Below, piece after piece: positions 1 to 49,764 of a DNA stretch of 49,764 nt. Both the position numbers and the translations under genes were made by a program. Origin of the DNA: Gammaproteobacteria bacterium (lineage in GTDB: Bacteria > Pseudomonadota > Gammaproteobacteria > Steroidobacterales > Steroidobacteraceae); contig JANYLM010000058.1 of NCBI GenBank assembly GCA_025357835.1, positions 1 to 49,764 of the forward strand, in the 5' to 3' direction. The notes beneath the pieces are model-generated. The model was not told where the DNA came from. It saw nothing but the letters and a program-made list of their open reading frames with translations, and searched no databases. Every line of letters begins with the position of its first letter. The first letter of the stretch is position 1.

Positions 1-1
1 T

Positions 2-1102
2 GCGGATTTCGAGGCCGACAACGAACGCGGCTACAACACGTTCGCGTTCTCTCGTGCCATCGGCAACAGTCCGCCGCACGCCTACCAAGTGTGGCGCCAG
101 GACTTCGACAAAATGCTCTACGACCACGCCCGTGAATGCGGCGCGGACGCGCGCGAGGGCCACGAGGTTGTCATGGTGCAACAGAGCGGGTCGCGTGTTA
201 CGCGGCTCGATGTGAACACCGATGACGGCCGCACTTATAGTATTCAAACGCGCTATGTGGTCGATGCCAGCGGCCGCGATGCATTTCTTGCCACGAAGAA
301 GAAACTTCGGCGCAAGAACGACGAGCATCAGAGCGCGGCCATCTTCGGCCACTTCCGCGGTGCCGCACGGCGCGCGGGCGAGGACCAAGGCAATATCAGC
401 ATTTACCGCTTCGAGCATGGCTGGATGTGGATGATTCCCCTGCCCGGCGACATGATGAGCGTCGGCGCCGTATGCCGGCCGGAATACCTCAAGCAGCGCA
501 AGGGCCGCACAGTGGAGTTTCTGCTGGAGACATTGAAACGCAGTCCGGCGCTGTGGCGACGCATTGAGCACGCCACATTGATCGACAATGAGGTGCGCGT
601 CACCGGCAACTACTCCTACGACTCGGCGCGGATGGGCGATCTGGGCTGGGTGCTGGTCGGCGATGCCTTCGCGTTCCTCGATCCGGTGTTCTCCTCCGGA
701 GTGTACCTGGCGATGAGCGGCGCGGAGCAAGCTGCCGACGTGGTGGACGCTGCATTGCGCGAGCCGGCCCGCGAGGCGGGCCTTTTGCGCAAGCTGGAGA
801 AGCGCCAGCGCGCCGGCATGGCGCGTTTCTCATTCTTTATCTACCGCTTCAACGGCTCGGTGATGCAACAGATGTTCCGCACACCGCGCAATATATGGCA
901 GCTGGAACAAGGCGTGATCTCCATGCTCGCCGGCGACCTGTTCGATACGCCACAGGTGCTGTGGCGCCTGAAGCTGTTCAAGCTGGTCTATGCCATCAGC
1001 GGTCTGTGCAACTGGCGGCGTTGGCGGGCCGAGCACCGCTATCGGCTGGCGCAGGCGCGCTCGCAATTCACCGGCGGCAACACGCCACTGGATAAAATCT
1101 AG
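2..1102 (+). CDS. FAD-dependent oxidoreductase of the flavin-dependent halogenase family, 5'-truncated
   Basis: The frame is open from base 2, so the gene enters from outside the window. The N-terminal FAD-binding GxGxxG is therefore not visible, and 366 residues remain. A WxWxIP motif (GWMWMIP, about residue 142 of the fragment) is the signature usually cited for flavin-dependent halogenases and close relatives. The later motif GDAFAFLDPVFSSG is the second FAD-contact region of this superfamily, where family members read GDAxxFxDPxxSxG. The likely role is FADH2-dependent oxidation or halogenation of an aromatic or carrier-bound substrate. Many proteins with this signature are non-halogenating oxidoreductases, for example in aryl-polyene clusters, so the reaction is not assigned. 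The gene ends 87 nt before mtoX, which has its own ribosome-binding site. Without the upstream genes its pathway cannot be judged. Confidence 0.75.
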   Translation, partial: ADFEADNERGYNTFAFSRAIGNSPPHAYQVWRQDFDKMLYDHARECGADAREGHEVVMVQQSGSRVTRLDVNTDDGRTYSIQTRYVVDASGRDAFLATKKKLRRKNDEHQSAAIFGHFRGAARRAGEDQGNISIYRFEHGWMWMIPLPGDMMSVGAVCRPEYLKQRKGRTVEFLLETLKRSPALWRRIEHATLIDNEVRVTGNYSYDSARMGDLGWVLVGDAFAFLDPVFSSGVYLAMSGAEQAADVVDAALREPAREAGLLRKLEKRQRAGMARFSFFIYRFNGSVMQQMFRTPRNIWQLEQGVISMLAGDLFDTPQVLWRLKLFKLVYAISGLCNWRRWRAEHRYRLAQARSQFTGGNTPLDKI

Positions 1103-1189
1103 CCTGAAGCGCGCATCGGCTTGCTTTTCAGAGTCGATGGCTGCAACTTATGAGCTGACCGGCAGAACAACGATTTCAAGGAGAGCCTC

Positions 1190-2509
1190 ATGCGATTTGA
1201 GCGCCGACTGATCCTGAGCTTTGGCGTTGCCGCCATCATGAGTATCGCGGCAGTCGCTGCGTACGCGGACGAGACCTGCAATTCGCCCTACATGTCCGGG
1301 CTGATCAAAGGGCAGGAAGATTTCGTCCATGTGTGGACTCTCGGCGTGCCGGGCATGGGCGATGGGTCGGACAAGCTCGTCACCATCGACGCGAATCCCG
1401 CCTCGAAAACCTACGGCAAGGTAATTCACAAGATTTCCGTCGGCGGCCGCGGCGAAGCGCATCACATGGGGTTTACGGATGATCGCAAATATCTCTGGGC
1501 CGGCGGCCTGGACGACAGTAAGATCTACGTGTTCGATGTGGGCACCAATCCATCGCATCCCACCCTCGTCAGAACCATCGACGATCTGGGGGCGAAGACC
1601 GGCTACGCGGGACCGCACACTTTCTACGCCCTGCCCGGCCGCATGCTGATCGGTAATTTGTCGAACGTGGCCGACAAGGGCGGCGTGACGGGCATGTCCG
1701 TGTACAACAACAAAGGCGACTTCATCGCCAAGTACGGCATGCCCATCGCGACGATCAAACAGATCAAGGGCGATGGCTACGGTTACGACATCGCCGTGAA
1801 TCCCGCGAAGAATGCCCTGCTGACATCGAGCTTCACCGGCTGGAACAACTACATGCGCGATCTCGGCGAGGTGGTGAAGGACCCCGAGGCGATGAAACAT
1901 TTCGGCAATACCCTGGTGATGTGGAACTTGAAGACCATGCAACCGGAACAGATTTTCGCCGTGCCGGGAGCGCCGCTAGAAATTCGCTGGGCCCTGCCAG
2001 AGGGCCAGAACTGGGCGATTACGGCCACGGCCCTGACTTCGCAGCTGTGGTTGGTCAAGCGCGACGCTCAAGGCGCATGGACTGCAAAGGACGTCGCCAC
2101 GATCGGTGATCCGGCGAAGATCCCTTTGCCGGTGGATATTTCCATCACCTCGGATGCGAAAGGTTTGTGGGTCAATACCTTCATGGACGGCACCACGCAC
2201 TACTTCGATCTCACCGATCCCGAGCATCCGCGACAGACCTACACCAAACACACCGGCAGCCAAGTGAACATGGTGTCGCAGAGCTGGGATGGCCGACGCG
2301 TCTATATCACCTCGAGCTTGCTGTCGAAATGGGACAAAACCGGCATGGACAATGAACAATTCCTGCGGGCTTTCCATTGGGACGGCCATGAACTCTCGCC
2401 CGCATTCGAGGTTGACTTCACCAAGGAACAGCTCGGCCGTCCTCATCACATGAAGTTTACCGCCAACCCGCAGCGCCTGACATCGCTCCTGGACGCGACG
2501 GCGCACTGA
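1190..2509 (+). CDS. mtoX: Methanethiol oxidase / selenium-binding protein SBP56 family, periplasmic
   Basis: A 439-residue protein of the SBP56 family, whose bacterial members such as Hyphomicrobium MtoX are copper-dependent methanethiol oxidases converting CH3SH to formaldehyde, H2S and H2O2. Visible features are a signal peptide (charged start, hydrophobic stretch, AYADET cleavage region near residue 26), the conserved N-terminal Cys shortly after it (ETCNSPYMSG), and GQEDFVHVWTLG and LGRPHHMKF segments typical of the family. Several His residues that could bind metal occur in HHMGF, GPHTFY and PHHMKF. Length matches the roughly 435 residues of characterised MtoX. The start is well supported by AAGGAGAG upstream of the ATG. 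The stop overlaps the start of the SCO gene, so the two are translationally coupled. A copper chaperone next door and a MauG-like peroxidase nearby support the methanethiol oxidase reading over a generic selenium-binding label. Confidence 0.85.
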   Translation: MRFERRLILSFGVAAIMSIAAVAAYADETCNSPYMSGLIKGQEDFVHVWTLGVPGMGDGSDKLVTIDANPASKTYGKVIHKISVGGRGEAHHMGFTDDRKYLWAGGLDDSKIYVFDVGTNPSHPTLVRTIDDLGAKTGYAGPHTFYALPGRMLIGNLSNVADKGGVTGMSVYNNKGDFIAKYGMPIATIKQIKGDGYGYDIAVNPAKNALLTSSFTGWNNYMRDLGEVVKDPEAMKHFGNTLVMWNLKTMQPEQIFAVPGAPLEIRWALPEGQNWAITATALTSQLWLVKRDAQGAWTAKDVATIGDPAKIPLPVDISITSDAKGLWVNTFMDGTTHYFDLTDPEHPRQTYTKHTGSQVNMVSQSWDGRRVYITSSLLSKWDKTGMDNEQFLRAFHWDGHELSPAFEVDFTKEQLGRPHHMKFTANPQRLTSLLDATAH

Positions 2510-3288
2510 TGCACCCGCTCGGCGCGCTGCTGCGTCGAGCCGGGGCAGTGGCCGGTACATTGTCCGCGGTGCTGGGTCTCGCCGCGGCCACCGGCCCGGC
2601 GGGTGCCACTGAAGACCCCGGTAAGGCGACCGCGCCACGGATGGAATTCGTGCCGCCGCCGCCGGGTAGCTACAAGCTGCAGAAAATCCAGCGCGTAGCG
2701 GATGCCGTATTGCTCGACAGCGCCGGTCATGCCATCCGGCTCGCGTCGCTCACGCAGAGCAAGATCACCCTACTGACTTTCTTCTACACCTACTGCGTCG
2801 ATCCCCTGGGCTGTCCGTTTGCGCACACCACGCTGACCGGTTTGCGCGATCAAGTGCGGGACGATCGTGCGCTCGCGGGCCGCGTGCGCTTCGTCAGCGT
2901 CAGCCTGGACCCGACTCACGACACGCCTGCAGCCATTGCCGCCTATGGTCGGGAATTGGCAGTCGATCCAAAATTCGAGTGGCGCTTCGTGACTGCGCGC
3001 CGCGTGCCGGAGCTTCTACCGGTACTGGAGGATTTCGGTCAGGACGTCAGTGTGGACTTGGACGAAAGCGGCCGTGCCACACGCACCCTGCATCACATGC
3101 TGAAGATGTTCCTGATCGACGCCCACGGCGAGGTCCGGGAAATTTACACCCTAGCCTTCGTGCAACCCCAAGTGATGTTCAATGACATCAAGACTTTGGC
3201 AATGGAAGCGCTCGATGCCCCACGAATTGCACCCGCGCCCACAGAATCGTCTACTCACAGAAATACTGCCCAAATAGGCTCAAATTGA
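2509..3288 (+). CDS. SCO1/SenC-family copper chaperone (thioredoxin fold) with a CX5C motif
   Basis: A 259-residue SCO/SenC protein with an N-terminal signal or anchor segment, expected to deliver copper in the periplasm. Its ATG overlaps the mtoX stop codon (TGATG), so the client is probably MtoX rather than cytochrome oxidase. The thioredoxin-like core runs from about residue 70 to 230. The metal site is visible as YCVDPLGCP, followed by the distal His in the LHHMLKMFLID strand. Oddly, canonical SCO proteins have CxxxCP, while here five residues separate the two cysteines. The family partner roles (SCO and MauG genes near mtoX) are established for Hyphomicrobium. The CX5C difference is seen directly in the sequence. 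The 3' end overlaps the convergent acetyltransferase gene by 9 nt. Confidence 0.85.
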   Translation: MHPLGALLRRAGAVAGTLSAVLGLAAATGPAGATEDPGKATAPRMEFVPPPPGSYKLQKIQRVADAVLLDSAGHAIRLASLTQSKITLLTFFYTYCVDPLGCPFAHTTLTGLRDQVRDDRALAGRVRFVSVSLDPTHDTPAAIAAYGRELAVDPKFEWRFVTARRVPELLPVLEDFGQDVSVDLDESGRATRTLHHMLKMFLIDAHGEVREIYTLAFVQPQVMFNDIKTLAMEALDAPRIAPAPTESSTHRNTAQIGSN

Positions 3289-3993
3289 CGCCCGAATGGC
3301 CGTCAACGATTGCCGTTGCTGCCCACTCTCGTCAAAGTTATCGGGATCAAGCCAAGTCTCCAGAGCATTGCGCACGACAGGCCATTCATCCGCAATAATC
3401 GAATACCAAGCCGTATCGCGGCTTCTCCCTTTGTAGATGATCGCCCGCCTGAACACTCCCTCAAAGGTAAATCCGTACCGTACCGCAGCCGAACGCGAAG
3501 CCTTGTTAAGGCTGTCGCACTTCCATTCATATCGTCGATAGCCGAGTTCCTCAAATGCCCGGCGCATCATGAGATACATCGCCTCCGTGGCCATGCGCGT
3601 TCTTTTCAAACGGGGAGAATACGCGATCGAGCCGACTTCGATAGCGCCGTGGGTTGGATCGATCCTCATGAGCGCGGCCGTGCCCACCGGCCAGTCGGTG
3701 CTTTGGTCCACAACCGTAAAATGCAGCGGGTCTTCACTCGTTGAGAGGTTAGTCAGATACGTCCGGAACAAAGCCGGGGTCTCGGGACGCTCAGTAAAAA
3801 GATAGGTCCAATCACGGTTGTCGGGTGCGTCCATATAGGCCGCGAAAAGCCGCGCTGCATGCCGCTCCACGTCGACCGCCTCTAAGCGACACCACCGACC
3901 GACCATTGCATTGCGCCCCGGCCGCGGCCGTGGCGACCAGTCCATGACGGGTGGCCCGATTACCTGACCATATTGATTCGTGCGCTCGCTCAT
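3280..3993 (-). CDS. GNAT-family N-acetyltransferase, RimJ/RimL type
   Basis: A 237-residue acetyl-CoA-dependent acetyltransferase of the RimL-like branch (Acetyltransf_3). The N-terminal part includes the typical WCRLEAVDVERHAARLF segment. The fold continues with VGTAALMRIDPTHGAIEVGSI (beta4-like) and the acetyl-CoA loop region RLKRTRMATEAMYLMMRRAF. The C-terminal NKASRSAAVRYGFTFEGVFR, where the side chain after Asn is part of the SRxxxxxxGF signature, is characteristic. Relatives of this length often act on amino-acid or polyamine-like substrates, but the substrate here is unknown. The ATG at 3993 has only a weak upstream purine stretch. The gene converges on the SCO gene with a 9-nt overlap and stands alone between mtoX-SCO and the peroxidase, so a functional link to methanethiol metabolism is not shown. 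Confidence 0.8.
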   Translation of the reverse strand: MSERTNQYGQVIGPPVMDWSPRPRPGRNAMVGRWCRLEAVDVERHAARLFAAYMDAPDNRDWTYLFTERPETPALFRTYLTNLSTSEDPLHFTVVDQSTDWPVGTAALMRIDPTHGAIEVGSIAYSPRLKRTRMATEAMYLMMRRAFEELGYRRYEWKCDSLNKASRSAAVRYGFTFEGVFRRAIIYKGRSRDTAWYSIIADEWPVVRNALETWLDPDNFDESGQQRQSLTAIRASI

Positions 3994-4210
3994 CGGTTTA
4001 CGTTGCTCTGAATGGTTTGTTGGTAATACACAGAATGATTCAGGTCAGGCCCGCGACAACTCGCTCCAATCGCGCGGCGTCCGTCCTTGTTCATCAAACC
4101 ATCTCCTTTACCAATTCATTCGGCCCGCTGCCTAATACCACGATCTATTTTGTAGGGCGATCCAGTCGACAAGCGGCGTGAAGGTGAAAGCGGTGGGACA
4201 CAATCGTCCA

Positions 4211-5524
4211 TTAGTTCAAGATCCCAGGTTGGGCGTCACTCACGGCCGCGGTCTTTGTCACCTGCTGGTGGCGCTGCTTGTAGCCGTCGGTCAACGTATT
4301 CAAGAATGCGAGAATGTCCTTGATATCGGTTTCGGTCAATGCGGGCGAATCCCCGGTGTGCCGATCAAAGGGAGCCTGGGTATCGACGTTGCCTTGATAC
4401 TGCAGCGGTAAGTCATCGAATTTCACCGTGGCCCCGCTCGCCCCGCGCGAATACCACTTCTGCGGCTGGGTATCGCGCTCGGCGTAAAAGCGCACTGCAT
4501 CTTCCAGGCGATGCAACACGCCGTTATGAAAGAACACGCGCCGAGTCGCCACATTGCGCAACGAGGGGGTACGGAACAAGCCGCAGTAGTCTTTCTTAGC
4601 CACCAAATCGGTCCGCAGCGGCCCGCACAACCCGAGGTCGTAATAGCTATGGTTCGCATTCGCAGGAATGTCCGCGTTGCGCGGCACAGCGACGGCGGCG
4701 TATCCGAAATCCGTGAACTGTGGAAACGCACCCTTGCGCATGCCGCTGGGATGGCAGCGTGCGCAATTGCCTTTAGCCGGATCATTGAAGGTCGCCAGGC
4801 CCCGCAATTCGTCGCCGCTCAGTGAAGCCTCGCGCCGCAACCAGGCGTCGTACTTGCTGCTGTACGGATAGAACTCCTGCGGGCTTTGCTGAAAAGTCTC
4901 CAAGGCCATCAACACAGCCTTGAACGCCAGGTCCATGTCGTCGAACACCGTATCGCCGAAGGTCTCGCGAAACTGCGCCGCATAGCCGGCACGGCGCACC
5001 TTGGCGAGTACTGCATCGATCCCGTCATTCGCCATCTCTAAGGGCGAGAATAGAGGCAGGCGCGCCTGATCGTGCGCCGATTGCGATCGACCGTCCCAGG
5101 TGCGGCCTCCCGCGGGGCCTTGATCGATACTGTCGTTCCCATCGTTATCGAAGTAATGCTCCGTGAAGGATGGAATGTTTTGCATGTACATCAAGGAGGG
5201 CACCGCGCGCGCGCCATTGCTTCGCCCGTCGCTGCCGCCGCGTTGCACCGGCAAATCATTGGGCGGCCCGAAAGCACGCCTTGGGTCATGGCAAGTAGCG
5301 CAGGCCATCTTGCCCGACGCTGATAGGGACACATCGAAGAATAATGCTCGGCCAAGCGCCGTCATCGCCGCGGCATTGGGCTTTTTATCGAAGCTATTTG
5401 CATAGAACTGCGCGTTATCGGCAAAGGCGGCGCTTTGGACGCCGACTAGCCCGACCCAAGTCAATGCGGCCGCGATAACCGCAGCGCCGGGACGGCGGAC
5501 TGCTCGGCGCCTTTCTCGATACAT
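4211..5524 (-). CDS. Di-heme cytochrome c peroxidase, MauG/CcpA family
   Basis: A secreted di-heme enzyme of about 437 residues. The start at 5524 gives a compact signal peptide (MYRERRRAVRRPG, a hydrophobic core, then AFAD). An in-frame ATG at 5551 would add nine residues. Two CxxCH heme sites are present: CATCH near residue 75 in the high-potential or peroxidatic domain and CARCH near residue 254. The FRTPSLRNVATRRVFFHNG segment, with its downstream acidic helix, is typical of bacterial di-heme peroxidases. The family either reduces H2O2 with electrons from small cytochromes or, as in MauG, modifies protein residues. MauG-family genes accompany mtoX in known methanethiol degraders, and the peroxide made by MtoX would be a natural substrate. 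It lies on the opposite strand from mtoX-SCO, so co-transcription is excluded. A 217-nt gap downstream (3994-4210) shows no clear gene or terminator. Confidence 0.87.
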   Translation of the reverse strand: MYRERRRAVRRPGAAVIAAALTWVGLVGVQSAAFADNAQFYANSFDKKPNAAAMTALGRALFFDVSLSASGKMACATCHDPRRAFGPPNDLPVQRGGSDGRSNGARAVPSLMYMQNIPSFTEHYFDNDGNDSIDQGPAGGRTWDGRSQSAHDQARLPLFSPLEMANDGIDAVLAKVRRAGYAAQFRETFGDTVFDDMDLAFKAVLMALETFQQSPQEFYPYSSKYDAWLRREASLSGDELRGLATFNDPAKGNCARCHPSGMRKGAFPQFTDFGYAAVAVPRNADIPANANHSYYDLGLCGPLRTDLVAKKDYCGLFRTPSLRNVATRRVFFHNGVLHRLEDAVRFYAERDTQPQKWYSRGASGATVKFDDLPLQYQGNVDTQAPFDRHTGDSPALTETDIKDILAFLNTLTDGYKQRHQQVTKTAAVSDAQPGILN

Positions 5525-5639
5525 GTCCCGATGGTTGTGCGGCGAGTGCATGACACCGCCTATACTAGCTCGTTGCCATGCCGCGGGCGCTCGCGAGAGC
5601 CACGACGATGCCGCTCTGTACGCCCAACAAACCGCCCTG

Positions 5640-6104
5640 TCACGGAGCCGACGAAAGCGAGAATCGCTGCTTCGCGAGCGCGGCGGCTCCGACGCGCTCA
5701 TAGAACCGGATGGCGGCCGTATTGGCGGCGGGGGTCTGCCACTCCAACCACGAGATTTTCCGCTGCACCGCGTGCTCACGCACCGCCGCCAGCAGCAAGT
5801 AACCACCGCCATATCCGCGAGCGCTCTCAACGAGGTATAGGCAATCGAGATGGAGAAATTCCTTGCCCTGCCAGGTCGAAAATACCGCACTAGCGCTTGC
5901 AAACCCGACGACCTGGCCGTCAGCCACGCGCACAGCGACCCACGCGCCGGCAAGAGGTGTTTCACCGAACAAGGCCTCGGTAAGCCTGGCCGCCAGCTCA
6001 GTTCCGCTGGTGCGGCCGCGTTCGAACTCGGCGTGCTCGACACACAGCTCCGCCAGCGCGTCCACATCCTGACGCTTCGCAGGGCGGATCGCCAGAAACG
6101 TCAC
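5640..6104 (-). CDS. GNAT-family N-acetyltransferase
   Basis: A 154-residue GNAT acetyltransferase. The N-terminal IRPAKRQDVDALAELC segment is the beta1-alpha1 start of the fold. FLHLDCLYLVESARGYGGGYLLLAAV contains the beta4 strand and the acetyl-CoA pyrophosphate loop (R/QxxGxG/A, here RGYGGG), followed by NTAAIRFYERVGA, the usual C-terminal alpha4-beta6 signature. The start is GTG, lying inside the rhodanese stop codon (GTGA), so translation is coupled to the rhodanese gene upstream in the same operon. The substrate is unknown. The pairing with a rhodanese suggests a role in sulfur or thiol-related stress, but this is inference only. Confidence 0.8.
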   Translation of the reverse strand: MTFLAIRPAKRQDVDALAELCVEHAEFERGRTSGTELAARLTEALFGETPLAGAWVAVRVADGQVVGFASASAVFSTWQGKEFLHLDCLYLVESARGYGGGYLLLAAVREHAVQRKISWLEWQTPAANTAAIRFYERVGAAALAKQRFSLSSAP

Positions 6105-6505
6105 GCTATTAGCGCCACGCCTTCGAGCTGAAAGCCCTCGTCAATCCACCCCATGATTCCGCCGATCATGAGCTTCACGGGCCGCCCCAGGCGCGCCAGC
6201 TTGGCGGCGGCGCGGTGCGCACCATTGCAGTGGGGGCCGGCGCAGTGCACGACGAACACGGTGTCGCGTGCAAAGACCGCCATTTTCGACTCGATGATCT
6301 TGCCATGCGGCAAGTTCACCGCGCCGGGTACATGTCCGCGGGCATATAGCGCGGGGCTGCGGACGTCGAGAAGGACAAAGTCGGCTTCCCTGGACATGGC
6401 ATCGTGCACGTCCCAACAATCGGTTTCGAAGTACAAGCAGCTCTCAAAGTGCGCAGCTGCGACCGCACGGTCCGCGGGTGGAATCTGTGTAACGGAGCTT
6501 GCCAT
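6101..6505 (-). CDS. Rhodanese-like sulfurtransferase
   Basis: A single-domain rhodanese of 134 residues. The core carries FVLLDVRSPALYARGHVPGAVNLP, the typical CH2A region, and the active-site loop VVHCAGPHCNGAHRAA with the presumptive catalytic Cys. The extra Cys in HCNGAH is characteristic of a subgroup frequently encoded next to FtrA/GlxA-type regulators, as here. Such enzymes carry a persulfide on the Cys and transfer sulfane sulfur, for example from thiosulfate. The start is supported by AAAGGA about 8 nt upstream of the ATG. It is divergent from the FtrA-type gene across a 96-nt intergenic region, suggesting that the regulator controls it. Nearby mtoX would generate sulfide, making sulfur handling a plausible shared theme. 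Confidence 0.87.
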   Translation of the reverse strand: MASSVTQIPPADRAVAAAHFESCLYFETDCWDVHDAMSREADFVLLDVRSPALYARGHVPGAVNLPHGKIIESKMAVFARDTVFVVHCAGPHCNGAHRAAAKLARLGRPVKLMIGGIMGWIDEGFQLEGVALIA

Positions 6506-6601
6506 GGTCGATGTCCTTTGGTTGATACGGTGTAGCCAGGCTGGGCCTTCGGTGCGCCGGCGGACAGTGGCCTAAATGACAATGTGCGTTAATATACTGC
6601 C

Positions 6602-7588
6602 ATGCGCAAACATCTGGTCGCCGCCCTCGCCTATGACGGACTCTGTACCTTTGAGTTTGGCTGCACCGTGGAATTGTTCGCTCTGGATCGGCCCGAGATC
6701 GGAGTCTCCTGGTATGAATTCGGTGTGTGTGCCGCCGAGCGCGGTTCCATTCGCGCCATGGGCGGCATCACGGTCGCCGTTCGTTACTCCCTAAGCTTGC
6801 TGGATCGCGCCGATACCATCGTAATTCCGGGTTGGCGGGACGCCGACGAATTGCCTCCGAAGGCTGTGCTCACGCGACTGCGCCGGGCCCACGACCGCGG
6901 CGCGCGCCTATGCTCGATCTGCTCCGGTGTATTCGTGCTCGCGGCCGCGGGCATCCTCGATGGCAAGCGCGCCACAACGCATTGGCGATACGCGCAGCAG
7001 CTGGCCGATCGCTACCCTCGAATCAAGGTGGAACCCAACGCTCTATATGTCGACGAGGGGCAGGTACTGACCTCCGCCGGTTCCGCGGCGGGCCTCGATA
7101 TGCTGGTTCATGTGGTGCGAAAAGATTTTGGCGCAAAAGTTGCGAATCAAGTTGCACGGCGCCTCGTCATCCCGCCTCATCGGCAAGGTGGCCAGGCGCA
7201 ATTCATTCCGCGACCGGTACCCCCCGATGAACGTGGACAGCTGGCTAAACTGCTGGACTTCATTCGCGCGCACATCGCCGAAGCTCACACGATCGCAACA
7301 TTGGCCAAGCGCGTCGCCAAGAGCCCACGGACGTTGCAGCGTGAATTCAAAGCCGCGACAGGCGAATCAGCTTATGCCTGGATCATCCGCGAACGAGTCG
7401 AACGCGCCAAGGAACTTCTGGAACAAAAAACGCTAACCACGCAGCGCCTCTCAGAACTCGTCGGCATCGGATCGGTAGAGTCGCTTCGCCATCATTTCAG
7501 AGCCCTCGTTGGCACGACCCCGGCTGCCTACGGCGCTCGATTCAACCAGCGCGGCGAGCTGCGTATAGCCCATAGAAACGGTGTATAA
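6602..7588 (+). CDS. ftrA: FtrA/GlxA-family transcriptional regulator (DJ-1/PfpI-like domain plus AraC HTH)
   Basis: A 328-residue regulator. Residues about 5-190 form a DJ-1/PfpI-like sensor domain, with the nucleophile-elbow Cys in ARLCSICSGVFVLAAAGILDG and the THW motif following. Residues about 215-320 form two AraC helix-turn-helix motifs (IATLAKRVAKSPRTLQREF and RLSELVGIGSVESLRHHF). The combination and the neighbourhood with a divergent rhodanese gene match FtrA. It likely activates the rhodanese-GNAT unit and perhaps itself. The ATG follows an AT-rich stretch (TTAATATACT) that could be a -10 element only a few bases upstream, so the transcript may be leaderless or the real promoter may lie further upstream. 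No effector can be read from the sequence. Confidence 0.85.
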   Translation: MRKHLVAALAYDGLCTFEFGCTVELFALDRPEIGVSWYEFGVCAAERGSIRAMGGITVAVRYSLSLLDRADTIVIPGWRDADELPPKAVLTRLRRAHDRGARLCSICSGVFVLAAAGILDGKRATTHWRYAQQLADRYPRIKVEPNALYVDEGQVLTSAGSAAGLDMLVHVVRKDFGAKVANQVARRLVIPPHRQGGQAQFIPRPVPPDERGQLAKLLDFIRAHIAEAHTIATLAKRVAKSPRTLQREFKAATGESAYAWIIRERVERAKELLEQKTLTTQRLSELVGIGSVESLRHHFRALVGTTPAAYGARFNQRGELRIAHRNGV

Positions 7589-7633
7589 AGGTACACGTTG
7601 CTGCGACGAGCGATGCTGTAGGGGCTACTCTTA

Positions 7634-9616
7634 ATGCATATTGTTAAACACAAATTGTCCGCTAACTTCTGCGCTCCGCACCAGGGGCTCAGAACGCTCG
7701 CGGCAGTGCTTTTCTTGGGATTTGCCGGCTTGCTTACCGCATGTGGTGGCGGTGGCGGCGGCGGTGGAATGTCGCCGCCCCCGGCAGTCACTCTCACGGC
7801 CGTCGCGCTGACGCCGCCAAACCCGAGTCTGGCGAGCGGCACTCAGCAGCAACTCACCGCAACCGCGACCTACAGCGACAACTCAACCAAAGACGTCACC
7901 GCTTCGGCAACCTGGACCTCCTCCGCAGCGACCGTTGCCACCGTCGGTGCCGCGACCGGTCTCGTGACCACAGTGAGCCCGGGCTCCGCGACGATCAGTG
8001 CGGCCTTGAGCGGCAAGACCGGTACCACGACCGTGACGGCGACCGCGGCGACGCTGGTCTCGATCGCCGTGACCGCGCCGAAGTCAGCCATTGCTGCGGG
8101 CACCACACTGCAGTTCACCGCGATCGGCACTTACACCGACGGCACTACGCGCAACCTCACCATCCTCGCAAGCTGGACCTCGGGCACCCCGGCGCAGGTG
8201 TCGGTCGGCAATACGGCCGGTTTGCAAGGACTCGCAACAGCCCAGGGCGTAACCACGGCGCCGGTGTCCATCATCGCCACCTTGGGCGGCGTGTCGAACT
8301 CCGCCGTCTTGTCTGTCACTGCCGCCACTTTGATTTCCATCACCATTACACCGACGGCTCCCACCATCGCGTACAACGCGACTCTGCAGTTCACCGCGAC
8401 GGGAACCTTCAGCGACAACTCGACCCAGGACATCACAGGCTTGGTTGCTTGGTCGTCCACCATGAAGACGGTAGCGACGATCAGCAGCGCCGCGGGCTCG
8501 CAAGGCGTAGCCACTGCGGTCGCCGTCGGGACGACATCTATCGGCGCAATCGGGGCAGCGCCCTTGCCGAACACGACTGCACCGCCGGTGACCCTGACCG
8601 TCACCGCGACGGTGTACGCCTATGCGTCGAACTTCGACGACAACACGGTTTCGCAGTACGTCATCGGCACGAACGGCTCGCTATCATCGCTGGGCCCTGC
8701 CATCGGGGCAGGCACTCATCCCTTCTCTGTCTCCGTCGAACCCACCGGTCAGTACGCCTACGTCGCGAACTACGGCTCGAGAAACATTTCCGAATACACC
8801 ATCGGACCGGGCGGCTTGCTCGCGCCCGTCGGTACCGGCAGTGTGGCGACGGGCCTACACCCCAACGGGGTCACCATCGATCACACGAATCGTTTCGCCT
8901 ACGTGGCGAACTTGGGTGACAGCACCGTGTCGCAATACACGATCGGAGCGGGCGGCGCGCTGGTGCCCATGAGCACGCCCACGGTGCCGTCGGGACCCTA
9001 CCCATCGACCATCATCATCGATACCACCAATCAATATGCCTACGTCGCCAACTTCGGGGTGGACGCCCCTAATGCCAGCCCCGGTCCGGGAACGCTGTCC
9101 CAGTACCGAGTCGGCGTCGACGGTGCGTTGACCGCCATGAGCAAGCCGACGGTGGTGAGTGGCGGTGGGCCCAACTCCATCGTGGAGGCGGGCGGTCTCT
9201 ACGTGTACGTCGCGAACTCTGCCGACAACACGGTGTCTCAATACAGCATCGACAATAGCGGCGCGCTGGTTCCGTTGAGCCCTGCGGCCGTGCCGGCCGG
9301 AGGCATGCGTCCGTTCGGGCTGGCCGTCGACCCCAAGGGCAAGTACCTGTATGGGGCCAACAGCACTGACGGGACCATATCTGAGTTCGCGATCGGGGCC
9401 GGCGGTGTACTCACCGCCGTACCGCCTGTGGTGGGTGCAGGTGGCGGCGTCAGCTCGGTTACGGTCGATCCCACCGGCACCTACCTCTACGCCACCAATC
9501 GCGGCACGACCACCGTTTCGCAATTCAGCATCGGCACGGGCGGCCTCCTCACCCCCATGGCGCCCCCGACGGTCCTGGCCGGAACGCATCCCACCTCGAT
9601 CGCCACGGGATATTGA
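7634..9616 (+). CDS. Secreted lipoprotein with three bacterial Ig-like units and a seven-repeat beta-propeller
   Basis: A 660-residue lipoprotein. The signal peptide ends in a lipobox (LLTAC near residue 37), followed by eight glycines, a common flexible linker on lipoproteins. Three Big_2-like units (about residues 50-330) share the pattern LxSIxVTP..IAxGTTLQFTATGTYxDxSTxDIT...W, repeated. Residues about 335-660 contain seven repeats beginning YAYVAN or YLYATN and containing NTVSQYxIGxxGxLxPL, each about 45-55 residues. These are YVTN/6-phosphogluconolactonase-like blades, so a single seven-bladed propeller is expected. The likely location is the outer membrane, surface-exposed or periplasmic. 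Function is unknown. Candidates are adhesion or polymer binding; enzymatic lactonase activity is possible but no catalytic site is evident. It ends 14 nt from the convergent hslO. Confidence 0.8.
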   Translation: MHIVKHKLSANFCAPHQGLRTLAAVLFLGFAGLLTACGGGGGGGGMSPPPAVTLTAVALTPPNPSLASGTQQQLTATATYSDNSTKDVTASATWTSSAATVATVGAATGLVTTVSPGSATISAALSGKTGTTTVTATAATLVSIAVTAPKSAIAAGTTLQFTAIGTYTDGTTRNLTILASWTSGTPAQVSVGNTAGLQGLATAQGVTTAPVSIIATLGGVSNSAVLSVTAATLISITITPTAPTIAYNATLQFTATGTFSDNSTQDITGLVAWSSTMKTVATISSAAGSQGVATAVAVGTTSIGAIGAAPLPNTTAPPVTLTVTATVYAYASNFDDNTVSQYVIGTNGSLSSLGPAIGAGTHPFSVSVEPTGQYAYVANYGSRNISEYTIGPGGLLAPVGTGSVATGLHPNGVTIDHTNRFAYVANLGDSTVSQYTIGAGGALVPMSTPTVPSGPYPSTIIIDTTNQYAYVANFGVDAPNASPGPGTLSQYRVGVDGALTAMSKPTVVSGGGPNSIVEAGGLYVYVANSADNTVSQYSIDNSGALVPLSPAAVPAGGMRPFGLAVDPKGKYLYGANSTDGTISEFAIGAGGVLTAVPPVVGAGGGVSSVTVDPTGTYLYATNRGTTTVSQFSIGTGGLLTPMAPPTVLAGTHPTSIATGY

Positions 9617-9630
9617 AGTTCTACAGCGAG

Positions 9631-10545
9631 CTAGTGCACCGAACTGCCGCTGTCGCTCGCCACACCTGCATTGAATAATTGCGCAACGTCCACCGCGTCG
9701 AACACGTAGCCGCGATTGCAGAAATCGCAGTGCACTTCGACTTCCCCGCGTTCCGCCAGAATCGAACGAGTTTCCGTTTCTCCCAGACTCTGCAGCATCC
9801 CGACGACCCGTTCCCGCGAACATCGGCAGCGGAAATAAACAGGCGCCGGTTCGAATAGGCGGACGTCGTCTTCGTTGAATAGCCGGTGCAGAATTTCCGC
9901 GTCGCCCAGAGTGCGCAACTCCTCCGGCGTGAGTGTCTCGCCGATCAACTGAACCCGCCGCCAAGCGTCCTCAACGGCCGTAGCATCCACACCCGAGTGA
10001 GCGTCGGTTAGGGGAAGTTTCTGCAGCAGCATGCCCGACACGCCCGACGCGTCGGCATGCAGCCACAGCCGTGTCGGCAATTGCTCGGAATTCTCGAAGT
10101 AGACCTGCAGCGAGTCAGCCAGGCGTTGACCCGCAATGGGCACGATGCCTTGGTAGCGCTGCGGGCCGTCGGCGGTTTCCAATGTCACGGTCAGATTGCC
10201 GGCGCCGATCAAATCAACGATCCGGGCAGAGCCGGCACCCGCGTCCGTAGCGGCGCCCTCTTTGTACCGCGCCAGCCCGCGAACTCCTAGGCCGCTGCTG
10301 CACTGCGCCAGCAAGAGGTGCACCGGCCCGTCGCCCTGCAATTGCAGCGACAGAACGCCCTCGAACTTGATGGTCGCGGCCAATAGCAAGGATGCCGCCA
10401 CCGCTTCGCCCAAGGTGTCGCGGATTGCCGGAGGATACTCACGATGCTCGATCAACGCAGCCCAGGCTGCATCGAGGTGAACCAAGTGTCCGCGAATCGG
10501 GTATTGCTCGAACATGAAGCGATGCAAGCAGTCGCGGTCATGCAT
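9631..10545 (-). CDS. hslO: Redox-regulated chaperone Hsp33
   Basis: A 304-residue Hsp33, a cytosolic holdase activated when its zinc-binding cysteines oxidise. The N-terminal chaperone domain starts with HRFMFEQYPIRGHLVHLDAAW. The C-terminal redox switch is present as CRC, then about 30 residues, then CDFC, matching the CxC-X27-32-CxxC zinc motif. The start at 10545 is chosen because it sits 1 nt after the gatB stop (TAAGATG) with a purine-rich GGTGGTGG upstream. An upstream alternative would overlap gatB. It is the last gene of a gatC-gatA-gatB-hslO unit. It is slightly longer than the E. coli protein (292 residues). Confidence 0.93.
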   Translation of the reverse strand: MHDRDCLHRFMFEQYPIRGHLVHLDAAWAALIEHREYPPAIRDTLGEAVAASLLLAATIKFEGVLSLQLQGDGPVHLLLAQCSSGLGVRGLARYKEGAATDAGAGSARIVDLIGAGNLTVTLETADGPQRYQGIVPIAGQRLADSLQVYFENSEQLPTRLWLHADASGVSGMLLQKLPLTDAHSGVDATAVEDAWRRVQLIGETLTPEELRTLGDAEILHRLFNEDDVRLFEPAPVYFRCRCSRERVVGMLQSLGETETRSILAERGEVEVHCDFCNRGYVFDAVDVAQLFNAGVASDSGSSVH

Positions 10546-10546
10546 C

Positions 10547-11995
10547 TTAAGCGCCACCACCCAGCTTTCGCTTCAGCAATTCATTGAGCTGCGCCGGGTT
10601 CGCCTTGCCTTCAGTCGCCTTCATGACTTGGCCGACGAAGAAACCGAAGAGCTTGTCCTTGCCGCCACGGTAATCGGCGAGCTGCTTGGGGTTGGCGGCG
10701 ATCACAGCGTCGATGACGCCTTCAATGGCGCCCGAGTCGGTGATCTGCTTGAGACCCTTCGAATCAATGATGGCATCCGCGGACTCACCCTCGGACCACA
10801 TGGACTCGAATACCTCTTTCGCTATCTTGCCAGAGATGGTTTGATCGACGATCCGCGTCAGCAGGCCGCTCAATTGTGCCGGGCTAACGCGGGAGACTGC
10901 AATATCGAGATTGTCGCGATTCAGCCCGCTGGACAATTCGCCCATGACCCAATTCGCGGCCAGCTTTGCATGCGCGGCGCCAAGCTCAGCCACCACTGCC
11001 TCGAAGTAGGCGCCGAGCTCGCGGCTGGCGCTCAAGACGCCCGCATCATATGCCGAGAGGCCAAAATCCCGAGCGAAGCGTGCCGCCTTGGCATCGGGCA
11101 ACTCCGGCAGGGTCGCGCGCACCGCCTCGATGAAGGATTCGTCGATATGCACCGGCAACAGATCCGGGTCCGGGAAGTACCGATAGTCGTTGGCCTCCTC
11201 CTTGGAGCGCATCGAGCGAGTCTCGTCCTTGTCCGAATCGTACAGGCGGGTCTCCTGCACCACGGTGCCACCGCTCTCGAGCAGGTCGATTTGGCGCGAG
11301 ACTTCGAAATTGATCGCCTTCTCGACGAATCGAAAGGAGTTCAAATTCTTGATTTCTGCGCGAGTACCGAATTTCTCGCGGCCGCGAGGTCGCACCGACA
11401 CATTGGCGTCGCAGCGAAACGACCCTTCCTGCATGTTGCCGTCGCATATTTCCAGATAACGGACCAGGGTGTGGATCTTCTTCATATACGCCACCGCCTC
11501 CTTGGCGGAGCGCATGTCGGGTTCGGAGACGATCTCTAGCAGCGGCGTACCGGCGCGATTCAAATCGATGCCGCTGGCGTGGGCCAGACCCTCGTGCATT
11601 GACTTGCCGGCATCCTCCTCCAGGTGCGCGCGTGTCACTCCGATGGTCTTGACCGTGCCGTCGTCGAGCATGACGGCAAGCTTGCCCTGTTTGACCACCG
11701 GCAATTCGTACTGGCTGATCTGATAGCCCTTCGGCAAATCGGGATAAAAGTAATTCTTGCGCGCGAACACCGAGCGGCGCGCCACGTCAGCATCGATGCT
11801 AAGGCCAAATTTCACAGCCATGCGCACGGCGTCCGCGTTCAGCACGGGCAACACTCCGGGATACGCCAAATCGACCAAGCTGGCCTGAGTATTAGGCGGC
11901 GCGCCGTACGCCGTCGCCGACCCGGAGAAAATCTTCGACTTCGTGGCGAGCTGTGCGTGTATCTCCAGCCCGATGACAACTTCCCAGTCGGCCAT
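10547..11995 (-). CDS. gatB: Aspartyl/glutamyl-tRNA amidotransferase subunit B
   Basis: A 482-residue GatB, which phosphorylates the carboxylate of misacylated Glu-tRNA(Gln) or Asp-tRNA(Asn) and uses ammonia from GatA to form the amide. The start [24 protein letters not shown] is diagnostic, as are [15 protein letters not shown] and the C-terminal tRNA-binding YqeY-like tail ending [16 protein letters not shown]. The ATG overlaps the gatA stop (TAATG), so translation is coupled. A longer in-frame extension would intrude into gatA and is rejected. Presence of gatCAB means that at least one of glutaminyl- or asparaginyl-tRNA is made by the indirect route. Confidence 0.95.
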
Positions 11996-13449
11996 TACTC
12001 GTACCCATGCGGCGATCGGCGATGCCAATCGGTCGCTTCTTGGTATAGATGCGCCGCGTTCAGAAGCTTCGCTTCGGAAAAATGCGGTCCGATCAGCTGT
12101 AAGCCCATAGGCAAATCATCGACGAATCCGCAGGGCAATGACAGCCCGGGCAGTCCCGCGAGATTGGCGCCGATGGTGTAGATGTCGTTCAGATACATGG
12201 TGACTGGATCGTTGATCTTCGCGCCGATATCGAAGGCCGGGGTAGGCGTGGTGGGTCCGATCAATAAATCCACCTGCGCGAACGCGGCGCGAAAATCGTC
12301 GGTGATCAAGCGGCGCACCTTCTGCGCCTGCAAGTAGTAGGCATCGAAGTAGCCAGCAGACAACACATAGGTACCCGTCATGATACGCCGCTTCACTTCG
12401 GCGCCGAAACCCTCGCCTCGCGATCGCGTATACAGGTCCAATAGATCCTTTGGGTTCTCGCACCGATAGCCGAAACGTACGCCATCGAAGCGCGAGAGAT
12501 TGGAGGAACACTCGGCCGGCGCAACCACATAGTAGGTGGGCACCGACAAGGGCAGGTGCGGCAAGCTGACTTCCACGGTCTCAGCCCCCAGGCTCCTATA
12601 GATCTTCAACGCCTCATGAATCAGCGCCGCGTTGCGGGCCTCCAGGCCATCGAAGAACTCCCGCAGCAGGCCGATCTTCAGGCCCGCGAGCGGCGCACTC
12701 AGCGTGGCGGGATAGTTCGGCACGGGAGCGTCGATACTGGTCGAATCCCGGGGATCGAACCCCGCCATGGCCTGCAGGACGATGGCGGCATCCGCGGCGC
12801 TCTGAGCGAAGACCCCCGCCTGGTCGAGGCTGGATGCGAATGCAATCATGCCGTAGCGCGACACCCGCCCATACGTCGGTTTGACGCCGGTCACGCCCGT
12901 CAGTGCCGCAGGCTGGCGGATCGAACCGCCGGTATCCGTGCCGGTGGCGAAGGGCGCGAGGCGCGCAGCCGTCGCCGCCGCCGATCCCCCTGAGGACCCA
13001 CCGGGGACTTTGGTCCTATCCCAGGGATTTTTGACCGGTCCGTAGTAGCTGGTCTCGTTGGAAGACCCCATGGCGAACTCGTCCATGTTGGCTTTGCCCA
13101 ACATGACGGCGCCGGCCGTCTTGAGCTTCGCCACCACTGTCGCGTCATAGGGGGCAATGAAGTTGTCCAACATGCGCGAGCCGCAACTGGTGCGCACCCC
13201 ATCCGTGCAGAAAATATCTTTATGAATGAGGGGGATGCCGAGCAATGGACCCTGCCCGCCCGCCGCTCGAGCGGCATCGGCCGCCGCCGCCGCCGCCAGC
13301 GCCTGTTCGGCGGTGAGGGTGATCAGTGCATTCAAGGCCGAGTTGAAACGCTCGATCCGCGCCAAGAAATGCCGCGTGAGCTCAACACTCGAAATCTGCC
13401 CTGAGTTTAAGTTACGGCCCAGCTCGCCGATGGAAAGGGTGTGCAGCAT
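11995..13449 (-). CDS. gatA: Aspartyl/glutamyl-tRNA amidotransferase subunit A
   Basis: A 484-residue amidase-signature protein that hydrolyses glutamine and channels ammonia to GatB. The Ser-cis-Ser-Lys triad is visible: Lys in [12 protein letters not shown] and the two serines in [10 protein letters not shown] and [12 protein letters not shown]. The start ATG at 13449 is preceded by AGGTGA. A GTG two codons upstream is less well placed relative to that site. It lies 40 nt after gatC and overlaps gatB by one base, so gatC-gatA-gatB are one operon. No anomalies in length or motifs. Confidence 0.95.
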
Positions 13450-13489
13450 CGTCACCTAAGAATAGCAGGCCCCGCCTGCAATCGCGGGC

Positions 13490-13780
13490 CTACTCGATGA
13501 CTCGCGGCACGACGTACAAGCCGGCTTGCACGGCCGGCGCATTGGCCTGGTATTTCTCATGGTGGTCGCTTTCCGAGACCACGTCGGCGCGCAGCCGCTG
13601 ATGCTGACCGTCGAGAGGGTGCGCCATGGGCAGGACATCGCCGGTTTGCGCTCGCGATAGTTCATCGACGAAATTGACGATGCTCGACAAGCTGGTCACA
13701 TAGACCGGCATCTCTTGTGCGGTGATCGACAGTCGCGCGAGGTGCGCGATTTTCTCGACGTCTTGACGGGTTAGGTTCAT
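13490..13780 (-). CDS. gatC: Aspartyl/glutamyl-tRNA amidotransferase subunit C
   Basis: A 96-residue GatC, the small subunit that stabilises the GatA-GatB interface. The start MNLTRQDVEKIAHLARLSIT is characteristic, as is the conserved C-terminal DVVSESDHHEKYQANAP region. The ATG at 13780 is chosen over an upstream ATG (13810) because it matches the family N-terminus. First gene of the gatCAB-hslO operon, divergent from mreB with 132 nt between them, so its promoter lies in that space. Confidence 0.94.
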   Translation of the reverse strand: MNLTRQDVEKIAHLARLSITAQEMPVYVTSLSSIVNFVDELSRAQTGDVLPMAHPLDGQHQRLRADVVSESDHHEKYQANAPAVQAGLYVVPRVIE

Positions 13781-13843
13781 AGGATTGCCCAAAAGTGCGT
13801 GCCAACTCACGCAAAATAAGCCCTATGAATGATACACGTTGCC

Positions 13844-13872
13844 TTGCTGAATGTCGTCTCGGTTGTTACATT
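13844..13872 (+). promoter_or_regulatory. Putative sigma70 promoter for mreB
   Basis: TTGCTG (13844-13849), a 17-nt spacer and TACATT (13867-13872) lie about 40 nt upstream of the mreB ATG. Spacing is ideal; hexamer matches are moderate (3-4 of 6 each). It would give a leader of about 34 nt. The prediction is by eye only. Confidence 0.4.
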
Positions 13873-13903
13873 AGCCCAAATTTTCACCCCCAATTCAAAG
13901 TAA

Positions 13904-14956
<1,053 letters not shown>

Positions 14957-14984
14957 TGCAAGCGACTAGGGAAGCCTGAAGCCC

Positions 14985-15998
14985 GTGGTCGCCTTTCGTA
15001 GTACCGAGACATCCGGTCGCACGACGGGACTGCTGCTCCGCTGCGTTCTGTATTCCCTGCTGGCCTTAGCGCTCATCATCGTCGACAAACGCTACGATCA
15101 TCTCGGCAAGATTCGCCGGGTGCTCTCCATCGTGGCCTACCCCGTCCAAATCGCCGTCGCCAGCCCCTTCGAGGGTTGGGACTGGTTTCGCGAAAGCGTC
15201 ACCACCCGAGACGCCTTGCGCGCTGACAAGGCCAAGCTCGAGGGTCAATTGCGTCTGGCGCAATTCCGCCTGCAGCGCTTCGAGGCGCTGGAAGCCGAAA
15301 GCCAGCGCCTGCGGGCGCTGCGCGACAGCACGGCTGGAGTCACCGACCGCTTCGTCATCGGCAATGTCATGGATGTTGATCTGGACGCCTTTCGCGAGCG
15401 AGTGCTGATCGACAAGGGGGCGCAGGATGGGGTGTTTGTCGGCCAAGCCGTCCTGGACGCGGGCGGGGTATTTGGGCAGGTCGCAAGAGTCGGCCAACTG
15501 ACCGCCGAGGTCATTCTGGTCAGCGATGCCACGCATGCGATTCCGGTGCAGATCAATCGCAATGGATTGCGGACCATTGCCGTGGGCACGGGCGACATGG
15601 GCCGACTCAAGCTTCCCTACCTGCCGACCAGCGCCGATGTGATCGCCGGAGACCTGTTGGTGACTTCCGGGCTGGGTGGAGGGTTTCCGGCAGGTTACCC
15701 GGTCGGCACGGTTGCGGACGTCAAACGCGATCCCGCGCAGTCCCTCGCCGACGTCGATGTAAAGCCGGCCGCCGCCCTCGACCGTTCGCGCGAGCTTATG
15801 TTCGTCTGGTTGAAGCCCCAGCCCGTGGCGCCGGCCTCGCTCACAACACCCGCGAAGACTCCCTCCCCGCCTGGGTCGCCCACAACCAGCACCCATGGCG
15901 GTCCATTGCAAGCGCCGGGACCGGCGCAGGCGCGGTCTGCGCGCGAGACCGCCAAGCCCGCGACGACGACGACGCCTGCGGGAGCGAACGACCAATGA
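14985..15998 (+). CDS. mreC: Rod shape-determining protein MreC
   Basis: A 337-residue bitopic protein: one transmembrane helix at about residues 15-35 (LLLRCVLYSLLALALIIVD), a coiled coil at about 70-110, then the periplasmic beta-domain that contacts PBP2. The start is GTG at 14985, 28 nt after mreB, preceded by GGGAAG. The C-terminal 50 residues are Pro/Thr/Ala-rich and look disordered, a lineage-variable tail. It overlaps mreD (ATGATG). Confidence 0.94.
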   Translation: MVAFRSTETSGRTTGLLLRCVLYSLLALALIIVDKRYDHLGKIRRVLSIVAYPVQIAVASPFEGWDWFRESVTTRDALRADKAKLEGQLRLAQFRLQRFEALEAESQRLRALRDSTAGVTDRFVIGNVMDVDLDAFRERVLIDKGAQDGVFVGQAVLDAGGVFGQVARVGQLTAEVILVSDATHAIPVQINRNGLRTIAVGTGDMGRLKLPYLPTSADVIAGDLLVTSGLGGGFPAGYPVGTVADVKRDPAQSLADVDVKPAAALDRSRELMFVWLKPQPVAPASLTTPAKTPSPPGSPTTSTHGGPLQAPGPAQARSARETAKPATTTTPAGANDQ

Positions 15999-16471
15999 TG
16001 CGCGACAATCGTATCCGACGATTGCCGATGGCCCTCTCGGCGCTCGTGGCCTTGGCGTTGGCAGTACTGCCCCTGCCCACCGTGCTCGAAGCACTGCGTC
16101 CGGACTTCTTGGTGTTGGTGGTCTTTTACTGGTCCATCGAGTCACCCCGGGCCGGGGGACTCACGCTGGCGTTCATGGCGGGCCTGGCGCTCGATATCAT
16201 CCAGGGTGTGGTGCTCGGGCAGCATGCCCTGGCGCTCACCCTGCTGGCCGGGTGGGCCACGCACCTGCGGCTGCGGCTGCGGGTGTTCTCGATTCTTTCG
16301 CAAATCTTGACCATCTTCGCCTTGTTGACCGGCTATCAATTCGTGCTGTTTTGGGTCGATGGCGCCACGGGCAATCCCGTGACGACGTTTGGCCGCTGGC
16401 TCGCGCCCGTCATCGGCGCCTTGCTGTGGCCTGTGGTGGTCGGCGTTTTAAGCCGCCTGCATGAACGCTGA
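15995..16471 (+). CDS. mreD: Rod shape-determining protein MreD
   Basis: A 158-residue integral inner-membrane protein with about five hydrophobic segments. Family features include the VLRPDFLVLVVFYW-like segment (here EALRPDFLVLVVFYWS) and FMAGLALDIIQGVVLGQHAL. It partners MreC in the elongasome. Its ATG overlaps the mreC stop. In most gammaproteobacteria mrdA (PBP2) would follow, but it is absent here. Confidence 0.94.
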   Translation: MMRDNRIRRLPMALSALVALALAVLPLPTVLEALRPDFLVLVVFYWSIESPRAGGLTLAFMAGLALDIIQGVVLGQHALALTLLAGWATHLRLRLRVFSILSQILTIFALLTGYQFVLFWVDGATGNPVTTFGRWLAPVIGALLWPVVVGVLSRLHER

Positions 16472-16497
16472 TGCCGTCCACCTAGTGAAAACGGCAT
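16471..16497. repeat. Inverted repeat (hairpin) at the mreD stop codon
   Basis: ATGCCGT (16471-16477) and ACGGCAT (16491-16497) are exact 7-bp complementary arms with a 13-nt loop. No T-run follows, so an intrinsic terminator is not supported. It sits in the 105-nt mreD-rodA gap where mrdA is normally found. Confidence 0.5.
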
Positions 16498-16576
16498 GCC
16501 TACAAGCGCGCGGCCAGAATGAAAAATACAATGAAAAGCAGGTCTCGGATAAGGTACCCAGTCTAGGAAAGCAACT

Positions 16577-17716
16577 ATGAGATTCGATGAGTTCTCAACA
16601 TCCCGAACCCGGCGCACCCTGACGGCGGGCGGCCGAACCCTGCGTGTCCTGGGGTTGGACGGTCCACTGACCGGGGTATTGGCCATCATCGTATGCATCG
16701 GCATTCTGGTGGTTTACAGCGCCTCGGGGCAAAACTGGAAAATGGTCGAGCATCACATGGTGAACATCGGCATCGCGGTCGCTGCCTTACTCGCGCTCGC
16801 CAAGCTCGCGACACCGCAGTACCTGCGCTTGTTTGCGCCCATCGGCTACGTGATCGGCGTGCTGCTGCTGATCGTGGTCGACGTGACGGGGCATATCGGC
16901 AAGGGCGCGCAACGCTGGCTCGATATCGGATTCATGCGCTTCCAGCCCTCCGAGATCATGAAACTCGCCGTGCCCATGATGTGCGCCTGGTACATGCACG
17001 AGCGTCCTCTGCCGCCAACTTTCAAGGATCTGGTGGTCATGGGAGTCATGATAGGGATCCCCACCGCGATGATCGTCACTCAGCCGGATCTGGGCACGGC
17101 GCTGTTGATCGCGGCTTCCGGGCTCATCGTCATGCTGCTGGCAGGCTTGCAGATTCAGATCATCTTAGTATCGATACCGCTGCTGGGCGGCGCCGCATGG
17201 GCCGGATGGCATTTCATTCATGATTATCAGCGTCAGCGAATATTGACTTTCTTGAACCCCGAGACCGATCGGCTCGGCGCCGGCTACCACATCATCCAAT
17301 CGCAAATCGCCATCGGCTCCGGTGGAGTATTCGGCAAGGGCTATATGAACGGCAGTCAAGCACAGTTGGAATTCCTGCCGGAACGATCCACCGATTTCAT
17401 ATTCGCAGTCATCGGCGAGGAATTCGGCTTGCTGGGCCAGCTGCTGATCCTGTCCCTCTACGGCGTTGTCATCGGGCGCGCCCTGTATCTCGCCATGCAG
17501 GGCCAGGACACGTTTGCGCGCCTGACGGGAGGCGCCATCGCGCTCAGCTTCTTTGTCTATGTGTTCGTCAACTCCGGCATGGTGAGCGGCATACTTCCGG
17601 TGGTCGGCGTGCCGCTGCCCATGATCAGCTACGGCGGCACCTCCATGGTGACGCTGTTGGCTGGCTTCGGCATATTGATGTCCTTGCATTCGCACCGCAA
17701 GCTCATCGGATCTTAA
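16577..17716 (+). CDS. rodA: Peptidoglycan glycosyltransferase RodA (SEDS family)
   Basis: A 379-residue polytopic SEDS protein that polymerises lipid II in the elongasome with PBP2. About ten transmembrane segments are apparent. The family signature PERSTDFIFAVIGEEFGLLG contains the catalytic Asp, and the C-terminal LPVVGVPLPMISYGGTSM segment is conserved. The ATG has AGGAAAG about 6 nt upstream. Its usual transpeptidase partner gene mrdA is not adjacent. mltB follows after 2 nt. Confidence 0.96.
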   Translation: MRFDEFSTSRTRRTLTAGGRTLRVLGLDGPLTGVLAIIVCIGILVVYSASGQNWKMVEHHMVNIGIAVAALLALAKLATPQYLRLFAPIGYVIGVLLLIVVDVTGHIGKGAQRWLDIGFMRFQPSEIMKLAVPMMCAWYMHERPLPPTFKDLVVMGVMIGIPTAMIVTQPDLGTALLIAASGLIVMLLAGLQIQIILVSIPLLGGAAWAGWHFIHDYQRQRILTFLNPETDRLGAGYHIIQSQIAIGSGGVFGKGYMNGSQAQLEFLPERSTDFIFAVIGEEFGLLGQLLILSLYGVVIGRALYLAMQGQDTFARLTGGAIALSFFVYVFVNSGMVSGILPVVGVPLPMISYGGTSMVTLLAGFGILMSLHSHRKLIGS

Positions 17717-17718
17717 GC

Positions 17719-18834
17719 GTGCGCACTCTGTCCGGCCTGAAGTATCTATTTCCGCTCGCAATGCTCCTGTGTGGGCACTGTGAATCCGCGGCCGCGCTCG
17801 ACATCAGGCGCCCCGACGTCAAGGACTTCATCGCGCACATGGCCGACACCGCGTCCTTCAAGAAGCACAAATTGCGCAAGCTGCTGAAGGCGGCGCAGAG
17901 TCAACCAGCCATCGTCGAAGCGATGGACCGGCCCGCCGAAAAGGCCAAGCCCTGGTTCGAGTACCGCCCGATCTTCGTTTCCGAAAGGCGCATCCGCGAG
18001 GGAGCGGAATTCTGGGTGGCGCACCGTCAGGCGCTTGATCAAGCCAGCATTCGCAGCGGCGTGGCGCCGGAATATCTGGCGGCCATTCTCGGCGTCGAAA
18101 CCTACTACGGCCGTCTCACCGGCACCTACCGCGTGCTCGACGCGCTGGCCACTCTAGCCTTCGATTATCCCGCTCGGGCGAAATTCTTTCGTAGTGAGCT
18201 CGAACAGTTTCTCCTGCTAACTCGCGACGCGGGTCTCGACCCCTTGAGCGTCAAGGGATCGTATGCCGGTGCCATGGGTGCCCCGCAGTTCATGCCGTCG
18301 AACTACCGACGCTACGCCGTCGATGCGGACGCAGACGGACATATCGACTTATGGACCAATTGGCCCGACGTTTGCGCGAGCGTGGGCAACTATCTCAAAG
18401 AATTCGGTTGGAATACCGGCGAACCCGTGCTGAGCGAAGCCAGCGTGTCCGCCGACAAGACTCTGGATCTGGATGGCCGCAAGCTGGCTCTATCGGAAAC
18501 CGTGGGATCGCTTCGCGCGAAAGGCGTGAACTTCGACAGCCCACTGCCGGCGGATGCACCCGCCCTCTTGATCGCAGCCGACGACACGGACGGCGTCCAC
18601 TGGCGCGTCGGCTACAATAATTTCTATGTCATCACCCGCTACAACCACAGCGCCCTGTACGCCATGGCGGTGTACGAGTTGGCGGCGGCGGTGAAACAGC
18701 GGATGTTGCTGAACGACCCAGCGAGTCTCATGGCGCCGAGCGTGACCCGGTCCAGCCTCGCTCCATCAAGCGCGGCGTCGCCGCGCGCCGGCGCGCCTGC
18801 CACCGCCAATGCTCAGCCGGCCTTACAGCAGTGA
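17719..18834 (+). CDS. mltB: Lytic murein transglycosylase B
   Basis: A 371-residue MltB-type (GH103) lytic transglycosylase that cleaves peptidoglycan with formation of 1,6-anhydro-MurNAc. The N-terminus is a signal peptide (GLKYLFPLAMLLCGHCESAAA); it contains Cys but no clean lipobox. The catalytic Glu is in ILGVETYYGRLTG and AMGAPQFMPSNYRRYAVD is diagnostic. GTG start 3 nt after the rodA stop. The C-terminal 40 residues are Ser/Ala/Pro-rich and probably disordered. Its stop overlaps rlpA. Confidence 0.94.
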   Translation: MRTLSGLKYLFPLAMLLCGHCESAAALDIRRPDVKDFIAHMADTASFKKHKLRKLLKAAQSQPAIVEAMDRPAEKAKPWFEYRPIFVSERRIREGAEFWVAHRQALDQASIRSGVAPEYLAAILGVETYYGRLTGTYRVLDALATLAFDYPARAKFFRSELEQFLLLTRDAGLDPLSVKGSYAGAMGAPQFMPSNYRRYAVDADADGHIDLWTNWPDVCASVGNYLKEFGWNTGEPVLSEASVSADKTLDLDGRKLALSETVGSLRAKGVNFDSPLPADAPALLIAADDTDGVHWRVGYNNFYVITRYNHSALYAMAVYELAAAVKQRMLLNDPASLMAPSVTRSSLAPSSAASPRAGAPATANAQPALQQ

Positions 18835-19769
18835 ATACGCGTCGCCTACTCGCCGCACCGCTAGGGCTGGCCGCCATCGGGCTGTCGGCCTGCTTTAGTA
18901 CTCCGCCGAGACCCGCCGCGCCCGCAGCCACTTCCCCCGTCCCACCCCTGGTGCAGCCGCCGCTTCAGCCACCGAACTCCGTGCCGGATGCCATCCCGCG
19001 TATCGAACCCCGGGCACGCAGCGGCAATCCGCCATTTTACGCTGTATTCGGTAAGCGCTACTACGTACTGTCCTCGAGTGTCGGCTACCGGGAGCGCGGA
19101 GTCGCATCCTGGTACGGGCCGGGCTTTCACAAGGTGCGAACCTCGACCGGCGAGTCCTACGATATGTACGGCATGACGGCTGCTCACAAGACGCTGCTGC
19201 TGCCCGCCTACGTAAGCGTCACGAATTTGCAGAACGGTCGCAGCGTCGTGGTCCGAGTGAACGATCGCGGCCCGTTCGTCGGCAATCGAATCATCGACCT
19301 CTCCTACGCGGCGGCCGCCAAACTCGACATGTTGCGCAACGGCACCGCCATGGTCGAAGTTCGCACCATTGACCCATCGACGCCACCGCCGGTGGTCGCG
19401 GCTCCCGCGGAGAAGCCCCCCACCACGCCGGTCGCCGTGGCACCGGGTGTCGGGGCACCCGTTGCCTTGTCATCGGCCGCTGCGACGACACCCGCTGCCG
19501 TTATCCCGACCGGCTCAAGCGCCGCGGCCGCCGGGGGCCCGCTGTTCGTACAAGCCGGGGCCTTCTCCGACCCAGCGAATGCGGAGCGCCTGGCGCAACA
19601 ATTGCGCGGCGGCAACTACGGCAAAGTCTTCGTGCGCGACGATCAAATCGCGGGCCGAAGAATGTATCGAGTACGAATCGGACCGGTTCCCGATGTCGCA
19701 GGGTTCGACCGAGTGGTCGCCGCGCTCGAGCATGCCGGCATCCACGATGCCCATCTCGCGCTGGACTAA
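18831..19769 (+). CDS. rlpA: Septal ring lytic transglycosylase RlpA family lipoprotein with SPOR domain
   Basis: A 312-residue outer-membrane lipoprotein. Lipobox LSAC at about residue 21. The double-psi beta-barrel domain (about residues 85-185) contains GVASWYGPGFHKVRTSTGE and VRVNDRGPF, the conserved RlpA motifs including the presumed catalytic His/Asp region. A Pro/Ala-rich linker leads to a C-terminal SPOR domain (about 235-312) that binds denuded glycan strands. GTG start inside the mltB stop (GTGA). It is the last gene before a 219-nt gap with several palindromes. Confidence 0.94.
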   Translation: MNTRRLLAAPLGLAAIGLSACFSTPPRPAAPAATSPVPPLVQPPLQPPNSVPDAIPRIEPRARSGNPPFYAVFGKRYYVLSSSVGYRERGVASWYGPGFHKVRTSTGESYDMYGMTAAHKTLLLPAYVSVTNLQNGRSVVVRVNDRGPFVGNRIIDLSYAAAAKLDMLRNGTAMVEVRTIDPSTPPPVVAAPAEKPPTTPVAVAPGVGAPVALSSAAATTPAAVIPTGSSAAAAGGPLFVQAGAFSDPANAERLAQQLRGGNYGKVFVRDDQIAGRRMYRVRIGPVPDVAGFDRVVAALEHAGIHDAHLALD

Positions 19770-19789
19770 TTCGGCCGTCCGGCCGAATT
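19768..19789. repeat. Perfect hairpin overlapping the rlpA stop codon
   Basis: AATTCGGCC and GGCCGAATT form a 9-bp stem with a 4-nt loop, starting inside the TAA stop of rlpA. There is no downstream T-run. It could slow transcription or protect the rlpA transcript's 3' end; a true terminator is not proved. Confidence 0.6.
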
Positions 19790-19810
19790 GAACGCCGCGA
19801 ACGCGGGTGA

Positions 19811-19848
19811 GACGCATGCGTCGCACGGGTGGCCATGGAGGGCCACCC
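19811..19848. repeat. Tandem palindromes in the rlpA-dacA gap (REP-like element)
   Basis: GACGCATGCGTC (19811-19822) is a perfect 12-bp palindrome. GGGTGGCC / GGCCACCC (19827-19834 and 19841-19848) is a perfect 8-bp inverted repeat with a 6-nt loop. GCCCGTAGGGC follows about 35 nt later. Such GC-rich clustered palindromes resemble repetitive extragenic palindromes, but whether it recurs in the genome cannot be seen here. Confidence 0.5.
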
Positions 19849-19988
19849 CGGGCTTGCGCGCAGCAGGGACTGTGTAGCGCAATGCCCGTAGGGCGAGGCG
19901 CGTCGGCGACGAGTATTAGCGTTCATACAAGTCCTGCCGTGCGATAATCCCCTATATGTATTTATTTTCATCAAGGTATTCACCGACT

Positions 19989-21152
19989 ATGCTGCGTTCC
20001 CTTCTGGCCTATGTTTCTGTTAGTGCGTTTGCGACCGTTTGCTGTTTTGCAGAGATGCCCGCGTCCGCGGCGCCGGCTGTCTCAATGTCCATTCCGACCG
20101 CGCCGCAAGTCGATGCGCGCGCTTACATCGTCGTCGACTATCGCACGGACAAGATTCTCGCCGCGAAAGATGCGCTGGCGCGAATGGAACCGGCGAGCTT
20201 GACCAAGCTCATGACCGCCTACATCGTGTTTCAGGAATTGGCGGCCGGCAAGCTCAAACCGGACGAGCAGGTGATGGTCAGCGAACACGCCTGGCGCTCG
20301 GAAGGCTCGCGTACCTTCATCGAATTGGGCAAGCCCGTGTCCATTCAGGACCTGATTTTGGGGATGATCGTGCAGTCGGGCAATGACGCCACGATTGCCC
20401 TCGCCGAACGCATTGCCGGGACCGAAGAAACCTTCGCGCAGATGATGAACGCCAATGCGAAGCGGCTGGGGATGGTAGGAACTCATTTCGAGAATAGCTC
20501 AGGACTGCCCTCACCCCAGCATTACACGACGGCGCGCGACCTATCGTTGCTGGCCAACGCCATCATTCGCGAGTACCCGCAGGACTATAAATGGTTTTCG
20601 GTGCGCGAGTTCGAGCACAACGGCATCAAGCAGCAAAACCGTAACGGTCTGCTCGAAAGAGATCCCACGGTCGACGGCTTGAAAACCGGCCACACGGATT
20701 CGGCCGGCTACTGCCTGGTCACATCCTCGCTGCGCGACGGCATGCGGCTGGTTTCCGTGGTCATGGGATCCACGAGCATGAAGGCGCGCGAGAATGCCAG
20801 CACCGCACTTCTTAATTACGGCTTCACCTTCTACGACACCAAGCTGGCGATCAAAGGCGGCGCCGCTCTTGCGAGCGCGCGCGTCTGGAAGGCGCAAGCC
20901 TCATCCGTCGATCTCGGTATTAGAGACGATTTTTACATCACTTTGCCGCGCGGCCAGGCCGACATCAAGACCGCCGTCGATGTTCAGCCGCGTTTGATCG
21001 CACCGCTCGCCCTGGATACGATTGCCGGCAGCTTGCGGGTGTTTGCCGGCGGTCAAACCCTGGCAACCATGCCCTTGCATCCCCTGAAGAGCGTGGCCGC
21101 CGGCGGCTGGTGGCGTCGGTTGATCGACACCATTCGCCTTTGGTTCGCCTAA
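19989..21152 (+). CDS. dacA: D-alanyl-D-alanine carboxypeptidase (PBP5/6 family)
   Basis: A 387-residue penicillin-binding protein that trims the terminal D-Ala of pentapeptides in the periplasm. Signal peptide then the three catalytic motifs: ASLTK (SxxK, nucleophile Ser), SGN and KTGHT. The C-terminus carries a beta-rich domain and an amphipathic tail (GGWWRRLIDTIRLWFA) for membrane attachment. The start at 19989 gives a normal signal peptide. An ATG at 19956 would add 11 residues and sits too close to a GATAAT (19943-19948) that may be the -10 element. The gap upstream holds palindromes, so dacA likely has its own promoter. Confidence 0.94.
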   Translation: MLRSLLAYVSVSAFATVCCFAEMPASAAPAVSMSIPTAPQVDARAYIVVDYRTDKILAAKDALARMEPASLTKLMTAYIVFQELAAGKLKPDEQVMVSEHAWRSEGSRTFIELGKPVSIQDLILGMIVQSGNDATIALAERIAGTEETFAQMMNANAKRLGMVGTHFENSSGLPSPQHYTTARDLSLLANAIIREYPQDYKWFSVREFEHNGIKQQNRNGLLERDPTVDGLKTGHTDSAGYCLVTSSLRDGMRLVSVVMGSTSMKARENASTALLNYGFTFYDTKLAIKGGAALASARVWKAQASSVDLGIRDDFYITLPRGQADIKTAVDVQPRLIAPLALDTIAGSLRVFAGGQTLATMPLHPLKSVAAGGWWRRLIDTIRLWFA

Positions 21153-21159
21153 CCTGGCC

Positions 21160-22029
21160 GTGCCGCTGCCCATCTGTTACTTGAACGGTGACTACCTACC
21201 GCTGACGGAGGCGCGCGTGTCCCCGCTCGATCGCGCGTTTTTATTCGGCGATGCGGTTTATGAAGTCCTGCCGGTCTACGCATCACGGCCGTTTCGCTTG
21301 CGCGAGCACTTGGAGCGGCTCAATCGCAGCCTTGCCGGCATCCGCATGTCGGCGCCCCTGTCGCACGCCGAATGGGCGCAGCTGTGCCAGCAATTGATTG
21401 TGCGCAATTCAGCTCGCGAGGCGTATCTGTATATCCAGGTTACCCGTGGCGCCGAACTCGGCCGCAATCATGCATGGCCGGAGAACCTTCGGCCCACGTT
21501 GTTTGCCTACGCCACAGCCCTGGAACCCTTGTCACCCACGGTGCTGGAGCAGGGTGTCTGCGCAGTGACGGCGGCGGACACACGCTGGTCCCGGCGCGAC
21601 ATTAAATCCACAGCCCTGCTGGCCAATATTCTGCTCAAAAAGCTCTCCGCCGATGCCGGCGCTTTTGAAACCATTCTGCTGGAGAACGGCGACCTTACCG
21701 AAGGCTCGTCGACGACCGTGCATGTCGTCAAAGGCGGCGTCATTCGCACGCCACCCAATGGCCATCATATTCTTCCCGGAACGACCCGCGATGTCGTCAC
21801 CGAACTCGCCGCCCGCTTGACTCTGCCCTGCGAAAGCGGCCGCATCACGGAAACCGCGCTCAAGGACGCCGATGAAATCTGGCTGGCATTCGCAACCCGC
21901 GGCGTCTTGCCGGTCACCAGCCTCGACGGTGCTCCGGTGGGCACCGGCAAGCCCGGCCCGCTGTTTAAGCGCATGAGCACCGCTTTTGCCGACTACACGC
22001 GTGAACTCGCCGGAATCCCGGCGCTTTGA
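21160..22029 (+). CDS. dat: D-amino-acid aminotransferase (PLP class IV)
   Basis: A 289-residue fold-type IV aminotransferase. The PLP lysine is in SRRDIKSTALLANIL, with LTEGSSTTVHVV near the phosphate. YLNGDYLPLTEARVSPLDRAFLFGDAVYE is the typical start. D-alanine aminotransferases (D-Ala + 2-oxoglutarate to pyruvate + D-Glu) often sit beside dacA and could reuse the D-Ala it releases. Branched-chain or aminodeoxychorismate lyase activity is a less likely alternative. GTG start 7 nt after dacA; it overlaps ybeD by TTGA. Confidence 0.87.
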   Translation: MPLPICYLNGDYLPLTEARVSPLDRAFLFGDAVYEVLPVYASRPFRLREHLERLNRSLAGIRMSAPLSHAEWAQLCQQLIVRNSAREAYLYIQVTRGAELGRNHAWPENLRPTLFAYATALEPLSPTVLEQGVCAVTAADTRWSRRDIKSTALLANILLKKLSADAGAFETILLENGDLTEGSSTTVHVVKGGVIRTPPNGHHILPGTTRDVVTELAARLTLPCESGRITETALKDADEIWLAFATRGVLPVTSLDGAPVGTGKPGPLFKRMSTAFADYTRELAGIPAL

Positions 22030-22289
22030 GCGATTCCGAGCTCCAAGAATTTCCAAATGACTTCCCGATCAAGGTGATGGGGCGCCACGACGGCGATCTG
22101 CGCGCCCTCAGCCAGGCCATTATCGAGCGCCACGCGGGCCCCCAACTCGAGGCCAGCATACGCACGCGCACCAGCGCGGATGGAAATTTCCTGGCCTTGA
22201 CCTACATGGTGCGCGCGACCAGCCGCGAGCAGCTCGATACGATCTATCGCGAGTTGACGGCCTGCAAATCGGTATTGATGGCGTTGTAG
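22026..22289 (+). CDS. ybeD: DUF493 family protein YbeD
   Basis: An 87-residue YbeD homologue, a small ferredoxin-like domain of unknown role usually located between dacA and lipB. FPNDFPIKVMGRHDGDL at the start and [14 protein letters not shown] at the end are family-typical. The start codon is TTG, inside the dat stop codon (TTGA), indicating coupling. Its last 46 nt overlap the end of the convergent lipB gene. Confidence 0.9.
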   Translation: MSDSELQEFPNDFPIKVMGRHDGDLRALSQAIIERHAGPQLEASIRTRTSADGNFLALTYMVRATSREQLDTIYRELTACKSVLMAL

Positions 22290-22921
22290 TCGGATTCGAA
22301 TTTAAGCTGCCGCAACAAATGCGGCGTTAGTCCGTTTGCCACCGTGCCCACCGCGTCCTTGCCGGCAAAGCCGGCCACATGATCGGCAAGCCGCGTGACG
22401 GCCAGCCCTCGATGGCCACACACGTTGATGCGCTCGAACGGTGCCAGATCGAGTGAGACATTGACAGCCAATCCGTGATAACTCGCACCGCGGCGAATCC
22501 GCAAACCCACGCTGGCGAGTTTGGCGCCGTCGATGTACACCCCTGGCGCTTCGCGCGAGCCCTTCGCCGCCACGCCCAACTCGCCGACGTAGGCAATGAC
22601 GGCATTCTCGAGCGCCACCACCAGTTCGCGCACGCCAAGAGGGTGACGCCGCATATCAATGAGCGGATAGATCACCAGCTGCCCAGGGCCGTGGTAGGTC
22701 ACTTGGCCGCCACGGTCGATTTGCACCACCGGAATGTCGCCGGGACTCAGCAAGTGCTCGCGGCTGGCATTCAACCCCAAGGTGAATACCGGGGGATGCT
22801 CGACATGCCAGATTTCATCGGGCGTCGAAGCATCTCGCTCGTCGGTAAACTTCTGCATGGCCCGCCATGTGGGCTCGTACGGCGCCAATCCGAGATGCCG
22901 AATCAGGGGCGCTTCGCTCAT
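22244..22921 (-). CDS. lipB: Octanoyltransferase LipB
   Basis: A 225-residue octanoyl-[ACP]:protein transferase that starts lipoate attachment on lipoyl domains. [18 protein letters not shown] is the family signature; the catalytic Lys is in [11 protein letters not shown] and the catalytic Cys in [14 protein letters not shown] (usual form NPCG, here NVCG). The ATG overlaps the lipA stop. It converges with ybeD and overlaps it by 46 nt, an unusually long overlap for two conserved genes. Confidence 0.94.
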
Positions 22922-24018
22922 GAGTCGCCGAGCGCATCGGCCGCGATGGTAGCGAGCGGTGTCAGTGGCGCCGGCGCGGCGCGGCCGAGGCCTGCGCCGT
23001 TGAGGCTGGCGTTATTGAGGCCGGCATTATTGCGCGCCAACGCCTGTTCCGCGCGATAGCTGGACCGCACCAGGGGGCCGGACACGCACTCGAGAAATCC
23101 CAGCGCCAGCGCCCAATCGCGATATTGATCGAACTCGCCCGGGGTCACGAACCTCTCGACATTCAAGTGGTTCGCAGTGGGCCGCAAATACTGCCCGAGA
23201 GTCAGAATATCCACCGCCGCGGCGCGTAAATCCACCATGGTCTGGTGAATTTCCGCATCGGTCTCGCCCAGTCCCAGCATCAAACTGGTCTTGGTGAGCA
23301 CCGAGGGTCGATATACCTTCGCCGCGCGCAGCACGCTCAAGGTCTGTTCATAACCGGCGCGCGGGTCCCGCACCGGGTGAGTCAGACGCCTGACCGTCTC
23401 GACGTTCTGCGCGAACACATCCAAACCCGAATCCAGAACGGTTTGCACGTCGCGCATGACCCCCTGGAAATCCGGAGTGAGCGCTTCCACCGCCGTTTGC
23501 GGATTGTGCGCCTTGATCGCTCGAATCGTATCGGCATAGTGCTTCGCACCGCCATCGGATAAATCGTCGCGATTGACGGAAGTCAGCACCACGTACTTCA
23601 ATTTCATGAGCTCGACCGAGTGCGCCGTGTTCTGCGGCTCTTCGACATCCAGCCAACCGCGCGGATTACCCGTATCCACCGCGCAGAAGCGGCAGGCTCG
23701 CGTGCATACCGCGCCCATCAGCATGATGGTGGCGGTGCCGGCGTTCCAGCACTCTCCGATGTTCGGGCACTTGGCTTCCTCGCACACCGTGCTTAATGCA
23801 TGCTCACGCACGATCTGTTTGACCGAATCGAAATGCTTACCCGCCGCCAGCGGCGCCCGCAGCCATGGCGGCTTCTTTCCGCCCACGAAAGGCTGGGCTT
23901 CCGCGCTCTGCTTGATACCGTCCTTGATCGCCGTAAACCCTTGAGGTGTCTGGTATTTTTCGCCGCTCCGGACGAGCGGGCCGGCCTGGTGGATGGGGAT
24001 GCCTTTGAAATCAGCCAT
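22918..24018 (-). CDS. lipA: Lipoyl synthase LipA (radical SAM) with a C-terminal extension
   Basis: A 366-residue radical-SAM enzyme that inserts two sulfurs into octanoyl-lipoyl domains. The auxiliary cluster motif [12 protein letters not shown] (Cx4Cx5C) and the SAM cluster motif CTRACRFC (Cx3Cx2C) are both intact, as is the C-terminal RSSYRAE. After it about 35 residues follow (starting [15 protein letters not shown]), reminiscent of two or three pentapeptide-like units, which most LipA proteins lack. The start MADFKGIPI at 24018 is chosen; an upstream GTG/ATG would give an atypical N-terminus. lipA precedes lipB with ATGA overlap, the reverse of the common order. Confidence 0.94.
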
Positions 24019-24078
24019 GCGGACATTATACCGGTAGCGATTGCCAAGAGCTTGCATTGGCAGGAACCCCGGCGTGCT

Positions 24079-27000
24079 TCAGAATCTCGCGGTAAACGCC
24101 ACGAACAACTGGCGGCCAAATACGTCGTAGTTCTGCAGGGTGTTGGCCGCGCCTCCAGCCACGAGGTTGGTGTCCAAAATCGGCGGATCCTTGTCCAGCA
24201 CGTTATTGGCCCCGGCGCGAATCTGCAGGATCTTGTTGACATTCCACGTCGCTTCGAGATCTAGGTAGCTAAAGGATGGAATCTTCGCATTGAAGTAGTC
24301 GTACGCGCCCCACGTCGAAAAATGTAGCGTCGGATCCCCGGTGTTATTGTCCTGCGCGACCGTTCCGATATAGCGCCACGTCAAGGACGCGGAGACCTCC
24401 CAGGGCGTGTCCCAGGACGTACGGAATATGTGGTGCCAGCGAGGGTTAATCGTCTGGCAGGTAAATCCGAACAGCCCGGCGCAGTCATAGGTGTGCGCTC
24501 CCGGCAGCGGCTGAGTTTCGTTTTTCAGCAAGTAAGCGCCATTCAATGCGAACGACATGCCGCCAAAACCGGGCGGCAAGTCGAACCGGTAGTTGAGCTG
24601 CACATCGATGCCGCTGTTCACCGCGGTACCGAGGTTGTACAGCTTCTGGCTGACAAAGCCACCGGACGCAATGCTATTGCCCGTCAGGCTGCCCGTGCTG
24701 GGCGAGCGCACGATCTGGCTGCAATACGTCGGGTCGCCGGTATTCGCACAATTCGACAAGATGACGAGGTATGGGATTGTGCCGACCTCGTTCTTCACCT
24801 GGATGTGGTAGTAGTCGATGCTGCCGGTTAGATGGGCGATTTGGCTCGGTGCGAAGTTCACGCCGATCGTGTAGGTATCGCCTTGCTCAGGCTTGAGCGC
24901 CGTATTCCCGCTCGTTTCCTGCGACAATTGAGCGGCCGTCCCCTGCGGGATGGAGCCGCTGTTGAACTGAGCGGCCGTCACCCCCGTGCGTTCGCATTGT
25001 AGGAACGAGAAGGTGATGGGCGGAGCGCAGGGATCTCCGCCCACCTGGGCCAATCCGACGATCGGCGGGGAGAACAGTTCCGCGACGCTGGGTGCACGAA
25101 TCGCCCGATCATACGAGGCCCGGATCCTATAATCCGCAATCGGCGCGTATTGCACTTCGAATTTGTAAGTATTCGTGACACCGGCGGTCGTGTAGTCCGA
25201 GCGGCGGTAGCCGGTATCGAACAACAACTCTTTGGCGCCCGGCTTGTCCTGCACGACCGGAAGGCGCAGCTCGATGAATGCTTCCTTGACGGCGATGCTG
25301 CTATCGATCGGCGCCACGGCGCTGCCGAAGCCAGACAATAAACCGCTTTCCTCAGCCGAATCCGGCCGCAAAAACTCGTGATCGTTGCGATGCTCGAAGC
25401 CGATGTTGACGCCGACCCCTTCGGTTGCGAGCGGTGATGTGATGCCGTAGGCGCCCAGCTTGCCGGTCACATCGGCGTGCAGCGTGCGCAAGGTAGAGGC
25501 ACCGTGCGCGGTGCCCAGCTGATACAGGTAGTCAAGCTGAGCCTGCGTCACTCCGCCATCCGAGAACAGGTTGTATGGCACGCATCCGGGACTACTGATC
25601 GTGATGCATTTTGGGTTGGCGGCGGTGCCGGTCGCGAGAAGGGCGTTGCCTATTCCCGCGTAACTCAAAAACTTCTGGTTGGAATTGTAGAACGTCGTGT
25701 AGAAATACTGGCCATAAACGTCATAGCTCCAAGCTTCCGCGAAATCACCCTTGGTGCCGAACACTGCACGGTAGTTGGCATGCTCGAAATCGGCGGAGCG
25801 CTGTCCGCCCTCGACGTTGCGGCGCCCGATCCTCACCTGCACCGGGGCCGACCCGGGATTCGCGGTATCGGCCGCAACCTGGGCGGGGGTGCAGAGGATC
25901 CCCTGTTGCTGCGCGCTCAACAAGGGATTGCTGCAGTTGACGTAGTAGTCCCCCGCGCCGGTAGGATCGAGCGGATTGCTGTCCTTGAACAAGGCCGCGG
26001 GCGCGACCTGCTGGTGCGTCTTGTCGTCCATGAAGAAGAATTCGGCGTAGGGTTGGAAGTAACTGGTGACTTCCTCATGCGCCATGAAGGCGGCGTTGTA
26101 ACGATCATCTTCGCGCGTTAGATAAATGTAGGCCTGTGAATTGTAGGTGGCGGGAGGGGTCGTTGCCACTGACCGGCGCGGGACGAAACTGTTGCCGAAC
26201 ACGCTGTATACGTTCCCTGCGTTGGCCCCAGTGGTTGGTTGGAACCAATTCGAATTAGAAGAACCGTTGCACGTGACGCCGTTCTTGTTTCCGCTATCGT
26301 CGAACGTCGGAAACAATTGGCAGGCACCGAAATCGCGCTGACTGCTCGCGACCGGATCGGCGTGCCTGTAGCCGAGGTAGGCAGTCACGTTGCCTTTGCC
26401 GTCAGCAAAATTCGTGCCCATCAGCACATCGAAGGTGCGGTTGCGCCCGTCCTTGGCGGTGCCGGTGGGAGGCTGGTAACCGAACTTCCGAACCAAGTCT
26501 TGCGTGAACGAACTGTTGTTGTCGTGCCAGTTCTCGCCGAGGTTGCCATCCACCTGGAACCCCTCGAAGTTCTTTTTCATAATGAAATTGACGACGCCGG
26601 CCACCGCGTCCGATCCGTAGGCGGCGGATGCGCCCCCGGTTACGACTTCGACGCGCTCGACGAGTCCCACCGGAATTTGATCTAGATCTGGCGCTGGCGC
26701 AGCGATGGCGGTGTTGGCATCTCCCACGCCGAGGCGGCGACCATCCACCAGCACCAACGTGCGGTTGGGGCCGAGTCCGCGCAGGTCCGCGGTGGCTAGA
26801 CCGCCCGGAGTCGACAATCCCGGCGTGCCATTGCCGAGGTCCTGGCCCAATGCGTTGTTGAAGTTCTGCGGCAGCAAATTGACTATGTCGCTGATATCGG
26901 ATCTGCCGTAGATCTGTATATCTTTCGAGGACACGACCTGTATCGGACTCGTGCTCACTTCATTCGGAGAGGCGATTCTCGAGCCCGTGACGACAATTTC

Positions 27001-27186
27001 CTGCAGAGGTTCCGACGCTGCGGTGTCGTTGGGCGCTCGCTGCGCGACGGCAGGTATGCTGCTCGCGGTGAAAGCTGCAGCAGCGAGCAAGCAGTTCCTC
27101 ACTGCGCGTCTCGCTTTTGCGGTAGAGGCTGACCTCATGAATTTTCTTATCGTAGTTCGATCGAGCGTGCCTCGGGTCGATATCAT
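24079..27186 (-). CDS. TonB-dependent outer-membrane receptor, large proteobacterial type
   Basis: A 1035-residue receptor. After a long positive N-terminus and signal peptide ending near VAQ, the plug domain begins with a TonB-box-like LQEIVVTGSRI. SDIVNLLPQNFNNALG and GGASAAYGSDAVAGVVNFIMKK are plug signatures. The barrel ends in FVAFTARF with a terminal Phe. The start at 27186 is supported by GGGGAGA 7 nt upstream. Such receptors import siderophores, vitamins, sugars or peptides; the substrate is unknown. It is transcribed away from the isochorismatase-type gene, sharing the 27.2-27.7 kb gap. Confidence 0.9.
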   Translation of the reverse strand: MISTRGTLDRTTIRKFMRSASTAKARRAVRNCLLAAAAFTASSIPAVAQRAPNDTAASEPLQEIVVTGSRIASPNEVSTSPIQVVSSKDIQIYGRSDISDIVNLLPQNFNNALGQDLGNGTPGLSTPGGLATADLRGLGPNRTLVLVDGRRLGVGDANTAIAAPAPDLDQIPVGLVERVEVVTGGASAAYGSDAVAGVVNFIMKKNFEGFQVDGNLGENWHDNNSSFTQDLVRKFGYQPPTGTAKDGRNRTFDVLMGTNFADGKGNVTAYLGYRHADPVASSQRDFGACQLFPTFDDSGNKNGVTCNGSSNSNWFQPTTGANAGNVYSVFGNSFVPRRSVATTPPATYNSQAYIYLTREDDRYNAAFMAHEEVTSYFQPYAEFFFMDDKTHQQVAPAALFKDSNPLDPTGAGDYYVNCSNPLLSAQQQGILCTPAQVAADTANPGSAPVQVRIGRRNVEGGQRSADFEHANYRAVFGTKGDFAEAWSYDVYGQYFYTTFYNSNQKFLSYAGIGNALLATGTAANPKCITISSPGCVPYNLFSDGGVTQAQLDYLYQLGTAHGASTLRTLHADVTGKLGAYGITSPLATEGVGVNIGFEHRNDHEFLRPDSAEESGLLSGFGSAVAPIDSSIAVKEAFIELRLPVVQDKPGAKELLFDTGYRRSDYTTAGVTNTYKFEVQYAPIADYRIRASYDRAIRAPSVAELFSPPIVGLAQVGGDPCAPPITFSFLQCERTGVTAAQFNSGSIPQGTAAQLSQETSGNTALKPEQGDTYTIGVNFAPSQIAHLTGSIDYYHIQVKNEVGTIPYLVILSNCANTGDPTYCSQIVRSPSTGSLTGNSIASGGFVSQKLYNLGTAVNSGIDVQLNYRFDLPPGFGGMSFALNGAYLLKNETQPLPGAHTYDCAGLFGFTCQTINPRWHHIFRTSWDTPWEVSASLTWRYIGTVAQDNNTGDPTLHFSTWGAYDYFNAKIPSFSYLDLEATWNVNKILQIRAGANNVLDKDPPILDTNLVAGGAANTLQNYDVFGRQLFVAFTARF

Positions 27187-27398
27187 TTTGCTTTCTCCCC
27201 AGTTTTATACTGTGACCTCGTCAAGGCCCTGCACCCTGAATGCTTGCTACGTTTGCGTTAGCGCGTCGGACAGCGTGAGATAGATTCCGACGCAGCCAAA
27301 CGTCTAAGCACCGTTTGAAGCTGCAGTTAGCCTCACCCGTGTGCGCTTCGAAATACTGCTGCGAGACAACCACCGGACTAAAAGCGCCAGCGTTGAAA

Positions 27399-27430
27399 AA
27401 TGGCACTATTTGTCCGGCACCGGTCCCGCG
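27399..27430 (+). repeat. 32-nt degenerate direct repeat, copy 1
   Basis: Shares AATGGC, TTTGTCCGG and GTCCCGCG in the same order and spacing with copy 2 at 27580-27611; 25 of 32 positions match by eye. Confidence 0.55.
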
Positions 27431-27579
27431 CCTACCTGTCGCGGTTATTGATGCTCGGCTAGCAAGCGCGCGGCTGCGCAGCCCTGGGTAGAAAGCGTAG
27501 ACGCTCGTCAGACGTAGCAAATCAAGAGCTTGGGAAGGGCCCGCGACCGGGACGCAGTCCATTTAGGGTCGAATCAATT

Positions 27580-27611
27580 AATGGCCCGTTTTGTCCGGTG
27601 TCTGTCCCGCG
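27580..27611 (+). repeat. 32-nt degenerate direct repeat, copy 2
   Basis: Second copy, 181 nt downstream of copy 1. The TGTCCGGTGTCTGTCCC core resembles sequences I associate with REP/RAYT-type extragenic repeats, though this is an impression and no search was possible. Confidence 0.55.
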
Positions 27612-27678
27612 ATGGCATAGCAAGGCTGCTATTTTCGCAATAACATAGCGATCAAACTTTTTGTAATTCGGGCCCAAT

Positions 27679-28263
27679 ATGTCCATCTGCAATACCGCAC
27701 TACTGGTCATCGATGCGCAGCAATCATTCGAACATCGGCCCTACTGGAGCCGATCCGATGCGCCCGCATTTTTTGAGCACTTGCAGTCGTTGATCGATGG
27801 AGCCAAGAGTCGCGGCATCCCCATCGTGCAGATATTCCATGTCGAAGAGGCGGGGGTGTTTTCCCTGGCGTCCGGATATGTCAAGGCGTTGACTGCATTG
27901 TCGATCGTTCCGGATGTTGTAATACATAAGAATCGTCACAGTGCGCTAATCGGTAGCAGCCTACCCGTGTGGCTAGTGGAGCACGGGATTCGTCGCTTGA
28001 TGGTGTCGGGTATTCGCACGGAACAATGCTGTGAAACCACGACGAGGCATGCGTCGGACTGTGGATATGAAATCGATTTCATCAGCGAAGCGACGATGAC
28101 GTTTGCAATGACGGACCGCAATGGTCGAGTTTGCAGCGCGGAGACGATCAAGGAGCGAACCGAAATGGTTCTCGACGGCCGCTTTGCCCGCGTGCTCACC
28201 GTGGAGCAGTCGCTCTCGGCTGCCGATCGAGCCGCGCAGGAAGCGGAGAATCGGCGGACATGA
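27679..28263 (+). CDS. Isochorismatase-family cysteine hydrolase
   Basis: A 194-residue cysteine hydrolase. The Asp-Lys-Cys triad is visible: D12 (LLVIDAQQSF), K84 (VVIHKNRHSA) and C117 (RTEQCCETTTR, usual form TxxCVxxTxR). Family members hydrolyse isochorismate, nicotinamide, N-carbamoyl compounds or amides. The adjacent double Cys replaces the usual Cys-Val. No siderophore synthesis genes are nearby, so isochorismate is unlikely. The ATG is followed by GlxA-type gene overlap (ATGA), forming an operon. The substrate is unknown. Confidence 0.87.
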   Translation: MSICNTALLVIDAQQSFEHRPYWSRSDAPAFFEHLQSLIDGAKSRGIPIVQIFHVEEAGVFSLASGYVKALTALSIVPDVVIHKNRHSALIGSSLPVWLVEHGIRRLMVSGIRTEQCCETTTRHASDCGYEIDFISEATMTFAMTDRNGRVCSAETIKERTEMVLDGRFARVLTVEQSLSAADRAAQEAENRRT

Positions 28264-29252
28264 AGGAGGTCAAGTCACGCATCATTGAAGTGTGGGTTAT
28301 CTTGCCCGAACGGATACTGTTGCTGGATATAGCCGGGCCGATGGAGGTGCTGCGTCGGGCCAATACTGAGCAAGACGCACTTAAGTTCGACGTTCGCTAT
28401 GCCGGGACGGCTCCGCACGTAACTTCGTCCGTCGGTATTCCGCTCGCGGACATCGCGCCACTGCCTTCTCGCCTGCCGGATGGGGCCATGATCATCATCC
28501 CCGGTACGGCCGATAGGATCGCGTTTGCGGCTGAGCCGGCTGAGTCGACCGTCCGCCAAGACGAGGGTGCTATCGTCGACTGGCTACGAACAAGTGTTCG
28601 ACCCGGACACACGCTCATTACGATATGTTCGGGTGCGCTACTGGCCGCGAGGGCGGGTTTGTTGGATGGTTACTGTTGTACGACGCATCACACCGAATGC
28701 GCAGAACTGGCCGCCTTGGCGCCGCAGGCTAAAGTCCTGGAGAACCGCCTCTTTGTACTCGACGGCGAACGCTACACGAGCGCGGGCGTTACGGCGGGTC
28801 TCGATTTGATGTTGCACGTGGTGAGCACTCTCGCCGGTCACGCCTGCGCCCTCGCGATCGCTCGCCACCTCGTGTTGTATCTGCGCCGTGAGGGTGCGGA
28901 TGCACAAATCTCGCCCTGGCTGCAAGGGCGCAATCACATCCATCCCGCGGTGCATCGGGTGCAAGATGCGATCATCGCAAATCCCACGGCAGATTGGTCG
29001 CGATCGCGCCTGGCAAAAATAGCAAGCGCAAGTCCGAGACATCTATCGCGTCTTTTCAATGAACACGCCGGCATGAGCCTGACTGCTTACATCAACGGCC
29101 TGCGCGTTACCCTTGCGCATGAGTTGCTAAAGAGCAGCCGGTTGGATCTGGAACGAGTCGCCGAGCGCAGCGGCTTTGCTTCGTCGAGACAACTACGACG
29201 CGCCTGGCGACGATCGTATGAGACTCCGCCGATCGCGATGCGGGGTGCTTAA
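28260..29252 (+). CDS. GlxA-family transcriptional regulator (DJ-1/PfpI-like domain plus AraC HTH)
   Basis: A 330-residue regulator. The N-terminal DJ-1/PfpI-like domain (about 5-190) has a Cys in LITICSGALLAARAGLLDG and a THH motif; the AraC DNA-binding domain (about 220-320) includes RLAKIASASPRHLSRLF and the second helix-turn-helix VAERSGFASSRQLRRAW. Start at 28260 overlaps the hydrolase stop. Related regulators respond to amino-acid or quaternary-amine metabolites. The pairing with an isochorismatase-type hydrolase suggests that it governs that gene or the divergent receptor. It is the second regulator of this architecture in the window. Confidence 0.87.
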   Translation: MKEVKSRIIEVWVILPERILLLDIAGPMEVLRRANTEQDALKFDVRYAGTAPHVTSSVGIPLADIAPLPSRLPDGAMIIIPGTADRIAFAAEPAESTVRQDEGAIVDWLRTSVRPGHTLITICSGALLAARAGLLDGYCCTTHHTECAELAALAPQAKVLENRLFVLDGERYTSAGVTAGLDLMLHVVSTLAGHACALAIARHLVLYLRREGADAQISPWLQGRNHIHPAVHRVQDAIIANPTADWSRSRLAKIASASPRHLSRLFNEHAGMSLTAYINGLRVTLAHELLKSSRLDLERVAERSGFASSRQLRRAWRRSYETPPIAMRGA

Positions 29253-29253
29253 A

Positions 29254-31326
29254 ATGCTCTTCATGATCAAAGCCTCGGTCTTGTCCCTCACCGCGGTCTT
29301 CGCGCTTGCGCAGGCGGCGCGCGCAGCCCCGGAGCCCGAGCCCGCGAGGCCGCCTCCGAATGCTGCTGTTGCGCTCAAGGGCGTGGAGATAGGCGACGTC
29401 AATCGAAACATAGACGCGTGCAGCGATTTCTATGAGTTTGCAAACGGCACATGGCGCATGGAAAACCCCATTCCGGCCTCGATGTCGCGATGGAGTCGAC
29501 GCGTCGCTGCGCGTGAGGCGAACAAGCAGCGGGTGCGAAGCATCCTCGAGGACGTATCCCGAAAGAAGGACTGGCCTGGAGGCAGCTCTGAACAACTGGT
29601 GGGCGATCATTACTCGTCGTGTATGGACACGGCGGCCAATGATGCCGCCGGCCTCGCTCCGCTTGCACCCTTGCTTGCGCAGATCGACGCCGTTCGCAGC
29701 ATCGCCGACGTGCAACGCTTGATTTCCCGCCTACATGAGCTCGCCGTATTTGTTCCCTTCACCACGATGGGTGCCCCGGACTATCGCGAGCCTGGCAACT
29801 TCATCGAGAACATCGTCGGCGGTCGCCTGGGTTTGCCAGACCGCGACTACTATTTGAAGGATGAGCCGCGTTTCGTCGATGCACGCGCGGGGTACCTCAG
29901 GCACGTTGCCAATTTACTTACGCTAAGCGGAACGCGCGGTGCCGAGGCAGCCGCAGCTGCCGCCAGCATCTTCGCTCTCGAAAAGCGATTCGCCGCGGCT
30001 TCTTTGGACAGTGTCGCTGCCGCCGATCAGGCGGGGACCGATCACAAGATGAGCTTCGCGCAACTCGAGAAAATGGCGCCAGACTTCGATTGGCGTGGGT
30101 ATTTCGACGAGGCAAAGTTGCCTCGGATTGACCTCAACGTCGCGGAGCCGAGACTCGTCCGGCAATTGGACTCCGAACTGAGGGTGACGCCGGTCGCGAT
30201 CTGGAAGCTGTACCTCAAGTGGCACTTGCTCGAATCCGCCTCGCCGTGGCTGTCGGCGCCGTTCGCCGCAGAGTCCTTTCAATCGAGCGATCACTATCTT
30301 GGGAAATCCGCCGCGGAGCAGCCGCGGGCAGAACTCTGCGCTGCCTCTGTCGAAGCTCTGCTAGGAGAGGCGCTTGGGAAGATATACGTGCAGCAGTATT
30401 TCCCGCCGGCAGCTAAGGCGAAAGCACAAGAAATGGCACTAAATCTGCGCAGCGCGCTGCAAGATGAGGTATTCGCTGTGAAGTGGCTGGACCCCGGGAC
30501 GAAAGCAAAGGCTCTCGAGAAGCTGGCCGACACCAACGTCCAGATTGGCTACCCCGACAAGTGGAAGGACTACTCGTCCCTGACCATCCGTCGAGGCGCC
30601 GTCTGGGCGAACGTCGCGGCAGGCCGACGATTCGGCGTCGAGGACGATCGCCAGCAGATCGGAAAGCCCACAAACCGTAACCTTTGGGCGCTGGCGCCGT
30701 CGTCGCCCGATGCGTACCTCGATCTTCAGCTCAATAAGCTGGTGCTTCCCGCGGGTTTTTTGCAACCGCCATTTTTCAATCTCGACGCCTCCGACGCGGT
30801 CAATTATGGCGCCCTTGGCATAGGTCTCGCCCATGATTTGACTCACGCAATCGATGCTTCGGGCTCCGAGATCGACATCATGGGGCGGCCGCAGGCATGG
30901 TGGACTGAAACGGACCGCGGCGAATTCGCGAAGCGGGGCCAATGCATCGTCGATCAGTTTGAGGACTATTTCATCGAGCCCGGCATCCACCATGACGGCA
31001 AGCGAGTCCTGAGCGAGTCAATTGCCGATCTTGCCGGCGTGCAGGTGGCATATCGGGCGTTAATGAAATCGATGCAGAGTCACCCGGTTCCGGTGCTCGA
31101 CGGCTTCACGCCCGAGCAGCAATTCTTCATCTCATGGGGCCAAAGCAGCGGTGCCGCTATGCGCATCGAGGCGCAGCGGCAGCTCATAAGCGACGACCCG
31201 CACCCGGTACCAAAGTTCAGAGTGATCGGGCCGCTCTCCAATTCGCCGGAGTTCCGACAGGCGTTCGCTTGCAAAGCGGCAGCAGTGATGGTCAGGCAGC
31301 CTGAGCGACGCTGTGAGGTCTGGTAG
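29254..31326 (+). CDS. M13-family (neprilysin-like) metallopeptidase homologue with altered catalytic motif
   Basis: A 690-residue protein with a signal peptide (hydrophobic ASVLSLTAVFALAQAARA) and the full M13 layout. Family features: FYEFANGTWRMENPIP, LPAGFLQPPFF, SESIADLAGVQVAY (third zinc ligand E588) and the final CEVW. The zinc motif reads HDLTH (H527-H531) rather than HExxH; the catalytic Glu is Asp (codon GAT at 30835-30837). The substrate-binding NAY/F motif upstream is DAY. His and Arg of the DPHPVPKFR motif are retained. Zinc binding is likely; normal peptidase activity is doubtful. Start 2 nt after the regulator's stop, so it belongs to the same operon. Confidence 0.85.
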   Translation: MLFMIKASVLSLTAVFALAQAARAAPEPEPARPPPNAAVALKGVEIGDVNRNIDACSDFYEFANGTWRMENPIPASMSRWSRRVAAREANKQRVRSILEDVSRKKDWPGGSSEQLVGDHYSSCMDTAANDAAGLAPLAPLLAQIDAVRSIADVQRLISRLHELAVFVPFTTMGAPDYREPGNFIENIVGGRLGLPDRDYYLKDEPRFVDARAGYLRHVANLLTLSGTRGAEAAAAAASIFALEKRFAAASLDSVAAADQAGTDHKMSFAQLEKMAPDFDWRGYFDEAKLPRIDLNVAEPRLVRQLDSELRVTPVAIWKLYLKWHLLESASPWLSAPFAAESFQSSDHYLGKSAAEQPRAELCAASVEALLGEALGKIYVQQYFPPAAKAKAQEMALNLRSALQDEVFAVKWLDPGTKAKALEKLADTNVQIGYPDKWKDYSSLTIRRGAVWANVAAGRRFGVEDDRQQIGKPTNRNLWALAPSSPDAYLDLQLNKLVLPAGFLQPPFFNLDASDAVNYGALGIGLAHDLTHAIDASGSEIDIMGRPQAWWTETDRGEFAKRGQCIVDQFEDYFIEPGIHHDGKRVLSESIADLAGVQVAYRALMKSMQSHPVPVLDGFTPEQQFFISWGQSSGAAMRIEAQRQLISDDPHPVPKFRVIGPLSNSPEFRQAFACKAAAVMVRQPERRCEVW

Positions 31327-31369
31327 CTGAGCCGCGCCGCGACAGGTTATTTGTGCCTGGGTATCAGCG

Positions 31370-32047
31370 TCACTCCTGATTCAGCCCCGCCAACCGCTCC
31401 GGCGTGCCCACATCCTCCCACTGCCCTGAATAGATCTGCGCCGTGCAGCGTTTCGCGGCCATGGAGCGCAGTAACAGGGGCTTCAGCGGAAGCACACCCT
31501 CGCTATAACCGGCGAAAAATTCGGGTCGATACACGGCAATGCCGGCAAAGGTATACCGAGGCTCCGCGGTGGCCAACGCCAGACCCTGCTCCAATCCAAA
31601 GTCCCCCCGAGGGTGTTGAGGCGGGTTAGGTACCAGAACCAGGTGTGCATCGCGATCACGCGCCGCCTCCAGAGTCTCCAGCGGGAAATCGGTATAGATG
31701 TCACCGTTGACGACCGCAAAGGGCCCGGGCGAAAGGTGGGGCAATGCGCGGATTATGCCGCCGGCGGTCTCAAGTGCGCGCGGCTGCTCTTCGCTGTAGA
31801 CAATCTTCACGCCATAACGGGCACCATCCCCCAGAAAGTCAATAATCTGCGGACCCAGCCAGGCGAGATTGATCACGATGCGCTTGATCCCGGCGCGCGC
31901 CAACGCCACAACATGGCGTTCGATCAGCGGCTCACCGCGCACCCGCAGCAAGGGCTTGGGCGTCGTGTCGGTCAGCGGCCGCAGGCGTTCGCCACGGCCC
32001 GCGGCAAGGATCATGGCGACGCGAGGCCGCTCCGCAGACACGCTCAT
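31370..32047 (-). CDS. murU: N-acetylmuramate alpha-1-phosphate uridylyltransferase
   Basis: A 225-residue nucleotidyltransferase. The N-terminal ILAAGRGERLRPLTDTTPKPLL motif binds UTP and VVNGDIYTD holds the metal Asp. Together with AmgK it forms the peptidoglycan-recycling route that converts N-acetylmuramate to UDP-MurNAc, bypassing fosfomycin-sensitive MurA. The ATG overlaps the amgK stop. Generic sugar-phosphate nucleotidyltransferase is the alternative, but the amgK pairing is diagnostic. Confidence 0.9.
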   Translation of the reverse strand: MSVSAERPRVAMILAAGRGERLRPLTDTTPKPLLRVRGEPLIERHVVALARAGIKRIVINLAWLGPQIIDFLGDGARYGVKIVYSEEQPRALETAGGIIRALPHLSPGPFAVVNGDIYTDFPLETLEAARDRDAHLVLVPNPPQHPRGDFGLEQGLALATAEPRYTFAGIAVYRPEFFAGYSEGVLPLKPLLLRSMAAKRCTAQIYSGQWEDVGTPERLAGLNQE

Positions 32048-33078
32048 GCGAGTGCCCGCTCCTGGGCGTCGAGAAATTCCGGCTCGACGCGCTTCGCGAT
32101 GAAATCGGCGAATTGCGCCGTTTCCGCGAAGCCCTCGGCCGCGTCCCGGGTATAGCGCAGCACCCGCGGCAAGTCCTTGAGGTATTGGGCCTTGCCGTCG
32201 CGATAGAAAAGGCGCGCGAAAATCCCCAATACCTTGATATGCCGTTGCAATCCGACCAGATCGAACCAGCGGATGAACTCGGCCTCGGTCGCGCCTAAGG
32301 GAAATCCCTTGGCCAGCAATTGCTCACGGTACTGCAGGGCCCAGGCCCGCACCCGCGCCACGGGCCAAGCGATATAGCAATCCTTGAGCAGGGAAACCAA
32401 ATCGTAGGTCACAGGCCCCCACACCGCATCTTGAAAATCCAAGATGCCGGGATTGTCGGCCGCGGTCACCAGGAGATTTCGCGAATGATAATCGCGATGC
32501 ACGAAGGTGGCCGGTTGAGCCAAGGCGCATTGCGCCAGAGTCTCGAACAGCCGTTCCAGCATGCCGCGCTCGGCGGCCGAGACTTGCAACCCCAGGTGAT
32601 CGCGCAGAAACCACTGCGGCATGAGTTCCATTTCACGCATCAGCAAGGCATGGTCATAGCGCGGCAAATCGCGCGCCATGCCTGCACCGCCCATCTGCAT
32701 GGTGCTCAAAGCGCCGAGCGCATCCGCGTACAGCCGGTCCGTGGCGCCTTCCGTCCCCAGCTCATCCAGGTATTGTCGCTGCCCCAAGTCGGACAGCAGC
32801 AGAAAGCCGTGCTTCGTGTCTTTCGCCAGGACCACCGGCACGTTCACGCCCATCCCGAGTAAAAGCTTGCCCACGCTCAGGAAGGGTCCCACATCTTCCT
32901 TGTCGGGCGGCGCGTCCATGACGATATAGGTATCCTCGCCGCGGGTGACGCGAAAATAGCGGCGGAAACTGGCATCGACGGAGGCGGGGACGATCCGGCC
33001 GCCGGCGAATCCCAAATCGTCGAACACCCAACGAGTCAACTCCGCCAGGCGGGAATCGCTTGCATCCGGTAGACCCAT
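32044..33078 (-). CDS. amgK: N-acetylmuramate/N-acetylglucosamine anomeric kinase
   Basis: A 344-residue aminoglycoside-phosphotransferase-fold kinase that phosphorylates the anomeric hydroxyl of MurNAc or GlcNAc. Catalytic loop FVHRDYHSRNLL (HxDxxxxN) and metal-binding ILDFQDAVWGP. Start at 33078 (MGLPDASDSRL) is preferred to an upstream one that would run into the lptD promoter space. It is divergent from lptD (68 nt). Co-transcribed with murU, typical of this locus in pseudomonads and relatives. Confidence 0.9.
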   Translation of the reverse strand: MGLPDASDSRLAELTRWVFDDLGFAGGRIVPASVDASFRRYFRVTRGEDTYIVMDAPPDKEDVGPFLSVGKLLLGMGVNVPVVLAKDTKHGFLLLSDLGQRQYLDELGTEGATDRLYADALGALSTMQMGGAGMARDLPRYDHALLMREMELMPQWFLRDHLGLQVSAAERGMLERLFETLAQCALAQPATFVHRDYHSRNLLVTAADNPGILDFQDAVWGPVTYDLVSLLKDCYIAWPVARVRAWALQYREQLLAKGFPLGATEAEFIRWFDLVGLQRHIKVLGIFARLFYRDGKAQYLKDLPRVLRYTRDAAEGFAETAQFADFIAKRVEPEFLDAQERALA

Positions 33079-33146
33079 GATTGACCATTCACTAACCGCA
33101 AATGCGGCGTTCACAAGTATACCGACTAAGGCGATGTATTTTGTTC

Positions 33147-35585
33147 ATGGCTTCTCGTGTTCGAGCCGCATTCACCGTATTCTGCCTCGCGGCCGCCTCC
33201 CTGGTCCGTGCCGGAGACATGTGCCCCGCCCCGCCCAAGTACCACGCCCCCATCGCTTCCGATATCGTCGCGGACGATCATAGGATTCATATCGACACCG
33301 ATGACGCCGTGTTCGACGCCGACGGCAATGCCGTCCTGAACGGCCGCGTCAAAGTCCGCCAGGACGCGCGCAGCGTGAGCTCTGACTCGGTCACCTACGA
33401 CGAGAAGACCGGCCGGGTTTCGGTCAAAGGCGGCGTAGATTTCGTGGATCCGAAATTGCGCGTGCGCAGCCTCACTGGCAGTTACGAGCTGGACGGCGCC
33501 GCGAATTTCGACCAGGCGAACTTCCAACTCATGGACCGCAATGGGCGTGGCTTCGCCAAGGACATCGATGTAATGCCGGACGGCAGTGTGAAGTTGAGCC
33601 AGGTGCGCTACACCTCCTGTCCGGTCGGAAACGAAGACTGGATCATGAAGGCGACATCGATCACTCTCGACACCAAGGTCCAGGAAGGGGTTGCGCGCAA
33701 TGTAACCATGCACTTCAAGGACGTGCCGATTTTTTATACACCGTATATTTCGTTTCCCTTGGGCGACGAGCGCAAGAGCGGCCTGCTGTTCCCGAGCTTC
33801 GGTCATTCCGGAAGCAACGGTTTCGAACTGGAGGTTCCCTACTATTTCAATCTGGCGCCGAATTACGATCTGACGCTCACGCCGGGTGTGTTGACAGCGC
33901 GCGGAGTGCAGCTTGCCGGGCAATTTCGCTATCTTGTCGGGGACTCCCGCGGCCAGGTCGATACCACCTTTCTGCCGAGCGATACCCAGACGCGCAGTGA
34001 TCGCAGCTACTTCCGCTTCACCGACATCACGGACTTCAAAACGGGCATGCGATTCGATGCCGACATCGCCGCCGTCAGCGATAGCCGCTACTTCGAGGAC
34101 TTCGCCGTCGGCTCCGACCAGACCAGCGTGACCTTCCTGGAACGCCGGGCGGATTTCCTTTACTACGACGATGTCTGGCGCGTGCGCGGGCAGTTGCAGA
34201 ACTTCCAAACCATCGACATCCATGTGCCCGGGTCCTGCGTGGGCGGCGCCATGCAGGCGACGCCCTGCGACGAGCGGCCCTACTCACGCGTGCCGCGAAT
34301 TCAGGGGAATGCATTGTGGCCGATTTTGAACAGCCCCATTGAATTTGCGCTGGACAGCGAGATCGTAAATTTCCTGCGCGAATTCGGCCCCACGGGCGTG
34401 CGCTTCAATGTGGCGCCGGAACTTCGCTGGTCGAGCCGCGGGCCGGGTTATTTCTTCGAACCCGCGGTCGGCTACGAATTCACGCAGTACGAATTGAAGA
34501 ATGCCGCTATCGGCACTTCGAGCACGCCGACCCGCACTCTGCCCTACGCGCGGCTCGATACAGGACTGATATTCGAACGCGACGCGGGTTCGCGCGGCCA
34601 GCGCACGCAAACTCTCGAGCCGCGCGTGGTCTATAGCTATGTGCCCTACCGCAATCAGGACCAACTGCCGATTTTCGACAGCGGCTTGCCGGACCTGAAT
34701 CTAACCGAGCTGTTTCGCACCAATCGTTACGTGGGCGAGGACCGCATCGGCGACGCGAATCAAGTGGCGCTGGCCCTCAGCACACGGCTCTTCGACCATC
34801 AATCGGGAGCTCAATACCTGTCGGCGACCATCGGCCAGATTCGGTATTTTTCGATTCCCCGGGTGGGTCTGCCCGCGGAAGCCCTGGCAGCATCGTCGGG
34901 ACAGAACCTGGTGACAGTGCCGGGAGTCAATCCCTTGAGTGCGCCCGGGCAAGCACTGGTGAACTCGCGCGGCCAAATTCTCATGATCCTGCCGGGACAA
35001 TATGTCTCGGGTCTGCCTTCGCAGACTCTCGCCGCCGCGGTTCCGGGGCAGCTGGCGCAGGCATTCTCCGCCTCAGACCTGGTCGCCGATATCTCGGTAA
35101 CCGCCTACAAGCATTTCAGCCTTAATTTCGACTACCTGTGGAATACGTACACCTCGCAAACCGACAAATCCGAGGTCTCGCTGCAGTATCGACCCGACCC
35201 CAGTCGGGTCGTGAACATAGGCTACCGCTTTCAGCAGAACGTCCTCAGCCAGCAGGCCATCCTGAAACAGTGGGACGGGTCGTTCGCTTGGCCGATTACC
35301 GACCACTGGAACACTGTCGGGCGCTGGGTATATTCCCTGCAGGATCATCAAACCATCGAGCAAGTGGCTGGATTTCAATACAAAAGCTGCTGCTGGAAGC
35401 TTCAGCTGGTGCAACGCCGCTACGTCCGTGTCACCAACAACACCCCGGGACTAGACACCTCGATTGCATTACAATTGGAACTCACGGGCCTAAGTTCGGT
35501 CGGAAAATCTGCGAATACCTTCTTGGAACGAGAGATTCGCGGCTATTCGACCCGCGACCCCAACGCCCAGAACGCGGCCCCTTAA
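33147..35585 (+). CDS. lptD: LPS-assembly protein LptD
   Basis: An 812-residue outer-membrane barrel that inserts lipopolysaccharide with LptE. Signal peptide ends near RAGDMC; the mature N-terminus holds the first conserved Cys. The OstA-like jellyroll spans about 45-170. The four canonical cysteines are present: C in DMCPAP, C in YTSCPVG and the Cys pair in KSCCWKL. Two further cysteines (GSCVGG and TPCDER) lie in a predicted extracellular loop. A loop of about 60 residues rich in Gly/Pro/Ala/Leu, around SGQNLVTVPGVNPLSAPG, is inserted in the barrel. First gene of lptD-surA-pdxA-rsmA. Confidence 0.95.
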   Translation: MASRVRAAFTVFCLAAASLVRAGDMCPAPPKYHAPIASDIVADDHRIHIDTDDAVFDADGNAVLNGRVKVRQDARSVSSDSVTYDEKTGRVSVKGGVDFVDPKLRVRSLTGSYELDGAANFDQANFQLMDRNGRGFAKDIDVMPDGSVKLSQVRYTSCPVGNEDWIMKATSITLDTKVQEGVARNVTMHFKDVPIFYTPYISFPLGDERKSGLLFPSFGHSGSNGFELEVPYYFNLAPNYDLTLTPGVLTARGVQLAGQFRYLVGDSRGQVDTTFLPSDTQTRSDRSYFRFTDITDFKTGMRFDADIAAVSDSRYFEDFAVGSDQTSVTFLERRADFLYYDDVWRVRGQLQNFQTIDIHVPGSCVGGAMQATPCDERPYSRVPRIQGNALWPILNSPIEFALDSEIVNFLREFGPTGVRFNVAPELRWSSRGPGYFFEPAVGYEFTQYELKNAAIGTSSTPTRTLPYARLDTGLIFERDAGSRGQRTQTLEPRVVYSYVPYRNQDQLPIFDSGLPDLNLTELFRTNRYVGEDRIGDANQVALALSTRLFDHQSGAQYLSATIGQIRYFSIPRVGLPAEALAASSGQNLVTVPGVNPLSAPGQALVNSRGQILMILPGQYVSGLPSQTLAAAVPGQLAQAFSASDLVADISVTAYKHFSLNFDYLWNTYTSQTDKSEVSLQYRPDPSRVVNIGYRFQQNVLSQQAILKQWDGSFAWPITDHWNTVGRWVYSLQDHQTIEQVAGFQYKSCCWKLQLVQRRYVRVTNNTPGLDTSIALQLELTGLSSVGKSANTFLEREIRGYSTRDPNAQNAAP

Positions 35586-35606
35586 GATCCTGGACGAATT
35601 CGACAC

Positions 35607-36914
35607 ATGCGTAAATATGCCTTTTTTTGCTCTCAAGTGCTCGCGGCGGTGCTTCTGTCAACGGCTTCCCTCGCGCAAACGCGGGATATCGGCATACACG
35701 GGGAAATGCTGGACCGCATTGCGGCCATCGTCAACGAGGGCCTGGTGCTGAAAAGCGAGCTGGACGCGCAGATGGACTCCGTCACCAAGAGGCTGCAGGA
35801 ACAAAAGGTCGAACTGCCCTCGCAGAGCGTGCTCAAGCAGCAGGTTTTGGATCGATTGATACTGCAGGAAATTCAGACGCAGCATGCCAAGCGTGTGGGC
35901 CTGACGGTGTCCGACGAGCAGTTGAACAGCGCCCTGCAGGAGATCGCCAGCCGCAACAAGATCCCCTTCGATCAACTGCCGACGGCCCTTGGGGCGCAGG
36001 GCGTCGACTACAAGCAATATCGCGAGGGTATGCGCAAGGAATTGACCTTGAGCACCCTGCGGCAGCGCGACGTGATCGCCCACATCAACGTTACTCCACA
36101 TGAACTTGAGCAGTTTCTCACCCGCCAGCAGACTTCCGCCGCCAACGACGAATTCAACGTGTCGCATATTTTGCTGTCGCTGCCGGAAGCGGCCACACCG
36201 CAACAGTTGGAGGAAATTACGCACAAGGCCAAGGAATTGGCCGCGCGTGCCACCAAGGGCGAGGACTTCGGCCAGCTTGCGATCGCCAATTCCAACAGCC
36301 AGACGGCGTTGGACGGCGGTCAACTCGGCTGGCGCAAAGGCAATCAGCTGCCGCAGTTCATTTTGGAGCTGGTAGGCCGAATGAAGCCGGGCGAGGTGAG
36401 CGAGCCGGTGCGCACCCCGAGCGGCTTTCACATCGTCAAGCTGAATGAGCGCCGCAGCGGCGAGGCGCAGGTCATCATCAATCAGCTTCACGTGCGGCAC
36501 ATTCTCATGAAGACGAATGAGCTGGACGACGACGAAACAGTGCGCCAGAAATTGAGCAAGCTGCGCGACCGCGTCTTGAAGGGCGAGGATTTCGCCGGCC
36601 TTGCGTCGACCAACTCGGCCGATCCGGGTTCAGCGCCGGACGGCGGTGATTTGGGCTGGAGCGGTCCGGGTACCTTCGTACCGGAATTCGACAAGGCGAT
36701 CGCGGATCTGAAGGTCAACGAGATCACCGAGCCGTTCAAGAGCCGGTACGGCTGGCACATCGTGCAGATGTTGGGTACCCGTACCTACGACAGCACCGAT
36801 GATGTGCGCCGCCAGCATGCCTTCACCGCCATCCGTGAGAGCAAGGCAGACGAAGAAACAGAGTTGTGGCTGCGCCGATTGCGCGACGAGGCTTTCGTCG
36901 AGGTCAAGATGTGA
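35607..36914 (+). CDS. surA: Periplasmic peptidyl-prolyl isomerase and chaperone SurA
   Basis: A 435-residue SurA. Signal peptide (ends near SLAQ), the N-terminal chaperone domain (LDRIAAIVNEGLVLKSELD), two parvulin domains (about 175-275 and 285-385) and a C-terminal helix. It delivers outer-membrane proteins, including LptD, whose gene is immediately upstream (21 nt). Confidence 0.95.
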   Translation: MRKYAFFCSQVLAAVLLSTASLAQTRDIGIHGEMLDRIAAIVNEGLVLKSELDAQMDSVTKRLQEQKVELPSQSVLKQQVLDRLILQEIQTQHAKRVGLTVSDEQLNSALQEIASRNKIPFDQLPTALGAQGVDYKQYREGMRKELTLSTLRQRDVIAHINVTPHELEQFLTRQQTSAANDEFNVSHILLSLPEAATPQQLEEITHKAKELAARATKGEDFGQLAIANSNSQTALDGGQLGWRKGNQLPQFILELVGRMKPGEVSEPVRTPSGFHIVKLNERRSGEAQVIINQLHVRHILMKTNELDDDETVRQKLSKLRDRVLKGEDFAGLASTNSADPGSAPDGGDLGWSGPGTFVPEFDKAIADLKVNEITEPFKSRYGWHIVQMLGTRTYDSTDDVRRQHAFTAIRESKADEETELWLRRLRDEAFVEVKM

Positions 36915-36957
36915 GCATGCCGCACCTCGTCTTTATGTCCGTCGAATTCTAGATGTA

Positions 36958-37956
36958 GTGTATATACCGCGGATCGTCATCACGTCGGGCGAACCCGCAG
37001 GAATAGGGCCGGATGCCTGCGTCGCCTTGGCGCAAGAACCATGGGACGCGGACATCGTGGTGGCCGCCGATGCCGAGTTGCTGTCGGCTACGGCCGGCGC
37101 CTTGAATTTACCCTTGGATGTAGAACGCTACGACTCCTCGAGTCCGGCCGGTCGGCATCGTGCCGGTATCCTCAAAGTCATGCATATCCCCACCGCTCGA
37201 GCCGTGATCGCGGGGCAACCGGACGCACGCAATGCGGCGTATGTGATCGACATGTTGGACCGAGCCTGCGACGGCTGCACGAACGGCGAATTTGCGGCCA
37301 TGGTGACCGCTCCGGTGCAAAAGAGCACCTTGATGGATGCCGGCTACAAATTCACCGGCCACACCGAATATCTCGCGTCCAGGACGCGCGCGGCACTGCC
37401 CGTCATGCTGCTGGTAAGCGATCGGTTGCGGGTAGCCCTGGTGACGACTCATTTACCGCTTGCCGAAGTGCCGCGTGCCATTACCCGCGAGCGGCTGCGC
37501 GCGACACTGCGTATCGTCAACATGGATTTGGAGAAGCATTTCTCCTTGACGGCGCCGAGAATAGCCGTGCTGGGACTCAATCCGCACGCGGGCGAGGCCG
37601 GACACTTAGGCCGCGAGGAAATCGACGTGATCCAGCCCGTGATACAAGAGCTGCGGGCGGAAGGTTTGAACCTTCAAGGACCCGTGCCCGCCGATACAGC
37701 GTTTACCTCAGGATTCCTGCAAACCGCCGATGTCATTGTGGCGATGTACCACGACCAGGGCCTGCCGGTTATCAAGCACCTGGGATTTGGCACCGGGGTG
37801 AACGTGACCTTGGGCCTGCCCATCCTGCGCACCAGTGTCGATCACGGAACCGCGCTGAGCTTGGCGCGAACCGGGAAAGCGGATATCGGCAGCCTGCGTG
37901 CAGCCCTGGCGCTCGCGATAGAGTTGACGGCCCAGACCGTACATGCCGGTTCGTAA
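36958..37956 (+). CDS. pdxA: 4-hydroxythreonine-4-phosphate dehydrogenase
   Basis: A 332-residue PdxA, an NAD-dependent enzyme of pyridoxal phosphate synthesis. Motifs: ITSGEPAGIGPD, ACDGCTNGEFAAMVTAPVQK, FTGHTEYLA, LGLNPHAGEAGHLG and AMYHDQGLPVIK, which contain the metal-binding His residues. The most credible start is GTG at 36958 (first residues VYIPRIVITSGEP, 43 nt after surA); upstream extension would lie in surA. A weak Shine-Dalgarno makes the start the least certain part. It overlaps rsmA by 14 nt. Confidence 0.93.
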   Translation: MYIPRIVITSGEPAGIGPDACVALAQEPWDADIVVAADAELLSATAGALNLPLDVERYDSSSPAGRHRAGILKVMHIPTARAVIAGQPDARNAAYVIDMLDRACDGCTNGEFAAMVTAPVQKSTLMDAGYKFTGHTEYLASRTRAALPVMLLVSDRLRVALVTTHLPLAEVPRAITRERLRATLRIVNMDLEKHFSLTAPRIAVLGLNPHAGEAGHLGREEIDVIQPVIQELRAEGLNLQGPVPADTAFTSGFLQTADVIVAMYHDQGLPVIKHLGFGTGVNVTLGLPILRTSVDHGTALSLARTGKADIGSLRAALALAIELTAQTVHAGS

Positions 37957-38731
37957 GCGATTCGGCCAGCACTTTTTACACGATCCCGGCGTGATACGCC
38001 GGATCATCGACGCCGTGGCGCCGGTGGCAGGCGAGCGCATCGTCGAAGTCGGTCCGGGTCGCGGCGCGTTGACTTGGGGACTTCTCGAGCGCGTCCAGCG
38101 CTTGGATGTGATCGAGATCGATCGTGATCTCGCACAATCACTCAAGGCCGATCCGCGGGCGAAGAACGGGCTGACAGTGCATGTCGAGGACGTACTCGAC
38201 ACGGACTTCATACGGCTTCGAGGAGCGGGCGGGCCCCTGCGCATCGTCGGCAATCTTCCGTACAACATCTCGACCCCCCTGCTGTTCCGTCTCCTGAATC
38301 AGCGGGCCGCCCTGTCGGACATGTATTTCATGCTGCAAAAGGAAGTCGTGGATCGGATGGCGGCGCAGCCTGGAACCAAGGACTATGGGCGATTGACGGT
38401 CATGCTGGCCGCCGTCACCGAGGTCGAGGCTCTCTTCGATGTAGGTCCCGGTGCGTTTCAGCCGCGCCCTAAGGTGTGGTCCGCCATCGTGCGATTGCGG
38501 CCCACCGAGCGCCCCCGCTTCGACATGGGCCGCGACGGCGTGTTCAAGACCCTGGTGACCGCGGCCTTCTCACACCGGCGCAAGACTCTGCGCAACTCCC
38601 TGAAGGGTCTGCTCACCTCGCAGGATATTGAATCCTGCGGTATCGATCCGCAACTACGCCCGGAAACACTGGCGGCGGCGCAATTCGGCCTGCTCGCCGC
38701 CCATTACTCTCGATTGGTCGGCTATACTTGA
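37943..38731 (+). CDS. rsmA: 16S rRNA dimethyladenosine transferase RsmA (KsgA)
   Basis: A 262-residue SAM methyltransferase that dimethylates two adjacent adenines near the 3' end of 16S rRNA. KRFGQHFLHDPGVIRRI, SAM motif EVGPGRGALT and catalytic NLPYNIS are intact. Start overlaps pdxA by 14 nt, indicating coupling. Confidence 0.96.
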   Translation: MPVRKRFGQHFLHDPGVIRRIIDAVAPVAGERIVEVGPGRGALTWGLLERVQRLDVIEIDRDLAQSLKADPRAKNGLTVHVEDVLDTDFIRLRGAGGPLRIVGNLPYNISTPLLFRLLNQRAALSDMYFMLQKEVVDRMAAQPGTKDYGRLTVMLAAVTEVEALFDVGPGAFQPRPKVWSAIVRLRPTERPRFDMGRDGVFKTLVTAAFSHRRKTLRNSLKGLLTSQDIESCGIDPQLRPETLAAAQFGLLAAHYSRLVGYT

Positions 38732-38735
38732 TCGC

Positions 38736-39167
38736 ATGGCCGGATACAAGAAGCTCCTGGTTCTACTCGATCTTTCGGAAGACAGCGAGCAGGTTGCCAT
38801 TGCCGCACGGAATCTCGCGGCGTATTCGGATGCCACGATACTCGCCTTGCATGTCGTGGAATTCGTGCCCGTCGAACCCCTGGGCGAATCATTGATGCCG
38901 ACGGTACAAATCGAGGAAGAGTTGATTAAACGATCGCAACGGTCCATCGCCGAGCTCATCGCTCGCTTGGCGCTGCCGCGTGCCACCGGGCGGGTCGAAG
39001 CCGGCAACACCAAGGCGGAGATTCTCCGCGTCGCGGAAGAGGAGCAGGCGGATCTCATCGTCCTTGGCAGCCGTGAGCGACACGGCCTGGCCATCCTCGT
39101 GAATTTTACGGAGGACACCGTTCTGCATGCCGCTCACTGCGACGTGCTGGCGGTCCGCTTGAAGTAA
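38736..39167 (+). CDS. Universal stress protein, UspA-like
   Basis: A 143-residue Usp domain. [24 protein letters not shown] begins the fold. The C-terminal loop reads [19 protein letters not shown], where ATP-binding Usp proteins have Gx2Gx9G(S/T); the second and third glycines are replaced, so an ATP-free UspA-like type is likely. It sits between rsmA (4 nt) and apaG (4 nt), a position normally without a gene. Confidence 0.88.
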
Positions 39168-39171
39168 TGCG

Positions 39172-39567
39172 ATGCAGGTCATGACACCCGAGCCGGCGAA
39201 CCCCAGAATTCGTGTTGAAGTTGAGACTTCATACATTGAGGAGCAGTCCGATCCGCGCGACAAGCGCTTTGTCTTCTCGTACACCATCACCATACGCAAT
39301 GAAGGGCAGGTACCGGCGCGCCTGCTGACCCGCCACTGGATCATCACGGACGCGAACGGCAATGTGAAAGAGACGCGTGGCGACGGCGTGGTCGGCGAGC
39401 AGCCTTACCTGAAGCCCGGTCAAGGGTTTAGATACTCCAGCGGCGCTGTCATCGAAACCCCGGTCGGCACCATGCAGGGCAGTTATCAAATGGTGGCGGA
39501 TGATGGGCAGCAATTCGATGCTCCGATCGCGCCGTTCCGGCTGGCAATGCCCGGAGTGCTGCACTAG
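39172..39567 (+). CDS. apaG: ApaG (CO2+/MG2+ efflux-associated protein)
   Basis: A 131-residue ApaG, an immunoglobulin-like fold domain of uncertain molecular role, linked with divalent-cation resistance and found beside apa[44 protein letters not shown] and MQGSYQMV are strongly conserved. Start ATG at 39172 or 39181; both fit. Confidence 0.94.
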
Positions 39568-39582
39568 CCCCATGGGTGGCTG

Positions 39583-40410
39583 ATGGCGCTGTACGCAATC
39601 GGTGACGTGCAAGGCTGCGACCGTGAACTCGGCGCCTTGCTGACCGCCCTACAATTCTCGGCGGAGCGTGATCGGCTTTGGTTTGTCGGCGATCTGGTGA
39701 ATCGTGGGCCCGATTCGCTGGGGGTACTGCGCAGAATCCGTGCCTTCGGTGACGCGGCCACGGTCACTCTCGGAAATCACGATCTGCACCTCCTGGCCGT
39801 GGCCTTTGGATCGGCCCAGGTTCGCAGTGACGATACCTTAAACGAAATCCTCGCCGCTCCGGATCGCGATACTCTCATCGAGTGGCTGGCGAGTCGACCG
39901 CTGCTTCACGAAGATCAGGCATTGAACGCTTGCATGCTGCATGCAGGTTTGGCGCCCCAATGGGATATTGCGATGGCGCGGCAGTGCGCCCGAGAATTCG
40001 AGAGCGCCCTGCGGTGCGACCCGGTACGGTTATTCAGCCAAATGTACGGTGATCGCCCCGACCGCTGGGACGAAGTGCGGAGCAGTGAGGAACGCCTGCG
40101 ATTCATCGTCAATTGCTTCACGCGACTGCGCTACGTGGACACGGACGGCCGATTGATGCTGCGCGTCAAGGGATCGCCGCACAAGGCGCAGACCAGATCG
40201 CTGATACCGTGGTTCCAGGCGCCTGCGGCTCGCTGGCACGGACCGCGCATTGTCTTCGGTCATTGGTCGACCTTGGGCTTTTTCAACAATGCCGATGTCA
40301 CCAGCCTCGATACGGGTTGCGTCTGGGGAGGCACCCTGACCGCATTGCGATTGGACGACCCCGATGCGCAGCCCGTGCAGGTCGCCTGCGCCGCCCCCGT
40401 GGAGCGCTAG
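39583..40410 (+). CDS. apaH: Symmetrical bis(5'-nucleosyl)-tetraphosphatase ApaH
   Basis: A 275-residue metallophosphoesterase that cleaves Ap4A to two ADP and decaps Np4-capped RNA. GDVQGC, GDLVNRGPDS and GNHD are the metal and catalytic motifs, and IVFGHWSTLG holds the later His. Co-directional with apaG (15 nt). Confidence 0.95.
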   Translation: MALYAIGDVQGCDRELGALLTALQFSAERDRLWFVGDLVNRGPDSLGVLRRIRAFGDAATVTLGNHDLHLLAVAFGSAQVRSDDTLNEILAAPDRDTLIEWLASRPLLHEDQALNACMLHAGLAPQWDIAMARQCAREFESALRCDPVRLFSQMYGDRPDRWDEVRSSEERLRFIVNCFTRLRYVDTDGRLMLRVKGSPHKAQTRSLIPWFQAPAARWHGPRIVFGHWSTLGFFNNADVTSLDTGCVWGGTLTALRLDDPDAQPVQVACAAPVER

Positions 40411-40973
40411 CGGGTCGGTAAGGCTCTCAATATCTCTCCCCGCACCAAGTACCGGCCGCTCTGCTGGAACGGCACGCAGGTGATATCTTGCCTAAGATCT
40501 CGAGTGACGAACTTCGGCAGGATCTGACGCACGAACGCCTCGACCAGCTCGCAATCTGCGATGCCCATATTGCGAAACGCGTCGCTGGTGATGGTAAACG
40601 CCTCGAAGCGCGCGTTCACCACTCCCAAATCCCCCGGGTGCAGCGGTTTGGCGGCGGCGTCCACCAGGGTCGGCGTCGAGAAAACCAATCCTAAGCTGGG
40701 GCCCAAAGAACCGAGCCGCGCCCGCGCCGCCGGTTCTTCACAGCCCAAGGCCGTGATGCGTAGATCCCGCTGCGCCCCCAAGTCCAGCAGCATGGCGCGC
40801 ACCTTGTCGCGCAAGCCATCGCAGCTATAGCGTGAGGTGCGGCCCATGTAGTAGAAATTCAGACGCTGCTCCTTCCAGGCCGCCGCAATCGGGTAGGCGG
40901 TGCCGCGCTCGGCCGACCAAGTAGTGGCGGCGAACATCAGTCCCACCCCGGCGAGCACCCAACAAGACCGCAT
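40407..40973 (-). CDS. Small secreted hypothetical protein with four cysteines
   Basis: A 188-residue protein I do not recognise. It has a signal peptide (hydrophobic core, then TWSAERG near residue 20) and four cysteines in the mature part (YSCDG, LGCEEP, IADCEL, DITCVP), suggesting two disulfide bonds. The order of secondary structure looks mixed alpha/beta. It overlaps the convergent apaH by 4 nt and is divergent from the haaO operon. No function is proposed. Confidence 0.7.
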   Translation of the reverse strand: MRSCWVLAGVGLMFAATTWSAERGTAYPIAAAWKEQRLNFYYMGRTSRYSCDGLRDKVRAMLLDLGAQRDLRITALGCEEPAARARLGSLGPSLGLVFSTPTLVDAAAKPLHPGDLGVVNARFEAFTITSDAFRNMGIADCELVEAFVRQILPKFVTRDLRQDITCVPFQQSGRYLVRGEILRALPTR

Positions 40974-41028
40974 ACGGACCCCCGATTGTTTTGACTACGC
41001 CAATGGCGGCGAAGTTTCACGGCGCCGC

Positions 41029-41034
41029 TATAAT
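41029..41034 (+). promoter_or_regulatory. Perfect TATAAT -10 hexamer just upstream of haaO
   Basis: TATAAT lies 6 nt before the haaO ATG (41041). Transcription from it would start at or near the ATG, giving a leaderless or nearly leaderless transcript, although AAGGG directly precedes the ATG. No matching -35 at 16-18 nt is visible. Confidence 0.3.
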
Positions 41035-41040
41035 GAAGGG

Positions 41041-41559
41041 ATGAAACCAGCTCCACCCTTCAATCTGCTCCAATGGATTGACACGAATCGCGATCTGCTC
41101 AAACCACCGGTGGGCAATAAGCTGCTGTTTCAGGACAGTGCCTTCATCGTCATGGCCGTCGGCGGTCCCAATTCACGCAAGGATTTCCATCATGATCCGA
41201 GCGAGGAGTTTTTCTTCCAGTTGGAAGGCGACATGGTGCTCAAGACCATGCAGAACGGCCGCTTGACCGCCGTACCCATCCGCCAGGGCGAGGTATTCTT
41301 GTTGCCGGCGGAAGTGCCCCATTCACCGCAGCGTCCGGCGGGCAGCGTCGGAATCGTGGTCGAACGACGCCGAAATCCCGATGAACTAGATGGGTTCTCC
41401 TGGTATTGCGAGCACTGCGGGCACCGCCTGCATCTAGAACGAGTTGCCGTGCGCGACATTGAAACGCAGCTGCCGGAGATTTTTGCGCGATTTTACGCGA
41501 GCATTTCGCAGCGCACCTGCACAGTCTGCAGTGTGGTCATGCAGGCTCCCGGCAAGTGA
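41041..41559 (+). CDS. nbaC: 3-hydroxyanthranilate 3,4-dioxygenase
   Basis: A 172-residue cupin dioxygenase that opens 3-hydroxyanthranilate to 2-amino-3-carboxymuconate semialdehyde, the precursor of quinolinate. Iron ligands H50, E56 and H94 are in RKDFHHDPSEEFFFQ and EVPHSPQRP. The bacterial-type rubredoxin-like second metal site is present as C123/C126 and C160/C163. First gene of an operon with kynU and kmo (overlaps by GTGA). Confidence 0.93.
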   Translation: MKPAPPFNLLQWIDTNRDLLKPPVGNKLLFQDSAFIVMAVGGPNSRKDFHHDPSEEFFFQLEGDMVLKTMQNGRLTAVPIRQGEVFLLPAEVPHSPQRPAGSVGIVVERRRNPDELDGFSWYCEHCGHRLHLERVAVRDIETQLPEIFARFYASISQRTCTVCSVVMQAPGK

Positions 41560-42827
41560 CGCCCCACGCGGCAGAGGCGCTGGCCCAAGACGCAAAGGAT
41601 CCTCTAGCGTGCTTCGCGGCGCAATTCCATCATCCTTACGACGCCGCCGGACGCAGACTGGTGTATCTCTGCGGTCATTCGTTGGGGCTTCAGCCCAAAT
41701 CAGTGGCGCAATATGTTGAACAAGAGCTGCAGGACTGGCAACGCCTGGGAGTACTCGGGCATTACGCCGCGAAACGGCCTTGGATCCCTTATCACGAACA
41801 AGCGGCCGCGCCGCTCGCCGCCCTCATCGGCGCTCATGAGACCGAAGTCGTCGCCATGAATTCGTTGACGGTCAATCTGCACTTGATGATGGTGAGTTTC
41901 TTTCGCCCCGTGGGGATGCGCAGCCGAGTGCTGATCGAGAAATCGGCCTTTCCCTCGGATCGCTACGCCATCGCATCGCAGCTCGCCTTCCACGGCCTGA
42001 ATGCGCCGGAACACCTGATAGAAGTCGCGCCGCGTCCCGGCGAGAGAATATTGAGAACGGAGGACGTGATCCGCCGCATCGAGCAAGAGGGCGGTACTCT
42101 GGCACTGGTGCTGTTACCTAGTGTTCAGTATCTTACCGGTCAATCCCTGGACTTGATTCCCGTGATCGGCGCGGCACGCCGCGCCGGCGCCGCAGTGGGC
42201 CTGGACCTGGCTCACGGCATCGGCAACACCCTGCTGAATTTGCACGATTGGAATGTCGACTTCGCCGTGTGGTGCAGTTACAAGTATCTGAACGCCGGAC
42301 CCGGCGCGATCGGTGGTTGCTTCGTGCACGAACGCCATGCTCGCAACGTCGCTATACCGCGGTTTGCCGGTTGGTGGGGGCAAGATGCAGCGACACGGTT
42401 TCAGATGGGACCCGAGTTCAATCCCATCGCGGGCGCACAAGGTTGGCAAATCAGCAATCCACCGGTGCTTTCCGCGGCTCCGCTGCTGGCATCGTTGGAT
42501 ATCTTTCAGCGCGCCGGGATTCGGCGGCTGCGGGAGAAATCGATTGCGCTGACCGGGTTCTTGCAGCGGCTTGTCGACACCTTGCTCCCGGGCCTTGTGG
42601 ACATCATTACACCGAGCGCGGTCGACGGGCGCGGCTGTCAATTGAGCTTGGCGCTCAAGCGATCGCCCGCGGACGCCAAGCGCTGCTATGAGCTACTCAC
42701 CGAGGCGGGAATAGTGGTCGATTGGCGCGAGCCCGATGTGCTGCGGCTGGCGCCGATTCCACTATACAACTCCTACAGTGATGTAGTCGCGGCGGTGGAC
42801 GCCCTATCGCTAGCCCTGCGCCGGTGA
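41556..42827 (+). CDS. kynU: Kynureninase
   Basis: A 423-residue PLP-dependent hydrolase that converts 3-hydroxykynurenine or kynurenine to (3-hydroxy)anthranilate and alanine. The PLP Lys is in WCSYKYLNAGPGAIGG; GLDLAHGIGNTLLNLHDW and AMNSLTVNLHLMM are family-typical. GTG start inside the nbaC stop; stop overlaps kmo. Confidence 0.93.
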   Translation: MTPHAAEALAQDAKDPLACFAAQFHHPYDAAGRRLVYLCGHSLGLQPKSVAQYVEQELQDWQRLGVLGHYAAKRPWIPYHEQAAAPLAALIGAHETEVVAMNSLTVNLHLMMVSFFRPVGMRSRVLIEKSAFPSDRYAIASQLAFHGLNAPEHLIEVAPRPGERILRTEDVIRRIEQEGGTLALVLLPSVQYLTGQSLDLIPVIGAARRAGAAVGLDLAHGIGNTLLNLHDWNVDFAVWCSYKYLNAGPGAIGGCFVHERHARNVAIPRFAGWWGQDAATRFQMGPEFNPIAGAQGWQISNPPVLSAAPLLASLDIFQRAGIRRLREKSIALTGFLQRLVDTLLPGLVDIITPSAVDGRGCQLSLALKRSPADAKRCYELLTEAGIVVDWREPDVLRLAPIPLYNSYSDVVAAVDALSLALRR

Positions 42828-44188
42828 GCATCGACCGGTCCACGGTTCGCATCATCGGCGCCGGCCCCACCGGCGCGCTGCTCGCCATCCTATTGCAGCG
42901 CCGCGGCCACACCGTGGAACTCTACGAAGGCCGCTCCGACCCGAGAGGGGTAACCGCGGATTCCGGCCGATCCATCAACCTGGCATTGGCGGATCGCGGC
43001 ATTCATGCCCTGCAACTGGCGGGGGTGTTTCAAGCCCTTCACCAGGCGTTGCTGCCCATGCGCGGACGGCTCATTCATCATGCCGAGGGAGGCACCTCGC
43101 TCCAGCCCTATGGCCAGCGGCCCAACGAGCTGATTTACTCGATCTCGCGCCACAGGCTCAACCAGACCTTACTCGACGTGGCCGCTCGCCAGCCTGGGGT
43201 CAGCGTGCATTTCGAGCATCGATTCGAGGCCGCCGAATTTGACGAGAGAATGGCGCTGATACGCGATCTTCGTCAGGACCGGCTGATCAGAGTACCTATG
43301 CAGCCGCTCTTGGCCACCGATGGCGCCGGCTCGTGGATGCGCCGGCGCATGACCATGATGCAATTGATCGAGGCGCAGGAGACCGATCTAGCGCATGGCT
43401 ACAAGGAGCTATCCATTCCAGCCGATGCGGCCGGGCGCTACAAAATGGCTGCCGATGCCTTGCACATTTGGCCGCGCGGCAATTATATGTTGATCGCGCT
43501 GCCGAATGAGGACGGCAGCTTTACCGCAACCCTATTCCTGGCCAAGCACGGTGAGACGAGTTTCGAGAGCTTGACCGACAAGGTTGCCATCGAAGAATTC
43601 CTGTCGCGGAGTTTCCCCGACGCTCGCGAATTGATGCCCGATTGCATTGCCGAGTTCCAAGAACACCCTGTCGGCTTTCTCGGTACGGTATTGGCGAAGC
43701 CCTGGCATTATCGAGATATGACGGCGCTGATCGGCGACTCCGCGCACGCCATCGTGCCCTTTCACGGCCAAGGCATGAATTGCTGCTTCGAAGACTGCGT
43801 GGAATTCGACGGCTGCATGGGCCGGCATACCTCTTGGGAAGGCGTGTTCGCGGAATTCGGCGCCCTGCGCAAACCCAACACCGACGCCATCGGCGCCATG
43901 GCGCTCGACAATTATCTGGAAATGCGCGAACGCGTCGCCAACCCCAAGTTTCAGCTACAACAGGCGCTGTCCTTGGAACTGGAGCGGCGGTTCCCGCAGC
44001 GCTTCATCCCCCGCTACTCCATGGTGATGTTCCATCATGAAATTCCGTACCAGACTGCGCAGCAGCGCGGAACCGTACAAACGCAGTTACTGGACGAATT
44101 GACGTCGGACGGAGTCGCTAGCCTCGCGGACGTTGACTTCAAGCGTGCGGAGCGTGAGATCCATGCCAGGCTCGCGCCAATCAGTTGA
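42824..44188 (+). CDS. kmo: Kynurenine 3-monooxygenase
   Basis: A 454-residue FAD-dependent monooxygenase that hydroxylates kynurenine with NADPH and O2. FAD motif IIGAGPTGALLAILLQRRGH (residues about 9-28), the second FAD motif LIGDSAHAIVPFHGQGMNC and a C-terminal region that ends before folA. GTG start overlaps the kynU stop. With nbaC and kynU it covers the lower kynurenine pathway; the tryptophan dioxygenase, kynurenine formamidase and quinolinate phosphoribosyltransferase genes must lie elsewhere. It overlaps the convergent folA by 8 nt. Confidence 0.93.
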   Translation: MSIDRSTVRIIGAGPTGALLAILLQRRGHTVELYEGRSDPRGVTADSGRSINLALADRGIHALQLAGVFQALHQALLPMRGRLIHHAEGGTSLQPYGQRPNELIYSISRHRLNQTLLDVAARQPGVSVHFEHRFEAAEFDERMALIRDLRQDRLIRVPMQPLLATDGAGSWMRRRMTMMQLIEAQETDLAHGYKELSIPADAAGRYKMAADALHIWPRGNYMLIALPNEDGSFTATLFLAKHGETSFESLTDKVAIEEFLSRSFPDARELMPDCIAEFQEHPVGFLGTVLAKPWHYRDMTALIGDSAHAIVPFHGQGMNCCFEDCVEFDGCMGRHTSWEGVFAEFGALRKPNTDAIGAMALDNYLEMRERVANPKFQLQQALSLELERRFPQRFIPRYSMVMFHHEIPYQTAQQRGTVQTQLLDELTSDGVASLADVDFKRAEREIHARLAPIS

Positions 44189-44726
44189 CGCCGCCGGCTG
44201 TCATCCGTTCGAGGGTAATGAAGCTATAAGCATGGGCATTCTTGTCGTCCGGCTCATGCCGTTCGCATGATGACTCCGCCCATTCGGCGCTGCGCCAGTC
44301 CGCGAAAACCGTGTCGCCGTCCTCGATTCGAGCATGGACCAGGGTCAGATGAATGCGACTCGCAAGCGGCAAACACTGCCGATAGATTTCCGCGCCGCCG
44401 ATCACCATCAACGCAGGCTGCGCGCCCGCCGCGATTCGCGCCTCGTCGAGAGTCTTCACCATCACGCAATCGCCGGGTGAAAACCCCGTCGATCGGCTGA
44501 GCACGATATTCGTTCGCCCCGGCAGCGCCTTGCCGATAGAATGGTAGGTTTTGCGGCCCATCAGCACGGGCTTGCCGAGGGTTAGCGATTTGAAATGCCG
44601 TAGGTCCGCAGGCAGGTGCCACGGTAGCTGATTGCCGCGTCCGATAACGTCGTTTTCCGCCACCGCGACAACCAATTCGAGTGCGGCTGCGCCAGCAGCA
44701 GCCGCCCCATTCGATGCGATTTCCAT
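44181..44726 (-). CDS. folA: Dihydrofolate reductase
   Basis: A 181-residue DHFR that regenerates tetrahydrofolate. Motifs include ENDVIGRGNQLPWHLPADLRHF, with the catalytic Asp in LPADLR, MGRKTYHSIGKALPGR and MVIGGAEIYRQCLP. The start ATG at 44726 leaves a 17-residue Ala-rich N-terminal extension; a GTG further upstream is possible. In many gammaproteobacteria folA sits beside apaH; here the kynurenine operon has been placed between them. The 149-nt gap upstream (44727-44875) holds nothing clear. Confidence 0.94.
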   Translation of the reverse strand: MEIASNGAAAAGAAALELVVAVAENDVIGRGNQLPWHLPADLRHFKSLTLGKPVLMGRKTYHSIGKALPGRTNIVLSRSTGFSPGDCVMVKTLDEARIAAGAQPALMVIGGAEIYRQCLPLASRIHLTLVHARIEDGDTVFADWRSAEWAESSCERHEPDDKNAHAYSFITLERMTAGGVN

Positions 44727-44875
44727 GGCGAATTTATACCCCGGCGGCGGCAATCTCGCCAGCCGGCGCTGCACGACACTGGCGCAAGGAATGTTACGGA
44801 TTGAACTGTTCAGCCATCACGCGCGCCCCATCATTGCGGGCAGCTCTGACCGTGGGCGGCGTTGACAGCGGCAGT

Positions 44876-45943
44876 TCAGTAGTTGATCGACGGGTTGTCG
44901 CCGGGATAGATCACCCCGACGATGTCGAAGCCGCCCGGCGTCGTGCACTGCACGGAGTGCAATTGCTTTCGTGGAAGGAACAGAACATCTCCCGCTGCAA
45001 CGGTCGTCTTGACGTTCTCCGTCCAAACCACGCCGGCACCGTTCAGGAAGATCAGCGCCTCTTCGTAAAGATGCCGGTGCGGTTCTGCCTTTGATAGCGG
45101 GATGTTGCCGATGAACTGAGTCACGACCGTTGAACCATGCTCGCGATTGACCAGCATTTGATAATAGCGCTCGGCCATCTTGTGGCGCTGTGCGGGATCG
45201 ATGCTCGCATCGCGGTGCGGATACTGAGCTTCGAATGCCGTCGGCATATCGTTCAGCCAGATCAGGTTTTCGCTGCCGGGGCCATTGGAGACAAAGAGCT
45301 TTATCGGCGCGGCGGAGAGATTATGCACGCGGTAGGCTTCGCTCGGCCGGACATACACGCCGGTGCGCGGACCTACCGCAAAGCGCCGCCCGCTGATCTC
45401 GATCTCCCCTTCCCCGTCGATAACGAACAGCACGGTGTGCCGTCCATCCGCCGAAATTATGGGCGAGGCACCCAAAGAGATTTCCGCGTAGAACTGCGAT
45501 TGAAACAGCGCGCCCAAAGCCGGACTCACAACCGGGCAGTACCGCATCGAACCGCGCGGCACGAGCGTCGCCCTATGGGTGGAGAAGACATAGCACTGCC
45601 CGTCGAGCCGAACAACCGGCGCGGCACTCGCCGCGACCATCGCTACCTTGCGGTTCTCGGCGCCATCCGGGTCATCAGTGAGATAGCCGCCCGGCAGATT
45701 ACTGTGGGCGCCATCGCAGAACGGCGCCGTGGCCGTATGCTTGCAACCGCAAAAGATGACGTCCTCGTCCGTCTCGGCCTTAAACGTCACCGGCAAGAAG
45801 CCTGTGCCGGCGTGCGAACCGTCGCAGAACGGCTGCGTCTTCGATCGTCCGCAGCTACACCACAGGTAGCGCTTGCCTGCCTTGATCTCGTAGTAGTAAC
45901 CCTTGCGATTGGCAATGACGGGGGGCGTTGCGGATTCATTCAT
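44876..45943 (-). CDS. Double CDGSH iron-sulfur domain fused to a bicupin
   Basis: A 355-residue cytoplasmic protein with no signal peptide. Residues about 27-44 (CSCGRSKTQPFCDGSH) and 65-80 (CGCKHTATAPFCDGAH) are perfect CDGSH motifs, each able to bind a 2Fe-2S cluster through three Cys and one His (C29, C31, C40, H44; C65, C67, C76, H80). Residues about 145-220 and 275-345 are two cupin units. The second keeps a full metal site (H289, H291, E295, H329); the first lacks it. Such an arrangement might join electron transfer to a cupin oxygenase or hydrolase, which is inference. Start overlaps the cyclase gene by 8 nt; third gene of the receptor operon. Confidence 0.85.
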   Translation of the reverse strand: MNESATPPVIANRKGYYYEIKAGKRYLWCSCGRSKTQPFCDGSHAGTGFLPVTFKAETDEDVIFCGCKHTATAPFCDGAHSNLPGGYLTDDPDGAENRKVAMVAASAAPVVRLDGQCYVFSTHRATLVPRGSMRYCPVVSPALGALFQSQFYAEISLGASPIISADGRHTVLFVIDGEGEIEISGRRFAVGPRTGVYVRPSEAYRVHNLSAAPIKLFVSNGPGSENLIWLNDMPTAFEAQYPHRDASIDPAQRHKMAERYYQMLVNREHGSTVVTQFIGNIPLSKAEPHRHLYEEALIFLNGAGVVWTENVKTTVAAGDVLFLPRKQLHSVQCTTPGGFDIVGVIYPGDNPSINY

Positions 45944-46907
45944 GGGTTTCTCTCAGCACCCCGTCGGCACCGCGGCGCAGCGGGCGTACGTGCATCGGGA
46001 GGGGCGCACCGGACTGTTCATCGATCGTGGTGCCAAAACGCCAGCTCTCCGGCGCAATTGCGATATAGCGGGCAAATCCGCCGGTTCCGCCTTGGAATTT
46101 CGCGAAACCGATCGCAATCAGAGCGCCGCTTTCGGGGACGCGGTCGAGATTCGCGACACCCTCGGCCTGGGCGAAATTATGCTTCAGCAGCCATTTCTCG
46201 CCGACGAACTCGGGAGCGGTGTTATCGGTATCCAAGGGTTCATGTCCATGCATTAGAACATGCCGGTCCAGGTGCAAGTACTTGAGTGCCGCCAAGGTTA
46301 CGCCGGGGAACGGCTGGGCAGTAAAGCGCTTCGGATCGTTCCACTTCTGCGACCAATCCGATCGGATCATCACCACGGATCCAGCCGGCACCTGCCCGTG
46401 GCGGTGTTCCCAGTCCTTTATGTCGGCGACTGTGGTCTGATATCCAGGGTCCACAGCGACCTTGGCCGCCACGTTGATGACCACCAATGGCCGCAACGCA
46501 ACGGTGGGCGGGATATCGCTCATAGTCGCTCCATGATCATTCTCATGCGCTGGAGGTCCGAACTGGGTGCCTATATGGTCCATCGGCAACTCGTAGGCCG
46601 TGATCGCCACCCCCAGCTTGTCGTAGGTGAACGGCTCGCCGGTGTCGATGACACCCGGGATGGACACCCCCGCACGCGCGGGTGCAACCTTGAAGTCCGC
46701 GAATCCTTCGCCAATCGGTCCGCCCGGTGCCATGGCGTGCGTCAAGTCGATGTACTTGGCGTGCCTTAGCACCAAGTTGTAGAGGTCCCAGAGCGGCATT
46801 CCCTTGCCGCCTTGATCTTCGGCGCCCGCCCGTCCGCCCTCGGCCATCAACAACGCGCATGCAACCATCCAGGGAAGGACCCGATACACCACCGCTCTCT
46901 TTCTCAT
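45936..46907 (-). CDS. Secreted cyclase-family (PF04199-type) hydrolase with altered metal motif
   Basis: A 323-residue protein with a signal peptide (VLPWMVACALLMAEGGRAGA), so periplasmic or exported. It belongs to the cyclase superfamily that includes kynurenine formamidase and isatin hydrolase, shown by KYIDLTHAMAPGGP and the C-terminal AEGVANLDRVPESGALIAI plus FQGGTGGFARYIAIAP. The metal motif reads HIGTQFGPPAH (H111, Q115, G117, H121), whereas the canonical form is HxGTHxDxPxH; the second and third ligands are Q and G. Exact reaction unknown. The start ATG at 46907 overlaps the receptor stop (TAATG). Because it is exported and lies across the receptor, it is unlikely to be the missing kynurenine formamidase. 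Confidence 0.83.
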   Translation of the reverse strand: MRKRAVVYRVLPWMVACALLMAEGGRAGAEDQGGKGMPLWDLYNLVLRHAKYIDLTHAMAPGGPIGEGFADFKVAPARAGVSIPGVIDTGEPFTYDKLGVAITAYELPMDHIGTQFGPPAHENDHGATMSDIPPTVALRPLVVINVAAKVAVDPGYQTTVADIKDWEHRHGQVPAGSVVMIRSDWSQKWNDPKRFTAQPFPGVTLAALKYLHLDRHVLMHGHEPLDTDNTAPEFVGEKWLLKHNFAQAEGVANLDRVPESGALIAIGFAKFQGGTGGFARYIAIAPESWRFGTTIDEQSGAPLPMHVRPLRRGADGVLRETHE

Positions 46908-49333
46908 TAGAAAGTCCGCGTTAACCTCACGCCGATCGTCCGCGGGCGCACCGTCAGAAGCGAATCGGGGTCCTGCGAGGAATTGATCGCAGATACCTCG
47001 GCACGCTTGTCGATCAGATTGCGGGCGAAAGCAGTAACGCTCCACGGACCGTTGATGAGGCCAAACCGTAGATTGACCAGAGTGTAGGGCGCAAGCGGCA
47101 GATTGAATTGAGTATTGGAGGCGAAATAGGCATTCACTGCGTCACGATAGTTCACATCCGTCGCAACCACGCCCTGCCAATTTCCGCTCAACGGTCGGGT
47201 GTAGTTGAGGCTAAGGTTGAATTGGAACTTCGGCACATTGGGAATGGCATCGCCGGTGACACCCAGCGTGGGGTTGAACGCTTTTTGCGCCATACTGGCT
47301 CCCTCGGTGAGGTAGGCGTCAGTATACGAACCGGCAAAACTGGCGGTCAGGTATTGGACGGGACGGGCGGTGAATTCGAACTCTGCACCCTTGACGTGCG
47401 CGGTACCCGCGTTGCCTTGGTACACGAAGGCGCCGTCGGGGGTCGTTTGTTGCACCTGTATGTTGTTCCAGCGGGTGAAATAGACGTCGGCCTGATAGTC
47501 GAACAGGCCATCGAACAGCCGACCCTTGGCGCCCACCTCGAAATTGGTGAGCGTATCCGGCGCGTAGGCCGCGGGGATCTTTTCGAACGGTTGGCTGACG
47601 GCGTTCAGACCGCCGCCTCGGAAGCCTGTCGAGACGGTCCCGTAGCCCAGCAGGCTCTCATTGAATTTATAGCTGAGATTGGCCTTCCACGTGACTTTGT
47701 TAAAGGTCTCCTGGGGGTCAGGCAAAGGGACCAAAGTCGGCCCGGGTGGAAAGCCGCCGAAGGGATGGGTCTGCGTCTGCACGCCGTTCAGCGTCTCGGT
47801 GAAATAGCGCAATCCCGCAACGGCGGTCCAGGCAGGGGTGATTTTCCATGTGGCCTCGCCGAAACCCGCATATTGAGTAGCGGTCCTGTCATCCGTTCGG
47901 CCGAAGAAGGTGGTGCCGACGCCCGGAAAATTAAGTGCATCGTCGGAGTTGGCGCTGCTGAACGGACCATTCGGCAAGCCGAAGCCATTCGTGGCGATCA
48001 CCTGTACCGCCAGATTCTGACTGTCATGCTCGCGGAAACCACCGACCACGAAGTTGACGGGGGAATCCAAGTCGCTGGCGAATCTCAGCTCGCTGGCGTT
48101 GACTTTCCGAGTCCGCGGTTCGAGAGTCTCGGCCGGCACGGGGACACTGAAAGATACCAGTATGGGGGTAGAGTCGAAAGTGAAGCCGGTCGTGCGGTTG
48201 AACTGATTGGTGGTGCCGGTCACCGTGCCTGCGGTCGTTTTATACGCCACCGTCACGCCGAAAACCTTGAGATTGTCGCTCCACGGACTTCGGGTCACAT
48301 CGGTGTTGCACAGGTCGCAACCCTGCACGGGCGGGATGTTGGTGGCGACCAGCTTGGGGGTGAAGGTGTTGAAAGCAGTGACGCCCGCCGGAGTGTAGCG
48401 CGATGAACCGCCCGAGGTTTCGCTCTGCGAGGTGTAATTGGCGTCGATAGTCAGGTTGTCGGTGGGCTGATAGCGCACTATCACCCGTCCGCCGCCCACG
48501 TTGTCATCGTTGACGCCCTTGACGAACCCTTGGCCTGCGACCGGAGCGGGCTGATACTTCGGTACTTGGGCTGTTCCCACATTGACGAGGCCGGTAACGC
48601 CTACGCCCACGCGGGTCTGATCGATGTAGCCGCTATCATCGGCCTTCCATCCCACCAGGCGCAGCGCCAGCACGCCGTCAATGAGGGGCAGGTTAATCGC
48701 GCCGTTGAAGTTGTAATTCCCGCTGCCGTGGGAGGTCTCCGATCCTTCCATCGTCAGGTACCCGCCGAGATTGTGAAGATCTGGCGAATTGGGGACAAAG
48801 CGGATTGTGCCGCTCATGGAACTCGCGCCGTACAAGGTGCCCTGCGGACCGCGCAAAACTTCGATGCGATCCAGGTCGTACAGACGAATGTCGGACTGGA
48901 AGCCGCCGCCGTCATCGGCATTGGAGGCGCTGATCACGGCTTCTCCATAGTAGATGCCGGTGGTCGAATCACCGGTGGAGTTGATGCCGCGGATCACGTA
49001 TTTCTTGTCGCCGGGACCTAAGTCCTGCACCGACAAGCCGGGTATCTGGCCGGCGATGTCCATAAACGCCGAGGAGCCGGCGCGCTGCAACGACTCGCCG
49101 CTGATGGCCTGGATCGATGCCGGGACATCGAGCACTTTCTGAACATTGAGCTTGTTGGCCGTGACGACAATCTCCTCCAGCGGCGCGGCTTCACCCGAAG
49201 CCTGGGTGGCCAGATCCGCCGCCACGACGGGCGCGCAGATCAGCGTCGCGGCCATGCCGGCGCCCGCGACGAGCATGCCGCAGGAAAGTGTGTACTTGCG
49301 GGTCAATTGAATTCCGATTGCAAGATGAAGCAT
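46907..49333 (-). CDS. TonB-dependent outer-membrane receptor, sphingomonad/FecA-like type
   Basis: An 808-residue receptor. Signal peptide ends near VVAAD; the TonB box region is LEEIVVTANKL, the plug has SIQAISGESLQRAG and DRIEVLRGPQGTLYGASSMSGTI, and the barrel ends in VRLTRTF with terminal Phe. ATG has AGGGGG 6 nt upstream. First gene of an operon with the cyclase and CDGSH-bicupin genes. Related receptors occur in aromatic-degradation loci; the imported ligand is unknown. A pair CDLC occurs in an extracellular region. Confidence 0.9.
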   Translation of the reverse strand: MLHLAIGIQLTRKYTLSCGMLVAGAGMAATLICAPVVAADLATQASGEAAPLEEIVVTANKLNVQKVLDVPASIQAISGESLQRAGSSAFMDIAGQIPGLSVQDLGPGDKKYVIRGINSTGDSTTGIYYGEAVISASNADDGGGFQSDIRLYDLDRIEVLRGPQGTLYGASSMSGTIRFVPNSPDLHNLGGYLTMEGSETSHGSGNYNFNGAINLPLIDGVLALRLVGWKADDSGYIDQTRVGVGVTGLVNVGTAQVPKYQPAPVAGQGFVKGVNDDNVGGGRVIVRYQPTDNLTIDANYTSQSETSGGSSRYTPAGVTAFNTFTPKLVATNIPPVQGCDLCNTDVTRSPWSDNLKVFGVTVAYKTTAGTVTGTTNQFNRTTGFTFDSTPILVSFSVPVPAETLEPRTRKVNASELRFASDLDSPVNFVVGGFREHDSQNLAVQVIATNGFGLPNGPFSSANSDDALNFPGVGTTFFGRTDDRTATQYAGFGEATWKITPAWTAVAGLRYFTETLNGVQTQTHPFGGFPPGPTLVPLPDPQETFNKVTWKANLSYKFNESLLGYGTVSTGFRGGGLNAVSQPFEKIPAAYAPDTLTNFEVGAKGRLFDGLFDYQADVYFTRWNNIQVQQTTPDGAFVYQGNAGTAHVKGAEFEFTARPVQYLTASFAGSYTDAYLTEGASMAQKAFNPTLGVTGDAIPNVPKFQFNLSLNYTRPLSGNWQGVVATDVNYRDAVNAYFASNTQFNLPLAPYTLVNLRFGLINGPWSVTAFARNLIDKRAEVSAINSSQDPDSLLTVRPRTIGVRLTRTF

Positions 49334-49356
49334 TGATATCCCCCTGACTTGTCCGG

Positions 49357-49372
49357 CATAAGAATTCTTATG
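49357..49372. promoter_or_regulatory. Perfect 16-bp palindrome, candidate operator O1
   Basis: CATAAGAATTCTTATG reads the same on both strands. It lies between the predicted transcription start (about 49371) and the receptor start codon, a typical position for a repressor site. Confidence 0.6.
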
Positions 49373-49377
49373 TGTTC

Positions 49378-49406
49378 ACAATATGAGTTATCATATGAAA
49401 TATCAA
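49378..49406 (-). promoter_or_regulatory. Sigma70-like promoter of the receptor operon
   Basis: On the minus strand: -35 TTGATA (49406-49401, 5 of 6 matches), a 17-nt spacer and -10 TATTGT (49383-49378, 4 of 6). A start site around 49371 would leave a leader of about 38 nt before the ATG. Confidence 0.6.
49381..49396. promoter_or_regulatory. Inverted repeat between -35 and -10, candidate operator O2
   Basis: ATATGA-GTTA-TCATAT, exact 6-bp arms with a 4-nt spacer, fills most of the promoter spacer. A bound dimer would block RNA polymerase. AT-rich dyads of this size are usual for MarR-family regulators. Confidence 0.6.
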
Positions 49407-49419
49407 GTCAGCGTTTTTT

Positions 49420-49431
49420 GTTGCGCGCAAC
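49420..49431. repeat. Perfect 12-bp palindrome upstream of the promoter
   Basis: GTTGCGCGCAAC, adjacent to a run of six T residues on the plus strand side nearest the promoter. The T-run is on the wrong side for a plus-strand terminator. It may be a binding site or chance. Confidence 0.4.
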
Positions 49432-49496
49432 CGACATGTCGAGCTTTAGTTCGGGCAGAAAGGCTTACGAAACTCGCGGAGCCTGGTGCGTCTACG

Positions 49497-49764
49497 CTAC
49501 TCGCGCACCATATTTTGGCTCATCCGCCGGATTAGGGCGAAGGCCGTAGCGAGTTCCTGAGGCGAAAACCCCTCGAGCAGACGCTGTTGGCGGCGGCGTA
49601 CCACGACATTCAAAGAGTTGAACAGTGCGCGGCCTTTGTCGGTCAGAAACACTTCGACATAGCGGGCATCGTCGCGGCGCGCCACGCGCCGGACATAGTC
49701 TTCCTTTTCCATGTTCATGAGAGCCCGGCTGAGCGCCGACTGCTGCATCATCGCGCGCTCGACG
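49497..49764 (-). CDS. MarR-family transcriptional regulator, N-terminally truncated by the window edge
   Basis: The frame continues off the right end. The visible 88 residues hold the recognition helix and wing of the winged helix (MMQQSALSRALMNMEKEDYV, then VRRVARRDDARYVEVFLT with the wing Asp-Asp-Ala-Arg) and the dimerisation helices. It lies directly upstream of the receptor operon in the same orientation, so it is the obvious candidate regulator for O1/O2. MarR proteins usually repress and are released by phenolic or other small ligands. Confidence 0.85.
   Translation of the reverse strand, partial: VERAMMQQSALSRALMNMEKEDYVRRVARRDDARYVEVFLTDKGRALFNSLNVVVRRRQQRLLEGFSPQELATAFALIRRMSQNMVRE

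Follow-up and report, generated by a model that had tools for sequence, protein, structure and literature searches.

The window (the whole 49,764-nt stretch of DNA analysed here) carries, on its minus strand, a gene encoding two CDGSH (NEET) motifs fused to a bicupin. We propose that this bicupin is the oxygenase of a catabolic pathway for an indolic amino acid, most likely tryptophan, a reading to which we assign a probability a little under one half (about 0.46). The link of the bicupin family to an isatin pathway is well supported, and the bicupin is probably the O2-using first enzyme of an undescribed tryptophan route through isatin. Textbook aerobic breakdown of tryptophan is the TDO/kynurenine pathway. 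If bacteria also degrade tryptophan through isatin, starting with a non-haem enzyme, the interpretation of their tryptophan and indole metabolism from genome sequences would have to change, and the bicupin may account for the supply of substrate to isatin hydrolase where a bacterium has both genes. A catalytic partner in the same chain would allow a direct test of what NEET domains do in bacteria; if our proposal is correct, this would be, to our knowledge, the first NEET domain to serve as the electron-supply part of a catalytic enzyme. We know of no activity for any member of the bicupin family. Indeed, we found no characterised protein that combines CDGSH and cupin domains in the portions of the open-licence literature covered by our search, where a paper on short linear motifs (PMC9854524) alone mentions both; the layout, described in the preliminary description as lacking any known characterised example, is conserved and, as far as that search reaches, uncharacterised. 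Likewise, titles and abstract openings of the open-licence isatin literature (including PMC6117287, PMC6221969 and PMC12633357) yielded no tryptophan-to-isatin pathway.

The features of the bicupin gene and of its operon are as follows.

44876-45943, minus strand: CDGSH-CDGSH-bicupin gene (open reading frame and Pfam); ATG start, 355 aa
45812-45859, minus strand: CDGSH motif 1, residues 29-44; ligands C29, C31, C40, H44
45704-45751, minus strand: CDGSH motif 2, residues 65-80; ligands C65, C67, C76, H80
45278-45607, minus strand: first cupin barrel, approximately residues 113-222; no conserved metal site seen
44879-45121, minus strand: second cupin barrel, approximately residues 275-355; metal site H289, H291, E295, H329
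45936-46907, minus strand: cyclase-family (PF04199) gene, putative isatin hydrolase paralogue without two Mn ligands
46907-49333, minus strand: TonB-dependent receptor gene, the first full operon gene in the window; family also near 26 of 52 bicupin loci
49497-49763, minus strand: MarR-type regulator gene truncated by the edge of the window, C-terminal part only; shares 87% identity over 87 residues with the MarR-family gene at locus L001

Both CDGSH motifs (C29-S-C31-G-R-S34-KTQ-P38-F-C40-DGS-H44 and C65-G-C67-K-H-T70-ATA-P74-F-C76-DGA-H80) fit the pattern CxCx2(S/T)x3PxCDG(S/A)H, as had been claimed from the sequence, and the Pfam scores agree: zf-CDGSH matches two stretches of the protein at 66.2 bits (cut-off 29.5) and Cupin_2 two further stretches at 60.4 bits (cut-off 27.2). 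Since both scores exceed their cut-offs, neither assignment is a chance match; the AraC ligand-binding model also matches the cupin part. With 20 residues between H44 and C65, the module has the arrangement of type 6 CDGSH proteins, whose tandem motifs lie about 20 residues apart according to excerpts of PMC3174974. It resembles MmCISD (3tbn) and human CISD3 in this spacing and in its ligands, and residues 5-83 match 3tbn at 87 bits. Unlike the proteins classified by Lin et al. (2011; PMC3174974), it has a bicupin partner: the excerpted text distinguishes seven CDGSH types and names glutamate synthase (type 5 being type 6 plus a glutamate synthase domain) and DUF1271 as fusion partners, and a bicupin for none of the seven. 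Tandem CDGSH motifs also matched many open reading frames of about 520 aa in a search across the class to which the window belongs; in two plasmid examples the annotation is glutamate synthase-related, which is the known type 5 fusion. The second barrel alone has a conserved metal site, of the HxH(x3)E ... H (3His/1Glu) type; in the first barrel, positions 160-175 and 196-209 vary among aligned members, E202 excepted. The complete cupin site that had been described thus consists of the right residues, and it belongs to the second barrel only.

A scan of GTDB contigs gave 13 bicupin loci, all in proteobacteria. When genomes were searched with a profile of the bicupin part, it matched in 2 of 398 from the phylum (one of them the window's own), 17 of 299 in the order of genome G648, and 25 of 196 in the window's order, its own genome included; a plasmid of Novosphingobium sp. 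KACC 22771 carries, under accession NZ_CP117882.1, a homologue with 47% identity over 97% of the length. Together with this plasmid gene and one from the class-wide search, we counted 56 members (13 + 1 + 1 + 17 + 25, one being counted twice). Forty-five of these were aligned; the remainder are fragments (L013, G782, G1006, G1024, G1037, G1111) or genes missed by the choice of open reading frame (G675, G857, G1071, G987, G961). The four cupin ligands are kept in all 45, and the eight CDGSH ligands in 43, which are all of the members that have the domain; the CDGSH part is absent from the members of G005 and G972. These two form their own clade (support 100/98) against the 43 fusions (100/98) in a midpoint-rooted tree, so that one fusion or one loss accounts for the pattern, and they suggest that the clusters are not strictly required in those lineages. 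The bicupin gene of G1037 looks broken: the CDGSH part, with the cupin as far as about residue 318, is continuous with a 796-aa open reading frame (L140, 9356-11746), while residues 274-355 are matched by an 82-aa piece some 0.2 Mb distant (L142, 9838-10086).

The full-length structure model was poor (pLDDT 59.3), and its Foldseek list was set aside; a model of the bicupin alone, built like the first from 13 sequences, reached 79.7, with low confidence at residues 253-264, 273-283 and 351-355. Foldseek ranked the quercetinase YxaG first for this model, followed by MncA, YlbA and oxalate decarboxylases. Like the quercetin 2,3(2,4)-dioxygenase YxaG, the bicupin has two cupin barrels and a 3His/1Glu-type metal site; unlike YxaG, to which it is 14% identical over the Foldseek alignment, it conserves that site in the second barrel only, carries an N-terminal NEET module, and belongs to a family found among amino-acid and isatin genes. 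Sequence similarity to quercetin dioxygenase amounts to 15.9 bits for the single sequence and 26 bits for the profile, scores for which there is no agreed cut-off, and no quercetinase model is among the NCBIfam matches of the bicupin. The (S)-ureidoglycine aminohydrolase YlbA (UGlyAH) has a comparable bicupin length and fold; by contrast with UGlyAH, the bicupin family has no purine gene among the scanned neighbour families and has HxHx3E..H ligands. Membership of the UGlyAH family was rejected at 22.2 bits against the NCBIfam TIGR03214 cut-off of 200.

In the window, the MarR-type, TonB receptor, cyclase and bicupin genes are consecutive on the minus strand. The receptor stop and the cyclase start share one base (TAATG), and the cyclase stop overlaps the bicupin start by 8 bases; the MarR model matches the truncated product weakly, below its cut-off. 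The cyclase has an N-terminal leader that, by eye, resembles a signal peptide. Its scores are 65-69 bits against isatin hydrolases and 74 bits against a further cyclase, 8f9x, and kynurenine formamidase (KynB) is absent from its matches at E <= 1e-3; assignment as a kynurenine formamidase was rejected, since the isatin hydrolases and 8f9x are the best matches. The Mn ligands of isatin hydrolase are H69, H73 and D75 in LaIHA numbering (PMC6117287, from an excerpt). Where isatin hydrolases read HTGTHFD the window cyclase reads HIGTQFG, so that H73 and D75 are lost; we therefore rejected isatin hydrolase as its identity, and we take it to be a changed isatin hydrolase paralogue. At L001, L002, L111 and L112 a cyclase of the same type, with the motif HIGTQ(F/Y)G, adjoins the bicupin; this type also occurs at L104, where the search pattern missed the motif.

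Neighbour families were counted within 10 kb of the bicupin at 52 of 53 loci (L105 being lost to an overlapping match), with L007 (the same record as L103), L142 (a fragment), G782, G1006 and G1024 excluded; because some loci lie on short contigs, the counts are lower bounds. The scan of neighbour families covered the 20 commonest (F1-F20), each represented by one or a few members.

TonB receptor: 26 of 52 loci
SNF symporter: 20 of 52
APC permease: 12 of 52
amino-acid carrier, SNF or APC: 32 of 52
class V PLP enzyme: 24 of 52 (the window's own is its true kynureninase)
class I aminotransferase-like enzyme: 11 of 52
amidohydrolase: 19 of 52
true isatin hydrolase: 11 of 52
window-type cyclase: 6 of 52
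IOR alpha: 12 of 52
IOR beta: 11 of 52
bifunctional monooxygenase/reductase: 9 of 52
PALP: 5 of 52
OCD: 4 of 52

At least one gene of the isatin module (isatin hydrolase, IOR or monooxygenase/reductase) lies near 17 of the 52 loci, and MarR, Lrp or TetR regulators are found near many; none of the tabulated families occurs within 10 kb at L013, L103, L131 or the fragment L141. The neatest operon is that of L126, in which the bicupin, an SNF carrier, IOR alpha, IOR beta, a MarR-family gene and an isatin hydrolase share one strand and the monooxygenase/reductase gene is on the opposite one. The L126 hydrolase matches isatin hydrolase A (5nnb) at 388 bits, and the motif HTGTHFDAPxHW is present both here and in the hydrolase of the window's own genome (L143); by sequence, the hydrolase of the relatives and of own-genome contig C26 is a member of the true isatin hydrolase family. 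The L126 carrier is nearest to 4us3 (300 bits, against 173 for the best LeuT-type entry), which we take to be MhsT, crystallised with tryptophan. Among the class V PLP enzymes, PLP12 (L108) matches FGM3 at 206 bits, the cysteine desulfurase 8kg1 at 181 and UstD at 137 in the PDB, and the NCBIfam 'cysteine desulfurase-like' model at 499 bits (cut-off 352); PLP3 (L108) matches the aminotransferase 4w91 at 118 bits, SufS at 92 and kynureninase at 82. The monooxygenase/reductase of L128 scores 1017 bits, just under the cut-off of 1078, with PRK08255 ('salicylyl-CoA 5-hydroxylase/oxidoreductase'), and the Azoarcus 2-aminobenzoyl-CoA monooxygenase/reductase reportedly has the same two-part make-up. 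The IOR alpha subunit has no PDB match at E <= 1e-4. In L001-L004, a PALP and ornithine-cyclodeaminase-like pair stands beside PLP3, with NCBIfam matches including EutB/EutC and BhcB/BhcD, all below cut-off. L126, which lacks a class V PLP gene, has 6 kb upstream of its bicupin a gene for a class III aminotransferase fused to an APH-type phosphotransferase domain (16725-19142, minus strand).

The window's own genome carries the rest of such a set elsewhere. Contig C26 has an isatin hydrolase (57% identical to the L126 copy), an APC permease, PLP3, an ornithine-cyclodeaminase-like gene and two PALP genes, which are 68-89% identical to their best matches among bicupin neighbours (PLP3 is 89% identical to that of L001). 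Genes for IOR alpha (64%) and the monooxygenase/reductase (47%) lie 1.6 kb apart on contig C58. Across the eight genomes queried, the monooxygenase/reductase was found in all eight and IOR alpha in seven (the exception being G282).

Isatin hydrolase and the bicupin also co-occur across genomes. Of the 299 genomes in the order of G648, 29 have isatin hydrolase, called at E <= 1e-40; they comprise every one of the 17 bicupin genomes and 12 of the 282 others (Fisher 2e-20). Counted by genus, the figures are 4 of 4 against 4 of 50 (p 2e-4). In the window's order, a strong class of isatin hydrolase (at least 55% identity, a threshold chosen after the list had been seen) was present in 19 of 25 bicupin genomes, counting G1119 though its gene is in pieces, and in 7 of 171 others (p 8e-16); by genus the counts are 7 of 10 and 3 of 50 (p 3e-5). 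These p-values are inflated by related genomes, which the genus counts mend only partly. That the bicupin, isatin hydrolase and TDO searches in the order of G648 used the same genomes, and likewise the bicupin and isatin hydrolase searches in the window's order, we take from their equal numbers and handles. Of the six bicupin genomes of the window's order without the strong class, G1037, G1078 and G1111 have only relatives of 38-39% identity, and isatin hydrolase is absent from G972, G1006 and G1024; five of the seven further genomes behind the GTDB-scan loci have isatin hydrolases at 57-62% identity, and G282 and G284 have none. In the order of G648, 7 of the 17 genomes (G648, G687, G742, G797, G857, G916 and G951) have the two genes on separate contigs, and in G708 a distance of 428 kb separates them. 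Some of the contigs concerned are short, which does not hold for G648, G708 and G742, so that the tie exceeds mere linkage. Of 20 stretches around isatin hydrolase matches of bicupin genomes (one of them, L144, around a 36% relative), 13 also carry IOR or monooxygenase/reductase genes.

We reasoned that between the uptake and PLP-dependent conversion of an amino acid, on the one hand, and isatin hydrolase, on the other, the missing reaction is oxidation of the indole ring of an amino acid. The domains, ligands, linkage and co-occurrence are observed here; we infer the substrate, product and metal, the role of the clusters, and the second, third and fifth steps of the following pathway. A TonB receptor and an SNF or APC carrier would import the amino acid. 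The second barrel would hold one metal, most likely iron, by three histidines and one glutamate and activate O2, adding it across indole C2-C3 of tryptophan. The product of this redox-neutral dioxygenation would be 3-hydroxy-2-oxindolyl-alanine (dioxindolylalanine), a gamma-hydroxy amino acid and an isomer of N-formylkynurenine; the two NEET [2Fe-2S] clusters would hold the metal in its reduced, active form or restore it to that form. Dioxindolylalanine could then undergo retro-aldol cleavage to isatin and alanine by a class V PLP enzyme (kynureninase/SufS-like or UstD/FGM3-like); excerpts describe FGM3 as a PLP retro-aldolase acting on a gamma-hydroxy amino acid (PMC10367076), and PLP enzymes that join isatin with alanine-derived aminoacrylate, the reverse of this step (PMC13397446). 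Isatin hydrolase would open isatin to isatinate, which the IOR-like 2-oxoacid oxidoreductase may convert to 2-aminobenzoyl-CoA for attack by the bifunctional monooxygenase/reductase. In most of L114-L121 there are paired amidohydrolases and an arylsulfatase-like gene, and throughout this group a class I PLP enzyme, of a family with a member nearest GntC, adjoins the bicupin and the class V enzyme is absent; the class I enzyme is possibly an alternative PLP route for the same cleavage.

An oxygenase role for the bicupin is supported because the flavin monooxygenase/reductase is the sole other oxygenase among the 20 commonest neighbour families, and because the fold is nearest that of a quercetin dioxygenase; the retro-aldol step is supported by FGM3 as the best PDB match of PLP12, and tryptophan by 4us3 as the nearest entry to the SNF carrier of L126. 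The 'self-sufficient oxygenase' of the preliminary description is thus the best fit to gene context and fold, with activity and clusters predicted, and its suggestion of aromatic or lactone substrates narrows, from genome context, to an indolic amino acid. Like TDO, the bicupin would insert O2 at indole C2-C3 of tryptophan; TDO is a haem protein of another fold and makes N-formylkynurenine. TDO (PF03301) occurs in 146 of the 299 genomes in the order of G648, and in only 3 of the 17 with the bicupin against 143 of the 282 others (p 0.011, ignoring relatedness), which we count in favour of tryptophan. By contrast, 13 of the 15 genomes of the first set, including the window's own, have TDO, which counts against it, and we rejected the idea that the bicupin substitutes for TDO in every host.

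Several other observations weigh against the tryptophan reading. The APC and TonB families give no substrate specificity. At 28 of the 52 loci, including the clean operons L126, L127, L129 and L130, the 10 kb around the bicupin contain no class V PLP gene, and cysteine desulfurases match PLP12 nearly as well as FGM3 does, which lowers our confidence a little. The cyclase adjoining the window's own bicupin lacks two Mn ligands, and the strong isatin hydrolase is missing from the six genomes noted above and from two of the seven further ones. Moreover, since IadI, which we compare below, acts on a C8H7NO2 compound, the hydrolase of bicupin genomes may not see isatin itself. The bicupin model has low-confidence stretches. 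The NEET part would most simply be an electron store that keeps the metal reduced; a dioxygenation needs no net electrons, and two relatives lack CDGSH. This is the weakest point of our reading. We are more doubtful about the full version of our proposal, in which the bicupin, coupled to its NEET module, would be a self-sufficient non-haem dioxygenase converting tryptophan to dioxindolylalanine, at the head of a route independent of TDO that leads from tryptophan to isatin and alanine, then isatinate, then 2-aminobenzoyl-CoA.

Among the closest known systems are the iad auxin loci of Variovorax and Bradyrhizobium (PMC9613470, PMC12633357), which, in the excerpts of these papers, share with the bicupin loci IOR alpha/beta, MarR and an isatin-hydrolase-like enzyme, and whose route leads to anthranilate via isatin or a C8H7NO2 compound. 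An IOR-like pair is reported for these loci (PMC9613470, excerpt), and part of PMC12633357 describes a nine-gene region, iadC-K2 (by name without iadA and iadB), that takes indoleacetate to anthranilate in Variovorax, and IadI as acting on C8H7NO2. Annotated as a kynurenine formamidase, IadI presumably belongs to the isatin hydrolase family. Unlike the iad loci, where the Rieske oxygenase IadCDE attacks indoleacetate, the bicupin loci have the CDGSH-bicupin, amino-acid carriers and PLP enzymes instead. Within 10 kb of the bicupin loci we did not find the Rieske oxygenase IadDE with its reductase IadC that defines an iad locus; a motif scan within 10 kb of 48 loci found a Rieske-type motif in 1 of 681 neighbour open reading frames.

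Two alternatives also place the bicupin in amino-acid catabolism. It might act after loss of the side chain, with a PLP lyase freeing indole or a related indolic compound and the bicupin dioxygenating it to dioxindole, which would be oxidised to isatin or opened directly. Class V PLP enzymes also catalyse beta-eliminations, and co-occurrence with isatin hydrolase would be the same; indeed, the formula of the IadI substrate, C8H7NO2, is that of dioxindole (PMC12633357, excerpt). We nevertheless consider this unlikely: reaching isatin would need an extra dehydrogenase, and an SDR family is found in nine loci only (48-locus neighbour table); no tryptophanase-type gene is among the 20 scanned neighbour families; and the FGM3 match suggests a gamma-hydroxy amino acid. 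It is rather improbable that the bicupin instead gamma-hydroxylates another amino acid, or serves another step, the isatin link being to the whole cluster. Gamma-hydroxy-arginine is the substrate of both FGM3 and GntC, the named proteins that PLP12 and the class I enzyme, respectively, match best, and the amidohydrolase near 19 of 52 loci resembles Xaa-Pro dipeptidase (below the model cut-off), but isatin hydrolase, IOR and the monooxygenase/reductase point to the indole/anthranilate side.

The other two alternatives detach the bicupin from the proposed pathway. NEET proteins known so far are redox or cluster-transfer proteins, and with a cupin that also matches the AraC ligand-binding model, the fusion could instead sense redox state or iron, or transfer clusters, and be part of the operon by chance, with the cupin binding a ligand. 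This we regard as quite improbable, given that the Pfam scan of the bicupin found no DNA-binding domain, that separate regulators of the MarR, Lrp or TetR type are encoded near many loci, and that the 3His/1Glu site is invariant in the aligned members. It is more improbable still that the bicupin belongs to the adjoining kynurenine-to-quinolinate genes, which lie 0.7 kb away. These genes are encoded on the opposite strand and separated from the bicupin by a dihydrofolate reductase gene, and the window's 3-hydroxyanthranilate dioxygenase and monooxygenase are unmatched among the open reading frames of L001-L013 and L015. The window's kynureninase is just 24% identical to own-genome PLP3, and we rejected it as an ortholog of the clustered PLP3. 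The kynurenine-to-quinolinate set itself (40900-44188, plus strand) comprises 3-hydroxyanthranilate 3,4-dioxygenase, kynureninase and a kynurenine-monooxygenase-like flavoprotein, in genes with overlapping ends; the best NCBIfam match of the flavoprotein is VioC, below its cut-off, and the kynurenine-monooxygenase-like name is our own.
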